A stretch of 40,027 nt of DNA, taken from the NCBI GenBank assembly GCA_025463875.1, contig JAODBI010000081.1, positions 1 through 40,027 on the forward strand, given 5' to 3'. The translations under genes were made by a program, and so were the position numbers. The notes beneath the pieces were generated by a model, which saw only the letters and a list, made by a program, of their open reading frames with translations, made no database searches and was not told the DNA's origin. Origin of the DNA: Actinomycetes bacterium. Lineage in GTDB: Bacteria > Actinomycetota > Acidimicrobiia > IMCC26256 > PALSA-610. This document shows positions 1-40,027 of this stretch, in pieces. Each line of letters begins with the position of its first letter. Positions within the stretch are counted from its first letter, which is position 1.

Positions 1-141
1 GCCTTTTTCCACCACGGTCCGATCGACACGCACTCCACCCAAACGAGTGCTCGACAGTTCAGATCCGACCGCCTTCACCACTGACTGCGAACCCAACCAC
101 TTACGGTCGAGAACCGCGAACGACGACCGACCCAGTCTCAC
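1..141 (-). CDS. Possible 5' part of an unidentified protein, cut by the window edge
   Basis: Reading the minus strand from a GTG at 141 gives 47 open codons to the left edge (ending ...VRVDRTVVEKG). The stretch looks protein-like, with mixed hydrophobic and charged residues. An in-frame TGA lies a short distance upstream of the GTG. There is no Shine-Dalgarno motif before the GTG, the other two strand-frames here are also fairly open, and I recognise no family. GC content is visibly lower than in the rest of the window. This may be the N-terminus of a real gene or simply noncoding DNA. Confidence 0.22.
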   Translation of the reverse strand, partial: MRLGRSSFAVLDRKWLGSQSVVKAVGSELSSTRLGGVRVDRTVVEKG

Positions 142-166
142 TGGCAGATATGCGCGGCAGTCATAA

Positions 167-703
167 TCAGTTCAGCGAGCAAACGAAATGAATGTCATCA
201 GGCTCCGCGGCAAACAGGTCCGGGTGAACCGGATGGGCCAGGTGACAGTGCTGTCGGAGATAGAAGCCAACCGCGGATGCTGTCGGTGTCGCCGAAACGT
301 AGATCGACTCTGCGTCGGCAGCACCAGCAATGTCAGCAGCAGCGTTCCAAAGACCCTGCGCGGCACCGCGTCTGCGGTAGGGCCGAGAGACGTGCAAGAA
401 CGCCAACCAAGCGAGTCGAGGCTCGAACGCCGGGTGAACAATCGCGAGACCGACCGTGCGCTCGCCATCGAACGCGCCGAGAAGGATGCCCCCACGCGCA
501 ACAGCCGACGAGCAAAAGTCGATCTCGGCAGCGACGGTGTGCGGACCTGACCCGGTGGGATCCCACGCCGGAACGTCCGTGATCACCGCTGGGACCTGCT
601 GCAACTGGCCATCGATGACGCGATACTGGGTTTCAACGTGCTCGGACCGGTCTATCGCTGCGACGAGCGCCACGTCCTCCGCTCGGAGTCTCCTCACCTG
701 CAT
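167..703 (-). CDS. GNAT-family N-acetyltransferase
   Basis: This 178-residue protein has the GNAT layout. An N-terminal strand-helix (MQVRRLRAEDVALVAAID) is followed by central strands (GILLGAFDGERTVGLAIV) and the acetyl-CoA pyrophosphate-binding segment RPYRRRGAAQGLW, then a C-terminal strand and helix (SIYVSATPTASAVGFYL) typical of the fold. It would transfer an acetyl group from acetyl-CoA to an unknown amine. The track ORF is longer (to 874), but the extra N-terminus is arginine-rich and unlike the family, so I start at the ATG at 703, which has only a weak ribosome-binding site. The gene stands alone, and the substrate cannot be inferred. Confidence 0.8.
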   Translation of the reverse strand: MQVRRLRAEDVALVAAIDRSEHVETQYRVIDGQLQQVPAVITDVPAWDPTGSGPHTVAAEIDFCSSAVARGGILLGAFDGERTVGLAIVHPAFEPRLAWLAFLHVSRPYRRRGAAQGLWNAAADIAGAADAESIYVSATPTASAVGFYLRQHCHLAHPVHPDLFAAEPDDIHFVCSLN

Positions 704-915
704 GAGGCGCACAGAATGCCCTCTCCCAGGACGCTTATGCGAGACGAGACTGAGCCACGCGCCGCCCGCGCGGGAGAGCTGTGGAAGGTCGCCTCGGCAT
801 CGCGTGGAAGGTCCCGATGGTCCTCGCCACGAAGCAGCGATCAGGCGGGTCACACGGAAGTGCGAACACGCCACTCACTCACTCACACCAAAGACGCGTC
901 CATTGCGCGATGCGG
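704..915. other. Intergenic gap with a small CACT microsatellite
   Basis: This 212-bp stretch lies between the GNAT start and the sigma-factor stop. It holds no convincing ORF. It contains about four copies of the tetranucleotide CACT at roughly 872-886. The GNAT promoter must lie here, but I cannot point to clear -35 or -10 boxes. Confidence 0.4.
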
Positions 916-1932
916 CTATCGGCTCGGCAGCGAATGCGGTAGCCCGAACCATGGGAAGACGCTGTTTTCGAAGCGGCTCATGGCGCAGATCCGGTCGCCG
1001 GTGAGGGTGAGGACGAACAAGCCGGTTCCGTGTCGGATGCCGGTGGGGGCGCGCAGATAGGCGCCGAACGCCGGTTGACCGTTGGCTCGCGTCGGGACGA
1101 GGTCGAATCTGCGGCCCGGACGGAGGATTCCGGCGCAGAAGCGGGCCACGACGTCGCGGCCCTCGTATTCGAGAGACATCGGTGGCATCGACATGAAGAC
1201 GTCGTCGGTCAGAAGGGCCACCACCGCGTCGACATCGGCCAACTCGTAGGCGCGGACGAACTCGGCCACGAGCGCCTGCTCGGAGGGTGAGCCGGGGGCG
1301 GGCGCCGGTTCGCGCTCGTCGGACGGCGATTCCCGGCGCTGAAGGTTCGCACGCGCGCGTTTGAGCGCACTGGTGACGGACTCAACGGTCGAGTCGAGCA
1401 TGTCGGCCACCTCGTTCCCATGGAATCCCAGGACGTCGCGCAAGACGAGCACGGCGAGCTGGCGAGGCGGCAGGACCTGAAGCGCCGTCACGAAGGCGAG
1501 GGAGATGGATTCGGTCTGCTCGTAGCGGGCCTCGGGTCCGAGCGGCACGCCCATCGCATCCTCGAGGAGGGTGTCGGGAAAGGGCTCGAGCCACACGACC
1601 TCGCCGAGCCGGGTCGGCGCGGGCGGGTCGACCCCGGGGATGTCCCACTCCTTCGCGGGGCGTCGGCTCGCCGAGCGCAGCGCGTCGAGGCACCGGTTCG
1701 TGGCGACCCGGTAGAGCCAGGTACGGATCGAAGCGCGGCCCTCGAACCCACCGAGGCCTTGCCAGGCAGCCAGCAACGTGTCCTGGAGGGCGTCCTCCGC
1801 GTCCTGGAGCGAGCCGAGCATCCGATAGCAGTGCACCTGTAGTTCTCGGCGGTGCGGCTCGGTCAGCGCGCGAAACGCCTCGCCGTCGCCGCCCCGCGCC
1901 CTCGCGATCAGCTCGGCCGGCACCAGTTCCAC
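916..1932 (-). CDS. ECF RNA polymerase sigma factor with C-terminal SnoaL-like domain (SigG-like)
   Basis: This is a 338-residue extracytoplasmic-function sigma factor. Region sigma-2 spans roughly residues 10-90, with HCYRMLGSLQDAEDALQDT and the -10-recognition helix FEGRASIRTWLYRVATN. Region sigma-4 spans about 140-195 (LPPRQLAVLVLRDVLGF and the helix-turn-helix EVADMLDSTVESVTSALKRA). Residues about 218-335 form an NTF2/SnoaL-like domain, as in the SigG (TIGR02960-type) and SigJ families, where it is thought to modulate activity in place of an anti-sigma factor. I start at the GTG at 1932 because GAGAGGTGA lies about 8 nt upstream. The ORF-track start at 2049 would run into the promoter region of the divergent gene. 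No anti-sigma gene is adjacent. Confidence 0.9.
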   Translation of the reverse strand: MELVPAELIARARGGDGEAFRALTEPHRRELQVHCYRMLGSLQDAEDALQDTLLAAWQGLGGFEGRASIRTWLYRVATNRCLDALRSASRRPAKEWDIPGVDPPAPTRLGEVVWLEPFPDTLLEDAMGVPLGPEARYEQTESISLAFVTALQVLPPRQLAVLVLRDVLGFHGNEVADMLDSTVESVTSALKRARANLQRRESPSDEREPAPAPGSPSEQALVAEFVRAYELADVDAVVALLTDDVFMSMPPMSLEYEGRDVVARFCAGILRPGRRFDLVPTRANGQPAFGAYLRAPTGIRHGTGLFVLTLTGDRICAMSRFENSVFPWFGLPHSLPSR

Positions 1933-2087
1933 TCTCGTGTCACCTCTCTCCCCGCGGCTTGTCGCACTTCCATCGTGTACGGACGCCGGCCGAGGCGCGA
2001 ACTGGGCGGTCGGTCGACGCCCACTTTCCCTACAGCGCGGCGTCGACATCGGTGGTAGCTGACAACGCCGACAAAGGGGAAACTGAA

Positions 2088-2666
2088 ATGGGAAAGATCG
2101 TGATCAGCACGAACGTCTCGCTCGACGGAGTGGTCCAGGACCCGGACGGCGGGGAAGGCTTCAGACTGGGCGGCTGGTTCCGCCAGTTCGGCGGCAAGGA
2201 CCTCGAAGAGTGGGCCAAGGTCTCGTTCGACGAGGCGCTGGGCACCGAGGCCCTGTTGCTGGGTCGGCGAAGCGACGAATGGTTCGCCGAAAGGTGGCTA
2301 TCCCGGCCCGGCGAGTGGGCGGACCGGTTGAACAGGCTGCCCAAGTACGTCGTGTCCTCGACCCTCGAAAAGCCCCGCTGGAGCAACTCGACGGTCCTGA
2401 AGGGCGACGTCGTGACGGAGGTCGCGAAGCTGAAACGGGAGCTGCCCGGGGACATCGTCGTCTACGCGAGCTATCAGCTCGGGCGGGCGCTCATCGAGCA
2501 CGACCTGGTCGACGAGCTGCGGCTGGTCGTGTTCCCCGTCGTGCTCGGGGCCGGCGAGCGCCTCTTCGGCGAGACCAGCGACGAGAGACCCGTACGCCTG
2601 GTCGACGTCCGGACCATCGGTGACGGCCTCGCCTTCGTGACCTACGAGCTCGTCCGAGACGCCTGA
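2088..2666 (+). CDS. Dihydrofolate reductase-like (RibD C-terminal fold) family protein
   Basis: This 192-residue protein has the DHFR/RibD-C fold: first strand MGKIVISTNVSLDGVVQDPDG, LLGRRSDEWFAERW, the NADPH-binding part DIVVYASYQLGRALIEHDLVDELRL, then VVFPVVLGAGERLFGE. Members of this broad family (YyaP/YwjB-like) are probable NADPH-dependent reductases of unknown substrate. It is not a housekeeping folA. The ATG at 2088 follows AAAGGGGAAACTGAA, a good ribosome-binding site. The longer track ORF is rejected because its added residues look noncoding. The gene is divergent from the sigma-factor gene across 155 bp; such proteins commonly sit beside ECF sigma genes in actinobacteria, so shared control is plausible. 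Confidence 0.85.
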   Translation: MGKIVISTNVSLDGVVQDPDGGEGFRLGGWFRQFGGKDLEEWAKVSFDEALGTEALLLGRRSDEWFAERWLSRPGEWADRLNRLPKYVVSSTLEKPRWSNSTVLKGDVVTEVAKLKRELPGDIVVYASYQLGRALIEHDLVDELRLVVFPVVLGAGERLFGETSDERPVRLVDVRTIGDGLAFVTYELVRDA

Positions 2667-2681
2667 CAACCGGAGCGGCCG

Positions 2682-2710
2682 CGGCACGCGCGCAACGATG
2701 GCGCGTGCCG
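2682..2710. terminator. Bidirectional hairpin between convergent genes
   Basis: A perfect 10-bp inverted repeat (CGGCACGCGC / GCGCGTGCCG) with a 9-nt loop fills the 44-bp gap between the convergent DHFR-like gene and the lipoprotein gene, and it abuts the lipoprotein stop codon. There is no T-tract on either side, so it would be a GC-only hairpin. Position and symmetry argue for a terminator serving both genes. Confidence 0.6.
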
Positions 2711-4075
2711 TCAGCCGAATCGGAACGCGAGCAGACCGCCGAGCCCCGGGACATCGCCGACGTACACGAAGCGATTGGCGGGCACCGGGGACGAGGTGAT
2801 CGGCCCGAATGACTGCGAGCCGCTTCTCCACACCGGCGTGCACGTCTTCGGTGTCCCCGAGCAGTTCGCGGTGCCGGCGGCATCGAACGCGAGCAACTGC
2901 CCCACACAGCACGATTCGCCGCTGCCGATGTAGACCACGCCGTTCGCGACCGCCGCCGACGAACCTTCGCTGAACGCGCCTGTGGGCGCAGTCCACAACG
3001 GCGCGCACCTCTTGGGCGCGCCGGAGCAGCCCGTCCGTCCGGCGGCATCGAAGGCGTAGAGCGGTCCGCCGAATGTCCCGACATACACGACTCCGCCGGC
3101 GACGGCCGGCGGGGAGGCCGCATGCGCGGTGGTCGCGGTCCACAACGGGTGACAGACCTTCGGGCTGTCGGAGCACTGCTTCTTGCCGGCCGCGTCGAAC
3201 GCATACAGCGTGTTGCTCGAACCAAGCCCGCCGGCGCCGACATACACCACGCCCGAGGCCACTGCCGGGGACGAGAAGAAAACCTCACCGGCGGTTGCGG
3301 CCGTCCACAACGGGACGCACGTCTTCGGACTACCCGAACAGTTCGTTGCGCCGGCCGCGTCGAACGCAGACACCTTCCCATCACCGGAACCGACATACAC
3401 GATGCCGCCTGCGACCGCCGGCGACGCGCGCACGACACCGCCCGTGGTCGCGGTCCACAGCGGACGGCACACCTTCGGGCTGCCCGAGCAGTTCGTCGTA
3501 CCCGACGCGTCGAACGCGTACAGCTTGTCGTCGTCGGAGCCGACATAGACGATTCCATTGACGACCGCCGGCGAGGAGAACACCAACCCGCCCGTGGTCG
3601 CGGTCCACAACGGCGCGCATGTCTTCGGGCTACCCGAGCAGTTCGTCGCACCCGACGCATCGAACGCGTACAGCTTGTCGTCGGCCGAGCCGATATAGAC
3701 GACACCGTTGACGACCGCCGGTGACGAAAGATCCACACCGACCGAACCACCTCTTGTTGCGGTCCATAACGGCGCGCAGCTCTTAGGGCTGCCCGAGCAG
3801 TTCGTCGTGCCGGACGCGTCGAACGCGTACAGCTTGTGGGCGTTGTCGCCGACATAGACCACTCCATGCACGACTGCCGGCGACGACTCGACCACACCGG
3901 TCGTTCTTCCGGTCCACGCGGGGTCGGCACCGCCGGTCGAAACGGCGCTCAGGCTGATCGATCTATCCGGCGTGAAACCGGTGCGGGCGGCCCCGGATCG
4001 AAACATCGGCCAGTCGCAGCCCGCGAGCGCCAGGGCCAACGTCGCCGCCAGCACGACCAAGCCGCGACGTCGCAT
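2711..4075 (-). CDS. Secreted PQQ-like beta-propeller lipoprotein
   Basis: This 454-residue protein begins with a short basic, then hydrophobic signal peptide ending in a lipobox (LALAGC, Cys about residue 19), so it should be lipid-anchored outside the membrane. The rest is eight tandem units of about 47-50 residues. Each has the pattern SSPAVVxGVVYVGSxDxKLYAFDASG followed by NCSGSPKxCxPLWTATTGG, and the last unit is partial. These are PQQ-like (WD40-type) propeller blades. Seven units carry a C-x6-C pair in the inter-blade loop, which suggests one small disulfide loop per blade. The ATG follows GAGGGGAAATC. No quinoprotein catalytic residues are evident, so I read it as a structural or binding propeller, not a dehydrogenase. 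Confidence 0.85.
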   Translation of the reverse strand: MRRRGLVVLAATLALALAGCDWPMFRSGAARTGFTPDRSISLSAVSTGGADPAWTGRTTGVVESSPAVVHGVVYVGDNAHKLYAFDASGTTNCSGSPKSCAPLWTATRGGSVGVDLSSPAVVNGVVYIGSADDKLYAFDASGATNCSGSPKTCAPLWTATTGGLVFSSPAVVNGIVYVGSDDDKLYAFDASGTTNCSGSPKVCRPLWTATTGGVVRASPAVAGGIVYVGSGDGKVSAFDAAGATNCSGSPKTCVPLWTAATAGEVFFSSPAVASGVVYVGAGGLGSSNTLYAFDAAGKKQCSDSPKVCHPLWTATTAHAASPPAVAGGVVYVGTFGGPLYAFDAAGRTGCSGAPKRCAPLWTAPTGAFSEGSSAAVANGVVYIGSGESCCVGQLLAFDAAGTANCSGTPKTCTPVWRSGSQSFGPITSSPVPANRFVYVGDVPGLGGLLAFRFG

Positions 4076-4120
4076 GATTTCCCCTCACTCAATGCCGTTG
4101 GCCGTTACACGGTGCACCCC

Positions 4121-4165
4121 GCCCGAGCACACTGTCAATGGGGCCCGAGCACACTGTCAATGGGG
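4121..4165. repeat. Tandem duplication of a 22-bp unit upstream of the lipoprotein gene
   Basis: GCCCGAGCACACTGTCAATGGG occurs twice head to tail with a 22-bp period. On the minus strand each copy contains a consensus -35 hexamer (TTGACA), so the duplication lies in the promoter region of the lipoprotein gene. No well-placed -10 box is visible downstream of either copy. Confidence 0.75.
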
Positions 4166-4271
4166 ATCCTGAAGCGCGGCCTGCGCGAGCACAGAGTCGT
4201 GGAGGGATGTCCGAAACCGCGCCGCGTCGTCCTCGAATCACACTGTTACCGGACTTCGAGGGCTCCGAACG

Positions 4272-5138
4272 TCACGACAGACCGAGCGCGTCGGCGATCG
4301 ACGCCAGGTAGTCGATGTGGCGTTCGACGGAGTCCAACCCGAGACCCATCGTCACCACCGAAACATGGGTGCCTCCCGCTGCGCGCCAGGCATCGACATC
4401 TGCTGTGAGCTTGCCCACGCCACCCTGGGGAACCGCCACGTAGTCTCCGCCGAAGTCGTCGACCGACCGGCCGAGCGCGGCGACGCGATCGCGCAACCGT
4501 TTCCAGGCCGCGACGGAACGCTCGATGCCGCCTCCGATGAAGATGAAGCCGTCCGCGAGCCGGGCGGCGCGATCGAACGCCGCTTCGCTGGAACCACCGA
4601 GCCAGATCGGGATGGACCGCGTCGGCTTTGGCACGAGTGCTGCTCGGTCGACGCGATCGAAGCGGCCCGTGAAGTCGACGACGGGCTCGGTGAACAATCG
4701 GCGCAGCAGTTGGATCTGCTCCTCCTGCCGCGCGCCGCGGGTACCGAAATCCTGACCGAGCGCGTCGTACTCGACGTAGTTCCAGCCAACGCCCACACCG
4801 AGGCGCAGCCGCCCGCCGGAGAAGAGATCGACGTCGGCCGCCTGCCGTGCCACGAGCACGGTCGGGCGCTGCGGAAGGATCAGGATCCCGGTCGCGAAAT
4901 CGATTCGTTCGGTGATGCCGGCCAGGTAGGCGAACATCACGAACGGGTCGTGGAATGGGTCGTGCTCCGTGTACGGGCCCGTCAGCGGAGGTGTTCGATC
5001 GGCGTGCACGGCACCGAGCACGTGGTCGTAGGCGAGGAGGTGAGCGAAGCCCAGGTCCTCGACCGCTCTCCCGATCCGCCGCACCGCGTCGGGATCTCCT
5101 CGGAGCTCGATCTGCGGGTAGACGACACCGATCTGCAT
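4272..5138 (-). CDS. LLM-class (luciferase-like) F420-dependent oxidoreductase
   Basis: This is a 288-residue TIM-barrel protein of the bacterial luciferase-like family. Recognisable parts are the N-terminal strand MQIGVVYPQIELRGDPDAVRR, LLAYDHVLGA, the segment GITERIDFATGILILPQRPTVLVARQAADVD, the GRLRLGVGVGWNYVEYDALG signature, and PIWLGGSSEAAFDRAARLADGFI near the C-terminus. Family members of this type in actinobacteria use reduced coenzyme F420 for hydride transfer; the substrate is unknown. The ATG at 5138 is the only sensible start and has little ribosome-binding sequence. The gene is divergent from the amidohydrolase gene across 88 bp. Confidence 0.87.
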   Translation of the reverse strand: MQIGVVYPQIELRGDPDAVRRIGRAVEDLGFAHLLAYDHVLGAVHADRTPPLTGPYTEHDPFHDPFVMFAYLAGITERIDFATGILILPQRPTVLVARQAADVDLFSGGRLRLGVGVGWNYVEYDALGQDFGTRGARQEEQIQLLRRLFTEPVVDFTGRFDRVDRAALVPKPTRSIPIWLGGSSEAAFDRAARLADGFIFIGGGIERSVAAWKRLRDRVAALGRSVDDFGGDYVAVPQGGVGKLTADVDAWRAAGGTHVSVVTMGLGLDSVERHIDYLASIADALGLS

Positions 5139-5226
5139 GGCTTCAGCCTGTCACTCCGCAACGCCCGCGGACTACCTTGGGGAAACTGACACGCACGTCA
5201 TGTGCCGAGCCGCAACGGGGGCATTT

Positions 5227-6450
5227 GTGGAGCTGCCGAAGATCATCAGCGTCGACGACCACGTGGTGGAGCCCCCGCACGTCTGGCAGACGTGGCTGCC
5301 CGAGAAGTACCGGGAGAAGGGACCGCGCTCGGAGCGCAAGCGCTGGGGCGCGTTTCGGCTCAAGAAGGGCGCCAAGTACGAGATGACCGAGGATCCCGAA
5401 GGCGAGTGGGGCGACGCCTGGATCTACGAGGACAAGGTCATCTACGTGCAGAAGAAGTTCGTCGCGATCCCGAAAGCGGCGACGTCCGGCGACGACGTCT
5501 CGACGTTCGACAAGACCGTCATGACGATGACCGCGGTCACGTACGACGACATGCGCCCGGGTTGTTACGACGCCAAGGAGCGCAAGAAGGACTTCGAGGT
5601 CAACTGGGTCGACGGGTCGTTGCCCTTTCCGACGTTCCCACGGTTCTGCGGCCAGACCTTCAAGGAGGCCGACGACCACGACCTCGCGCTGGCGTGCGTG
5701 AAGGCCTACAACGACTGGATGGTCGAGGAGTGGTGCGACCCCTCGATCGGCATCAACATCCCGCTCTGCATCATCCCGCTCTGGGATGCGGAGCTCGCGG
5801 CGCAGGAGATTCAACGCAATGCCGCGCGCGGCGTACGGGCGGTGTGCTTCTCGGAGCTGCCGACCCGACTCGACCTGCCGAGCGTCCACACCGGTTACTG
5901 GGACCCGATGTTCGCCGTCTGCGACGACACCGGCACCACCGTGTGCATGCACGTCGGCTCGTCGTCGACGGACCCGTTCTCGTCGAAGGACGCGCCTCCC
6001 GGCGTGGGGAGCATGGTCGGGTTCAACAACTCGATGGCGTCGCTCGGCGACTATCTGTTCGGCGGGATCATGCACCGGTTCCCGAAGCTGAAGATCGCAT
6101 ACTCCGAAGGGCAGATCGGGTGGTTGCCGTACGCGCTCGAGCGAGCCGACACGGTGTGGAAGGAGCACAACGCCTGGCAGAACTCCAAGCGCCTGTGCCC
6201 CGAGCCGCCGTCGACCTACTACTACGACCGCGTGTTCGGCTGCTTTACCTGGGATCGACACGGCGTGAAGTCGCTCGACGAGGTCGGCGAGAACAACATT
6301 TGCTTCGAGACCGACTACCCCCACACGGACACGACATGGCCGAACTCGAAGGACTACTGCGAGCAGATGCTCGTCGGCGTCGACGACGAGCAGAGGTACA
6401 AGATCCTGCGTGGAAACGCGATCCGGATGCTCGAGCTCGACCGCGTCTGA
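5227..6450 (+). CDS. Amidohydrolase-2 family metal-dependent hydrolase
   Basis: This protein of about 407 residues carries the PF04909-type N-terminal motif ISVDDHVVEPPHVW, with a D-x-H that binds the metal. Further motifs are CMHVGSSSTDPF, KIAYSEGQIGWLPYALERAD and the C-terminal ICFETDYPHTDTTWPNS, which supplies the catalytic Asp. These enzymes are TIM-barrel hydrolases or decarboxylases acting on aromatic or other carboxylated compounds, and this long subtype is common in actinobacterial catabolic regions. I use the GTG at 5227, preceded by CGGGGG. An ATG at 5200 is possible, while the track start at 5137 would overlap the divergent gene's start. Confidence 0.85.
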   Translation: MELPKIISVDDHVVEPPHVWQTWLPEKYREKGPRSERKRWGAFRLKKGAKYEMTEDPEGEWGDAWIYEDKVIYVQKKFVAIPKAATSGDDVSTFDKTVMTMTAVTYDDMRPGCYDAKERKKDFEVNWVDGSLPFPTFPRFCGQTFKEADDHDLALACVKAYNDWMVEEWCDPSIGINIPLCIIPLWDAELAAQEIQRNAARGVRAVCFSELPTRLDLPSVHTGYWDPMFAVCDDTGTTVCMHVGSSSTDPFSSKDAPPGVGSMVGFNNSMASLGDYLFGGIMHRFPKLKIAYSEGQIGWLPYALERADTVWKEHNAWQNSKRLCPEPPSTYYYDRVFGCFTWDRHGVKSLDEVGENNICFETDYPHTDTTWPNSKDYCEQMLVGVDDEQRYKILRGNAIRMLELDRV

Positions 6451-6468
6451 CGCGGCCGCGGGTCTGAC

Positions 6469-8382
6469 TCAACCGGTGCGGGTGTTGGCGGTCCAGCTCG
6501 TGTGGAGCCGCGCGTAGGCGCCGCCGGCGGCGACGAGCTGTTCGTGGGTGCCCGCTTCGACGATCCGGCCCGCGTCGAAGACGAGCACGCGGTCGGCATG
6601 CTCGGCCGTGGAGAGACGGTGGGCGATGCTGATCGTCGTACGGCCACGCGAGACACGCGCCAGCGCGTCGGCCAGCGCCCGCTCGGTTTCCGCGTCGACC
6701 GCGCTCGTCGCTTCGTCGAGCACGAGCAGTCCGGGGTCGCCGAGCTCCGCGCGCGCCAGCGCGACCAGTTGTCGCTCGCCCACCGACAAGGACTCGCCGC
6801 GTTCACCCACCATCGTCGCGAGGCCGTCGGGCAGGCGCATCAGCCACCAGTCGAGTCCGAGCCGAGCGAAGGCGCGTTCGATGTCGTCGTCGGTAGCTGT
6901 CGCTTCGGCCATGCGCACGTTTTCCGCGATCGTCGCGTCGAACAGGAAGCCATCCTGCGGCACCATGCGAATCGCGCGCCGACGCGAGGCGGGGTCGACG
7001 TCGCGGAGGTCGCGGTCACCGATGAGGACCTGCCCCTCGGTCGGATCGGCGAGCCGGCACAGAAGCTTGGCGAACGTCGACTTGCCCGATCCCGTCTCCC
7101 CGACCACTGCGACGTGCGCACCGGCCGCGATGTCGACGCTCACGTCGTGCAGCACGGGCGCATCGCCGCGGTAGGCGAAATCGATGTGCGACACCTCGAC
7201 GGCGAGTGCCCCGCGCTCGAGCTGCACGCCGTCGGCCGGTTCGGCGACGTCGATCGGCACGTCGAGCACCGCGAGCACTTTGCGCCAACCGGAGATCGCG
7301 GTCTGCGTCTGGTCGAGGATCTCGCTCAGCTCGCCGATGGGACTCAACAACAGGTTGATCAGGAACATGAACGCGACGACCTTGCCGACGTCGAGCCCCC
7401 ACCCACGGCCGTAGTGCGCCGACGCGACGACGATGGCGGCGAGCGCGATGGCACCGAAGAAGTCGCCGAGTGGAAACATCGCGGCGAAGTACCTCGCGGC
7501 GCGGAGCCGAGCCCGGTACGCACCGTCGATCCGGTCTCGCAGCCGCACCCGAGCCCGATCCTGCAGACCGTAGGCACGAATGACCGCGGCGCCGCTGACG
7601 GTCTCGGAGAACTCGGCGATCATGTCGCCGATGCGGGTCCGTTCCTCGTCGTAGGCCTGCAGTTGGCGACGCTGGAACGCGCGGAACAGCGGAGGGACCG
7701 GAAGGTACGCGACCAGCGTGATGAGCGTGAGTTGCCACGAGTAGACGAACGTCACGACGAGGGTGCCGATGATCAGCGTGCCGTTCACGAGCCACGAGAT
7801 CATGCCCCACTGGACGAATCGCGCCAGGGTCTCGATGTCGCTCGTGACGCGCGACACGAAGACGCCGCGCCGCGTCGTGGTGTGCTCGGCCATGCTCAGC
7901 CGGTGGATGTGATCGAACACGCGGACGCGCAGGCCCCAGAGCGCTTGCTCGGCCGCGCGGACGAGCCGGTAGTAGGCGACCCGGCTGACGAAGAGCACGC
8001 CGATCGTGATCACGACCGCACCGAGACACGTGAGCAGCACGAACTCGGCACGAAACCCACCCGCATCGAGCACACCGCGGTCGAGGATGACCTGGATCAG
8101 GATCGGGATGGCCAGCTTGCCCAGCGCGGCCACGATCGCGAAGACGATCGTCGCCTTCAAACCGACGCGCAGCTCGGGACTCGTTGCCAGGCCGCGACGA
8201 AGGACGTGCAACGCGCCCGACGCGACTCCTCCCGCGGGTGTGACGTCGTCATCCTCGAAGGCGGCAAAGACGCGCTCGGTGAACTCGTCGCGTGCCTGGG
8301 CCGGCGCCGAGTCTGCGACCACGTCGTGTGCAGCGCCGTGGGCCGTTTCGTTGCGGGTGTCGTCGTCGGTTCGCGCCATCAC
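6469..8382 (-). CDS. ABC exporter half-transporter, subunit with the consensus Walker B
   Basis: This 637-residue protein has a six-helix transmembrane domain (about residues 75-365) fused to a nucleotide-binding domain. It has Walker A GETGSGKST (about 428), Q-loop VPQDGF, signature SLSVGERQ (about 531), Walker B LLVLDEATSAVD with the catalytic Glu at about 557, and H-loop SIAHRLST. The signature is altered from LSGGQ to LSVGE. An acidic N-terminal extension of about 70 residues precedes the membrane part. The start is either GTG 8382 (4-nt overlap with the upstream gene's stop) or ATG 8379, so it is translationally coupled to the partner. Together they should form a heterodimeric drug or lipid exporter. 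Confidence 0.92.
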   Translation of the reverse strand: MMARTDDDTRNETAHGAAHDVVADSAPAQARDEFTERVFAAFEDDDVTPAGGVASGALHVLRRGLATSPELRVGLKATIVFAIVAALGKLAIPILIQVILDRGVLDAGGFRAEFVLLTCLGAVVITIGVLFVSRVAYYRLVRAAEQALWGLRVRVFDHIHRLSMAEHTTTRRGVFVSRVTSDIETLARFVQWGMISWLVNGTLIIGTLVVTFVYSWQLTLITLVAYLPVPPLFRAFQRRQLQAYDEERTRIGDMIAEFSETVSGAAVIRAYGLQDRARVRLRDRIDGAYRARLRAARYFAAMFPLGDFFGAIALAAIVVASAHYGRGWGLDVGKVVAFMFLINLLLSPIGELSEILDQTQTAISGWRKVLAVLDVPIDVAEPADGVQLERGALAVEVSHIDFAYRGDAPVLHDVSVDIAAGAHVAVVGETGSGKSTFAKLLCRLADPTEGQVLIGDRDLRDVDPASRRRAIRMVPQDGFLFDATIAENVRMAEATATDDDIERAFARLGLDWWLMRLPDGLATMVGERGESLSVGERQLVALARAELGDPGLLVLDEATSAVDAETERALADALARVSRGRTTISIAHRLSTAEHADRVLVFDAGRIVEAGTHEQLVAAGGAYARLHTSWTANTRTG

Positions 8383-10157
8383 GCAACCTCTTGCTCGTAG
8401 GCGCGCACCATGGTTTCGTAGTCACGGTTGGTTGCGAGGAGCTCGGTGTGCGTTCCGGTCGCGACGATGCGCCCTTCCTGCATGAACAGCACGCGGTCGG
8501 CGAGCGCGATCGTCGACACCCGGTGGGCGACGATGAGGGTGGTCATGTCGAGCTCGTCGCGCAGGCCGTGCAGGATACGCGCCTCGACGGTCGCGTCGAC
8601 TGCCGAGGTTGCGTCGTCGAGCAACAGGAATCGCGGTCGCCGGATCAGTGCACGCGCGAGCGCGATGCGCTGCCGCTGACCGCCCGAGACCGTCACTCCG
8701 CGTTCGCCGATCGACGTGTCGTACCCCGCCGGCAGCGAGTCGACGAACCCCGCCACTTGCGCGATGCGCGCCGCCCAGCGCATCGCCGCGTCGGTCACGT
8801 CCGTCGCGATCGTCTCCGTTCCGATCGTGATGTTGTTCGCGATCGAGTCCGTGAACAGGAACGACTCCTGGAACACGAGCGCGACACCACTACTGCGGAG
8901 ATCGCGTCGGGCGACCGCGGTGAGGTCGATGCCGCCGACCCGCACCACACCGCGTTCGGGCCGATCGAGACCCGCGAGCAGTTCGCACAGCGTGGTCTTT
9001 CCGCAGCCGGTCGGGCCGACCAGAGCGACGACTTCACCGGACGCGATCCGAACGTCGCAGTCCTGCAACACCGGCACCCCGGCGACGTATTCGTACCCGA
9101 GCCCGTCGGCCTCGACGGCGAGGCCGCCGCTGGGAAGCGGGCGCGGATCCGTCGGCACCGGTTCCGGCGACGCGGCGAGCACACCGTCGATGCGGTCGAG
9201 GGCGACGACCGAGCGCGGCATCTCCTCGAGCAGGAAGCCGACGACCCGCATGGGGAACGCGAGCAGCGTGAACAGTGCCATCGCCTGCACGAGATCGCCC
9301 GGTGAGACTGCTCCGGTCGAGACGCGCCAACCGCCGACCGCAAGCAGCACGATGATCGCGAGGTTCGGCAGCGCGTCGAGGGTCGGCTCGAAGAGCGCGC
9401 GCAGCGCACCGACGCGGACGCGCGCGACCCGCAGCTGATCGGCAGCACGACCGAGCCGCTGCACCTCGGCGTCCTGGCGCCCGAGGGTTTTCACGACCAT
9501 GACGCCCTCGAAGCTCTCGTGCGTGATAGCCGAGACGTCGCCGACCCGCTCTTGGACCGTCTGCGCGGGCAGTTCGACGCGGCGGGTGTAGAAGCGGTTC
9601 AGCGCGAACATGGCCGGGAACAGCACGAGACCGACCAAGGTGAGCAGCGGATCGATCGCGAAGAGGGCGATGAGCGAGAAGACGATCAGCAGCATCAGGC
9701 CGGTCGAGAACGGCAGCGGGTTGATCACCTCCGACGCGACCATCACGTCGTTGTCGGCGTGGGCCAGCAGCGTTCCGGTCGTGTGCTCGCGGTGGAAGGA
9801 AAGGGGCACGTCGAGGTAGCGGTCGGCGATCTGGTGGCGGAGCGTGGCCATGTTGGCGGCGGCCGTCATCCCCGCGTAGTACCGCCGCGTGATCACGCCG
9901 GCACTGCGGATGAACGCAACGACGACGATCGCGATCGCGCCGGCCCAGATGGTGCCGCTCGCGACGTGGCCCTTGAACGCGGGGATGATGATGCGGTCGG
10001 TGACGCGCCCGAGCACGATCGTTCCCAACACCGACGTGAGCGCGAACACGGACGAGCCGATGACCGACGTCGTGAACGGCACCGGATGCGCCACGATGAA
10101 TCGGCGCAAGGTCGCAACGCCGCGCCGCCACATGCTTCGGTCGATGGTCTGGAGCAC
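8379..10157 (-). CDS. ABC exporter half-transporter, subunit with a degenerate Walker B
   Basis: This 592-residue membrane-spanning half-transporter comprises a six-helix TMD (about residues 20-320) and an NBD. It has Walker A GPTGCGKTT (381), Q-loop VFQESFLF, a canonical signature VSGGQRQR (490), Walker B RFLLLDDATSAVD and H-loop LIVAHRVST. The residue after the Walker B Asp is Asp (515), not the catalytic Glu. In known heterodimeric exporters such as TM287/288 and BmrCD, one NBD carries this change and the partner has a degenerate signature, exactly as seen with the overlapping downstream gene. The start may be GTG 10157 or ATG 10133. The substrate is unknown. Confidence 0.92.
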   Translation of the reverse strand: MLQTIDRSMWRRGVATLRRFIVAHPVPFTTSVIGSSVFALTSVLGTIVLGRVTDRIIIPAFKGHVASGTIWAGAIAIVVVAFIRSAGVITRRYYAGMTAAANMATLRHQIADRYLDVPLSFHREHTTGTLLAHADNDVMVASEVINPLPFSTGLMLLIVFSLIALFAIDPLLTLVGLVLFPAMFALNRFYTRRVELPAQTVQERVGDVSAITHESFEGVMVVKTLGRQDAEVQRLGRAADQLRVARVRVGALRALFEPTLDALPNLAIIVLLAVGGWRVSTGAVSPGDLVQAMALFTLLAFPMRVVGFLLEEMPRSVVALDRIDGVLAASPEPVPTDPRPLPSGGLAVEADGLGYEYVAGVPVLQDCDVRIASGEVVALVGPTGCGKTTLCELLAGLDRPERGVVRVGGIDLTAVARRDLRSSGVALVFQESFLFTDSIANNITIGTETIATDVTDAAMRWAARIAQVAGFVDSLPAGYDTSIGERGVTVSGGQRQRIALARALIRRPRFLLLDDATSAVDATVEARILHGLRDELDMTTLIVAHRVSTIALADRVLFMQEGRIVATGTHTELLATNRDYETMVRAYEQEVA

Positions 10158-10235
10158 TTCGGCGGAGCGTATCGATGACGGACGCCGTCGGACCGATGGT
10201 CCTCCTACCGAGCCCGGGGCGCGCCTGCGCGAGTG

Positions 10236-11003
10236 CTATTCGAGGAGATCGGGCTGCTCGCGGGTGATCATCGCGTAGAGGGGTTGGAACGCGTAGTAAC
10301 AGGCGACCGGCGATCCGACCTGCGCGTAGGTCTTGCGCGCCATATCGGCACCGATGAGTACCGGCGTACCCGCGGCCTCGGCCAGCAGTTGGGCCTGGCA
10401 GCTCCGGTCCATGGTGATGAACGACCAAACCGCGGCGTCGACGGAGTGACCGACGGTGAGGAGTCCGTGGTTGCGGAGGATCACCGCTTTGTTGTCGCCG
10501 AGAGCTTCACCGATGCGCTTGCCCTCCTCGAGCTCGAGCACCACGCCGGTGAAGTCGTCGAACAACGCGTGGTCCTCGAAGAACGCGCAGGCGTCCTGCG
10601 TGATCGGATCGAGGAGACGACCCAATGACGACCACGCTTTGCCGTGAAGCGAGTGTGAGTGTGCGGCGGCGATCACGTCCGGACGCGCGGCATGGACTTG
10701 CGAGTGGATTGCGAACGCGGCGCGGTTGACCATCGCGTCACCCTCGACCACCTCGCCGGTGTGGTCGACGCAGATCAGGTCGGAGACACGGATGTGCTTG
10801 AAGTTCATCCCGAACGGGTTGACCCAGAAGCGGTCGAGGTGTTCGGGATCGCGCACGGTGATGTGCCCCGCCACCCCCTCGTCGAATCCGAACTTGCCGA
10901 ACAGGCGGAACGACGCCGCGAGGCGGTGTTTGCGATGCAGGCGCTCCTCCTCGACGGAATCGAATTTCGGAAGGAAGGCCAGGTCGCCAACAAGTGCGGT
11001 CAT
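10236..11003 (-). CDS. Class II aldolase/adducin family protein
   Basis: This 255-residue protein belongs to the zinc-dependent class II aldolase (fuculose-phosphate aldolase) family. The motifs are GFDEGVAGHITVRDPEH in the N-terminal half, IAAAHSHSLHGKAWSSLG with the metal-binding His pair, and AVILRNHGLLTVGHSVDAAVW with a further ligand. Members cleave or decarboxylate sugar-phosphate or related substrates. Forms without an obvious sugar operon, as here, are often unassigned or participate in small-molecule catabolism. The ATG at 11003 begins the conserved sequence (MTALVGDLAFLPKF). The track's extra 101 residues are rejected as noncoding-like. The gene lies alone downstream of a 328-bp gap. 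Confidence 0.87.
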   Translation of the reverse strand: MTALVGDLAFLPKFDSVEEERLHRKHRLAASFRLFGKFGFDEGVAGHITVRDPEHLDRFWVNPFGMNFKHIRVSDLICVDHTGEVVEGDAMVNRAAFAIHSQVHAARPDVIAAAHSHSLHGKAWSSLGRLLDPITQDACAFFEDHALFDDFTGVVLELEEGKRIGEALGDNKAVILRNHGLLTVGHSVDAAVWSFITMDRSCQAQLLAEAAGTPVLIGADMARKTYAQVGSPVACYYAFQPLYAMITREQPDLLE

Positions 11004-11331
11004 GCCCAAAAGCCTAGGCCGGGTCCGCGGGCCGAGGAAGCGGTCAGCTCTTCCGCCGTGCCGGGCGGCGCGGCGTCCGTGTGTCGCGGGCCGAAGCCCC
11101 GCTGCCGCCGGACCAAGTCTTCGGATCAGTGCCGATGCCTCCTTCGAGAACACCGAGACCCTCGCGTTTGCCCAGCCATCGGTGATCGCAAGGTAAGCGG
11201 TCGACGCTTCGCGAGCACTGCGGCCAAATCGGGTGGCTCTTGCGCGAGCGCGGAAGCGGTGATGCGCTAGTGACGCGGCGATCCGCCCAGGATGCTCGCA
11301 CATCAACGTTCACCGCTACCAAGGAGAACAC
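11004..11331. other. 328-bp gap without a recognisable gene
   Basis: The gap separates the divergent aldolase and GYD genes. ORFs listed here are extensions or shadows of neighbours with arginine-rich, non-protein-like composition. The right end provides the ribosome-binding site AAGGAG of the GYD gene. Promoters for both genes must lie here; I cannot define their boxes. Confidence 0.5.
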
Positions 11332-11652
11332 ATGGCCCACTACCTCGTCATTGCTACGTACTCGCCGGAGGGTGTCAAGGGTGTGCTGAAGAACGGTGGT
11401 ACCGCACGGGCCGACGCGGTGAAGAGTGCGATCGAGGGACTCGGCGGCAAGATGCACAGCTTCCATTTCGCGTTCGGTGGTGACGACGTGTACGTGGTGG
11501 CGGAACTGGCTGACAACATCACGGCGGCCGCGCTCGGCCTCGCGGTGTCGTCCTCGGGGCTCACTACCGCGCGGACGGTCGTCCTGCTCACCCCGGCGGA
11601 GATCGACGAAGCCGCGCGCCGACAGGTCGCCTACACGCCGCCCGGCAAGTAG
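11332..11652 (+). CDS. GYD domain-containing small protein
   Basis: This 106-residue protein matches the GYD family, a ferredoxin-like alpha/beta fold related to dimeric alpha-beta-barrel proteins. It contains YLVIATYSPEGVKGVLKNGG, a central AIEGLGGKMHSFHFAFGGDDVYVVAELAD, and a C-terminal VVLLTPAEIDEA. The function of the family is unknown; members are usually about 95-110 residues and monocistronic, as here. AAGGAG lies six nucleotides before the ATG, the clearest ribosome-binding site in this part of the window. It converges on the crotonase gene with a 30-bp gap. Confidence 0.88.
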   Translation: MAHYLVIATYSPEGVKGVLKNGGTARADAVKSAIEGLGGKMHSFHFAFGGDDVYVVAELADNITAAALGLAVSSSGLTTARTVVLLTPAEIDEAARRQVAYTPPGK

Positions 11653-11682
11653 TTCGACGCCTCGGCGCTGCCGCACGGCCGC

Positions 11683-12513
11683 TCAGCCCGTCGTGCGGTA
11701 GTCGCCGAACGGGGCGTCGCGTTCCTGGAGCGCGCCGGTCAGACCCTTTTCGCGTGCGGCGCCGATGAACTCGCGCATCGCCGCGGTGTGCGTTCCGAGC
11801 GCGCAGAGCTCGGTGCCGGCGCGGATGCCGGCACGCATGCCCATCGCGTCCATCTGCCGGTGCACGATGCGCTTGTTCAGCTGCAGGAGCTCGAGCGGGA
11901 TGAGTGAGATGCGATGCGCGACCTCGAGCACCCGCTCGTCGAGCTGGTCGGCCGGGTACGCGGCGTTAGCCCACCCGCGCTCGACCGCTTGCACTCCCGA
12001 GATGGAATCGCCGGTGAGCATCATCTCCATCGCCTTGCGCATACCGAGGAACCACGGGTGGAAGTGCATGTCGGGCACTCCGAACCGCACGGCGGGGTAA
12101 CCCATCTGCGCGTCCTCGGCCATGTAGACGAGATCGCAACCCGTCGCGAGCTCACTGCCGCCCGCGAGGCAGTAACCGTGGATCTGCGCGATGACGGGCT
12201 TGGCCAGATCCCAGATGCTCATCCAGCCCTCGGTCACGTGCCGAGGCCACGCCCCTTCGCCACCGGGCGTGTAATACGGCATCTCGTGACCCTCGTTGCC
12301 GCCGCCGAGGTCGTAGCCCGCCGAGAACGACGGTCCCGCGCCCCGGATGATGGTGACCGAGACGGCCGGATCCTGGTCGTGCTCGCGCAGCGTTTCGAGA
12401 ATCGCGCCGCGCAACGGATGGACGAGGCTGTTGCGCTTCGCGGGCCGGTTCATCGTGATGCGCCGGACCCGCGGTGCCGGTTCGTCTACGAGGATCACGT
12501 CGTCGTCGGCCAT
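11683..12513 (-). CDS. Crotonase-fold (enoyl-CoA hydratase/isomerase-like) protein
   Basis: This 276-residue protein has the crotonase signatures. ITMNRPAKRNSL begins the fold; the first oxyanion-hole segment is GPSFSAGYDLGGG; the second is IHGYCLAGGSELATGCDLVYM, with the Glu equivalent to E144 of rat hydratase. Twenty residues further on, where the second catalytic Glu (E164) should be (GQPE), the sequence reads GYPA, so this Glu is replaced by Ala. The helical C-terminus is complete. The protein should bind an acyl-CoA ester, but classical hydratase activity is doubtful; isomerase, hydrolase or another crotonase chemistry is possible. Its start is 55 bp from the methyltransferase stop, so the two may be co-transcribed. 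Confidence 0.85.
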   Translation of the reverse strand: MADDDVILVDEPAPRVRRITMNRPAKRNSLVHPLRGAILETLREHDQDPAVSVTIIRGAGPSFSAGYDLGGGNEGHEMPYYTPGGEGAWPRHVTEGWMSIWDLAKPVIAQIHGYCLAGGSELATGCDLVYMAEDAQMGYPAVRFGVPDMHFHPWFLGMRKAMEMMLTGDSISGVQAVERGWANAAYPADQLDERVLEVAHRISLIPLELLQLNKRIVHRQMDAMGMRAGIRAGTELCALGTHTAAMREFIGAAREKGLTGALQERDAPFGDYRTTG

Positions 12514-12568
12514 CAGGACTCCTTCACTCGGGTGGATACCGGGCTCAGGATGTCAGATGGCGTGTCCG

Positions 12569-13465
12569 TCATGCGCCGCGCGGCGGTACCTCGGACGGTT
12601 GCGCCTCGAGGAAGCGGCGCGCCGTCAGAACCGATGCGACACCGGGAAGCTCCAGCGCTCCGTCGGTTTCGTACCGCGCCACGGCCGTGTGGACGGTGTC
12701 GCGCAGGCGCGAGCGCGTTGCGTCGTCGAGTCCGTTGAGAAATGCGACGACGGGACCGGCAACCGTCAGGTTCCGCGTCCACCATGCGTCGAACGACGGT
12801 GCGCGCAACGGCGCGGCGACGCGCTCGATGGTGACGTCGGTGAAGTGCGCGTCGACGAACAGCTGCCGGAGAACGCCCGCGTCCGACAAGGCGAACGGAC
12901 CGGGGACGCCGGGCGGAGGCACGACGACTCCCGTGACCTCGGTGATGGTGTCGAGCAGCAGACCGAGCCAGGGATTGTCCTGGCGCGGACCCCACACCGC
13001 GATCGCCACGCGGCCCGCCGGCCGCAGGACCCGATGCATCTCACGCGCCGCGCGCTTCGGCTCGAGCGCAAACATCATCCCCTCGCGGGAGAGCACGACG
13101 TCGTAGGAGCCGTCGGACTCCGCGATGTCCTCGAGGTCGAGCACTTTGGTGCTGACGTTGCGCACGCCGCGCTCCTCGGCGCGCCGGCGGGCGATGTCGA
13201 CCATGCCGGCGACGACGTCGGAGAGCACGACCTCGCCGTCCGGGCCGAGCCGTTCCGCCGCCGCGAGCCCGGCGCCGCCGGGGCCGCACGCGAGCTCGAG
13301 CAGACGATCGCCCGGACGTAGGTCGACCGAGTCGAGCATGCGCTCGGTGATCGCGGCGGCCCGCCGGTCGACGTCATCGGCGTTGGCTCCCCACGCGGTC
13401 GCCACGCCAGCCCACATCCCGTGGATGAACGTCCGCACTTCGTCGTCGGCACGCGCGTCCGTCAT
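12569..13465 (-). CDS. Class I SAM-dependent methyltransferase (Methyltransf_11/25 type)
   Basis: This 298-residue protein has a Rossmann-type methyltransferase core. Motif I is RLLELACGPGGAGLAAAERL, the second acidic strand is EVVLSDVVAGMVDIAR, and motif post-II is KVLDLEDIAESDGSYDVVLSREGMMF, followed by RVLRPAGRVAIAVWG. A helical C-terminal part of about 110 residues is probably a substrate lid. The substrate is unknown. The ATG at 13465 follows GAGGAGCGATC, so the longer track ORF is rejected. It is divergent from a TetR gene with only 60 bp between starts, and that gap carries a consensus TTGACA and a palindrome over the -10 region. TetR control is therefore likely. The crotonase gene follows. 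Confidence 0.88.
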   Translation of the reverse strand: MTDARADDEVRTFIHGMWAGVATAWGANADDVDRRAAAITERMLDSVDLRPGDRLLELACGPGGAGLAAAERLGPDGEVVLSDVVAGMVDIARRRAEERGVRNVSTKVLDLEDIAESDGSYDVVLSREGMMFALEPKRAAREMHRVLRPAGRVAIAVWGPRQDNPWLGLLLDTITEVTGVVVPPPGVPGPFALSDAGVLRQLFVDAHFTDVTIERVAAPLRAPSFDAWWTRNLTVAGPVVAFLNGLDDATRSRLRDTVHTAVARYETDGALELPGVASVLTARRFLEAQPSEVPPRGA

Positions 13466-13485
13466 GATCGCTCCTCGCTTTTTAC

Positions 13486-13525
13486 TACTCGATACGAGTA
13501 TTGAATTCTCGGTTAGGGTTGTCAA
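13486..13525 (-). promoter_or_regulatory. Methyltransferase promoter overlapped by a TetR-type palindrome
   Basis: On the minus strand TTGACA (13520-13525) is followed after exactly 17 bp by AATACT (13497-13502), a good -35/-10 pair for the methyltransferase gene. The palindrome TACTCG-ATA-CGAGTA (13486-13500) covers the -10 and the presumed start point. On the plus strand TAGGGT lies six nucleotides before the GTG of the tetR gene and would produce a leaderless tetR message. Both promoters thus share the palindrome. Repressor binding is inferred, not shown. Confidence 0.65.
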
Positions 13526-14179
13526 GTGGCAGACGCGCAAGGATCTCGGCGTACCTACAACTCGCCCCGGCGCCGGCAACAGGCGGCTGCGACGCGCAAA
13601 GCCATCCTCGAAGCCGCCGAGCGGCTCTTCGTCCGCGACGGCTACCCGGCAACGACCATGGAAGCGATCGCCGCGGAAGCGGGCGTGTCGTTGAAGACGG
13701 CGTACCTGCCGTTCACGACCAAGAGTGGGCTGCTCCGAGCGCTATGGGATCTCCGACTCAAGGGGGACGCGCAGGACGCGCCCGTCGCGCAACACGAGTG
13801 GTTCCGCGAGGTCATGCAGGAACGCGACCCGGTCCGGAAACTGGAGCTCAACGCCCGCAACTCCCGCGCCGCCAAGGCGCGCATCGGCGCGATGTTCAAG
13901 GTGATCCGCGGCGCGGCCGAGATCGACGCCGACTGCGATGCGCTGTGGCAGCTGATCCAGGACGACTTCCACGCGAATCAGCGCACCATCGTCGACTCAC
14001 TGCACCGTGACGGCGCCCTTCGGCCGGGCCTCGGCGTGACACGCGGCACCGACCTTCTCTGGACGCTCAACCACCCGGATGTGTGGATGTTGCTCGTAGG
14101 CGAACGGGGTTGGTCACCGCGCGCCTACGAAACCTGGCTCGCGCATTCCAGCTGCGCGCAACTGCTCGGAACCGAGTGA
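13526..14179 (+). CDS. TetR/AcrR-family transcriptional regulator
   Basis: This 217-residue regulator has an N-terminal DNA-binding domain (about residues 17-65). The first helix is RRQQAAATRKAILEAAERLFVRDGY, followed by the helix-turn-helix TTMEAIAAEAGVSLKTAYLPFTTKSGLLRALWD. The remaining about 150 residues form the ligand-binding and dimerisation helices, different for each family member. The GTG at 13526 has no Shine-Dalgarno sequence but is six nucleotides downstream of a TAnnnT-type -10, so translation may be leaderless. It is divergent from the methyltransferase gene and probably represses it through the palindrome in the 60-bp gap. The ligand is unknown. Confidence 0.88.
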   Translation: MADAQGSRRTYNSPRRRQQAAATRKAILEAAERLFVRDGYPATTMEAIAAEAGVSLKTAYLPFTTKSGLLRALWDLRLKGDAQDAPVAQHEWFREVMQERDPVRKLELNARNSRAAKARIGAMFKVIRGAAEIDADCDALWQLIQDDFHANQRTIVDSLHRDGALRPGLGVTRGTDLLWTLNHPDVWMLLVGERGWSPRAYETWLAHSSCAQLLGTE

Positions 14180-14180
14180 A

Positions 14181-14195
14181 GCCGCGGCTCGCGGC
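14181..14195. terminator. Short GC hairpin between convergent tetR genes
   Basis: GCCGCG-GCT-CGCGGC forms a 6-bp stem with a 3-nt loop in the 21-bp gap between two convergent tetR genes. It lacks a T-tract. Its position is right for a terminator, but such short GC hairpins occur by chance in DNA this GC-rich. Confidence 0.3.
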
Positions 14196-14200
14196 CCGCG

Positions 14201-14776
14201 TCATCCCGCGGCGCGGCGCGGCGAACGACGAGTCAATCCGGCGAAGCTGCGCATGGCGGCGATGAGCAGCTCCGGTTCGGGATGCGGCACGAGGTAGTGC
14301 GAGTACGCAAGCCGTATGAAGACCTCGGCGGCCTGTTCGCGCGACAAGCCTCCCGCGCGGACAGCGGGCACTTGGGTGAAGTCGTCGCCGAGGAGCTGCA
14401 CGAGCGCGTGGACCTGGGGCTCGAGCGCCTCGGCGAGCGACCGCAGCGCGAACGCGGGATCGACACCGATCGCTTCGGCGCCGAGTGAATCGTCGAGATA
14501 CGTCACGAGGTACCGCAGCGCGGCGTCCAGTCGGCGCGCCGGCGAACGATGCGCCTCGACCGCGGCTCGCAACCCCACGTCGAAGATCCGCGTTTCGTAG
14601 TTGGCGATCGCGCCCAGCAGATCGTCCTTGGTCGGAAACCACCGGTAGAGCGTCGGCCGCGACACGCCGGCTGCCGCCGCGACCGCCGACAACGTCAGGT
14701 TTCCCGGACCCCGCGCGAGGATTGCCCGCCTCGCCGCCGCAAGGATGAGTTCTCCGCTGGTGGGGCTCGCGGTCAC
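14201..14776 (-). CDS. TetR-family regulator co-transcribed with a cytochrome P450
   Basis: This regulator of about 191 residues begins its DNA-binding domain at GELILAAARRAILARGPGNLTLSAVAAAAG. The recognition helix is VSRPTLYRWFPTKDDLLGAIANYE. A helical effector domain follows, with a basic C-terminus. I start at GTG 14776, ten nucleotides after the P450 stop codon; the larger track ORF runs through the P450 gene in another frame. There is no evident Shine-Dalgarno sequence, so translation is likely coupled to the P450. The arrangement P450-tetR under one promoter suggests autoregulation through the palindrome at 16075-16093. Confidence 0.87.
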   Translation of the reverse strand: MTASPTSGELILAAARRAILARGPGNLTLSAVAAAAGVSRPTLYRWFPTKDDLLGAIANYETRIFDVGLRAAVEAHRSPARRLDAALRYLVTYLDDSLGAEAIGVDPAFALRSLAEALEPQVHALVQLLGDDFTQVPAVRAGGLSREQAAEVFIRLAYSHYLVPHPEPELLIAAMRSFAGLTRRSPRRAAG

Positions 14777-14786
14777 CGGAGAACCG

Positions 14787-16019
14787 CTACTGATCAGTGC
14801 GGCGGTTGAACACCATCGGGAAGTGGTCGATGGAACGGATCGCCGGCGTGTACACGAGCGTGTGGCCGGGCGCGACCGAGTAGTCCGGGATTCGGCGATG
14901 CCACTCGCGCAGCGCGATCCGCAGTTCCTGACGCGCGAGATGCGAACCGAGGCAGCGGTGCACGCCACCACCGAACGCGAGGTGGCGGTTGGGCTGGCGG
15001 TCGAAGTCGACGTCGTCGGGCGCGCTGAACTCGGCGGGATCGGTGTTCGCCGAGCTCAAGATGATCGACACCTGGTTGCCGGAATGGATGGGACAGCCGG
15101 CAAGGGTCGTATCGCGCGTTGCCACCCGCGCGACTCCGAGCACCGGTGTCTCCCAACGCAGCATCTCCTCGACCGCGGCGGGTATCAGCGCGGGATCGTC
15201 GACGAGGCGTTGGCGCTGCTCCGGATGCTGCGCGAGGTAGGAGAACATGCAGTCCAGCGTCGCGGTGACCGTGTCGAGCCCAGCAATGAGAAAGAGAAAA
15301 CAGATATCGAGGATCTCGGTCCGAGCGAGCTTCTCGCCCTCGACCTCGACATCGAGGAACCGGCTCAGGAGATCGTCGCGCCGCTCGGCCTCGCGCTCGT
15401 CGAGCACTTCTTCGAAGTACTCATAGATCGACTCCGCGGTCTTGCGCTGATACTCGTTCATCGTGTCGCTGCCGTAGGGCGCGCCGGTCACCTGGTCGGG
15501 CCGGATGATGCCGTCCTTCATCTCGATGAACCGAGGGAGCTCGTCGAGCGGCAGACCGAGCAGGGTGAGGAAGACGAGCGACGGGAACGGCACCGAGAAC
15601 TCGCGTGCGAAGTCGATGCCGTCGCGATCGACGAACTGGTCGATGAGCTCATTGGCGAGCGCGGTGACCGGCTCGGCGATCAACGCCATCTCGCGCGGCG
15701 CGAACACGGGGTCGAGGATCTTGCGGTACTTCTTGTGGTCGGGGGGATCGATCTGCAGTGGGATCAGCGGGCGCACATTTTTCAGGTCGACCGCCGACAT
15801 GTTCGACGAGAACGTTTCCGGATCGCGAAAGATCTCTTCGATCTCGGCCCGGCGCGTCACGACGACGCCCACGCCGACACCTTCGACCGGCATGACCGGC
15901 ACGCTGTCGCGCAGCGCGGCGAACAACGGCTGCGGATGCGCGGCCATCTCCGGATCCATCGCGGCGAACGGGTTGCCCTCGCTCGGCGCGTCGTCGTCTA
16001 CGCGCATTTCGTCCGCCAT
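14787..16019 (-). CDS. Cytochrome P450
   Basis: This is a complete 410-residue soluble bacterial P450. The C-helix segment IDPPDHKKYRKILDPVF lies at about 90-106. The I-helix oxygen-activation motif AGLDTVT is at 246-252, the ExxR motif EMLR at 285-288, and the heme-binding loop FGGGVHRCLG at 349-358 with Cys356 as thiolate ligand. It would hydroxylate an unidentified, probably hydrophobic substrate and needs a separate ferredoxin and reductase, neither of which is encoded nearby. The ATG at 16019 follows CGGAGGCAATCG; the longer track ORF is rejected. It heads an operon with tetR and has a clear inverted repeat upstream. Confidence 0.95.
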   Translation of the reverse strand: MADEMRVDDDAPSEGNPFAAMDPEMAAHPQPLFAALRDSVPVMPVEGVGVGVVVTRRAEIEEIFRDPETFSSNMSAVDLKNVRPLIPLQIDPPDHKKYRKILDPVFAPREMALIAEPVTALANELIDQFVDRDGIDFAREFSVPFPSLVFLTLLGLPLDELPRFIEMKDGIIRPDQVTGAPYGSDTMNEYQRKTAESIYEYFEEVLDEREAERRDDLLSRFLDVEVEGEKLARTEILDICFLFLIAGLDTVTATLDCMFSYLAQHPEQRQRLVDDPALIPAAVEEMLRWETPVLGVARVATRDTTLAGCPIHSGNQVSIILSSANTDPAEFSAPDDVDFDRQPNRHLAFGGGVHRCLGSHLARQELRIALREWHRRIPDYSVAPGHTLVYTPAIRSIDHFPMVFNRRTDQ

Positions 16020-16060
16020 CGATTGCCTCCGAACTCGAACGGGCCGAGAAGCTCGAAGCG

Positions 16061-16093
16061 ATGTTACACAATGAGGCTGATCTGTAATCAGCC
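16061..16093 (-). promoter_or_regulatory. Operator-like inverted repeat upstream of the P450-tetR operon
   Basis: The perfect inverted repeat GGCTGAT-CTGTA-ATCAGCC (16075-16093) lies about 55 bp upstream of the P450 start. On the minus strand it is followed by TAACAT (complement of 16061-16066), a TAnnnT-type -10 box, so the repeat would cover the -35 region. Size and place suit a TetR dimer, the obvious candidate being the regulator encoded in the same operon. No strong -35 hexamer is visible. The preceding gene ends just upstream at 16114. Confidence 0.55.
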
Positions 16094-16113
16094 GATCACC
16101 TGTTGTCCGTGCT

Positions 16114-16950
16114 TCAGGGCGCCGGCGTCGAGGTGGCGGCGATGATCTGGTCGAGGACCGACTGGTCCGGCAAGGGCGGAGCCTCGAGGGTCGGGAACTG
16201 CCGGACCATGTTGAACGCGCGCTCGATGTGCTCACCCTCGATCACCGGAGTGTGACAGGCGGCGATCGTGGTGATGTCGAGGTTCTGCGTGGTGTCGACA
16301 TACGCGCCGTACTTGACCGGATCGAGCATCGTCAGCCAAGGACTCACCGCACCGAGCGCGAAGAGATGCATGCCGAACTGCCAGAACTCGGGATCGAGAT
16401 CGGCAATCCCCATCTTCGGATCCGGCAGCGGTGTCGCGAAGGTGTCGACCGCCCAGTACACGCCGGTGGTCGGGTCGAAGAGCCCACGAGTCGTCGGCGA
16501 GTCGAACACCGGTGGGCGGGGTGCGTGCAGTGTCCGGTCGCCGACGTCGAACGCATCTCCGTGCATGACCCACTGGCAACGCTCGAGCGGGAACTCGAAG
16601 CAATTGGTGTGCCGTTCGATCATCGCCCAGTTGCAAACGAGCTGCGCGTTCGGGCACGCGGTCATTGCCTCGTCGAGGTTGCCGGTGTGATCCACGTCGT
16701 CGTGCGACAGGAAGATCCAACGCACATCGTTCGGTTCGACGAGCGCGAAGACGTCTTCGAGCCACTGCTTGCGATTCGCAGGCGTGCCCGTGTCGACGAT
16801 CACCGGCTCTTTGCCCAGAATGACCATCGAGTTGATGTAGACGAACAACGGCTGCCCGAGGGCCGGCTGCACCTGATGGATCACGAACGTGTCCTTCGCG
16901 ACCTTCGTCGGTGGCACGTACGTCGTCGGTGCGATTGGTGTGAACGTCAT
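16114..16950 (-). CDS. Metallo-beta-lactamase-fold protein, ODP/flavodiiron-like
   Basis: This 278-residue protein has an MBL-type sandwich with EPVIVDTGTPANRKQWLEDV and the metal motif IFLSHDDVDHTGNLDEA (H83-x-D85-x-D87-H88). A later ligand Asp lies in VYWAVDTFAT (169) and a C-terminal His in IAACHTPVIEG (233). The layout resembles the oxygen-binding diiron (ODP) domain of flavodiiron proteins, whose motif is HxExDH. At the position of the middle His (normally APMLHWPDS) the sequence reads APRPPVFDS, so that ligand appears absent. There is no flavodoxin domain. The function is unknown, possibly redox or hydrolytic. The ATG follows GGGGGTAGCTG. Confidence 0.82.
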   Translation of the reverse strand: MTFTPIAPTTYVPPTKVAKDTFVIHQVQPALGQPLFVYINSMVILGKEPVIVDTGTPANRKQWLEDVFALVEPNDVRWIFLSHDDVDHTGNLDEAMTACPNAQLVCNWAMIERHTNCFEFPLERCQWVMHGDAFDVGDRTLHAPRPPVFDSPTTRGLFDPTTGVYWAVDTFATPLPDPKMGIADLDPEFWQFGMHLFALGAVSPWLTMLDPVKYGAYVDTTQNLDITTIAACHTPVIEGEHIERAFNMVRQFPTLEAPPLPDQSVLDQIIAATSTPAP

Positions 16951-17071
16951 CAGCTACCCCCGCCCTGGTGGCCGACCGCTTCGTTTTCGGCCGAAGGGCA
17001 GATCATTGCGCGCGACTGTCGGCGTGGCAACCACCTGGGGATGTAGACGACGACGACGTCTACTCAGATAC

Positions 17072-17821
17072 TCAGAGCGGAAGCGGGTGGCTGAGCACAC
17101 CGGTGCCCGGTAAGCGTCCGGAAAGCGTGCGTACGAACTCGATGGCGTCGATAACGACGCGCTCGCCGTCGACACCCTGACTGACCTGACTGACCTGACT
17201 GAATTTTCCGCCGGCCGGACCGTCGAGGACGAGCTCGAACGGTTCGCCGTGGATCGATGCCCATTCGGCGACGATGTCGGCAACGAGCACGCCGTCGTGG
17301 TCGGCCGTCAGCTCCATGTCGCGCCCGGTCGCAACGCAGATGTCGATGCGGTGCGCCCACACATCGCGCGTGAAACCGACGTCGAGGAGATACTTGAGCG
17401 GCGCCCAACCGATCGGCGGTCCGAACGGCAGGGGCAGGTAACGAACGGGCGGCGGCGTTCCCCAACGGCCCTTCACGGCTTTCGGACCGACGGTCGAGAG
17501 CTGTTCCACGATCTCCTCGTTCGAGAGGTGATCCCGCTCCCGGATCTGCAACTCGTTCAGACCGTCGACCCAGTGGTGCGAGTCGATCTGCTTGTTGAGC
17601 GGAATCCCGCGGCGGAGCTGATGCAGGAACTGCGGGACGGACGCCTGGGCGTCACCGGAACCGAGGATGTGCAACGCAACCTTGCGCACGTCCCAGCCGG
17701 TGCAGTCGGTCGGCCGTGCCCACTCGTCGGCATTCAATGCGCGCATCAGGTCGGCGAAGCGCCGGAACTCCTCTTCGGCGAGCACCCGGGCCTCGGGTCG
17801 TTTGATCCTCTCGGCAATCAT
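17072..17821 (-). CDS. Mycothiol-dependent maleylpyruvate isomerase-like (DinB-fold) protein
   Basis: This 249-residue protein begins with a DinB-like four-helix bundle, DLMRALNADEWARPTDCTGWDVRKVALHILGSGDA, in which the Trp and His match the metal site of actinobacterial mycothiol-dependent enzymes. Later come FTRDVWAHRIDICVATG, another family hallmark, and a C-terminal SCP2-like tail (GEPFELVLDG...VVIDAIEFVRTLSGR). Such enzymes isomerise or conjugate electrophiles with mycothiol; the substrate here is unknown. The ATG overlaps the upstream tetR stop by four nucleotides (ATGA). A 9-bp repeat in the gene adds the in-frame residues SQVSQVSQ near residue 210. Confidence 0.87.
   Translation of the reverse strand: MIAERIKRPEARVLAEEEFRRFADLMRALNADEWARPTDCTGWDVRKVALHILGSGDAQASVPQFLHQLRRGIPLNKQIDSHHWVDGLNELQIRERDHLSNEEIVEQLSTVGPKAVKGRWGTPPPVRYLPLPFGPPIGWAPLKYLLDVGFTRDVWAHRIDICVATGRDMELTADHDGVLVADIVAEWASIHGEPFELVLDGPAGGKFSQVSQVSQGVDGERVVIDAIEFVRTLSGRLPGTGVLSHPLPL
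17176..17202. repeat. In-gene 9-bp triplet repeat
   Basis: CCTGACTGA occurs three times in direct succession inside the mycothiol-enzyme gene. Because the unit is three codons it keeps the frame and writes SQVSQVSQ in the protein. It lies in a probable surface loop between the DinB bundle and the C-terminal domain, so copy-number slippage could be tolerated. Confidence 0.7.
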
Positions 17822-18399
17822 CGACGTTTCCTCCGTTTCGGTTCGTCCAGGTACATGTCTGCGAGTCGGTTGAGGTGGCGGATCCAGCGGTGGCCGCCGG
17901 GGTCGTTGCTGATCTGCGCGTCGACGAGGCCGGCCACCATCGCAATGAAACAGTCGACGTCGGCCTGCGACTCGAGGCCCGCCGCGTGCAGCAGTTCGAT
18001 CGCGCGGTTCAAGAAGACCTGTGCGGGCTGGTACGACTCGGCCGACGGCTCGAAACCGGGGATTTGGCGCTGGAACAACAGCACGTAGCGCGGGACGTCC
18101 TCGACGCTGAACCCGATGAACGCCTGCATGAACGACTTCACCGCGGCGCGCGGATCACGGGGAAGCTTCACCGCCTCGAGGCGCGCGAGCAGTTGGCGGT
18201 TGCCGTCGGCGAACATCGAGTCGTAGAGCGCGTGCTTCGAGTCGAAGTACTCGTACAGCGACGGTTGGCGGATGCCCACCTCGCGGGCGAGCGCTCGGAG
18301 CGAGACGCCGCCGACGCCGTGCTCGCCGGAGAGCCGCCACGCGGCGGCGACGATCGATGCCACCCGTTCCTCGCGGCGCTCCGCAACTCTTCCTATCAT
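17818..18399 (-). CDS. TetR-family regulator, leaderless and probably autoregulated
   Basis: This 193-residue TetR protein has the DNA-binding helices REERVASIVAAAWRLSGEHG and VSLRALAREVGIRQPSLYEYFDSKHALYDSMF. They are followed by a helical effector domain (VEDVPRYVLLFQRQIPGFEPS) and a strongly basic end. The ATG at 18399 lies eight nucleotides after a TAATAT -10 box, leaving essentially no untranslated leader and no Shine-Dalgarno sequence. Its first codons are themselves part of an 18-bp inverted-repeat arm. The gene overlaps the mycothiol-dependent enzyme gene by four bases, so the pair forms an operon. The palindrome also faces the divergent GH4 gene. Confidence 0.92.
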   Translation of the reverse strand: MIGRVAERREERVASIVAAAWRLSGEHGVGGVSLRALAREVGIRQPSLYEYFDSKHALYDSMFADGNRQLLARLEAVKLPRDPRAAVKSFMQAFIGFSVEDVPRYVLLFQRQIPGFEPSAESYQPAQVFLNRAIELLHAAGLESQADVDCFIAMVAGLVDAQISNDPGGHRWIRHLNRLADMYLDEPKRRKRR

Positions 18400-18435
18400 C
18401 GATAGGGATATTACCTATCGATGATAGGAAGTCAA
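18389..18435 (-). promoter_or_regulatory. TetR promoter embedded in a perfect 18-bp inverted repeat
   Basis: CTTCCTATCATCGATAGG and its exact inverse flank the 7-bp spacer GATATTA. On the minus strand the elements are TTGACT (18430-18435, -35), 16 bp occupied by the distal arm, and TAATAT (18408-18413, -10, in the spacer). Eight bases follow to the ATG at 18399, which lies in the proximal arm. Each arm is itself nearly palindromic (CTATC-ATC-GATAG), so two repressor dimers could bind. Bound repressor would cover the entire core promoter and the start codon. Confidence 0.85.
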
Positions 18436-18488
18436 CGGGTTTTCGGAACGGACGACCTCACCGCCGGTTGCACAGCTAGTTTTCGCTG

Positions 18489-19769
18489 ATGCGGGAGGCG
18501 CCGACGATCGTGCTCATCGGTGCGGGGAGCACGTCGTTCGGGCTCACGACGCTGCACGACCTCTACGCCGATCCGGTGTTCACGGGCGCCATGGTTCGCC
18601 TCGTCGATCTCGAGCCCGCGCCGCTGGAACGCATGTCGCAGCTCGCCGCCGCACTCGAAGCAGAGACCGGGCGAGGGATCACCGTGGAGCGCCACACCGA
18701 TCGTGTCGACGCGTTGCCGGGAGCAGACGCGGTGGTCGTGTCCGTCGAGGTCGATCGCGTCAATCGTTGGTTGCTCGACTTCGAGATCCCGCGCCGGCAC
18801 GGCGTCGACCACATCTACGGCGAGAACGGCGGCCCGGGCGGACTCTCGCACGCACTGCGGACGGTTCCGCTCGTCGCGGCGATCGCGCGCGACGTCGAGC
18901 GTCTTGCCCCCGACGCGTTGTTCGTCAACTTCACCAACCCCGAGGGACGCATCTGCACGGCATTTCGCCGCCATCTCGATCAGCCGATCGTCGGCTTGTG
19001 TCACGAGGTGAAGATCGCCAACGACCGCTTCTCACGGCTCCTCGGACGGCGCATCGAGTCGCGCGCCGCCGGGCTCAATCACTTCACGGTTCTCCTGGAA
19101 GCCTGGGATCGCGAGACGGGTAGCGACGTCACGGCGCAACTGCACGACGCCGTCGACGGTCTGGAAGACGGCGACGGCGAGACGTTCGCGTTCGTGAAGC
19201 ATCTCCACGACCGCTTCGGCGCGATCGTCGCGACGAGCGACAGCCACGCGGGCGAATACTTCCGGTCGGCGACCGAGTACACCGAGCCCCTCGACATCGC
19301 CGGCCGTCAACGCGCGATGCGCTCGATGATCGACGGGGTTGTCGGCGCGATCCTCGCGGGCACGTTCGACCTTCCACCCTTCCTGGCGTGGGTGACCGAC
19401 GACGCGTTGCGTCCCATCCTGCGCGCCGCGATCTCGGGCGACTCGGAGCGCGTCGCGTCCGCGATCCTGCCCAACGACGATCTCGTGCCCGCGCTCCCCC
19501 GCGACAGCGCGGTCGAGGTGAGCGCGACCGCGACCGCCGGTGGCGTCATCGGCGATCGGAGCGACGACTTACCGACCGGGATCGCGGGCGCGCTGCACAC
19601 CGAGGTCACGATCCAGCAACTCGTCGCCGACGCGGCCCTGCTCGGTTCGCGCTCCGCCGCGCTCCAGGCGCTCGAGCTCGACCCTGTCGTCAGCTCGGCG
19701 CGCGCCGCCGAATTGATCCTCGCCGACTACGAGGTCGCGCACCGCGACCTCTGGCCCGCGCTGCACTGA
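18489..19769 (+). CDS. Glycoside hydrolase family 4 (NAD-dependent alpha-glucosidase/galactosidase-like)
   Basis: This 426-residue protein is a GH4 enzyme. The Rossmann motif IVLIGAGSTSFGLTTLHDL binds NAD. HIYGENGGPGGLSHALRTVPLV and LFVNFTNPEGRICTAF are substrate-loop motifs, and PIVGLCHEV (Cys) and AAGLNHFTVLLEAWDRETG (His) supply the metal ligands. GH4 enzymes cleave glycosides by a redox-elimination mechanism with NAD and Mn. There is no phosphotransferase gene nearby, which argues against a 6-phospho-glycoside substrate. The ATG lacks a Shine-Dalgarno motif. The gene is divergent from the tetR operator across 89 bp, so co-regulation is possible. The downstream SCO6745-family gene follows after 19 bp. 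Confidence 0.9.
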   Translation: MREAPTIVLIGAGSTSFGLTTLHDLYADPVFTGAMVRLVDLEPAPLERMSQLAAALEAETGRGITVERHTDRVDALPGADAVVVSVEVDRVNRWLLDFEIPRRHGVDHIYGENGGPGGLSHALRTVPLVAAIARDVERLAPDALFVNFTNPEGRICTAFRRHLDQPIVGLCHEVKIANDRFSRLLGRRIESRAAGLNHFTVLLEAWDRETGSDVTAQLHDAVDGLEDGDGETFAFVKHLHDRFGAIVATSDSHAGEYFRSATEYTEPLDIAGRQRAMRSMIDGVVGAILAGTFDLPPFLAWVTDDALRPILRAAISGDSERVASAILPNDDLVPALPRDSAVEVSATATAGGVIGDRSDDLPTGIAGALHTEVTIQQLVADAALLGSRSAALQALELDPVVSSARAAELILADYEVAHRDLWPALH

Positions 19770-19788
19770 GGCACGCGATACTCACGCC

Positions 19789-20645
19789 ATGACGGACTGG
19801 GTCGAGATCACCCGTCGCAACGCGCGATCAGTGCAGACCACGATCGGCTGGATCTTCTGGGACCCCGGTGCCGTCGCGCGCTACGAACTGCTCGGCCTGC
19901 CCGGCCCGCTCGGTACATCGCGGCGCGAGCGGCACCGCTCGCGCCCGCGGGCGCCGACGCGACCATCGCCGCCTTCGGCTCGATCAGTCCGATGGGCATT
20001 CGCATGGCGCTCGACCTGGTCGCGCAGAACACGACGTTCGACGACGTCTGGAACGCGCGCGACGCGGCCGTGCTCGAGGGCCTCCGCGAACACGCGCCCG
20101 AGATCGTCGATCCGCTGATCGCACTCGCGCCCGATCTGTGGGAGATCGTCGAAGCGCTGCCCACCGTCGCGCGCGTCCTGTTCGCCGCCCACCTGCGCAT
20201 GCCGCGTCCCGACGACCCGTTGCTGTCGGGATGGCACGCCGTCAACTGTCTGCGCGAATGGCGCGGCGATCTGCACTGGGCACTGGTCGCGGCAGCGGGT
20301 CTCGGCGGAGTGGAGGCATCGATCCTGCACAACGCGTGGCTCGGGTACGAACGCGACTGGCTACCCAAGTCGCGCGGGACCCGGCCCGACGACCTCGAAT
20401 ACGCCTGGAGCTCGCTCGAACGGCGGGAACTCGCGCACGCCGGCGCGGTCACTCCCATCGGGATCGAGCTCCGCCGGCACATCGAAGACGAGACCGACCG
20501 CCTCGGCACGTTGCCGTGGCGTCTGCTCGGCGAGGAACCGGCGCGCCGGTTCGCGGCCGACTTCGAGCCGCCGTGCGAGAAGCTGTTGCGACGAGTCGAT
20601 GTGACCGCCGGTCCGAACTATCAGCCCGCGTCGCGCGTGCGGTAG
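19789..20645 (+). pseudogene. SCO6745-family protein gene interrupted by a frameshift
   Basis: The frame from ATG 19789 encodes an N-terminus (MTDWVEITRRNARSVQTTIGWIFW...YELLGLPGPLG) and then turns into arginine-rich nonsense. From 19914 the next frame gives YIAARAAPLAPAGADATIAAFGSISPMGIRMALDL and continues uninterrupted to 20645. Joined, the two halves make a full-length SCO6745-family protein of about 285 residues (helical, with PDDPLLSGWHAVNCLREWRGDLHWALVAAAGL). One missing base near 19911-19914 (expected GGCGGTAC or similar) explains the break. It could be a true mutation or a sequencing/assembly error. The 217-residue track ORF from 19992 is only the downstream piece. The function of this family is unknown. 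Confidence 0.8.
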
Positions 20646-21238
20646 TCGCGGCGGGTCGCCCACACCTCGACGAACACGTCGTGGTCGACCGCGTCGATCG
20701 TGAAGCCGGCGTCCGCGACGGAGCCGGCGAACTTCTCCGGGTCCCACACCGTGTACCAGCGACGGCCGTCAGGCTCGTCGAGCCAGCCCGTTGCACCTGC
20801 ACACTTGACGCACGCGAAGAACTTGCCCCTGGGTCGCAACAACGCGGCGAACTGGCCGAGCACGTCGACCGTCTCCGCCTCCGAGAGGTGGACCAGCGAC
20901 GCACTCGCCCAGATCCCGTCGAAGCTGCCGGCCGCGAACTGCGCTGCAACGTCGCGCAGATCGCCCTGCGAGGTGGGCGCGTGCGCGTCGGCCCGGGCGA
21001 CGAACGTCGGATTGAGGTCGATACCGCGCACCGCGTGCCCGTGCGCGACGAACCGCTCGAGGTCACGGCCCGGACCGCAGCCGGCATCGAGGATCGACGA
21101 CGGCGTCGGGAGCGAACCTGCGAAACGAGCGGCGGCATCCGACATCTTCGCGGCGTGTGTCGCCTCGTATGCGCGGGCCCGGTCGCTGTACGCGGCGACC
21201 GACTGTGCGACCGGGTCGCTTCCCGCGCGTTCGCTCAC
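20621..21238 (-). CDS. Class I SAM-dependent methyltransferase
   Basis: This 205-residue methyltransferase has motif I SILDAGCGPGRDLERFVAHG, acidic strand VRGIDLNPTFVARADAHA, motif II FDGIWASASLVHLSEAETVDVL and LLRPRGKFFACVKCAG, then a C-terminal DDxx-type cap. It most resembles small Methyltransf_11/25 enzymes; the substrate is unknown. I start at GTG 21238, preceded by GTGGAGCTC; the longer track ORF extends through repeats and is rejected. Its 3' end overlaps the convergent SCO6745-family gene by 25 bp, so transcription of the two may interfere. Confidence 0.85.
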   Translation of the reverse strand: MSERAGSDPVAQSVAAYSDRARAYEATHAAKMSDAAARFAGSLPTPSSILDAGCGPGRDLERFVAHGHAVRGIDLNPTFVARADAHAPTSQGDLRDVAAQFAAGSFDGIWASASLVHLSEAETVDVLGQFAALLRPRGKFFACVKCAGATGWLDEPDGRRWYTVWDPEKFAGSVADAGFTIDAVDHDVFVEVWATRRDYRTRDAG

Positions 21239-21546
21239 GAGCTCCACACTGCCGCACGGAGAGAGCGCCGCCCGGACGATTTCTCTCGGGCAATGTCCCC
21301 CGCCGGTCACCGACCCGGATCGGCACAAGCATCTCGGCCTGACGATCTCTACGACTGACGGGCCTCGACGACTGACGGGCCTCGACGACTGACCGGCCTC
21401 GAGACGTCCCACCGAACCGGCCCTACTCGCGCGGCCCCTCAGCGCTCCCGCGACCCATCTCGGCGGCGCGAATACGGCATCTGCCCGATGCGCCCGTGGG
21501 GGTCTTACGACGATCGTACGTTTGGGCAAACAGGCAGGAGAGCGTC
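21239..21546. other. 308-bp gap with a 17-bp tandem repeat
   Basis: The gap lies between two divergently read starts (methyltransferase and small ORF). The only structures I see are the 3 x 17-bp repeat at 21351-21401 and a strong ribosome-binding site at its right end. No convincing conserved ORF is present. Confidence 0.5.
21351..21401. repeat. Three tandem 17-bp units
   Basis: ACGACTGACGGGCCTCG occurs twice exactly and a third time with one change (GACCGG). The unit is not a multiple of three, and the block lies in the gap upstream of the small ORF and the methyltransferase gene. It looks like replication slippage. Confidence 0.8.
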
Positions 21547-21744
21547 ATGTTCGATGACCCGAGGATCACACGACAACTGGCGGACGCACGGCTGGAAGGC
21601 GCCCGGCGCTACGTGGCCGATCGCCGGCTCGCGGGTCGCACCCGGCACCGGCATCACGACCGGTCGCGCCTGCGCATGACCTGGACCACCGCGTTCCACC
21701 GGGCCGATCGTTCCGCCCCGGCGCCCCACCCGACGACGGCTTGA
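21547..21744 (+). CDS. Small basic hypothetical protein (65 aa)
   Basis: An ATG at 21547 is preceded by AGGAG at the ideal distance (AGGAGAGCGTC), one of the best ribosome-binding sites in the window. The 65 residues start MFDDPRITRQLADARLEGARRYVADRRLAG and are rich in Arg, His and Asp. The first 30 could form an amphipathic helix. The second half (RTRHRHHDRSRLRM) is very basic and resembles a nucleic-acid- or metal-binding tail. I recognise no family. It ends 31 bp before the LAL regulator gene and could be co-transcribed. Alternatively it is a chance ORF. Confidence 0.45.
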   Translation: MFDDPRITRQLADARLEGARRYVADRRLAGRTRHRHHDRSRLRMTWTTAFHRADRSAPAPHPTTA

Positions 21745-21775
21745 CCGCGGGCGACCTCACCGCAGGTCCTGCCGC

Positions 21776-24700
21776 GTGGCAATGCACGAGGTGAGCACAC
21801 CTGAATTCGACGGCGAGGGCGGAACCGTCTGGACCAGACTGAACGACGTGCCCGCCCGTGTCTCCAGCTCTCGGTTCGTCGGCCGCCGGGCCGAGCTGAC
21901 GTGCCTCGAAGAGACCTGGAAAGCGGCGGTCGCCGAAGAGCACGCCGGCATCGTCCTCATCTCCGGAGAGGCCGGGGTCGGCAAATCCCGGCTCGTCTCC
22001 GAGCTCGTCGAACGGGTCCCCGAACCGGCACTCGTGCTCGTCGGGCAATGCTTCGACCTCGCCGATCGCGCGCTCCCGTTCGGACCCATCGTGCAGGTAC
22101 TGCGCACCCTCCACCGGACGCTGGATGACGCGACCTTCGACGCGGTCGTGGGTCCGGGACGGGACGAGCTCGGCGCGCTGCTGCCCGAACTCCACGCCCC
22201 CACGCGCGAAGGCATCGTCGCGGGCGCGCTGTTCGAACAGCTGCTCGGGGTGTTCGAGCGACTCACCGAACGAGTACCGACCCTGCTCGTGCTCGAAGAC
22301 CTGCACTGGGCCGACCGTTCGACGCGGGAGCTGTTCGTCTATCTGGCCGGCAGCCTCCGCCGCGCGTCGATGGTGCTCGTCGGCACGTACCGATCGGACG
22401 ATCTCCATCGTCGTCATCCCCTGCGGATCCTGCTCGCCGAGCTCGATCGCTCCGGGAGCATCGAACGCATCGATCTCGCCCGGTTCGATCGCGACGAGGT
22501 TCGTGAGCTCATCTCCGCGATCGTCGGCGGAGAGCCGCCGGCCGATCTGGTCGAGCGCACCTTCCTCCGCTCGGACGGCAACGTCTTCTTCGCCGAAGAG
22601 CTCCTGGCCGTCGACGACGACTACGGACCGTCGATGCCGCCGACGCTGCGCGAGATCGTGCTCGCCCGCGTCGACGGACTCTCCGACGCCGCGCAACAGG
22701 TGCTGCGGTGCGCCGCGGTGATCGGCCGTTCGGCCGATCACCGGCTCCTCGAAGCCGCCGCCGAGCTGCCGCGTGCCGATCTGCTGGCCGGGGCACGCGA
22801 AGCAGTCGCGCAACACCTCCTGCTCACCGACGGCCTCGGGCTCGAGTACCGGTTCCGCCACGCGCTCGTGCGCGAGGCCGTGGAGGAGGACCTCCTCCCG
22901 GGCGATCGCGTCGTACTGCACACGCGCGTGGCCCAGGCGCTGACCGACCATCCGGGCTGGTTCGACGGAGGTACCGCGCAGGTCTTCGCCCAGCTCGCGG
23001 CACACTGGGATGCGGCCCGAGACTCACCGCGCGCGCTGGTCGCCGCGCTCGACGCGGCGCGCGCCGCCGAGCACATCTACGCGTACGGCGAGGCACTCGA
23101 CCGGGCCGAACACATCCTGGCCCTCTGGCCCCAGGTACCCGATGCCGAGTCTCTGACCGGCATGCACCACATCGACATGCTTCGCTACGCGGCGGTGCAG
23201 GCCGAGATGTCGGGCGCCACCGATCGCGCCCTCGACTACGTCAAGGCCGCTCTCGCCGAGGTCGAACCGAACGAGGATCCCGTCATTGCCGGGCTTCTCC
23301 ACGAACGCTACGGCCGGTATCTCTGGATGCTCTCCCGCTCGTGGACCGACATCCTCGAGCATTGCCACGAAGCAGTCCGCCTCGTACCCGACGAGCCGAG
23401 CGCGGCGCGCGCGAAGGTGCTCGCCACGCTCGGCCAGCAGTTGATGCTCGCGGCGCGCAACGGCGAAGCCGTCACCGTGTGCGAGGAAGCGATCGCCGTT
23501 GCGCAGTCGGTCGGTGAGCGCGTGATCGAGGGGCATGCGCGCAACTCGCTCGGTACGGCGCTCGGCGGCATCGGCCGGATGGACGAAGGGCTCGCCGAGC
23601 TCCACCGGGCGCGCGAGATCGCGCTCGAGACGCAGTCGTGGGCCGATGTCGCACGCGCCGCCGTCAACGAGGGTGGCGCGCTACAGACGATGGCGCGCCA
23701 CGAGGAAGCCGTGTCGATCTCACTCGACGGCGCGGAGATCGCGCGTGCGCACGGTCTCGACCGCGCGTTCGGCATGTTCCTTCGCCTGAACGCGGCCGAG
23801 TCCCTGCGCATCCTCGGCCGTTGGGACGAGGCCGACGAGCAGCTCCGCGAGGTCGAGAGTGCCGACCCGCTCGGCATCGACGAATGGCGCCTCGCCGGGC
23901 AGGAGTGCCTGCTCGCGGTCGGACGCGCCCGGTTCGACACCGCGCGCCGCAATGCGGAGCAGATGCAGGCCGTGCTGCGCGAGGAGAGCTCCCCGCGCGA
24001 CAACCTCGCGATCGAGCATGCACTCGTTGCGATCGCAGCGTGGAGCGGCGACGAAGCACGAGCATTGCAGCTCACGGTCGATGCGATGGGTGCGCCCGTC
24101 GACGCCCTGAGCTTGTGCTCCGACGTGGGCATCGAAGTGCTGATCGAAGGAATCGGTGCGGGTGCGTCGGCCGCATCGCACGCCCGCGACGACGCCACCC
24201 GGACGGCGATCGTCCGCAACGTGGACGACCTCGGCGGACTCCTCGACTCATGGATCGACGCCGATCGTTGGGACGGCGGCAAGCCCGGCGCGTTCGCCGC
24301 GCTCCGAGCCCACATCGCCGCCGAGGTCGCGCGCGCATCCGCGACCGACGCCCCTACCGCGTGGCTCGAGGTCGCGGAGCTGTGGGCCGGTCACGGCATG
24401 CGGCCCCGCGCCGCGTACGCGCACTTCCGGGCGGCCGAGGCATTCCTGCGCGACGACGCGCGCGATGCGGCCGCGCCGAGCGCCCGCGAGGCGTACGAAC
24501 TCGCGAGCTCCATCGGGTGGACGTGCCTCCGCGACGCCATCGTCAGCTTGGCGCGGCGCGGCCGCCTCGATCTGGGAGTCGTCAACGACGCTGGGCCGTC
24601 GCCCGCCGACCGTTACGGTCTCACCGCCCGCGAGCTCGACGTCATCGCACTCGTGGCCGAAGGTCGAACCAATCGTCAGATTGCCGACGCGCTCTTCATC

Positions 24701-24820
24701 TCGGTGAAGACCGCGAGTGTCCACGTCTCGAACATCCTGGGCAAGCTCGGAGTGAGCAACCGCGGTGAGGCCGGAGCGGCCGCCCGGCGTCTCGGCCTCT
24801 CGCCCTCCGCCGACTCGTAA
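21776..24820 (+). CDS. Large ATP-binding LuxR-family (LAL) transcriptional regulator
   Basis: This 1014-residue regulator has the LAL layout. Residues about 33-310 form an AAA/STAND ATPase, with Walker A GEAGVGKS (64-71) and Walker B [12 protein letters not shown] (169-180). Residues about 370-930 are TPR-like helices, for example [28 protein letters not shown]. Residues about 947-1010 are a LuxR helix-turn-helix, [45 protein letters not shown]. Such proteins respond to unknown effectors and hydrolyse ATP to activate transcription. The start may be GTG 21776 or ATG 21782. The TrmO gene follows after 62 bp, so read-through is possible. Confidence 0.92.
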   Translation: [1014 protein letters not shown]

Positions 24821-24856
24821 CGTCAGGCGCGACGATCCGGTCGCGGGTCAAACGGG

Positions 24857-24880
24857 GTGACGGGATGACGGGTTGACGGG
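24857..24880. repeat. Three 8-bp units immediately before the trmO start
   Basis: GTGACGGG, ATGACGGG and TTGACGGG follow one another and end two nucleotides before the ATG of the next gene. Each ends in GGG, so they may supply the ribosome-binding function. Copy number would then alter initiation. Confidence 0.6.
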
Positions 24881-24882
24881 AC

Positions 24883-25299
24883 ATGACTGACAGGGAGTAC
24901 GCGCGGCACGAGATCGGGCACGTCGACTCCCCGCTCCGTGATCGGGCGGCGGCGCCGAATCAGGGCGACGAAGGCGCGCCGGACGCGTGGCTCGTCCTCG
25001 ACGCGGCGCTGCGGCCGGCGATGCGCGACCTCGTGGTCGGCGACGAGGTGCTCGTCCTCACGTGGCTCGATCGCGCCGATCGCGACGTGCTCGTGGTGCA
25101 CCCGCGCGGCGATCCGCAGCGTCCCGGGCTCGGTGTGTTCAGCACCCGCTCGCCCGATCGGCCGAACCCGGTCGGTCTCCATCGGGTGGAGATTCTCGCA
25201 ATCGACGAGACCCGACTGCGGGTCCGAGGCCTCGAGGCGATCGACGGCACGCCCGTCGTCGACATCAAACCGGTACTCGGACCGATCGCCGAGCGCTGA
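24883..25299 (+). CDS. trmO: TrmO-like tRNA t6A37 methyltransferase (TsaA family)
   Basis: This 138-residue protein is a single TsaA/UPF0066 domain. It contains RHEIGHVDSPLRD at the start, VLVLTWLDRADRDVLVVHPRGDP, the SAM-pocket motif GVFSTRSPDRPNPVGLHRVEIL and VVDIKPVL near the end. TrmO methylates N6-threonylcarbamoyladenosine 37 in certain tRNAs. The family is short in bacteria like this, lacking the C-terminal extension of the E. coli enzyme. The ATG at 24883 lies directly after the 3 x 8-bp repeat. I assign the symbol on family grounds; some family members in actinobacteria are unproven. Confidence 0.83.
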   Translation: MTDREYARHEIGHVDSPLRDRAAAPNQGDEGAPDAWLVLDAALRPAMRDLVVGDEVLVLTWLDRADRDVLVVHPRGDPQRPGLGVFSTRSPDRPNPVGLHRVEILAIDETRLRVRGLEAIDGTPVVDIKPVLGPIAER

Positions 25300-25452
25300 C
25301 GGCGAAGTCGCGCGCGGCCGCCCCGAGCCGCGCGGCGCGGCATACCGTGATTGAGTGGGCCTCCGCAGATGTCGTTCGCAGACGTGCTCGGGCCGAAGCT
25401 CTGACCAGGCGGCCGGTGCGCGGGTCGACCCATCGCCCTGGCGAACGTCGGA

Positions 25453-25947
25453 ATGGCCGTGAATGTCGTCGTCCTCGCGGACACGCACATCAACGGCTCG
25501 GGCCGCGGTCGCCTCCCCGAGCGCGCGTGGAAATCATTGCGAACGGCCGACGTGATTCTCCACGCCGGAGACATCGTCAGCGCGGAGTTCCTGGACGAAC
25601 TGCGCGCGCTCGCACCCGTGGACGCCGTGCTCGGCAACAACGACCGCACACTCGTCGGGCTCTTACCGGAGCACGTCGAGCTCGATCTCGACGGTGTGCG
25701 CGTCGCGATGCTCCACGACAGCGGATCGCGGCGCGGCCGGGAACAACGCATGCTCGCTCGGTTCCCGAATGCCGATCTGGTCGTCTTCGGTCACAGCCAT
25801 ATCCCCTGGAACGCGCCGGGCGTCGGGGGGCAACGTCTCCTCAACCCCGGATCGGCGACGCAGCGCCGAAGCCAACCGGCTCGGACGTTCGGTGTCGTGC
25901 GCATCGCGAAAGGCGTCGCGCGTACCCGCATCGTCGCCCTGCCGTAG
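25453..25947 (+). CDS. YfcE/MJ0936-type metallophosphoesterase
   Basis: This 164-residue calcineurin-like phosphoesterase carries all five metal motifs: VVVLADTHI (D-x-H), ILHAGDIVS (GD), AVLGNNDRT (GNxD; GNND in place of GNHD), MLHDSG (H) and VVFGHSHIP (GHSH). Small enzymes of this type hydrolyse phosphodiesters such as cyclic nucleotides in vitro; the natural substrate is unknown. The ATG at 25453 sits just before MAVNVVVLADTH. It follows trmO by 153 bp and is followed by a gap to the convergent helicase gene. Confidence 0.9.
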   Translation: MAVNVVVLADTHINGSGRGRLPERAWKSLRTADVILHAGDIVSAEFLDELRALAPVDAVLGNNDRTLVGLLPEHVELDLDGVRVAMLHDSGSRRGREQRMLARFPNADLVVFGHSHIPWNAPGVGGQRLLNPGSATQRRSQPARTFGVVRIAKGVARTRIVALP

Positions 25948-26069
25948 CGGCTCGGCCTGACGACCGGCGGCGAGCGGGAGGCCCCGCACGACATCACAAC
26001 TCTCGATCGGCAGGCGCAGGCGCTGGAAGCACTCGCCCCGGACCACGGGCAAACGCCGACGAGCGGTCG

Positions 26070-28247
26070 TCACTCGTGCAATGCGCGCACCCGGCCCTCG
26101 TGGAGGTAGGCCGATGTTCCGTTGTCGTCGCGACACCGTTCGGTGACGGCGACCGAGCACACGGAGCAGCCGACGAGGTTGCGCACCAGCGTCGCCTCGT
26201 CGGTCGAGAGGTCGTCGCGCATGTGACGGGCAGCGAGCCCGGTCGCGGGCGAAGCCGATTTCTTCCTGCGGAGCGCGGGAGCGCTCGGAGCGACGGTCTC
26301 CAGGAACGCGCACGCTTCGGCGAGATCCACGCTGCGGCGGAACGCGGGCATCGCGGCCAGGAGCTGGGTGCGGTAACCCTGCTTCGCCAGGCGAGGATCG
26401 AAGACGGCGACGACTCCGCGGTCGGCCTTCGTGCGGACGAGCCGACCTGCACCTTGGGCGAGAACGAGCGCCGCGGCGGGGAGGTCGACCGCGACGAACG
26501 CATCGACGCCTCGCTGTTGGGCACGGGCACGGCGAGCGGCATGCAGCGGCTCGTCCGGGACTGGGAACGGGATCCGGTCGATGACGACCAGGACACACGA
26601 CGCGCCCGCGGCATCGATTCCCGCCCAGAATGATCGGGTCCCGACGAGCACCGACGTCTCGTCCTCGACGAACTCCTTCATCAGTTGGCCGGAGTCGCGA
26701 TCACCCTGGGCGAGGACGTCGTGCTCGGTTCGCTCCCGCAACACGTCGGCGAATCGCTCGACGTTCGCACGCGAGGTGCACAGGACGAGGGCGCGTCCTC
26801 CGGCGGCGTTGACGAGCTCGCACAATCGGTCGGCCGAACCCTCCATCCACGCCTCGCGGGCCCGCGCCGGATCGGGAAGGTCCTTGGCGACGTAGAGGAT
26901 GGCTTGCGTCTTCCAGTCGAACGACGAGGGCGTCTGCACCGCGGCGTACCCGCGACCGGCGTTCGAGGTCCAGCGCCCTTCGTCGTCGCGGTCGCCCCAC
27001 GAGCCGGGCTCGTCCGGGAGGAATCCCATCTGGCGCGCGAGTGCGGGGAAGGGCGGATCGCCGCCCAGTGTCGCCGAGACGGCGATGACCGGACGGCGCG
27101 CGAGCAACGCGTTGGCAATCGTCTCGCCCGCATCCACGGGCGCGATCCGGAGGCGCCGCGAGCGTCCGACCCGCTCGACCCACACGACATCGTCAGGGCC
27201 CGGTGCCGCGAGCCGACGCAACACCTCGAGCCGACCGGTTGCGATGCTCGCGGTGCGCTTCGCGTACTCGTCGCCCGCGGTTTTGAGCCTCGCACTTGCA
27301 CGCGCAAGCCGCTCGGCCGCGAGCAGGAGCGCCTGATCGATCTGCTCGTCCGCGCCGACGTGCACCGTTCCGTCGCGCGCCTCGATCGCGGCCGACAGCG
27401 CGCGGCCGGCCTCGGCGAGCTGGTTCACCGCTTCGGTGTCGGCGCCCGACCGAACCAGCATCGTGCTCAATCGCGTCAACGCGTCGGCGGAGACGTCGCC
27501 GGCAAACGCATTCGTGGCGTTCTCCGGAAACGAGTGCGCCTCGTCGAGGATCACGAGGTCGTGATCGGGAAGCACGCGCCCCTCGGAGGCGAGGTGCGCG
27601 CAGTACAAGGCGTGGTTGACGACGAGGACCGACGCGTCCTGGGCCCGATCACGCGCTCGTTCCGCAAAGCATTCGCCGCCGTCGTCGCAATCGGCCTTGC
27701 CCGGACACTCGCCGCTCGCACAGCTCACGGCCGCCCAGGCGGCGCCGTTCGCATCGTCGTCGAGCTCGGACCGGTCGCCCGTCTCCGATCGCTCGGCGAA
27801 GGCGCGGAGTCGCTCGAGCCGGCGGCCGAAGTCGCGACCGACGGGCTGCTCGAACAGGGCATCGGGCGCGGCGGCCGCGCGCAACTTCGCGCGGCACAGG
27901 TAGTTCGACCGTCCCTTCAACACCGCGAAGGAGAACTTCAACGTGCCGTACTCCTGCAGCGCCGGAAGGTCCTTGCCCGCGAGCTGACTCTGCAACGCGA
28001 TCGTCGACGTGGCGACGACGACCCTCAAGCCGGAAGCGACCGCCGGGACGAGGTACGCCAGGCTCTTCCCCGAACCTGTCGGCGCCTCGGCCAGAAGATG
28101 GTGGCCCTTCGCGATGGCGTCGGCGACCGCGGTCGTCAGCTGGTGTTGTCCCTCGCGTCGCTCGCCACCCATGCCCGACACGGCCTCGTCGAGCAGCGCG
28201 TGCGGATCCAGGCGCCACGACATCCTGCGTCCGGAACTCGAGCCCAC
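26070..28247 (-). CDS. DinG-like Fe-S cluster DNA helicase
   Basis: This 725-residue superfamily-2 helicase of the XPD/DinG group has REGQHQLTTAVADAIAKGHH (Q-motif), Walker A APTGSGKS (55-62), VVVATSTIALQSQL (Ia) and DEAH (235-238). Motif VI is QGAGRLVRTKADRGVVAVFDPR. Cys118, Cys176, Cys181 and Cys187 have the spacing C-x4-C-x5-C seen in E. coli DinG (C194, C199, C205, with the first Cys upstream), so a 4Fe-4S cluster is expected. The role is probably unwinding of structured DNA or R-loops. A Cys-rich C-terminus (CSVCSVAVTERC) adds a possible second metal site. The start could be GTG 28247 or ATG 28223. Confidence 0.92.
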   Translation of the reverse strand: MGSSSGRRMSWRLDPHALLDEAVSGMGGERREGQHQLTTAVADAIAKGHHLLAEAPTGSGKSLAYLVPAVASGLRVVVATSTIALQSQLAGKDLPALQEYGTLKFSFAVLKGRSNYLCRAKLRAAAAPDALFEQPVGRDFGRRLERLRAFAERSETGDRSELDDDANGAAWAAVSCASGECPGKADCDDGGECFAERARDRAQDASVLVVNHALYCAHLASEGRVLPDHDLVILDEAHSFPENATNAFAGDVSADALTRLSTMLVRSGADTEAVNQLAEAGRALSAAIEARDGTVHVGADEQIDQALLLAAERLARASARLKTAGDEYAKRTASIATGRLEVLRRLAAPGPDDVVWVERVGRSRRLRIAPVDAGETIANALLARRPVIAVSATLGGDPPFPALARQMGFLPDEPGSWGDRDDEGRWTSNAGRGYAAVQTPSSFDWKTQAILYVAKDLPDPARAREAWMEGSADRLCELVNAAGGRALVLCTSRANVERFADVLRERTEHDVLAQGDRDSGQLMKEFVEDETSVLVGTRSFWAGIDAAGASCVLVVIDRIPFPVPDEPLHAARRARAQQRGVDAFVAVDLPAAALVLAQGAGRLVRTKADRGVVAVFDPRLAKQGYRTQLLAAMPAFRRSVDLAEACAFLETVAPSAPALRRKKSASPATGLAARHMRDDLSTDEATLVRNLVGCSVCSVAVTERCRDDNGTSAYLHEGRVRALHE

Positions 28248-28281
28248 CGCGCAACGCTAGGCACAACGAGCGCCAACTCGC

Positions 28282-28770
28282 TCATGACGCGCTCATGAGC
28301 GACACGACGTAGGCGTCACAACGATCGAGGCTCGTCAGGAAGCCGGCCTGCGCGTCGGCGCTGCGGTACATCTCGGGAACGTTCGTCTGGTGCGTGAGCA
28401 CTTCCGTGCGGCCGTCGCCCAGATCGACGAACGTGATCGCGGTGAGCATCCCGCCCTCGACGTCGGCTTCGGTCCACACGAGCCGATCGGGCCGGCTCAC
28501 CTCGACGTAGACGGCGCGCGTCGGATACTCGGAGCCGTCGGCGTCGCTAACCATGACCGTGTCGAACACGCCGCCCGGGCGCAGGTCGATCTTGATGCGG
28601 TCGACTGGAGCGCTGGTACCGACCGGTCCCCAGAAGTGCGTGAGGTGCTGCGCTTGGGTCATGCAATCGAAGAGCAACTCTCGCGGCGCGTGGTGGATGC
28701 GCCGGTAGGTCATCTCGCCGGCTTCGCCGCCCGCGACCTCGTCGTTCGCGACTTCGCTCGTCTCGTTCAT
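28282..28770 (-). CDS. SRPBCC/AHSA1-domain protein
   Basis: This 162-residue protein has the START-like AHSA1 fold: MTYRRIHHAPRELLFDCMTQAQHLTHFWGPVGTS, followed by DLRPGGVFDTVMV, YVEVSRPDRLVWTEAD, TAITFVDLGDGRTEVLTHQTNVPE and a C-terminal helix. Such proteins bind hydrophobic ligands; their function is usually unknown. GAAGGAGCC precedes the ATG at 28770, and this start overlaps the stop codon of the ArsR regulator by four bases. This is the classic ArsR-SRPBCC pair found across actinobacteria. Confidence 0.88.
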   Translation of the reverse strand: MNETSEVANDEVAGGEAGEMTYRRIHHAPRELLFDCMTQAQHLTHFWGPVGTSAPVDRIKIDLRPGGVFDTVMVSDADGSEYPTRAVYVEVSRPDRLVWTEADVEGGMLTAITFVDLGDGRTEVLTHQTNVPEMYRSADAQAGFLTSLDRCDAYVVSLMSAS

Positions 28771-29123
28771 TTCGAAGGCTCCTTCTCGGATTCGGGTCGT
28801 CGAATATTTTCGAGGTGCGCGTCCAAGCGGTCGTAGCGCTCGGACCAGGTCCTGCGGTGGCGCGCGATCCACTCGACGGCCGCATCGAGGCGCTCCGCCT
28901 CGAGCCGGCACGGTCGCGACTGCGCGGTACGGGACCGGGAGATGAGCCCGGCCCGTTCCAGGACCTTGAGATGCTTGGAGATCGCCTGTTGCGTCATGGC
29001 GAACGGCTCGGCCAGCTCACCGACCGTCGCGTCGCCCTCCGCGAGCTTTCCGAGGATGGAACGGCGCGTGGGATCGGCGAGCGCCGCGAACATCAGGCTC
29101 ACGTCCTCCTCGACGAGTGTCAT
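28767..29123 (-). CDS. ArsR-family transcriptional regulator
   Basis: This 118-residue winged-helix repressor has MFAALADPTRRSILGKLAEGDATVGELAEPFAMTQQAISKHLKVLERAGLISRSR, the complete ArsR DNA-binding unit with the recognition helix TQQAISKHLKVL. No Cys pair of the metal-sensing type is present, so it probably responds to another signal. The ATG at 29123 follows CGGAGTCGGGCG. It overlaps the SRPBCC gene and is likely autoregulated through the palindrome at 29164-29179. Confidence 0.9.
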   Translation of the reverse strand: MTLVEEDVSLMFAALADPTRRSILGKLAEGDATVGELAEPFAMTQQAISKHLKVLERAGLISRSRTAQSRPCRLEAERLDAAVEWIARHRRTWSERYDRLDAHLENIRRPESEKEPSK

Positions 29124-29163
29124 CGCCCGACTCCGGTCAACACTGTCACAACCTCTCCGTTGC

Positions 29164-29179
29164 ACAACTTATAGGTTGT
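29164..29179 (-). promoter_or_regulatory. ArsR-type operator over the -10 region
   Basis: ACAACTTATAGGTTGT is a near-perfect 16-bp palindrome (outer arms ACAAC/GTTGT). On the minus strand it contains TATAAG, a good -10 box, about 45 bp upstream of the arsR start. A partner half, ACAACCT, occurs about 10 bp nearer the gene. No matching -35 hexamer is evident. Binding by the ArsR protein is inferred. Confidence 0.5.
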
Positions 29180-29245
29180 TTACTCTCATCACTCCGCCCG
29201 GTCAAGGGCTTCCTCCGGCCGCCGGCGGGCGGGTAAGACGGAGGG

Positions 29246-29455
29246 ATGCGTCTGAGTGCGAGGAACCAATTGGCCGGAACCGTTGTCGAGATCCACGAAG
29301 GGGCGGTCACCACCACGGTGAAGGTTCGCCTCGAGGTGGGCGCAACGATGACATCGTCGATCACGAAAGAGGCGGCCGACGAGCTCGGCCTCGCGGTCGA
29401 CACGCCGGTGGTCGTCGTCGTCAAGGCCTCCGACGTCATGATCGGCGTGGAATAA
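29246..29455 (+). CDS. TOBE/Mop-domain protein
   Basis: This 69-residue protein is a complete single Mop (molybdate-binding TOBE) domain: MRLSARNQLAGTVVEIHEGAVTTTVKVRLEVGATMTSSITKEAADELGLAVDTPVVVVVKASDVMIGVE. Free Mop domains store or sense molybdate or tungstate as hexamers. No molybdate transporter is encoded nearby, so the partner is unknown. A CGGAGGG sequence ends right before the ATG, a short-spaced ribosome-binding site. Its TAA stop is followed without any gap, and in the same reading frame, by the methyltransferase coding frame. Confidence 0.9.
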   Translation: MRLSARNQLAGTVVEIHEGAVTTTVKVRLEVGATMTSSITKEAADELGLAVDTPVVVVVKASDVMIGVE

Positions 29456-30091
29456 CTGCGACCGCACCTACAGCGCACGAGGGCGTTCTTCGGTGCGCGT
29501 GCGGCGCGTTGGGAGGAGCGCTTCCCGGACGACGGACCGAGGTATGGCGCCGCGGTCGCGGAGCTGCGGCCCCCGATCGGCGGAGTCGTCGTCGATCTCG
29601 GATGCGGCACCGGGCGCGCGCTCGCGGATCTCCGCCGGGCCGTCGGCAGCGAGGGCGTCGTCGTCGCCATCGACGCCACGGCCGAGATGCTCGAGGTGGC
29701 GCGCACCAAACACGCCGACGCGGGCGCGGCGTTGATGCTGGCGGACGCGACCTGCCTCCCGCTCGCAGCGGGGACCGTAGACGCGATCTTCGCCGCGGGG
29801 CTGCTGACGCACGTGCCGGATCCGCACGAGCTGCTGCGAGCCCTGGTACGCGTCGCGCGCCCCGGGTGCCGCCTCGGACTGTTCCATCCCGTCGGTCGTG
29901 CGGTCCTGGCCGCCCGCCACAGCCGAACGCTCGCGCCCGACGCGCTGCTCGATCCGTCGGTGCTGCCGGATGTGCTCGCCGCGACGGGCTGGGTTGTCGA
30001 GCAGATCGACGACTCCGACGATCGGTACCTGGCGATCGCACGCGTGGCGAGCGGAAACCAAGAGTGCGACGCAGAGACCGTCCGACCGTGA
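29456..30091 (+). CDS. SAM-dependent methyltransferase without a canonical start codon
   Basis: Beginning directly after the TOBE stop codon, the frame encodes LRPHLQRTRAFFGARAARWEERFPDD, then motif I GGVVVDLGCGTGRAL and VVVAIDATAEMLEVARTKH. Next come ADATCLPLAAGTVDAIFAAGLLTHVPD and LVRVARPGCRLGLFHPVG. The complete methyltransferase domain (up to 211 residues) is intact, yet the first in-frame ATG is at 29687, inside the domain, and no GTG or TTG precedes it. Translation could begin at CTG 29456, by re-initiation or stop readthrough after the TOBE gene, or an upstream start has been lost through a small indel. The track ORF from 29687 is a truncation. It overlaps the next methyltransferase by four bases. 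Confidence 0.75.
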   Translation: MRPHLQRTRAFFGARAARWEERFPDDGPRYGAAVAELRPPIGGVVVDLGCGTGRALADLRRAVGSEGVVVAIDATAEMLEVARTKHADAGAALMLADATCLPLAAGTVDAIFAAGLLTHVPDPHELLRALVRVARPGCRLGLFHPVGRAVLAARHSRTLAPDALLDPSVLPDVLAATGWVVEQIDDSDDRYLAIARVASGNQECDAETVRP

Positions 30092-30849
30092 CTCGACCGG
30101 CCGGCGACTTCGACTACGAACGGCACGGCGCGGGGTACTCGACCCGGCGCCGGACCGATCCCGTCATCGCGTCGTACGTGCACGCTGCGCTCGGATCGGC
30201 GCGCACCGTGCTGAACGTCGGTGCCGGCGCCGGCTCCTACGAACCGGACGACCGCCGCGTCGTCGCCGTTGAGCCGTCGGCAACCATGCGCGCCCAGAGG
30301 CCGGCGCATCTCGCACCGGCGATCGCGGCGCGGGCCGAGCAACTCCCGTTCGACGACGACGCGTTCGACGCTGCGATGGCGACGATCACCGTGCATCAAT
30401 GGCCGGACGCGGCGGGCGGCCTGCGCGAGATGCGGCGCGTCGCGCGCGGGCCCGTGGTCATCCTGACCTTCGACGGCGCAGTGATGGGCGACTTCTGGCT
30501 CGCCGAGTACGCGCCGGAGTTCATCGCGGCCGAGAGTCCGCGGTACCCCACGATCGACGCGATCGCGGCGGCACTCGGTGGCCGCGCGCAGACCATCGCG
30601 ATCCCGGTTCCTCTCGAGTGCACCGACGGCTTCGTCGAGGCGTTCTACGGCCGGCCCGAAGCGCTGCTCGATCCCGCGGTCCGCACGGCGCAATCGGCGT
30701 GGGGATTCGTCGCCCACGCCGCCGAGGAACGCAGCATGCGACACCTCGGCGACGACCTCGCGTCCGGCGTCTGGGACGATCGACACGCCGAGCTCCGCAC
30801 CCAAGCCCAGTACGTCGGATCCCTACGCCTCGTCGTCGCAATACCGTGA
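30088..30849 (+). CDS. Class I SAM-dependent methyltransferase
   Basis: This 253-residue protein starts at GTG 30088, overlapping the previous gene's stop (GTGA). It contains [18 protein letters not shown], motif [64 protein letters not shown] and a long C-terminal lid. The motif arrangement is that of small actinobacterial Methyltransf_11 proteins. The substrate is not known. The overlapping genes TOBE, methyltransferase and methyltransferase form a transcription unit. The long track ORF (28942-30849) merely extends this frame upstream. Confidence 0.85.
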
Positions 30850-30961
30850 TCGAGCATGCTCTCGGTCGCGACGGCGCGTGCGGGGCTCGGATACGAGTCG
30901 CGGTATACCGGACGCCACCGCCGACACCGATCACGCCCGAACTTCCGGCAGGAGACGAGTC

Positions 30962-31957
30962 ATGACCATTCCCACCCGCACACTCGGCGGCGACCTGTCG
31001 GTCGGCGCCGTCGGCCTCGGCTGCATGAGCTTCAGCCCTTCGTATGGCGGTTTCGAGGGCGTCGATCCGACCGAGGTCATCGGGCGCGCCATCGATCTCG
31101 GCGCGACGATGCTCGACACCGCCGACGTCTACGGCCCGCACACCAGCGAGCTCGCGGTAGGCACGGCGATCGCCGGCCGGCGCGACGAAGTCGTCGTCGC
31201 GACCAAGTTCGGCATCGTGTCCGGACCGCGCCCGGGTCACACGGCCGAGGTGAACGGCACCCCCGAATATGTCCGGTCGTCGGTCGAAGGATCCCTGAGC
31301 CGGCTCGGCATCGATCACATCGACCTCTACTACCAACACCGGGCCGACACGCACGTGCCGATCGAGGAGACGGTCGGGGCGATGGCCGAGCTCGTCACCG
31401 AAGGCAAGGTGCGATTCCTCGGTTTGTCGGAAGCCTCGGTCGACACGATCCGACGAGCGGCGGCAGTACATCCCATCGCCGCGCTACAGAGCGAGTGGTC
31501 GCTGTGGAGCCGCGACCTCGAGACCGAGATCGTGCCGACCTGTCGCGAGCTCGGAATCGGCATCGTCGCCTTCAGCCCGCTCGGGCGCGGTTTCCTCACC
31601 GGCCGGATCACGTCGGTCGACGACCTGCCCGAACGAGACATGCGCCGCGCCCACCCGCGCTTTCGCGGCGACGCGTTCGACGCCAATCTCTCCTCGGTCG
31701 ACGTCGTCCGCGCCATCGCCGACGAGTGCGGTGCCAAGCCCGGTCAGGTCGCGATCGCATGGCTCCTCGCCAAGGGCCCCGACGTCGTCCCGATCCCGGG
31801 CACGAAGCGCATCGCGTATCTCGAGGAGAACCTCGGTGCGGTCGACGTACGCCTGTCGAGCGACGACATCGCACGCCTCGATGCCGTCACCGCCGTGGGA
31901 CCGCGGTCGCTCGATCCCGACTGGGTCAACCGCAGCACGCCGTCGCTCGCGGGCTGA
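30962..31957 (+). CDS. Aldo/keto reductase
   Basis: This 331-residue NADP(H)-dependent reductase has the AKR catalytic set: Asp and Tyr in [15 protein letters not shown], Lys in [10 protein letters not shown] and His in [17 protein letters not shown]. The cofactor-binding end has [32 protein letters not shown] and [22 protein letters not shown]. It resembles the AKR12/13-type bacterial reductases that act on aldehydes or sugars. AGGAGACGAGTC precedes the ATG at 30962. It stands alone, about 110 bp after the methyltransferase operon. Confidence 0.93.
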
Positions 31958-32108
31958 CCGGCTGAAGCGGCCGAGCAGGCCGACAGGAGCAGTTGCCGGG
32001 AACGCCGAGCCCGTTCACCTGCCTGACGATCTGGTGCGTCCGCCGAGAGCCGGGCGCAGTCGCTGTTCGACGTCAACGCGACGGTCGTGATCGCGTCGGT
32101 GCCGGTCG

Positions 32109-32663
32109 TCACATCGTCGTGGTCGTCCGGGATGCCGATCCGACGGGGACGTCGTGCATCGCGGGCCGGAGGCGGTGAGGCATCGCCCACCCCGTCCGTG
32201 CCGCCCCACCCGGCGACACCTGTGCCGCTCCGGCCCGCGAGCCCGCGACCTGACCGACCCGAGGGGGCAGTCCAGTCAGGCCCGAACACCGCGCCGCCAA
32301 CCGCGGGCACACGGCCCGCAGCGCGGCGCATTCGTGCGCGTTCATGACGAACAACGTCGTCGTCACGACGGTGCGATAGGTCTCGGGTTCGACGACCGCG
32401 TTCCCGAGCCCGTCGATCGTTCCCAGCCACTCACCGTCGCGCAGGACGCGGCGCAGACCGACCGCCGAGGTCGCGACGATCCGGCCGCGCACGATCACCG
32501 CAAGCTGCGCCGGGCGCTCGCCCGGCCGGCTCACCAGCCGCCGGGGCGTGACCTCGACGATCGTCCCGATGCGTTGCAACGCGCTGAGCTCCCGCTTCGA
32601 GAGATCGCGGAACAACGGCGTCGTCGCCAGGGCCTTGATGTCGCCGGGCAGTCTGCAGAGCAT
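32109..32663 (-). CDS. Degenerate cyclic-nucleotide-binding-domain protein
   Basis: The first about 125 residues have the beta-roll layout of a cNMP-binding domain: IKALATTPLFRDLSKRELSALQRIGTIVEVTPRRLVSRPGERPAQLAVIVRGRIVA. The phosphate-binding cassette, normally GELALLxxxxRxAxV, reads GTIDGLGNAVVEPETYRTVV. The Glu and the Arg-Ala pair are not recognisable, so cyclic nucleotide binding is doubtful. There is no helix-turn-helix. After about residue 130 the sequence becomes Gly/Arg/Ala-rich and may be a read-through tail in GC-rich DNA. CCGGAGGCGACGAG precedes ATG 32663, a strong ribosome-binding site. Confidence 0.65.
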   Translation of the reverse strand: MLCRLPGDIKALATTPLFRDLSKRELSALQRIGTIVEVTPRRLVSRPGERPAQLAVIVRGRIVATSAVGLRRVLRDGEWLGTIDGLGNAVVEPETYRTVVTTTLFVMNAHECAALRAVCPRLAARCSGLTGLPPRVGQVAGSRAGAAQVSPGGAARTGWAMPHRLRPAMHDVPVGSASRTTTTM

Positions 32664-32716
32664 CTCGTCGCCTCCGGGGTGGGGGTTGGTACGACGAGAT
32701 CGATTCTGCAAGTGCC

Positions 32717-32749
32717 CACTCGACCGGCACTCGACCGGCCCTCGACGGG
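32717..32749. repeat. Three tandem 11-bp units
   Basis: CACTCGACCGG occurs twice, and CCCTCGACGGG is a third diverged copy. They lie in the 103-bp gap between the SnoaL-like gene stop and the cNMP-domain gene start. Confidence 0.7.
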
Positions 32750-32766
32750 CGCGGGCGCGACCGCAG

Positions 32767-33228
32767 TCAGCCCGGCGCCGCTCCGTCACCCACCGGCGGT
32801 TGCGGACGGTCCTGGCGGTTCCTGTCCCAGTTGTCGAACTCGTCCCCGCTCAGCGCCGGCCGTGATGTCGTTGCCACGCCGAGCTGTTGCAATGCCCCGA
32901 TGAAGTCGATGTAGCGGTAGTACTCCCAACCGCCGGGACTGGCGGCGCAGGCGTGCACGAACGTCGTACCGCGCAGTTCGAGCTCGATGTACGTCGGCGG
33001 CACGCCGAGGAAATCGCCCGTGTGCGTGCAGCGGTAGACCCACGGCACGACGACGAGATGGTCCGAGGTCGCGAGCGCGTCATTCGCGTCGAGCCCGGAC
33101 TCGTGGAGCTCCGGACTGAACCCGCGGGAGGTGACCATCCCCGCGAATCCCTCGACGACGTCGGCTTCGACGCTGCGCGAGGCCTGCTCGATGACATTGG
33201 GTTCGAGGGGACCTTCCGGGCACGACAT
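32767..33228 (-). CDS. SnoaL-like/NTF2-fold protein
   Basis: This 153-residue protein resembles SnoaL-type polyketide-cyclase/NTF2-like domains. It has a helical first half, then TSDHLVVVPWVYRCTHTGDFLGVPPTYIELELRGTTFVHACAASPGGWEYYRYIDFIGALQQLGV. The final helix, IDFIGALQQLG, is characteristic. Such small cone-shaped domains bind hydrophobic ligands or catalyse isomerisations or cyclisations. GGAGGCGAC precedes the ATG at 33228. It starts 13 bp after the stop of the 272-residue gene, so the two are an operon. Homology is inferred from motifs only. Confidence 0.68.
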   Translation of the reverse strand: MSCPEGPLEPNVIEQASRSVEADVVEGFAGMVTSRGFSPELHESGLDANDALATSDHLVVVPWVYRCTHTGDFLGVPPTYIELELRGTTFVHACAASPGGWEYYRYIDFIGALQQLGVATTSRPALSGDEFDNWDRNRQDRPQPPVGDGAAPG

Positions 33229-33241
33229 GTCGCCTCCGTCC

Positions 33242-34060
33242 TCAGGGCTTCGCGATGGGCGCAGCGGGCGGGACGTACCGGCGGGGATCATCGAGCACCC
33301 CGCCCTCCCGCTCCGCCGGTGCCACACACTCGACCGACGTCTTGTCCTTGGCGACCCACACCACCTTCGGAATCTGGATCTGTCGGTAGCCGGCGCCAAC
33401 GGTCGACAACTTGATCGTGCGCGTGTAGTCCTCGTGGCCGACGACCCACATTCCTTTCTCGAGGCCCGCCCGCTTCGGCGCCCGGCTCTCGGGCGGATGG
33501 GCGTAGTCCTCCGCGGTGTACGCACCTTGGTTCGCGTGCACCGGACGCGTGATCTTCGCCGTCAGCGGATATCCGTACGCAGCCGGCGTCGTGATCAGCA
33601 AGCTCACGTGACCTTCGTCCTTGGCCGCCTCGCGCCACAGGACCCAGCACTGGAACCACGGTCCCTGGCAGATCCAGTACACGTCGATCGGCCAATGCCG
33701 ACCACTGGATGCCTTCGCGTCGTCGGGCACCGGATCGCCGTGCTCCAGACCGAACGACATCTCGATGGCGCGGATCATCCCCTCCCGCATGATGATCTCG
33801 GGGTTGCCGTCGAAGCCGACCCAGAACATCGGTTTCGCACCGATGCCGAACCAGTCTTCGTTCAGGTGCTTCTTGCGGGCGGGCTCGTCCATGTAGTCCT
33901 TGTCGAGATTCGCGGAGTCGAACCCGACGAGGTCGGCGAGCGCGACACCGGCACGGAGATCGCGGAGGATACGGGCGCGCGTCGCGGGTTGGGCGAGCTT
34001 GCTCTCCATGACGCTGAGGTACGGACCCTTCTCGACGAGATAGGGCATGAATCCGGACAT
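33242..34060 (-). CDS. Conserved-looking protein of unknown function (272 aa)
   Basis: I do not recognise this protein. It is intact and well coded, starting MSGFMPYLVEKGPYLSVMESKLAQPATRARILRDLRAG. The middle is rich in Trp and Tyr (HWPIDVYWICQGPWFQCWVLWREAAKDEGHVSLLITTP). Later parts read RPVHANQGAYTAEDYAHPPESR and GYRQIQIPKVVWVAKDKTSVECVA. No signal peptide or membrane helix is evident, and the aromatic richness suggests a ligand-binding soluble protein. GGGGGTGCCC precedes the ATG at 34060. It is in an operon with the SnoaL-like gene, which hints that both handle the same hydrophobic compound. Confidence 0.8.
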   Translation of the reverse strand: MSGFMPYLVEKGPYLSVMESKLAQPATRARILRDLRAGVALADLVGFDSANLDKDYMDEPARKKHLNEDWFGIGAKPMFWVGFDGNPEIIMREGMIRAIEMSFGLEHGDPVPDDAKASSGRHWPIDVYWICQGPWFQCWVLWREAAKDEGHVSLLITTPAAYGYPLTAKITRPVHANQGAYTAEDYAHPPESRAPKRAGLEKGMWVVGHEDYTRTIKLSTVGAGYRQIQIPKVVWVAKDKTSVECVAPAEREGGVLDDPRRYVPPAAPIAKP

Positions 34061-34170
34061 GGGCACCCCCGCCGACGAACGTCCGGCCCGTCCCAAAGGC
34101 CGCGTGCGCGCCGAACGTAACGCCGCGACGCGCGCGCCGCAAGGCTCCAACCTGCGGAACAACGCGCGCC

Positions 34171-37100
34171 TCACACGGTGGGAATCACGCGCAGGACCTC
34201 CACGGGAACCTGCAGTCCCTTGAGGCGGTGCGCGCCGTGTGGCTCGAACGCCCAGTCGAGCCCGCGCGCGATTCCGGCGACGTCGGAAGTGACGAGCACC
34301 TCGTCGGGCCGGGCGAGCTCGAGCACCCGGAACGCGAGTGTGACGGCGAGACCGATGAGATCCCGCTCGATCATCGTCGGCTCTCCGGCCGACAACGCGA
34401 TCTTGACGCGCAGTGGTCCGGCCCGCGCCGATCCGAAGTCGTGTGCCAACGCGCGCGCGCAACACAACGCCCCGTTCACGGAGAAGAACCACGCGCCGAT
34501 GCCGTCACCCGTGTGCTTGAACTCGACACCGTCGAACTCGTCGAGACGCCGGCGGATGATCTCGTCGTGTGCCCGGAGGCGCTCGACGTATTCGCGGTCG
34601 CCGAGGCGATCGTTCAGCGCCGTGGATCCGACGAGGTCGGTCACGAGGAGCACGCGCGTCGCGGGACGAGCTTCGTGCTCGGCGCGCGGACTCGCTCGGC
34701 GCGCGCTCCGTCTCCGGCCGGCGGCGGGCACGGGATCGGGATCGGAGATCGACGCCCGCGCGTCCGCGGCTCGGGTGAGCAGTTCCTCGGTACGGGGTCC
34801 GTCGATCACGCGCGCGTAGTCGAGTGCGGTGCGCGCGACCTCCGCAGTCGCGTGCGCGTCGTCTGCATCATTCAGCGCGCGCTCGAACCAGATCTCGGCG
34901 TCGACGCGACCGCTGCTCGCGAGACCCAACGCGATGACCCGGGGGATGAACGACGGCCAGCCGATCGCGAACCGCATGCCGCGCTCATAGGCCTCGACCA
35001 GGACTTCGAGCAGATCGGGGACGAGATCCGGACGACCCGCGAGCGCGGCCAGCTCGACCTGGGCCGCCAGCGCACCGGTCAAGAACGCGTCGGTCGGTTG
35101 CATCCCCGCGAACACGCGGAACGCCGGGCGTTCCAGCGCGTCATGCGCTGCATCGACACGTCCGACAAACGCGTCGACGAGCGGCCGGTAGCGGCGACCA
35201 CGCGCCGCGCCCAGCGCGTCCCACATGTCGAGTGCTTCGTGCGCGCCGGCCGCGTCGCCGCGATGGGCGCGCGCGGCCGCGAGCGCGGGGAACACCACAG
35301 CAGGGGTGAACGGTGTCTCGGCTTCCCGGTAGGCGCGCAATGCCCGCTCCGCATGGAGCTCGGCGGTCGCGAAGCGGCCCTTCACCGCCGCCACCGCCGT
35401 CTGGAACGCATCCGCCATCGACAACTCGCGCGGATTGTCGACGTGACGCGCCGCCTCGCCCGCATCCGCCAGCAGCTCGTCGGCGCGATCGAGGTCGGCG
35501 GCCGCATACGCAGTGACTCCCAGGCGTGACGTGCACCAGATGTGCGGGTTCGGGTCGGCCAAGGTCTGCGCGAGAGGGAACGCGCGCTCGAACCAAGCCT
35601 TCGCCTCGGGCAGTTCCACACTGCCGAGATGCTGAAGACCGCGTGCAAAGGCGATCCGGACGCGCAGCTCCGCGTCCTCGGCCTCCTCGGCGCAGGCCTC
35701 GGCCGCCGCATTGTGACGATTGGCGGCTCCGAAGTCACCGAGGTCGAAGTACAACTCGGCCTCGAGCGCGTGCACTTCACCCCGCAGTGCCGGATCGTCG
35801 CTTCCGAGATCCAGGAACTCGTCCAGGCTCGCCAGACTGCGCGCAACCGCCGGCTGCAACTGCAGCGTGCCGACCCGCTCGCGCGCGAGATGGACGAGGG
35901 CGCGCCCCCAGACGTCGGCCGCACCGCACGAACGGGCGCGTTCGGCCACGGCCTCGAGCTTCTGCACGGCCCCCACGTCGCGTGCGAGGTGTGCCGCGTG
36001 CGCGGCGCGGAACTCCAACGTGGTGAGCTCCCGCTCGGAATGCGCCATCTGCTCGGCGGCGTCGACTGCGACCGCCGCGTACTTCGCCGCGTCGCGCCAC
36101 GCACCCACGGCCGCCGAACGATCGGCTGCCTCACCGCAGACGCGCAGCAGGCGCGCGGGTTCCGCGAGCGCGCCGGCGCGGACCAGGTGGTGGGCGATCA
36201 TGCGGACGTCGGTGTCCTCCGGCTCGAGCCGGTCGGCGAGCTGCAGATGACGAGCCGCGCGTTCGCTGGCGGCGGGCCAGTGATACACGAGTTGGCGAAG
36301 CTGCGGATGCGCGAACCAGTACCGCTCGTCGTCGGCGACGAGCAGCTGCTGGCCGGCTGCTTCGTCGATCAGGACATCGAGCTCGTCTGCATCCAGCGCG
36401 CACGCGGTTGCGAGGAGCTCGAGGCGCGCTCCTCCGCCCAGGAACGCGGCCGAGAGCAGCATCTCTCCGCACGCGTCGCCCACGTGCTCGACGCGCCTCC
36501 AGAGCTCGTGATCGAGATCTGTGGGTCCGACCAGATCGGCGACGGCAGAATCGGTGATCGCACTTCCCAGATCGTGGAGTCGACCGAGCGTCGAGCGCAG
36601 CACCAACGGATTGCCCGCGGTGGCCTCGAACAAGCGACTACTCGTTGATCGCGACGGGCGCGCTCCCAACCATTCCGCGGTCAGCTCGCGACATTCCGGC
36701 TCGGTGAGCGCGTCCAGATCGACGCCGACGGTGCGCGGTTCGCGACGTAGGCGCGCGATGAGCGTGGCCGCGGGCGCGTCCGGATCGGGTGGGCGGCTCG
36801 TCAGCACGATCAGCAGCCGCGTGCGATCGAGCTCACCGTCCTCGCCCACGACCACGAGCGTGTGTCGTAGGAGCGACAGCGTCGCGTCATCGACCCAGTG
36901 AAGATCCTCCAACAGCAGCAGCGTGACGCGTTGGCGCGCCGCGGTGAGGAGCCAGCGCGTCGCCGCAAGGAACAACGCGAGGCGCGAGCGATCGTCGTTC
37001 GCGCCCGCGTTGCCGAATGCGACCTGCTCGAAAGGATTCGGCATCGAGTCGAGGGCCGCGAACGCGCTCGCGAGCGGGAGGTACGGAACGGCGTCGTCCT

Positions 37101-38220
37101 CCTGGCATGCGCCCGCCAGCACCTGCACGCCGCGCGAGACCGCGTGGGGCGTGAACTCGTCGAGCAACCTCGACTTGCCGATGCCGGCCTCACCCGTGAT
37201 CAGGACGATCTGCGGAACACCGTTGCTCGCAGTCTCCAGTGCGCTCTCGAGCAGCTGCAGCTCGGCCGCCCGGCCGACGAAGAGGTCGACGTCGTTCGCC
37301 CGCATCGTCGGGACGGAACGCAGCAGTGCCGCCGGTCGGCGCCGCCGACCCTGGACCCGTCCGGTCGCGGCGGGATGCGCCGACATGCTGGAGGGAAGCG
37401 GGGCCGAGCCGGCCGGGGGCGCGTCGGCCGGCGCAGTCGCAGCGGCCGAACCCGGGGCGAGGCCGAAGCCGCCGAGGTCCGGCCAGTCCGGCAGAGGTTC
37501 CTCACGCAGGATCGCGGTCTCGATCGCGTTGAACGACGCGCTCGGGTCGACACCGAGCTCGTCCCGAAGCACCTCCCGCAGACGGGTGACGACGCGCAAC
37601 GCCTCGGCCGGCCGACCGTCGCGCGCGAGCGCGATCACGTGCAGGGCCCACAACGGCTCGCGTAACGGGTTGCGGCTCGTTGCCGCATCGAGCTCCGCGA
37701 TCAGTCCTGCGGTCAGACCGGTGCCGATGGCGCTCACGGCCCAGGCTTCGAGCGCGTCGAGCCGCAGCTCCTCCAGGCGAGCGGCTTCCGCAACCGCCCA
37801 GGCTTCGTTCGCGAACTCCGCGTACGCACGCCCGCGCCACATGTCGAGCGCGGCCCGCAACGCGTGCATCGCAGCCGCCGGATCGGAACGCGCGCCCGCG
37901 CGTGCTTGACCTGCCGCGCGTTCGAACCGTTGCGTGTCGACATCCGATCCGTCGACCTCCAGCACGTATCCGGCGGGGGTCGTACGCAATCCTTCGATCC
38001 CGTACCTCCGGCGCAGCTGGTAGACGAAGGTCTGCAGGGTCGTCGTCGCAGAACGCGGCGGCGCCCCGTCCCAGAGATCGTCGATCAGGCGTTCGGCTGA
38101 CAGCGTCTCGCCCGCGTCGACGAGGAATCGAGCGAGCAGCGCGCGTCGTTTCGGCCCGGTAACCGTCACGGCTCCGCCTGCGGTCGAGACTTCGAGCGGT
38201 CCGAGGACTCGGAACTCCAC
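34171..38220 (-). CDS. SARP/AfsR-type regulator fused to an AAA ATPase and a class III cyclase domain
   Basis: This 1349-residue protein starts at GTG 38220 (VEFRVLGPLEV). An OmpR-type DNA-binding domain covers about 1-90 (RALLARFLVDAGETLSAERLIDDLW) and a BTAD domain about 95-245. A Pro/Ala linker runs about 250-305. An ATPase follows with Walker A GEAGIGKS (343-350) and Walker B LLLLEDLHWVDD (434-445). TPR-like helices run to about 1150, and a class III adenylate/guanylate cyclase domain occupies about 1185-1349. The two metal Asp residues (TDLVGST; HTGDG), the Lys and the late Asp (ERDLIG) are present, but VNxAxR reads VTLAFR, so the transition-state Asn is Thr. It probably senses a signal and regulates genes; whether it makes a cyclic nucleotide is open. 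The 4-kb gene is divergent from the PEP mutase gene. Confidence 0.9.
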   Translation of the reverse strand: MEFRVLGPLEVSTAGGAVTVTGPKRRALLARFLVDAGETLSAERLIDDLWDGAPPRSATTTLQTFVYQLRRRYGIEGLRTTPAGYVLEVDGSDVDTQRFERAAGQARAGARSDPAAAMHALRAALDMWRGRAYAEFANEAWAVAEAARLEELRLDALEAWAVSAIGTGLTAGLIAELDAATSRNPLREPLWALHVIALARDGRPAEALRVVTRLREVLRDELGVDPSASFNAIETAILREEPLPDWPDLGGFGLAPGSAAATAPADAPPAGSAPLPSSMSAHPAATGRVQGRRRRPAALLRSVPTMRANDVDLFVGRAAELQLLESALETASNGVPQIVLITGEAGIGKSRLLDEFTPHAVSRGVQVLAGACQEDDAVPYLPLASAFAALDSMPNPFEQVAFGNAGANDDRSRLALFLAATRWLLTAARQRVTLLLLEDLHWVDDATLSLLRHTLVVVGEDGELDRTRLLIVLTSRPPDPDAPAATLIARLRREPRTVGVDLDALTEPECRELTAEWLGARPSRSTSSRLFEATAGNPLVLRSTLGRLHDLGSAITDSAVADLVGPTDLDHELWRRVEHVGDACGEMLLSAAFLGGGARLELLATACALDADELDVLIDEAAGQQLLVADDERYWFAHPQLRQLVYHWPAASERAARHLQLADRLEPEDTDVRMIAHHLVRAGALAEPARLLRVCGEAADRSAAVGAWRDAAKYAAVAVDAAEQMAHSERELTTLEFRAAHAAHLARDVGAVQKLEAVAERARSCGAADVWGRALVHLARERVGTLQLQPAVARSLASLDEFLDLGSDDPALRGEVHALEAELYFDLGDFGAANRHNAAAEACAEEAEDAELRVRIAFARGLQHLGSVELPEAKAWFERAFPLAQTLADPNPHIWCTSRLGVTAYAAADLDRADELLADAGEAARHVDNPRELSMADAFQTAVAAVKGRFATAELHAERALRAYREAETPFTPAVVFPALAAARAHRGDAAGAHEALDMWDALGAARGRRYRPLVDAFVGRVDAAHDALERPAFRVFAGMQPTDAFLTGALAAQVELAALAGRPDLVPDLLEVLVEAYERGMRFAIGWPSFIPRVIALGLASSGRVDAEIWFERALNDADDAHATAEVARTALDYARVIDGPRTEELLTRAADARASISDPDPVPAAGRRRSARRASPRAEHEARPATRVLLVTDLVGSTALNDRLGDREYVERLRAHDEIIRRRLDEFDGVEFKHTGDGIGAWFFSVNGALCCARALAHDFGSARAGPLRVKIALSAGEPTMIERDLIGLAVTLAFRVLELARPDEVLVTSDVAGIARGLDWAFEPHGAHRLKGLQVPVEVLRVIPTV

Positions 38221-38286
38221 GCAGTGCCGCCTGTCCGAGGCGTTGTCGCCGCCGGAGAGTGTAAAGCGAAAGGCCGGACGGGTGCG

Positions 38287-39126
38287 ATGAGTTCTCGGCC
38301 CGCCGACGGTCTTACCGGCATGACCCTCGACATCGCTCAGCCCGATATCGCTCATCTCGGTGAGCTCGCCCGACAACTCCGGGCGCTCCACCGGATCGGT
38401 ACTCCTCTGGTGCTCGTCAACGCGTGGGACGTCGCCAGCGCGAAGCAGATCGAAGCGGCGGGATGTGCCGCGATCGCAACCTCGAGCGCCGCGTGCGCGG
38501 CGGTGCTCGGGATGCCTGACGACAACACGATGGCACCGGAGGTTGCGCTCGGGATCTTCGGTCGCATCGCGAGCCACGTCTCGGTGCCGCTCACCGTCGA
38601 CTTCGAAGGCGGTTACAACCTCTCCGCGGACGAGCTGGTCGAGGGTCTCCTGAGCGCCGGCGTCGTCGGATGCAACATCGAAGACTCCGACTACGCGGGT
38701 GCCGGTGCGCTCGTCGATTCCGACGTCCACGCCCGGCGCCTCGCCGACATCCGGGGCGCCGCCCTGGCGTCGGGCGTCGATCTCGTGGTGAATGCGCGCA
38801 TCGATACGTTCATCCGCTATCCCGAACGCAGTATCGACGAGTCGATGCAGGACACGATTCGCCGGGCGCGCGCATATCTCGACGCCGGCGCCGACTGTGT
38901 TTACCCGATTCGCGTCACCCAGCCGACACTCGTCGGCGAGCTGGTTGCAGCCCTCGACGCGCCCGTCAACGCGAACATCGACCCGGCGGTGGGGATCGAA
39001 GCGTTGGCCGCAGCGGGAGCGGCGCGCGTCTCGGTGGGTCCGACCGCATTGAGCGCCGTCATGCGCGACCTCCGACGACGGACCGCGCTCCTCCTCGGTG
39101 GCGACGTCGGCGGCTTCCTCGCCTGA
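38287..39126 (+). CDS. PEP mutase/isocitrate lyase family protein
   Basis: This 279-residue alpha/beta-barrel protein of the isocitrate lyase/PEP mutase superfamily has PLVLVNAWDVASAKQIEAAG, VPLTVDFEGGYNLSADELVE, the metal-binding Asp and Glu in VGCNIEDSDY, and VVNARIDTFIRYP. It lacks the catalytic Cys loop of true isocitrate lyase (KKCGH). Members cleave or rearrange C-C or C-P bonds of 2-oxo or phosphono acids; the substrate is unknown. I prefer ATG 38287 (preceded by GGACGGGTGCG) to the later ATG 38320; the track start at 38224 is rejected. It shares a 66-bp divergent region with the SARP-AAA-cyclase gene. Confidence 0.85.
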   Translation: MSSRPADGLTGMTLDIAQPDIAHLGELARQLRALHRIGTPLVLVNAWDVASAKQIEAAGCAAIATSSAACAAVLGMPDDNTMAPEVALGIFGRIASHVSVPLTVDFEGGYNLSADELVEGLLSAGVVGCNIEDSDYAGAGALVDSDVHARRLADIRGAALASGVDLVVNARIDTFIRYPERSIDESMQDTIRRARAYLDAGADCVYPIRVTQPTLVGELVAALDAPVNANIDPAVGIEALAAAGAARVSVGPTALSAVMRDLRRRTALLLGGDVGGFLA

Positions 39127-39177
39127 CGAACGCGCGCAACGAACGCGCGCGACGAACGCGCGCGACGAACGCGCGTG
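39126..39177. repeat. Four tandem 13-bp GC units
   Basis: ACGAACGCGCGCA, two exact ACGAACGCGCGCG units and ACGAACGCGCGTG follow directly after the PEP mutase gene stop codon. The unit is rich in CG dinucleotides and not a multiple of three. It lies in the 171-bp gap between convergent genes. Confidence 0.85.
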
Positions 39178-39297
39178 CGCGGCTAGGCGGGGAGCTGTTC
39201 TACGACCGACGTGGAGTCGGCGACGGAGTAGCGCTCGACCGTGCCCGGCATTCGCCGTAGTGGCGGCGGCGGATCAGATCCCGCGGACCCGGACCCG

Positions 39298-39816
39298 CTA
39301 GTCCTGCTTGAGCTCCTTCTGCTTCGCGTCGGCGGCGAGCATGAGATCGTCGAGCGTGCCCGAGGCCGCACTGCGGACCATGCCTGCAGTCAGGGTGAGA
39401 CCCGAGAGCGACGACAGATCGTCGCTGAGCGCGCGCACGCCGTCGATCGCAGCCAAGGCCTCGTCGGTGCAGTCGGTGAGCAGGACCGCGAAGCGGAACG
39501 TGTCGATGCGGCCGACGAGGTCGCTCGCCCGGAAGGCCTTACGCAGCTGGCCGGCCATCATCATCAACACACGGTCGATGGTCGCGTCCTGCTCGGGCGA
39601 ACGAGCCGAGTCGGCGTGGTCGAAGTCGAAGTACGCGAGCGCGATGGGAGAGTCGCGGCGCTGACACGACACGTACATCGGTGTCGCCGCCGCGACGAAA
39701 CCGGCGCGGTTCCAGACGCCGGTGAGATCGTCGATGCCGACGGTCTCCGACGTGTGACCGTTTGCCTGACCATTCACTCGGGTTTTCGTACGGCTCACGA
39801 CTCGCCTCTCCCTCAT
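39298..39816 (-). CDS. Degenerate GGDEF-domain protein
   Basis: This protein of about 172 residues is a GGDEF (diguanylate cyclase) domain. GIDDLTGVWNRAGFVAAA is the usual start, IALAYFDFDHADS carries the metal-binding Asp, and ASDLVGRI...FAVLLTDC is the active-site hairpin. Where GGDEF should stand the sequence reads DTFRF, so the GTP-binding glycines and the catalytic Asp-Glu are gone and cyclic di-GMP synthesis is not expected. A short N-terminal basic segment precedes the domain. I start at ATG 39816 (GGAG 6 nt upstream); GTG 39798 also has a strong site. No PAS or membrane sensor is visible. The role is probably regulatory or structural. Confidence 0.82.
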   Translation of the reverse strand: MRERRVVSRTKTRVNGQANGHTSETVGIDDLTGVWNRAGFVAAATPMYVSCQRRDSPIALAYFDFDHADSARSPEQDATIDRVLMMMAGQLRKAFRASDLVGRIDTFRFAVLLTDCTDEALAAIDGVRALSDDLSSLSGLTLTAGMVRSAASGTLDDLMLAADAKQKELKQD

Positions 39817-40027
39817 TGCACGCTCCGATGACTCGAATCGCCGGCTCCGGACGCGAGCGGTCGCCGGTCCGGGACGTGCACATGAGGTCGGCACGTTGAC
39901 GCGCACCCTTGATTGCGGAATACCCACAGCTGGATTGCGGGGCCGACGAACACGACCCGAATAGGCAACCGCGCGTTCGCGGAATCCACTGATATCGTCA
40001 CAAACAGTTGTCATGTTTCGGCATGGA
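39817..40027. other. Upstream region of the GGDEF gene, end of window
   Basis: This 211-bp stretch has an arginine-rich open frame (the long track ORF to 40014) that does not look like protein. The last about 80 bp have lower GC. No -35/-10 pair stands out. It may hold the promoter of the GGDEF gene and the edge of a neighbouring gene. Confidence 0.4.

Follow-up and report, generated by a model that had tools for sequence, protein, structure and literature searches.

Here, sequence comparison indicates that the tetR-MDMPI locus is a leaderless, self-repressed operon with twin tet-like operators, and we put the probability of this full mechanism at roughly 85%. The window, that is, the whole stretch of DNA that was analysed, comprises 40,027 nt from an uncultured actinobacterium (assembly GCA_025463875.1, contig JAODBI010000081.1, positions 1 to 40,027, forward strand). 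On its minus strand, a gene for a TetR-family regulator of 193 amino acids (17818 to 18399) is followed by the MDMPI gene (17072 to 17821), whose first 4 bp are shared with the 3' end of tetR; its product is a detoxification-type enzyme, a mycothiol-dependent member of the maleylpyruvate isomerase family. In the proposed mechanism, one TetR-family dimer would bind each of two 15-bp operators, CCTATC-N3-GATAGG, and within each GATAG half-site R35 of the regulator would read the G and Q45 would read the A, like R28 and Q38 of the tetracycline repressor. The operators are centred at 18399 and 18421, 22 bp apart; since this is about two helical turns, two dimers could share one face of the DNA. 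The distal dimer would cover the spacer between the -35 and -10 hexamers, the proximal dimer would lie over the first codons as well as the transcript start, and RNA polymerase would be excluded by both. Binding of a small ligand to the regulator would allow the operon to be transcribed. The transcript is predicted to start at the ATG or at most 1 to 2 nt away from it, which would yield a leaderless mRNA for both the regulator and the mycothiol-dependent enzyme.

The two operators, with 3 bp more at each outer side, make up a perfect 18-7-18 inverted repeat (18389 to 18431), as a sequence-only reading of this DNA had described. The arms (18389 to 18406 and 18414 to 18431) are 100% complementary and separated by a 7-nt spacer; about 3e-4 perfect 18-bp arms with a spacer of up to 50 nt are expected per window. 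A consensus scan of positions 18300 to 18560 returned a single promoter, on the minus strand, and shuffled sequences gave an average of 0.0. The promoter consists of TTGACT (18435 to 18430), a 16-nt spacer, and TAATAT (18413 to 18408), and the minus strand reads TTGACT TCCTATCATCGATAGG TAATAT CCCTATCG ATGATAGGAAG, corresponding to the -35, the 16-nt spacer, the -10, 8 nt, and the start codon. The earlier placement of the -10 hexamer in the repeat spacer, of TTGACT upstream, and of the ATG 8 nt past the -10 inside the other arm agrees with these coordinates. In orthologues, TTGAC and TANNNT or close variants are found at the equivalent places. The region scan found no terminator at the repeat. 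The distal operator (18414 to 18428) fills the spacer between the promoter hexamers, the -10 lies between both operators, and the proximal operator (18392 to 18406) spans both the start codon of tetR and the predicted transcript start; both operators are kept in orthologues. The overlap of the regulator's own operators with its own promoter, together with the covariation between residue 45 and the operator, lends good comparative support to the autorepression that had been predicted.

The same promoter and both operators were found at the same places in nine relatives (55 to 88% identical) from other genera and families, one of them from another class. All of the evidence is sequence based and derives in large part from draft assemblies. 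The operator pair is exact in five of the nine (L081, L084, L085, L086, and L087), and one or both operators are degenerate in L080, L006, L082, and L083. Among 395 genomes of the class, five, counting that of the window, carried the exact twin pattern, each time at an orthologue; a reversed-pattern control gave 0. No recognizable operator or promoter was seen upstream of the Gln-type members L007 and L088, of which L007 has no MDMPI and is located close to a transposase fragment. L082 and L083, both in genome G044, are similar regulator copies, each accompanied by operators and by an MDMPI gene, and may represent a recent duplication or assembly redundancy.

The tetR ATG (18397 to 18399, minus strand) lies within the proximal operator, the central triplet of which gives ATG or GTG together with the next G. 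Such a codon is in frame at the equivalent place in six of the nine operator-bearing relatives. Across the family, 36 proximal operators hold ATG or GTG, and in 27 of these the codon is in frame with the regulator and no stop intervenes, compared with an expected one third (binomial p of 4e-7, which overstates the certainty because the homologues are not independent). Seven members (L021, L040, L064, L065, L079, L084, and L085) have no ATG, GTG, or TTG before the helix-turn-helix other than the operator codon. Because of these in-frame codons and sole starts, the leaderless start predicted inside the operator is well supported by comparison.

In the window itself, only ATG 18399 and GTG 18363 are available as starts, as a stop codon lies in frame 54 nt ahead of residue 13. 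The same autorepressed operon, with the same operators, could be translated from the GTG at residue 13 (18363 to 18361) behind GAGGA, with a leader of about 36 nt. A GAGG/AGGA sequence does lie 8 to 9 nt upstream of this codon in the window and in L080, as does GAGG in L081, and the TetR_N Pfam domain begins only at residue 16. However, residue 13 is no start codon in L082 to L086, L084 and L085 offer the operator codon alone, and the in-frame share of the operator codon lies well above one third. In addition, residues 2 to 27 form one confident helix in the structural model, which a start at residue 13 would cut. We regard the GTG start as unlikely. Leaderless initiation at 18399 appears to be the better reading, since several orthologues have no start codon at residue 13, despite the AGGA-like sequence at GTG 18363. 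Not every member of the family would be leaderless: L082, L083, and L086 seem to use a later start preceded by a leader.

The MDMPI gene scored above the cut-offs of PF11716 and TIGR03083 (77.6 bits for the latter, against a cut-off of 50). Of 81 homologues, 71 had the gene linked to tetR, with 61 carrying it downstream in the same orientation and 10 divergently, and this linkage and the 4-bp gene overlap support the predicted co-transcription of the pair. In most members with a divergent MDMPI gene, the region between the two genes contains two operators at a distance of 50 bp, as would be expected if both promoters were repressed. The distance is exactly 50 bp in L063, L067, L101 to L103, L105, and L106. 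The neighbours of two members without MDMPI (L085 and L007) are an acyl-CoA thioesterase, a transposase fragment, and a periplasmic binding protein, with no common theme. A gene for a metallo-beta-lactamase-fold protein (ODP-like, assigned by Pfam; 16114 to 16950, minus strand) comes after MDMPI in the window, as do a homologue in G003 and an ODP-like open reading frame in G007, and may be a third operon gene in near relatives only. Among the titles and abstracts retrieved on MDMPI-TetR operons, none described a tetR/MDMPI pair.

Judged solely from the partner enzyme, a compound that reacts with thiols or is linked to mycothiol may act as the inducer, and the earlier idea that the regulator is an electrophile sensor is a reasonable one. 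The companion idea, sensing of a glycosidic compound, was not supported. It had drawn on the divergent GH4 glycosidase-like gene (18489 to 19769, plus strand), which lies outside the conserved module and adjoins the regulator only in the genome of the window and in that of G003, a close relative; GH4 was rejected as the regulator's partner because it is not conserved at the locus. It is also very unlikely that the GH4 gene is the main target of the operators: its start is 57 bp from the repeat, but the gene is missing from the locus in all relatives but one, whereas MDMPI is conserved, and no recognizable GH4 promoter overlaps the operators. The GH4 gene has no evident Shine-Dalgarno sequence and carries TAGTTT shortly before its ATG (18470 to 18489), and it may be leaderless too. 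The surrounding 5 kb hold three TetR-family genes (13526 to 14179, plus strand; 14201 to 14971, minus strand; and 17818 to 18399, minus strand), with a cytochrome P450 gene (14787 to 16235) and a methyltransferase gene (12569 to 13579) between or beside them.

Each 18-bp arm of the repeat holds a perfect 6-3-6 palindrome, CCTATC-ATC-GATAGG or CCTATC-GAT-GATAGG. Thus, the functional unit is the two predicted 15-bp operators and not one long palindrome. The 18-bp arm had been taken as the half-site, which was not borne out; the half-site is CTATC, present within two complete operators. As for the expected recurrence of the 18-bp unit near homologous genes, the 15-bp core is conserved, twice at each locus, while neither the three outer base pairs of the arms nor their exact mirror symmetry is. 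The retention of twin sites in relatives makes side-by-side binding of two dimers, as had been suggested, well supported by comparison. That the regulator reads the 43-bp palindrome as one unit, with the 18-bp arms as half-sites, would suit their perfection in the window but is highly improbable, as each site is already a complete palindrome, single operators exist, relatives have different central triplets in their two sites and arms that are no mirror copies, and the centre-to-centre spacing varies (mostly 22 to 23 bp within the Gln clade and 19 bp elsewhere). That the repeat serves a structural role, as a terminator, a cruciform, or the end of a mobile element, instead of being an operator can be dismissed: it is a perfect inverted repeat at an intergenic boundary, but it lacks the T-run of a terminator, occurs once in the genome, and is tied to a single regulator family, with whose recognition helix it covaries.

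These two sites are the only exact matches to CTATCN3GATAG in the 4.6-Mb assembly. With one to two mismatches, 25 matches were found against 30 for the control; this is the control rate, and no wider regulon was seen assembly-wide.

The N terminus of the window regulator matched PF00440 (TetR_N) from residue 16 at 48.4 bits (cut-off, 24; 8e-13). No C-terminal Pfam domain was matched, and TetR_C_33 was matched in 36 of 56 relatives. The model (pLDDT of 97) predicts nine helices in an all-helical fold with a C-terminal ligand/dimer domain, consistent with TetR-family structures. The best hits of a fold search were generic TetR-family structures at TM scores of 0.5 to 0.8 (Bacillus cereus 1zk8, FasR, PfmR, Rv1816, and SCO4313), and the search gave no usable clue to the ligand.

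The helix-turn-helix, with the recognition helix R44-Q45-P46-S47-L48-Y49, aligned without gaps to those of tetracycline repressors at a numbering offset of 7. We take R35, Q45, P46, S47, Y49, and K55 to correspond to R28, Q38, P39, T40, Y42, and K48 of TetR. The equivalents of R28, Q38, P39, Y42, and K48 are thus retained in the window regulator. In the TetR-tetO crystal, R28 and Q38 are the sole side chains that form hydrogen bonds with bases, at G+2 and A+3 of the GATAG half-site (PMC7102968), and TetR uses a five-base CTAT/ATAG spacing (PMC2723105). The window operators carry exactly GATAG half-sites with this same spacing. Like tetO1 and tetO2 of Tn10 and Tn1721, which have CTATC/GATAG half-sites at equal spacing, the two exact sites of the window lie as a pair over the promoter. 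By sequence, the tetracycline repressor shares its operator code with the window locus. Unlike TetR proper, however, the window regulator scored 35.8 bits against a cut-off of 265 in the TetR equivalog model, its ligand domain is different, and its partner is MDMPI in the same operon; the locus has no tetA, the divergent gene being GH4.

Leaderless, self-repressing TetR-family operons are already known, with AcuR and the tetR gene of Tn1721 as the cases named in PMC3017554. There, tetR of Tn1721 is described as leaderless, citing Klock and Hillen 1986. AcuR of Rhodobacter sphaeroides is a TetR-family regulator encoded by the first gene of a leaderless operon, with an operator that overlaps the promoter, and its self-repression is lifted by a small molecule (PMC3017554). 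The window locus is predicted to share the leaderless first gene, the promoter-overlapping operator, and the self-repression, but AcuR has one operator, TAATAGAC-N6-GTCTATTA, and other partner genes. The actinobacterial TetR-type regulator AmtR of Corynebacterium glutamicum likewise has Gln at the Q38 equivalent, Q53, which reads the A of the CTAT half-site (PMC2723105); its spacer is six instead of five, it shows no autoregulation, and it serves nitrogen control. Compared with actinobacterial leaderless genes (PMC4633059), the start codon in the window is additionally part of the repressor's predicted binding site. The value added by the locus lies in a natural record of operator switching and in an operator-embedded start codon across a family. 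A widespread, uncharacterised pair of TetR and mycothiol-dependent enzyme gains a definite predicted operator and start site, which opens a direct way to look for its inducer and regulon.

Covariation between residue 45 and the operator was analysed in 67 homologues, 43 of which had an unambiguous called operator; L051, which carries both cores, was set aside. Gln at residue 45 went with the core ATC-N3-GAT in 13 of 13 members. Ala, Pro, or another residue went with AAC-N3-GTT in 30 of 30, and with nine further non-Gln members in 39 of 39. On a maximum-likelihood tree computed without the helix columns, residue 45 and the operator core each changed three times and concordantly, with two of the changes on well-supported branches. 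The independent-pairs test fell short of significance, which it cannot reach because the independent switches are too few. The position that switches in the TetR-MDMPI family, +3, is also the Q38 contact in the TetR-tetO crystal. The family serves as a natural experiment on the TetR recognition code, in which a single residue and a single base pair have shifted in concert at a crystallographic contact. With the terms tried, no literature on recognition-helix/operator covariation in TetR families was found.

On balance, we lean toward a picture in which the binding site of this family doubles as its own start codon and the DNA target has switched several times through coupled changes at residue 45 (Gln versus Ala/Pro) and operator position 3 (T versus A), with the spacing moving between 19 and 22 bp. 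Where the binding site doubles as the start codon, any change of DNA target would also have to preserve the first codons. Paired operators at 19 bp are seen in the non-Gln members L050, L058, L074 to L076, L098, and L112, where spacing differs together with specificity. The clearest of the changes on the tree is that of L089, from the genus of the window, which falls within the Gln clade yet has Pro at residue 45; its operator is CTAAC-GAT-GTTAG, CTAACGATGTTAG.

Follow-up and report, generated by a model that had tools for sequence, protein, structure and literature searches.

We report that P0001, a 1349-residue protein from an Actinomycetes bacterium, is a real, conserved and lineage-restricted variant of the known large SARP and cyclase-STAND regulators. 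In one chain it joins a SARP head, a STAND ATPase, a helical TPR-like region and a C-terminal class III nucleotidyl cyclase. The gene lies in a stretch of 40,027 nucleotides (GCA_025463875.1, JAODBI010000081.1:1-40027), called the window below. By a modest preference, we read P0001 as a STAND-type SARP activator with a genuine, probably active adenylyl cyclase tail, in which opening and pairing of the protein would couple transcription to cAMP.

Domain make-up, neighborhood and conservation of P0001

P0001 is encoded by a single unbroken minus-strand frame, with a GTG start at 38220 and a stop at 34171-34173. The features of the protein and its surroundings are listed here in window coordinates.

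34171..38220, minus: SARP-AAA-TPR-cyclase protein P0001 (1349 aa, GTG start; ortholog L011/L025)
37486..38220, minus: SARP domain (winged helix and BTAD), residues 1-245 (Pfam BTAD/Trans_reg_C; EmbR and AfsR matches)
36841..37290, minus: STAND/AAA_16 ATPase core, residues 311-460 (Pfam and direct reading)
34771..35940, minus: helical TPR-like region, residues 761-1150 (weak TPR_MalT)
34174..34662, minus: class III nucleotidyl cyclase domain, residues 1187-1349 (PDB sequence matches, AlphaFold model, structure match)
34339..34341, minus: codon of Thr1294, at the 'transition-state Asn' position (alignment to cyclase relatives)
38221..38319, no strand: divergent intergenic region of 99 bp, with a heptamer-like direct repeat inside
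33242..34060, minus: gene of a 272-aa protein, downstream on the same strand as P0001, found only alongside the SARP-cyclase gene
32767..33228, minus: SnoaL/NTF2-like gene, downstream on the same strand (PF07366, E=9e-6, just under the cut-off)
32202..32663, minus: degenerate cNMP-binding-like gene, downstream on the same strand (PF00027, E=0.024, below the cut-off)

The head carries an OmpR-type winged helix (Trans_reg_C, residues 22-72) followed by BTAD (residues 94-238, E=5e-33), both above the Pfam cut-off, and residues 2-244 match EmbR (2fez, E=2e-29) and AfsR (8hvr, E=3e-28) in a PDB sequence search. The ATPase is matched by AAA_16 (residues 314-456, E=2.5e-24), and direct reading finds both its Walker A (GEAGIGKS, 343-350) and its Walker B (LLLLEDLHWVDD, 434-445) intact; Pfam returns no NB-ARC match in P0001. 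TPR_MalT is weak in P0001 (residues 897-986, E=9e-5) and reaches E=9e-7 in the ortholog. The first-pass annotation had described this four-part chain with the right length and coordinates, to which we add that it is read from the minus strand.

A whole ortholog of P0001, 89-90% identical from end to end, is present in a second genome from the genus (G003; JAUZEI010000209.1), within about 12 kb of collinear sequence at 85-91% DNA identity. Between these two orthologous copies, from which conservation was judged, the protein as a whole has a dN/dS of 0.14. Its domains give similar values, 0.141 for the SARP, 0.116 for the AAA and winged-helix region, 0.115 for the TPR region and 0.136 for the cyclase, while the short linker leading into the cyclase is higher, at 0.75. 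Purifying selection acts on the cyclase, and because its dN/dS resembles that of the other domains and the ortholog is intact, it is maintained as part of P0001. An assembly chimera or a recent, accidental and functionless fusion might be suspected in a genome of 403 contigs with few orthologs to compare, but the same full-length protein with its flanks in the second genome, together with the low dN/dS, refutes this highly improbable reading. The intact syntenic relative and the dN/dS likewise rule out an assembly artefact, a pseudogene or a decaying fusion. The protein has a narrow distribution: a full-length match is absent from two other genomes of the genus, and its cyclase occurs in only two of 58 genomes sampled from the order, those of P0001 and its ortholog, the next best matches being short proteins (E~1e-32). 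GTDB contigs were also scanned with two short peptide patterns (at least one hit; a non-exhaustive scan).

From their spacing, P0001 and the same-strand genes downstream of it are plausibly co-transcribed. The first of these, encoding the 272-aa protein, has no family match in Pfam or NCBIfam and a poor predicted structure (pLDDT 36); among 41 relatives it is confined to the two genomes that encode the SARP-cyclase, and it is possibly a dedicated partner of P0001. A degenerate cNMP-domain gene does exist nearby, as had been pointed out, with a weak match to its family; its product is 94.8% identical to the copy in the relative. A PEP-mutase family gene is divergent from P0001. Elsewhere in the window, we observed an ECF-type sigma factor that ends in a SnoaL-like domain (919-2049, minus) and, near the cyclase region, a GGDEF (diguanylate cyclase) domain protein (39298-40014, minus).

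Upstream of P0001, the direct repeat CGGTAAG-N5-CGGCGGG (38299-38317, minus) is a weak candidate for a SARP operator. It is kept in the ortholog as CGGTGAG-N5-CGGCGAG (L025:1873-1891) and resembles the PimR heptamer CGGCAAG, with a spacer of 5 bases here and not 4 (PMC5930380). The general pattern CGGYRRG-N5-CGGYRRG is found 50 times genome-wide, compared with 23 occurrences of a reversed control, and hence is not specific. Another repeat of this pattern, at 21756-21774 (minus), abuts a LuxR-type AAA (LAL) gene (21776-24820).

The cyclase domain and Thr1294

The cyclase falls below the Pfam threshold (PF00211, Guanylate_cyc, 15.3 bits versus a cut-off of 21.9). A PDB sequence search nevertheless matches residues 1187-1336 to LipJ/Rv1900c (E=3e-17) and Ma1120 (E=9e-14), and an AlphaFold model for which 50 related domains served as input (pLDDT 94.9, pTM 0.90) has its best PDB matches in the crystal structures of these same two proteins (TM 0.87-0.90). 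Alignment to both confirms that the two metal Asp residues (D1195 and D1239), the Lys (K1235) and the Arg (R1298) are retained, as previously noted, and adds D1287, which completes with K1235 a substrate pair of the adenylyl cyclase type. The resulting set, D1195/K1235/D1239/D1287/R1298, is the pattern of the active Ma1120, save for a Thr here versus an Ala there. Because the metal Asp residues, the Lys/Asp pair and the Arg are all kept, the domain is likely to be active: our best guess from its sequence is an active adenylyl cyclase, and from the Lys/Asp pair we infer a preference for ATP. Against an active tail stand its sub-cut-off Pfam score, its long branch in the cyclase domain tree, where the nearest sampled non-ortholog is ~2.4 substitutions/site away, and two SARP fusions that have lost catalytic residues. 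One of these (L041, minus strand, 1316-aa frame) is a SARP-pseudocyclase-AAA protein with the metal and Arg residues gone and a QSEETL pattern; the other (L033, 431-3118, plus) carries a SARP, then an alpha/beta hydrolase, then a cyclase-like domain that has lost its catalytic residues, so that a LipJ-like half is joined to a SARP.

The first-pass annotation had singled out a Thr in place of the transition-state Asn as an altered catalytic residue. The Thr is present as described (VTLAFR, within GLAVTLAFR; T1294, where textbook cyclases carry Asn), but the significance attached to it does not survive comparison with relatives. Across 83 non-redundant related domains, a sample skewed to relatives of P0001, the site holds His in 35, Asn in 19, Val in 13, Thr, Gln and Ile in 5 each, and Asp in 1; judging from this alignment, Asn is a minority residue (19/83) and does not define the cyclase subgroup of P0001. 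Thr with an otherwise intact motif recurs in two other proteins, L126, whose motif is almost identical to that of P0001 (VTLASR, within GRTVTLASR), and L135. When the solved structures are aligned, Rv1900c has His at the site and Ma1120 has Ala; His402 of Rv1900c is reportedly dispensable. Ma1120 is active with its Ala, and changing this Ala to Asn drastically lowers its adenylyl cyclase activity and abolishes its guanylyl cyclase activity (PMC4215837). Because the site varies among relatives and Ma1120 is active with Ala, T1294 is no evidence of altered or lost catalysis, and we reject the Asn-to-Thr change as evidence that the chemistry is lost or new. Full activity with Thr, which would have undercut the earlier argument, thus finds a counterpart in spirit in Ma1120, for Ala and not for Thr itself. 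More generally, a missing 'catalytic Asn' in actinobacterial cyclases should not be taken as loss of function.

The domain might instead be a non-catalytic, or nearly non-catalytic, module for nucleotide binding or dimerization, which would sense ATP or a cyclic nucleotide and so tune the SARP. We consider this unlikely on the whole, though it has a case. Non-catalytic roles do occur among SARP-cyclase fusions, since L041 and L033 carry pseudo-cyclases; an allosteric role of this kind has been proposed for Mclx2/Mclx3 (PMC4452763); and Thr is unable to do exactly the job of Asn. What speaks against it is that the metal, substrate and Arg residues of P0001 are all kept under purifying selection and that the Asn site varies among close structural relatives, one of them active.

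A possible coupling of transcription and cAMP synthesis

Class III cyclases need a dimer to form their active site, and because they work only as dimers, STAND-driven pairing could switch on both halves of P0001. In the mechanism that we favor, the AAA and TPR parts would hold the SARP inactive until a putative signal and ATP binding open the protein, by analogy with AfsR, in which the NOD and TPR parts inhibit the SARP and ATP relieves this inhibition (PMC10936776). The opened SARP would then form a side-by-side dimer on direct repeats and recruit RNA polymerase, while two cyclase tails, brought together by this opening and pairing, would produce cAMP. Local gene activation would thereby be coupled to a diffusible messenger, and the first candidate targets would be the divergent gene and the operon of P0001 itself. 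A stricter version of this mechanism, in which cAMP synthesis by P0001 takes place at the promoter and requires the STAND switch to open, one dimerization controls both outputs and the tail regulates the SARP head, seems to us rather unlikely.

The cyclase may also be active and yet fused to the SARP as a mere convenience of co-expression, with cAMP and DNA binding uncoupled and cAMP acting through a CRP-type protein or through the cNMP protein encoded three genes downstream. The position of the cNMP-like gene in the same co-directional run, its 95% identity in the relative and the presence of at least seven other cyclase domains in the genome are consistent with such an arrangement; however, the cNMP-like protein is a very weak match (E=0.024) whose phosphate-binding cassette is not recognizable by eye, and the P0001 fusion stays intact with its length conserved. 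We regard the uncoupled arrangement as improbable and retain the coupled activator as our reading. The anatomy of P0001 supports the earlier domain identifications and the earlier proposal that the protein regulates from DNA and senses or produces a nucleotide, but not the weight put on the Asn-to-Thr change.

Domain orders and comparison with known systems

Domain orders were surveyed at ~140 loci with SARP or cyclase domains, drawn from each rank from genus up to phylum. By order, and with a few loci fetched twice included in the counts, the frames comprise SARP-AAA (55), CYC-AAA (25), SARP-CYC-AAA (8, from five distinct proteins), AAA-CYC (5), SARP-AAA-CYC (3, from two distinct proteins), SARP-CYC (2, from one) and CYC-SARP-AAA (1). 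The expectation that cyclase-AAA proteins usually carry the cyclase at the N terminus holds in this sample (25 CYC-AAA versus 5 AAA-CYC frames). The exact order SARP-AAA-TPR-CYC occurs only in two genomes of the genus of P0001 among the sampled loci, so that the arrangement is as rare as had been suspected, but the pairing of a SARP with a cyclase recurs in other orders; because these orders vary, the pairing has arisen, or its parts been reshuffled, several times. By Pfam, L029 and L137 are SARP-Guanylate_cyc-NB-ARC proteins, and L126 and L128 are protein kinase-AAA_16-TPR-Guanylate_cyc proteins; L027 and L035 have single changes among the cyclase catalytic residues. The SARP-CYC-AAA frame of L027 is very long (2135 aa) and has another AAA domain around residue 1451. 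Another locus (L072; G018 contig 417, 1-6000) holds at least four cyclase genes in tandem on one strand, with frames of ~440-580 aa or more.

Cyclase-bearing proteins give the AAA-TPR part of P0001 higher scores than plain SARP-AAA proteins do, which suggests that its AAA-TPR-CYC tail is one module. This tail may derive from the kinase-cyclase family, toward which the AAA-TPR scores lean; in the tree the cyclase is a long branch that has no close partner. Proteins of this family, which resemble TOMM_kin_cyc (L021, L126 and L128), have an AAA_16-TPR-C-terminal cyclase tail that can be aligned to that of P0001, but begin with a Ser/Thr protein kinase where P0001 has a SARP. P0001 itself is not a TOMM_kin_cyc protein (TIGR03903): it has no kinase and scores 72.7 bits versus a cut-off of 705.75.

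The SARP-CYC-AAA proteins of related actinobacteria (L027, L029, L035, L041 and L137) share with P0001 a SARP, a class III cyclase and an ATPase. Unlike in P0001, their cyclase lies between the SARP and the ATPase, and the ATPase of those that were run against Pfam matches NB-ARC as well. Rv1900c (LipJ) and Ma1120 belong to the same cyclase subgroup and fold as P0001, with a residue other than Asn at the same site. Rv1900c has an alpha/beta hydrolase as its fusion partner, and neither protein is known to be fused to a DNA-binding domain. A 2004 actinobacterial survey uses the phrase 'bacterial transcriptional activator domain' and may already mention a BTAD-cyclase protein (PMC2447327).

AfsR-type large SARPs have in common with P0001 the order SARP-STAND ATPase-TPR and, likely, an autoinhibition gated by ATP (PMC10936776), whereas their NTPase is of the NB-ARC type and P0001 has an AAA_16 and an additional cyclase. 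P0001 was rejected as an AfsR equivalog (NF053617; 136.7 bits versus a cut-off of 1430). Transcription factors that contain a cyclase and a STAND domain have long been known from the Mclx/CHD-AAA-LuxR proteins of mycobacteria (Rv0386, Rv1358 and Rv2488c), which also combine a cyclase, a STAND ATPase and a DNA-binding domain in one chain, and for those Mclx proteins that lack canonical residues allosteric sensing of ATP or cAMP has been proposed (PMC4452763). Their layout is reversed, with the cyclase at the N terminus and LuxR at the C terminus, while P0001 has its SARP at the N terminus and its cyclase at the C terminus. The SARP-LAL regulators of Streptomyces (PimR, SanG, FilR and PolR) resemble P0001 in having an N-terminal SARP and an ATP-binding C-terminal half like that of cyclase-AAA/LAL proteins (PMC5930380; PMC10972967), but the published ones are described as being without a guanylate cyclase signature, and P0001 has a complete C-terminal cyclase.

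The architecture of P0001 is therefore uncommon and not isolated: it is a reshuffle of known parts, one that bridges the SARP-LAL proteins, with their cyclase-type ATPase half described without a cyclase, and the cyclase-STAND-LuxR proteins, and that offers a natural construct in which to ask whether DNA binding and cAMP synthesis are under the joint control of one STAND switch.
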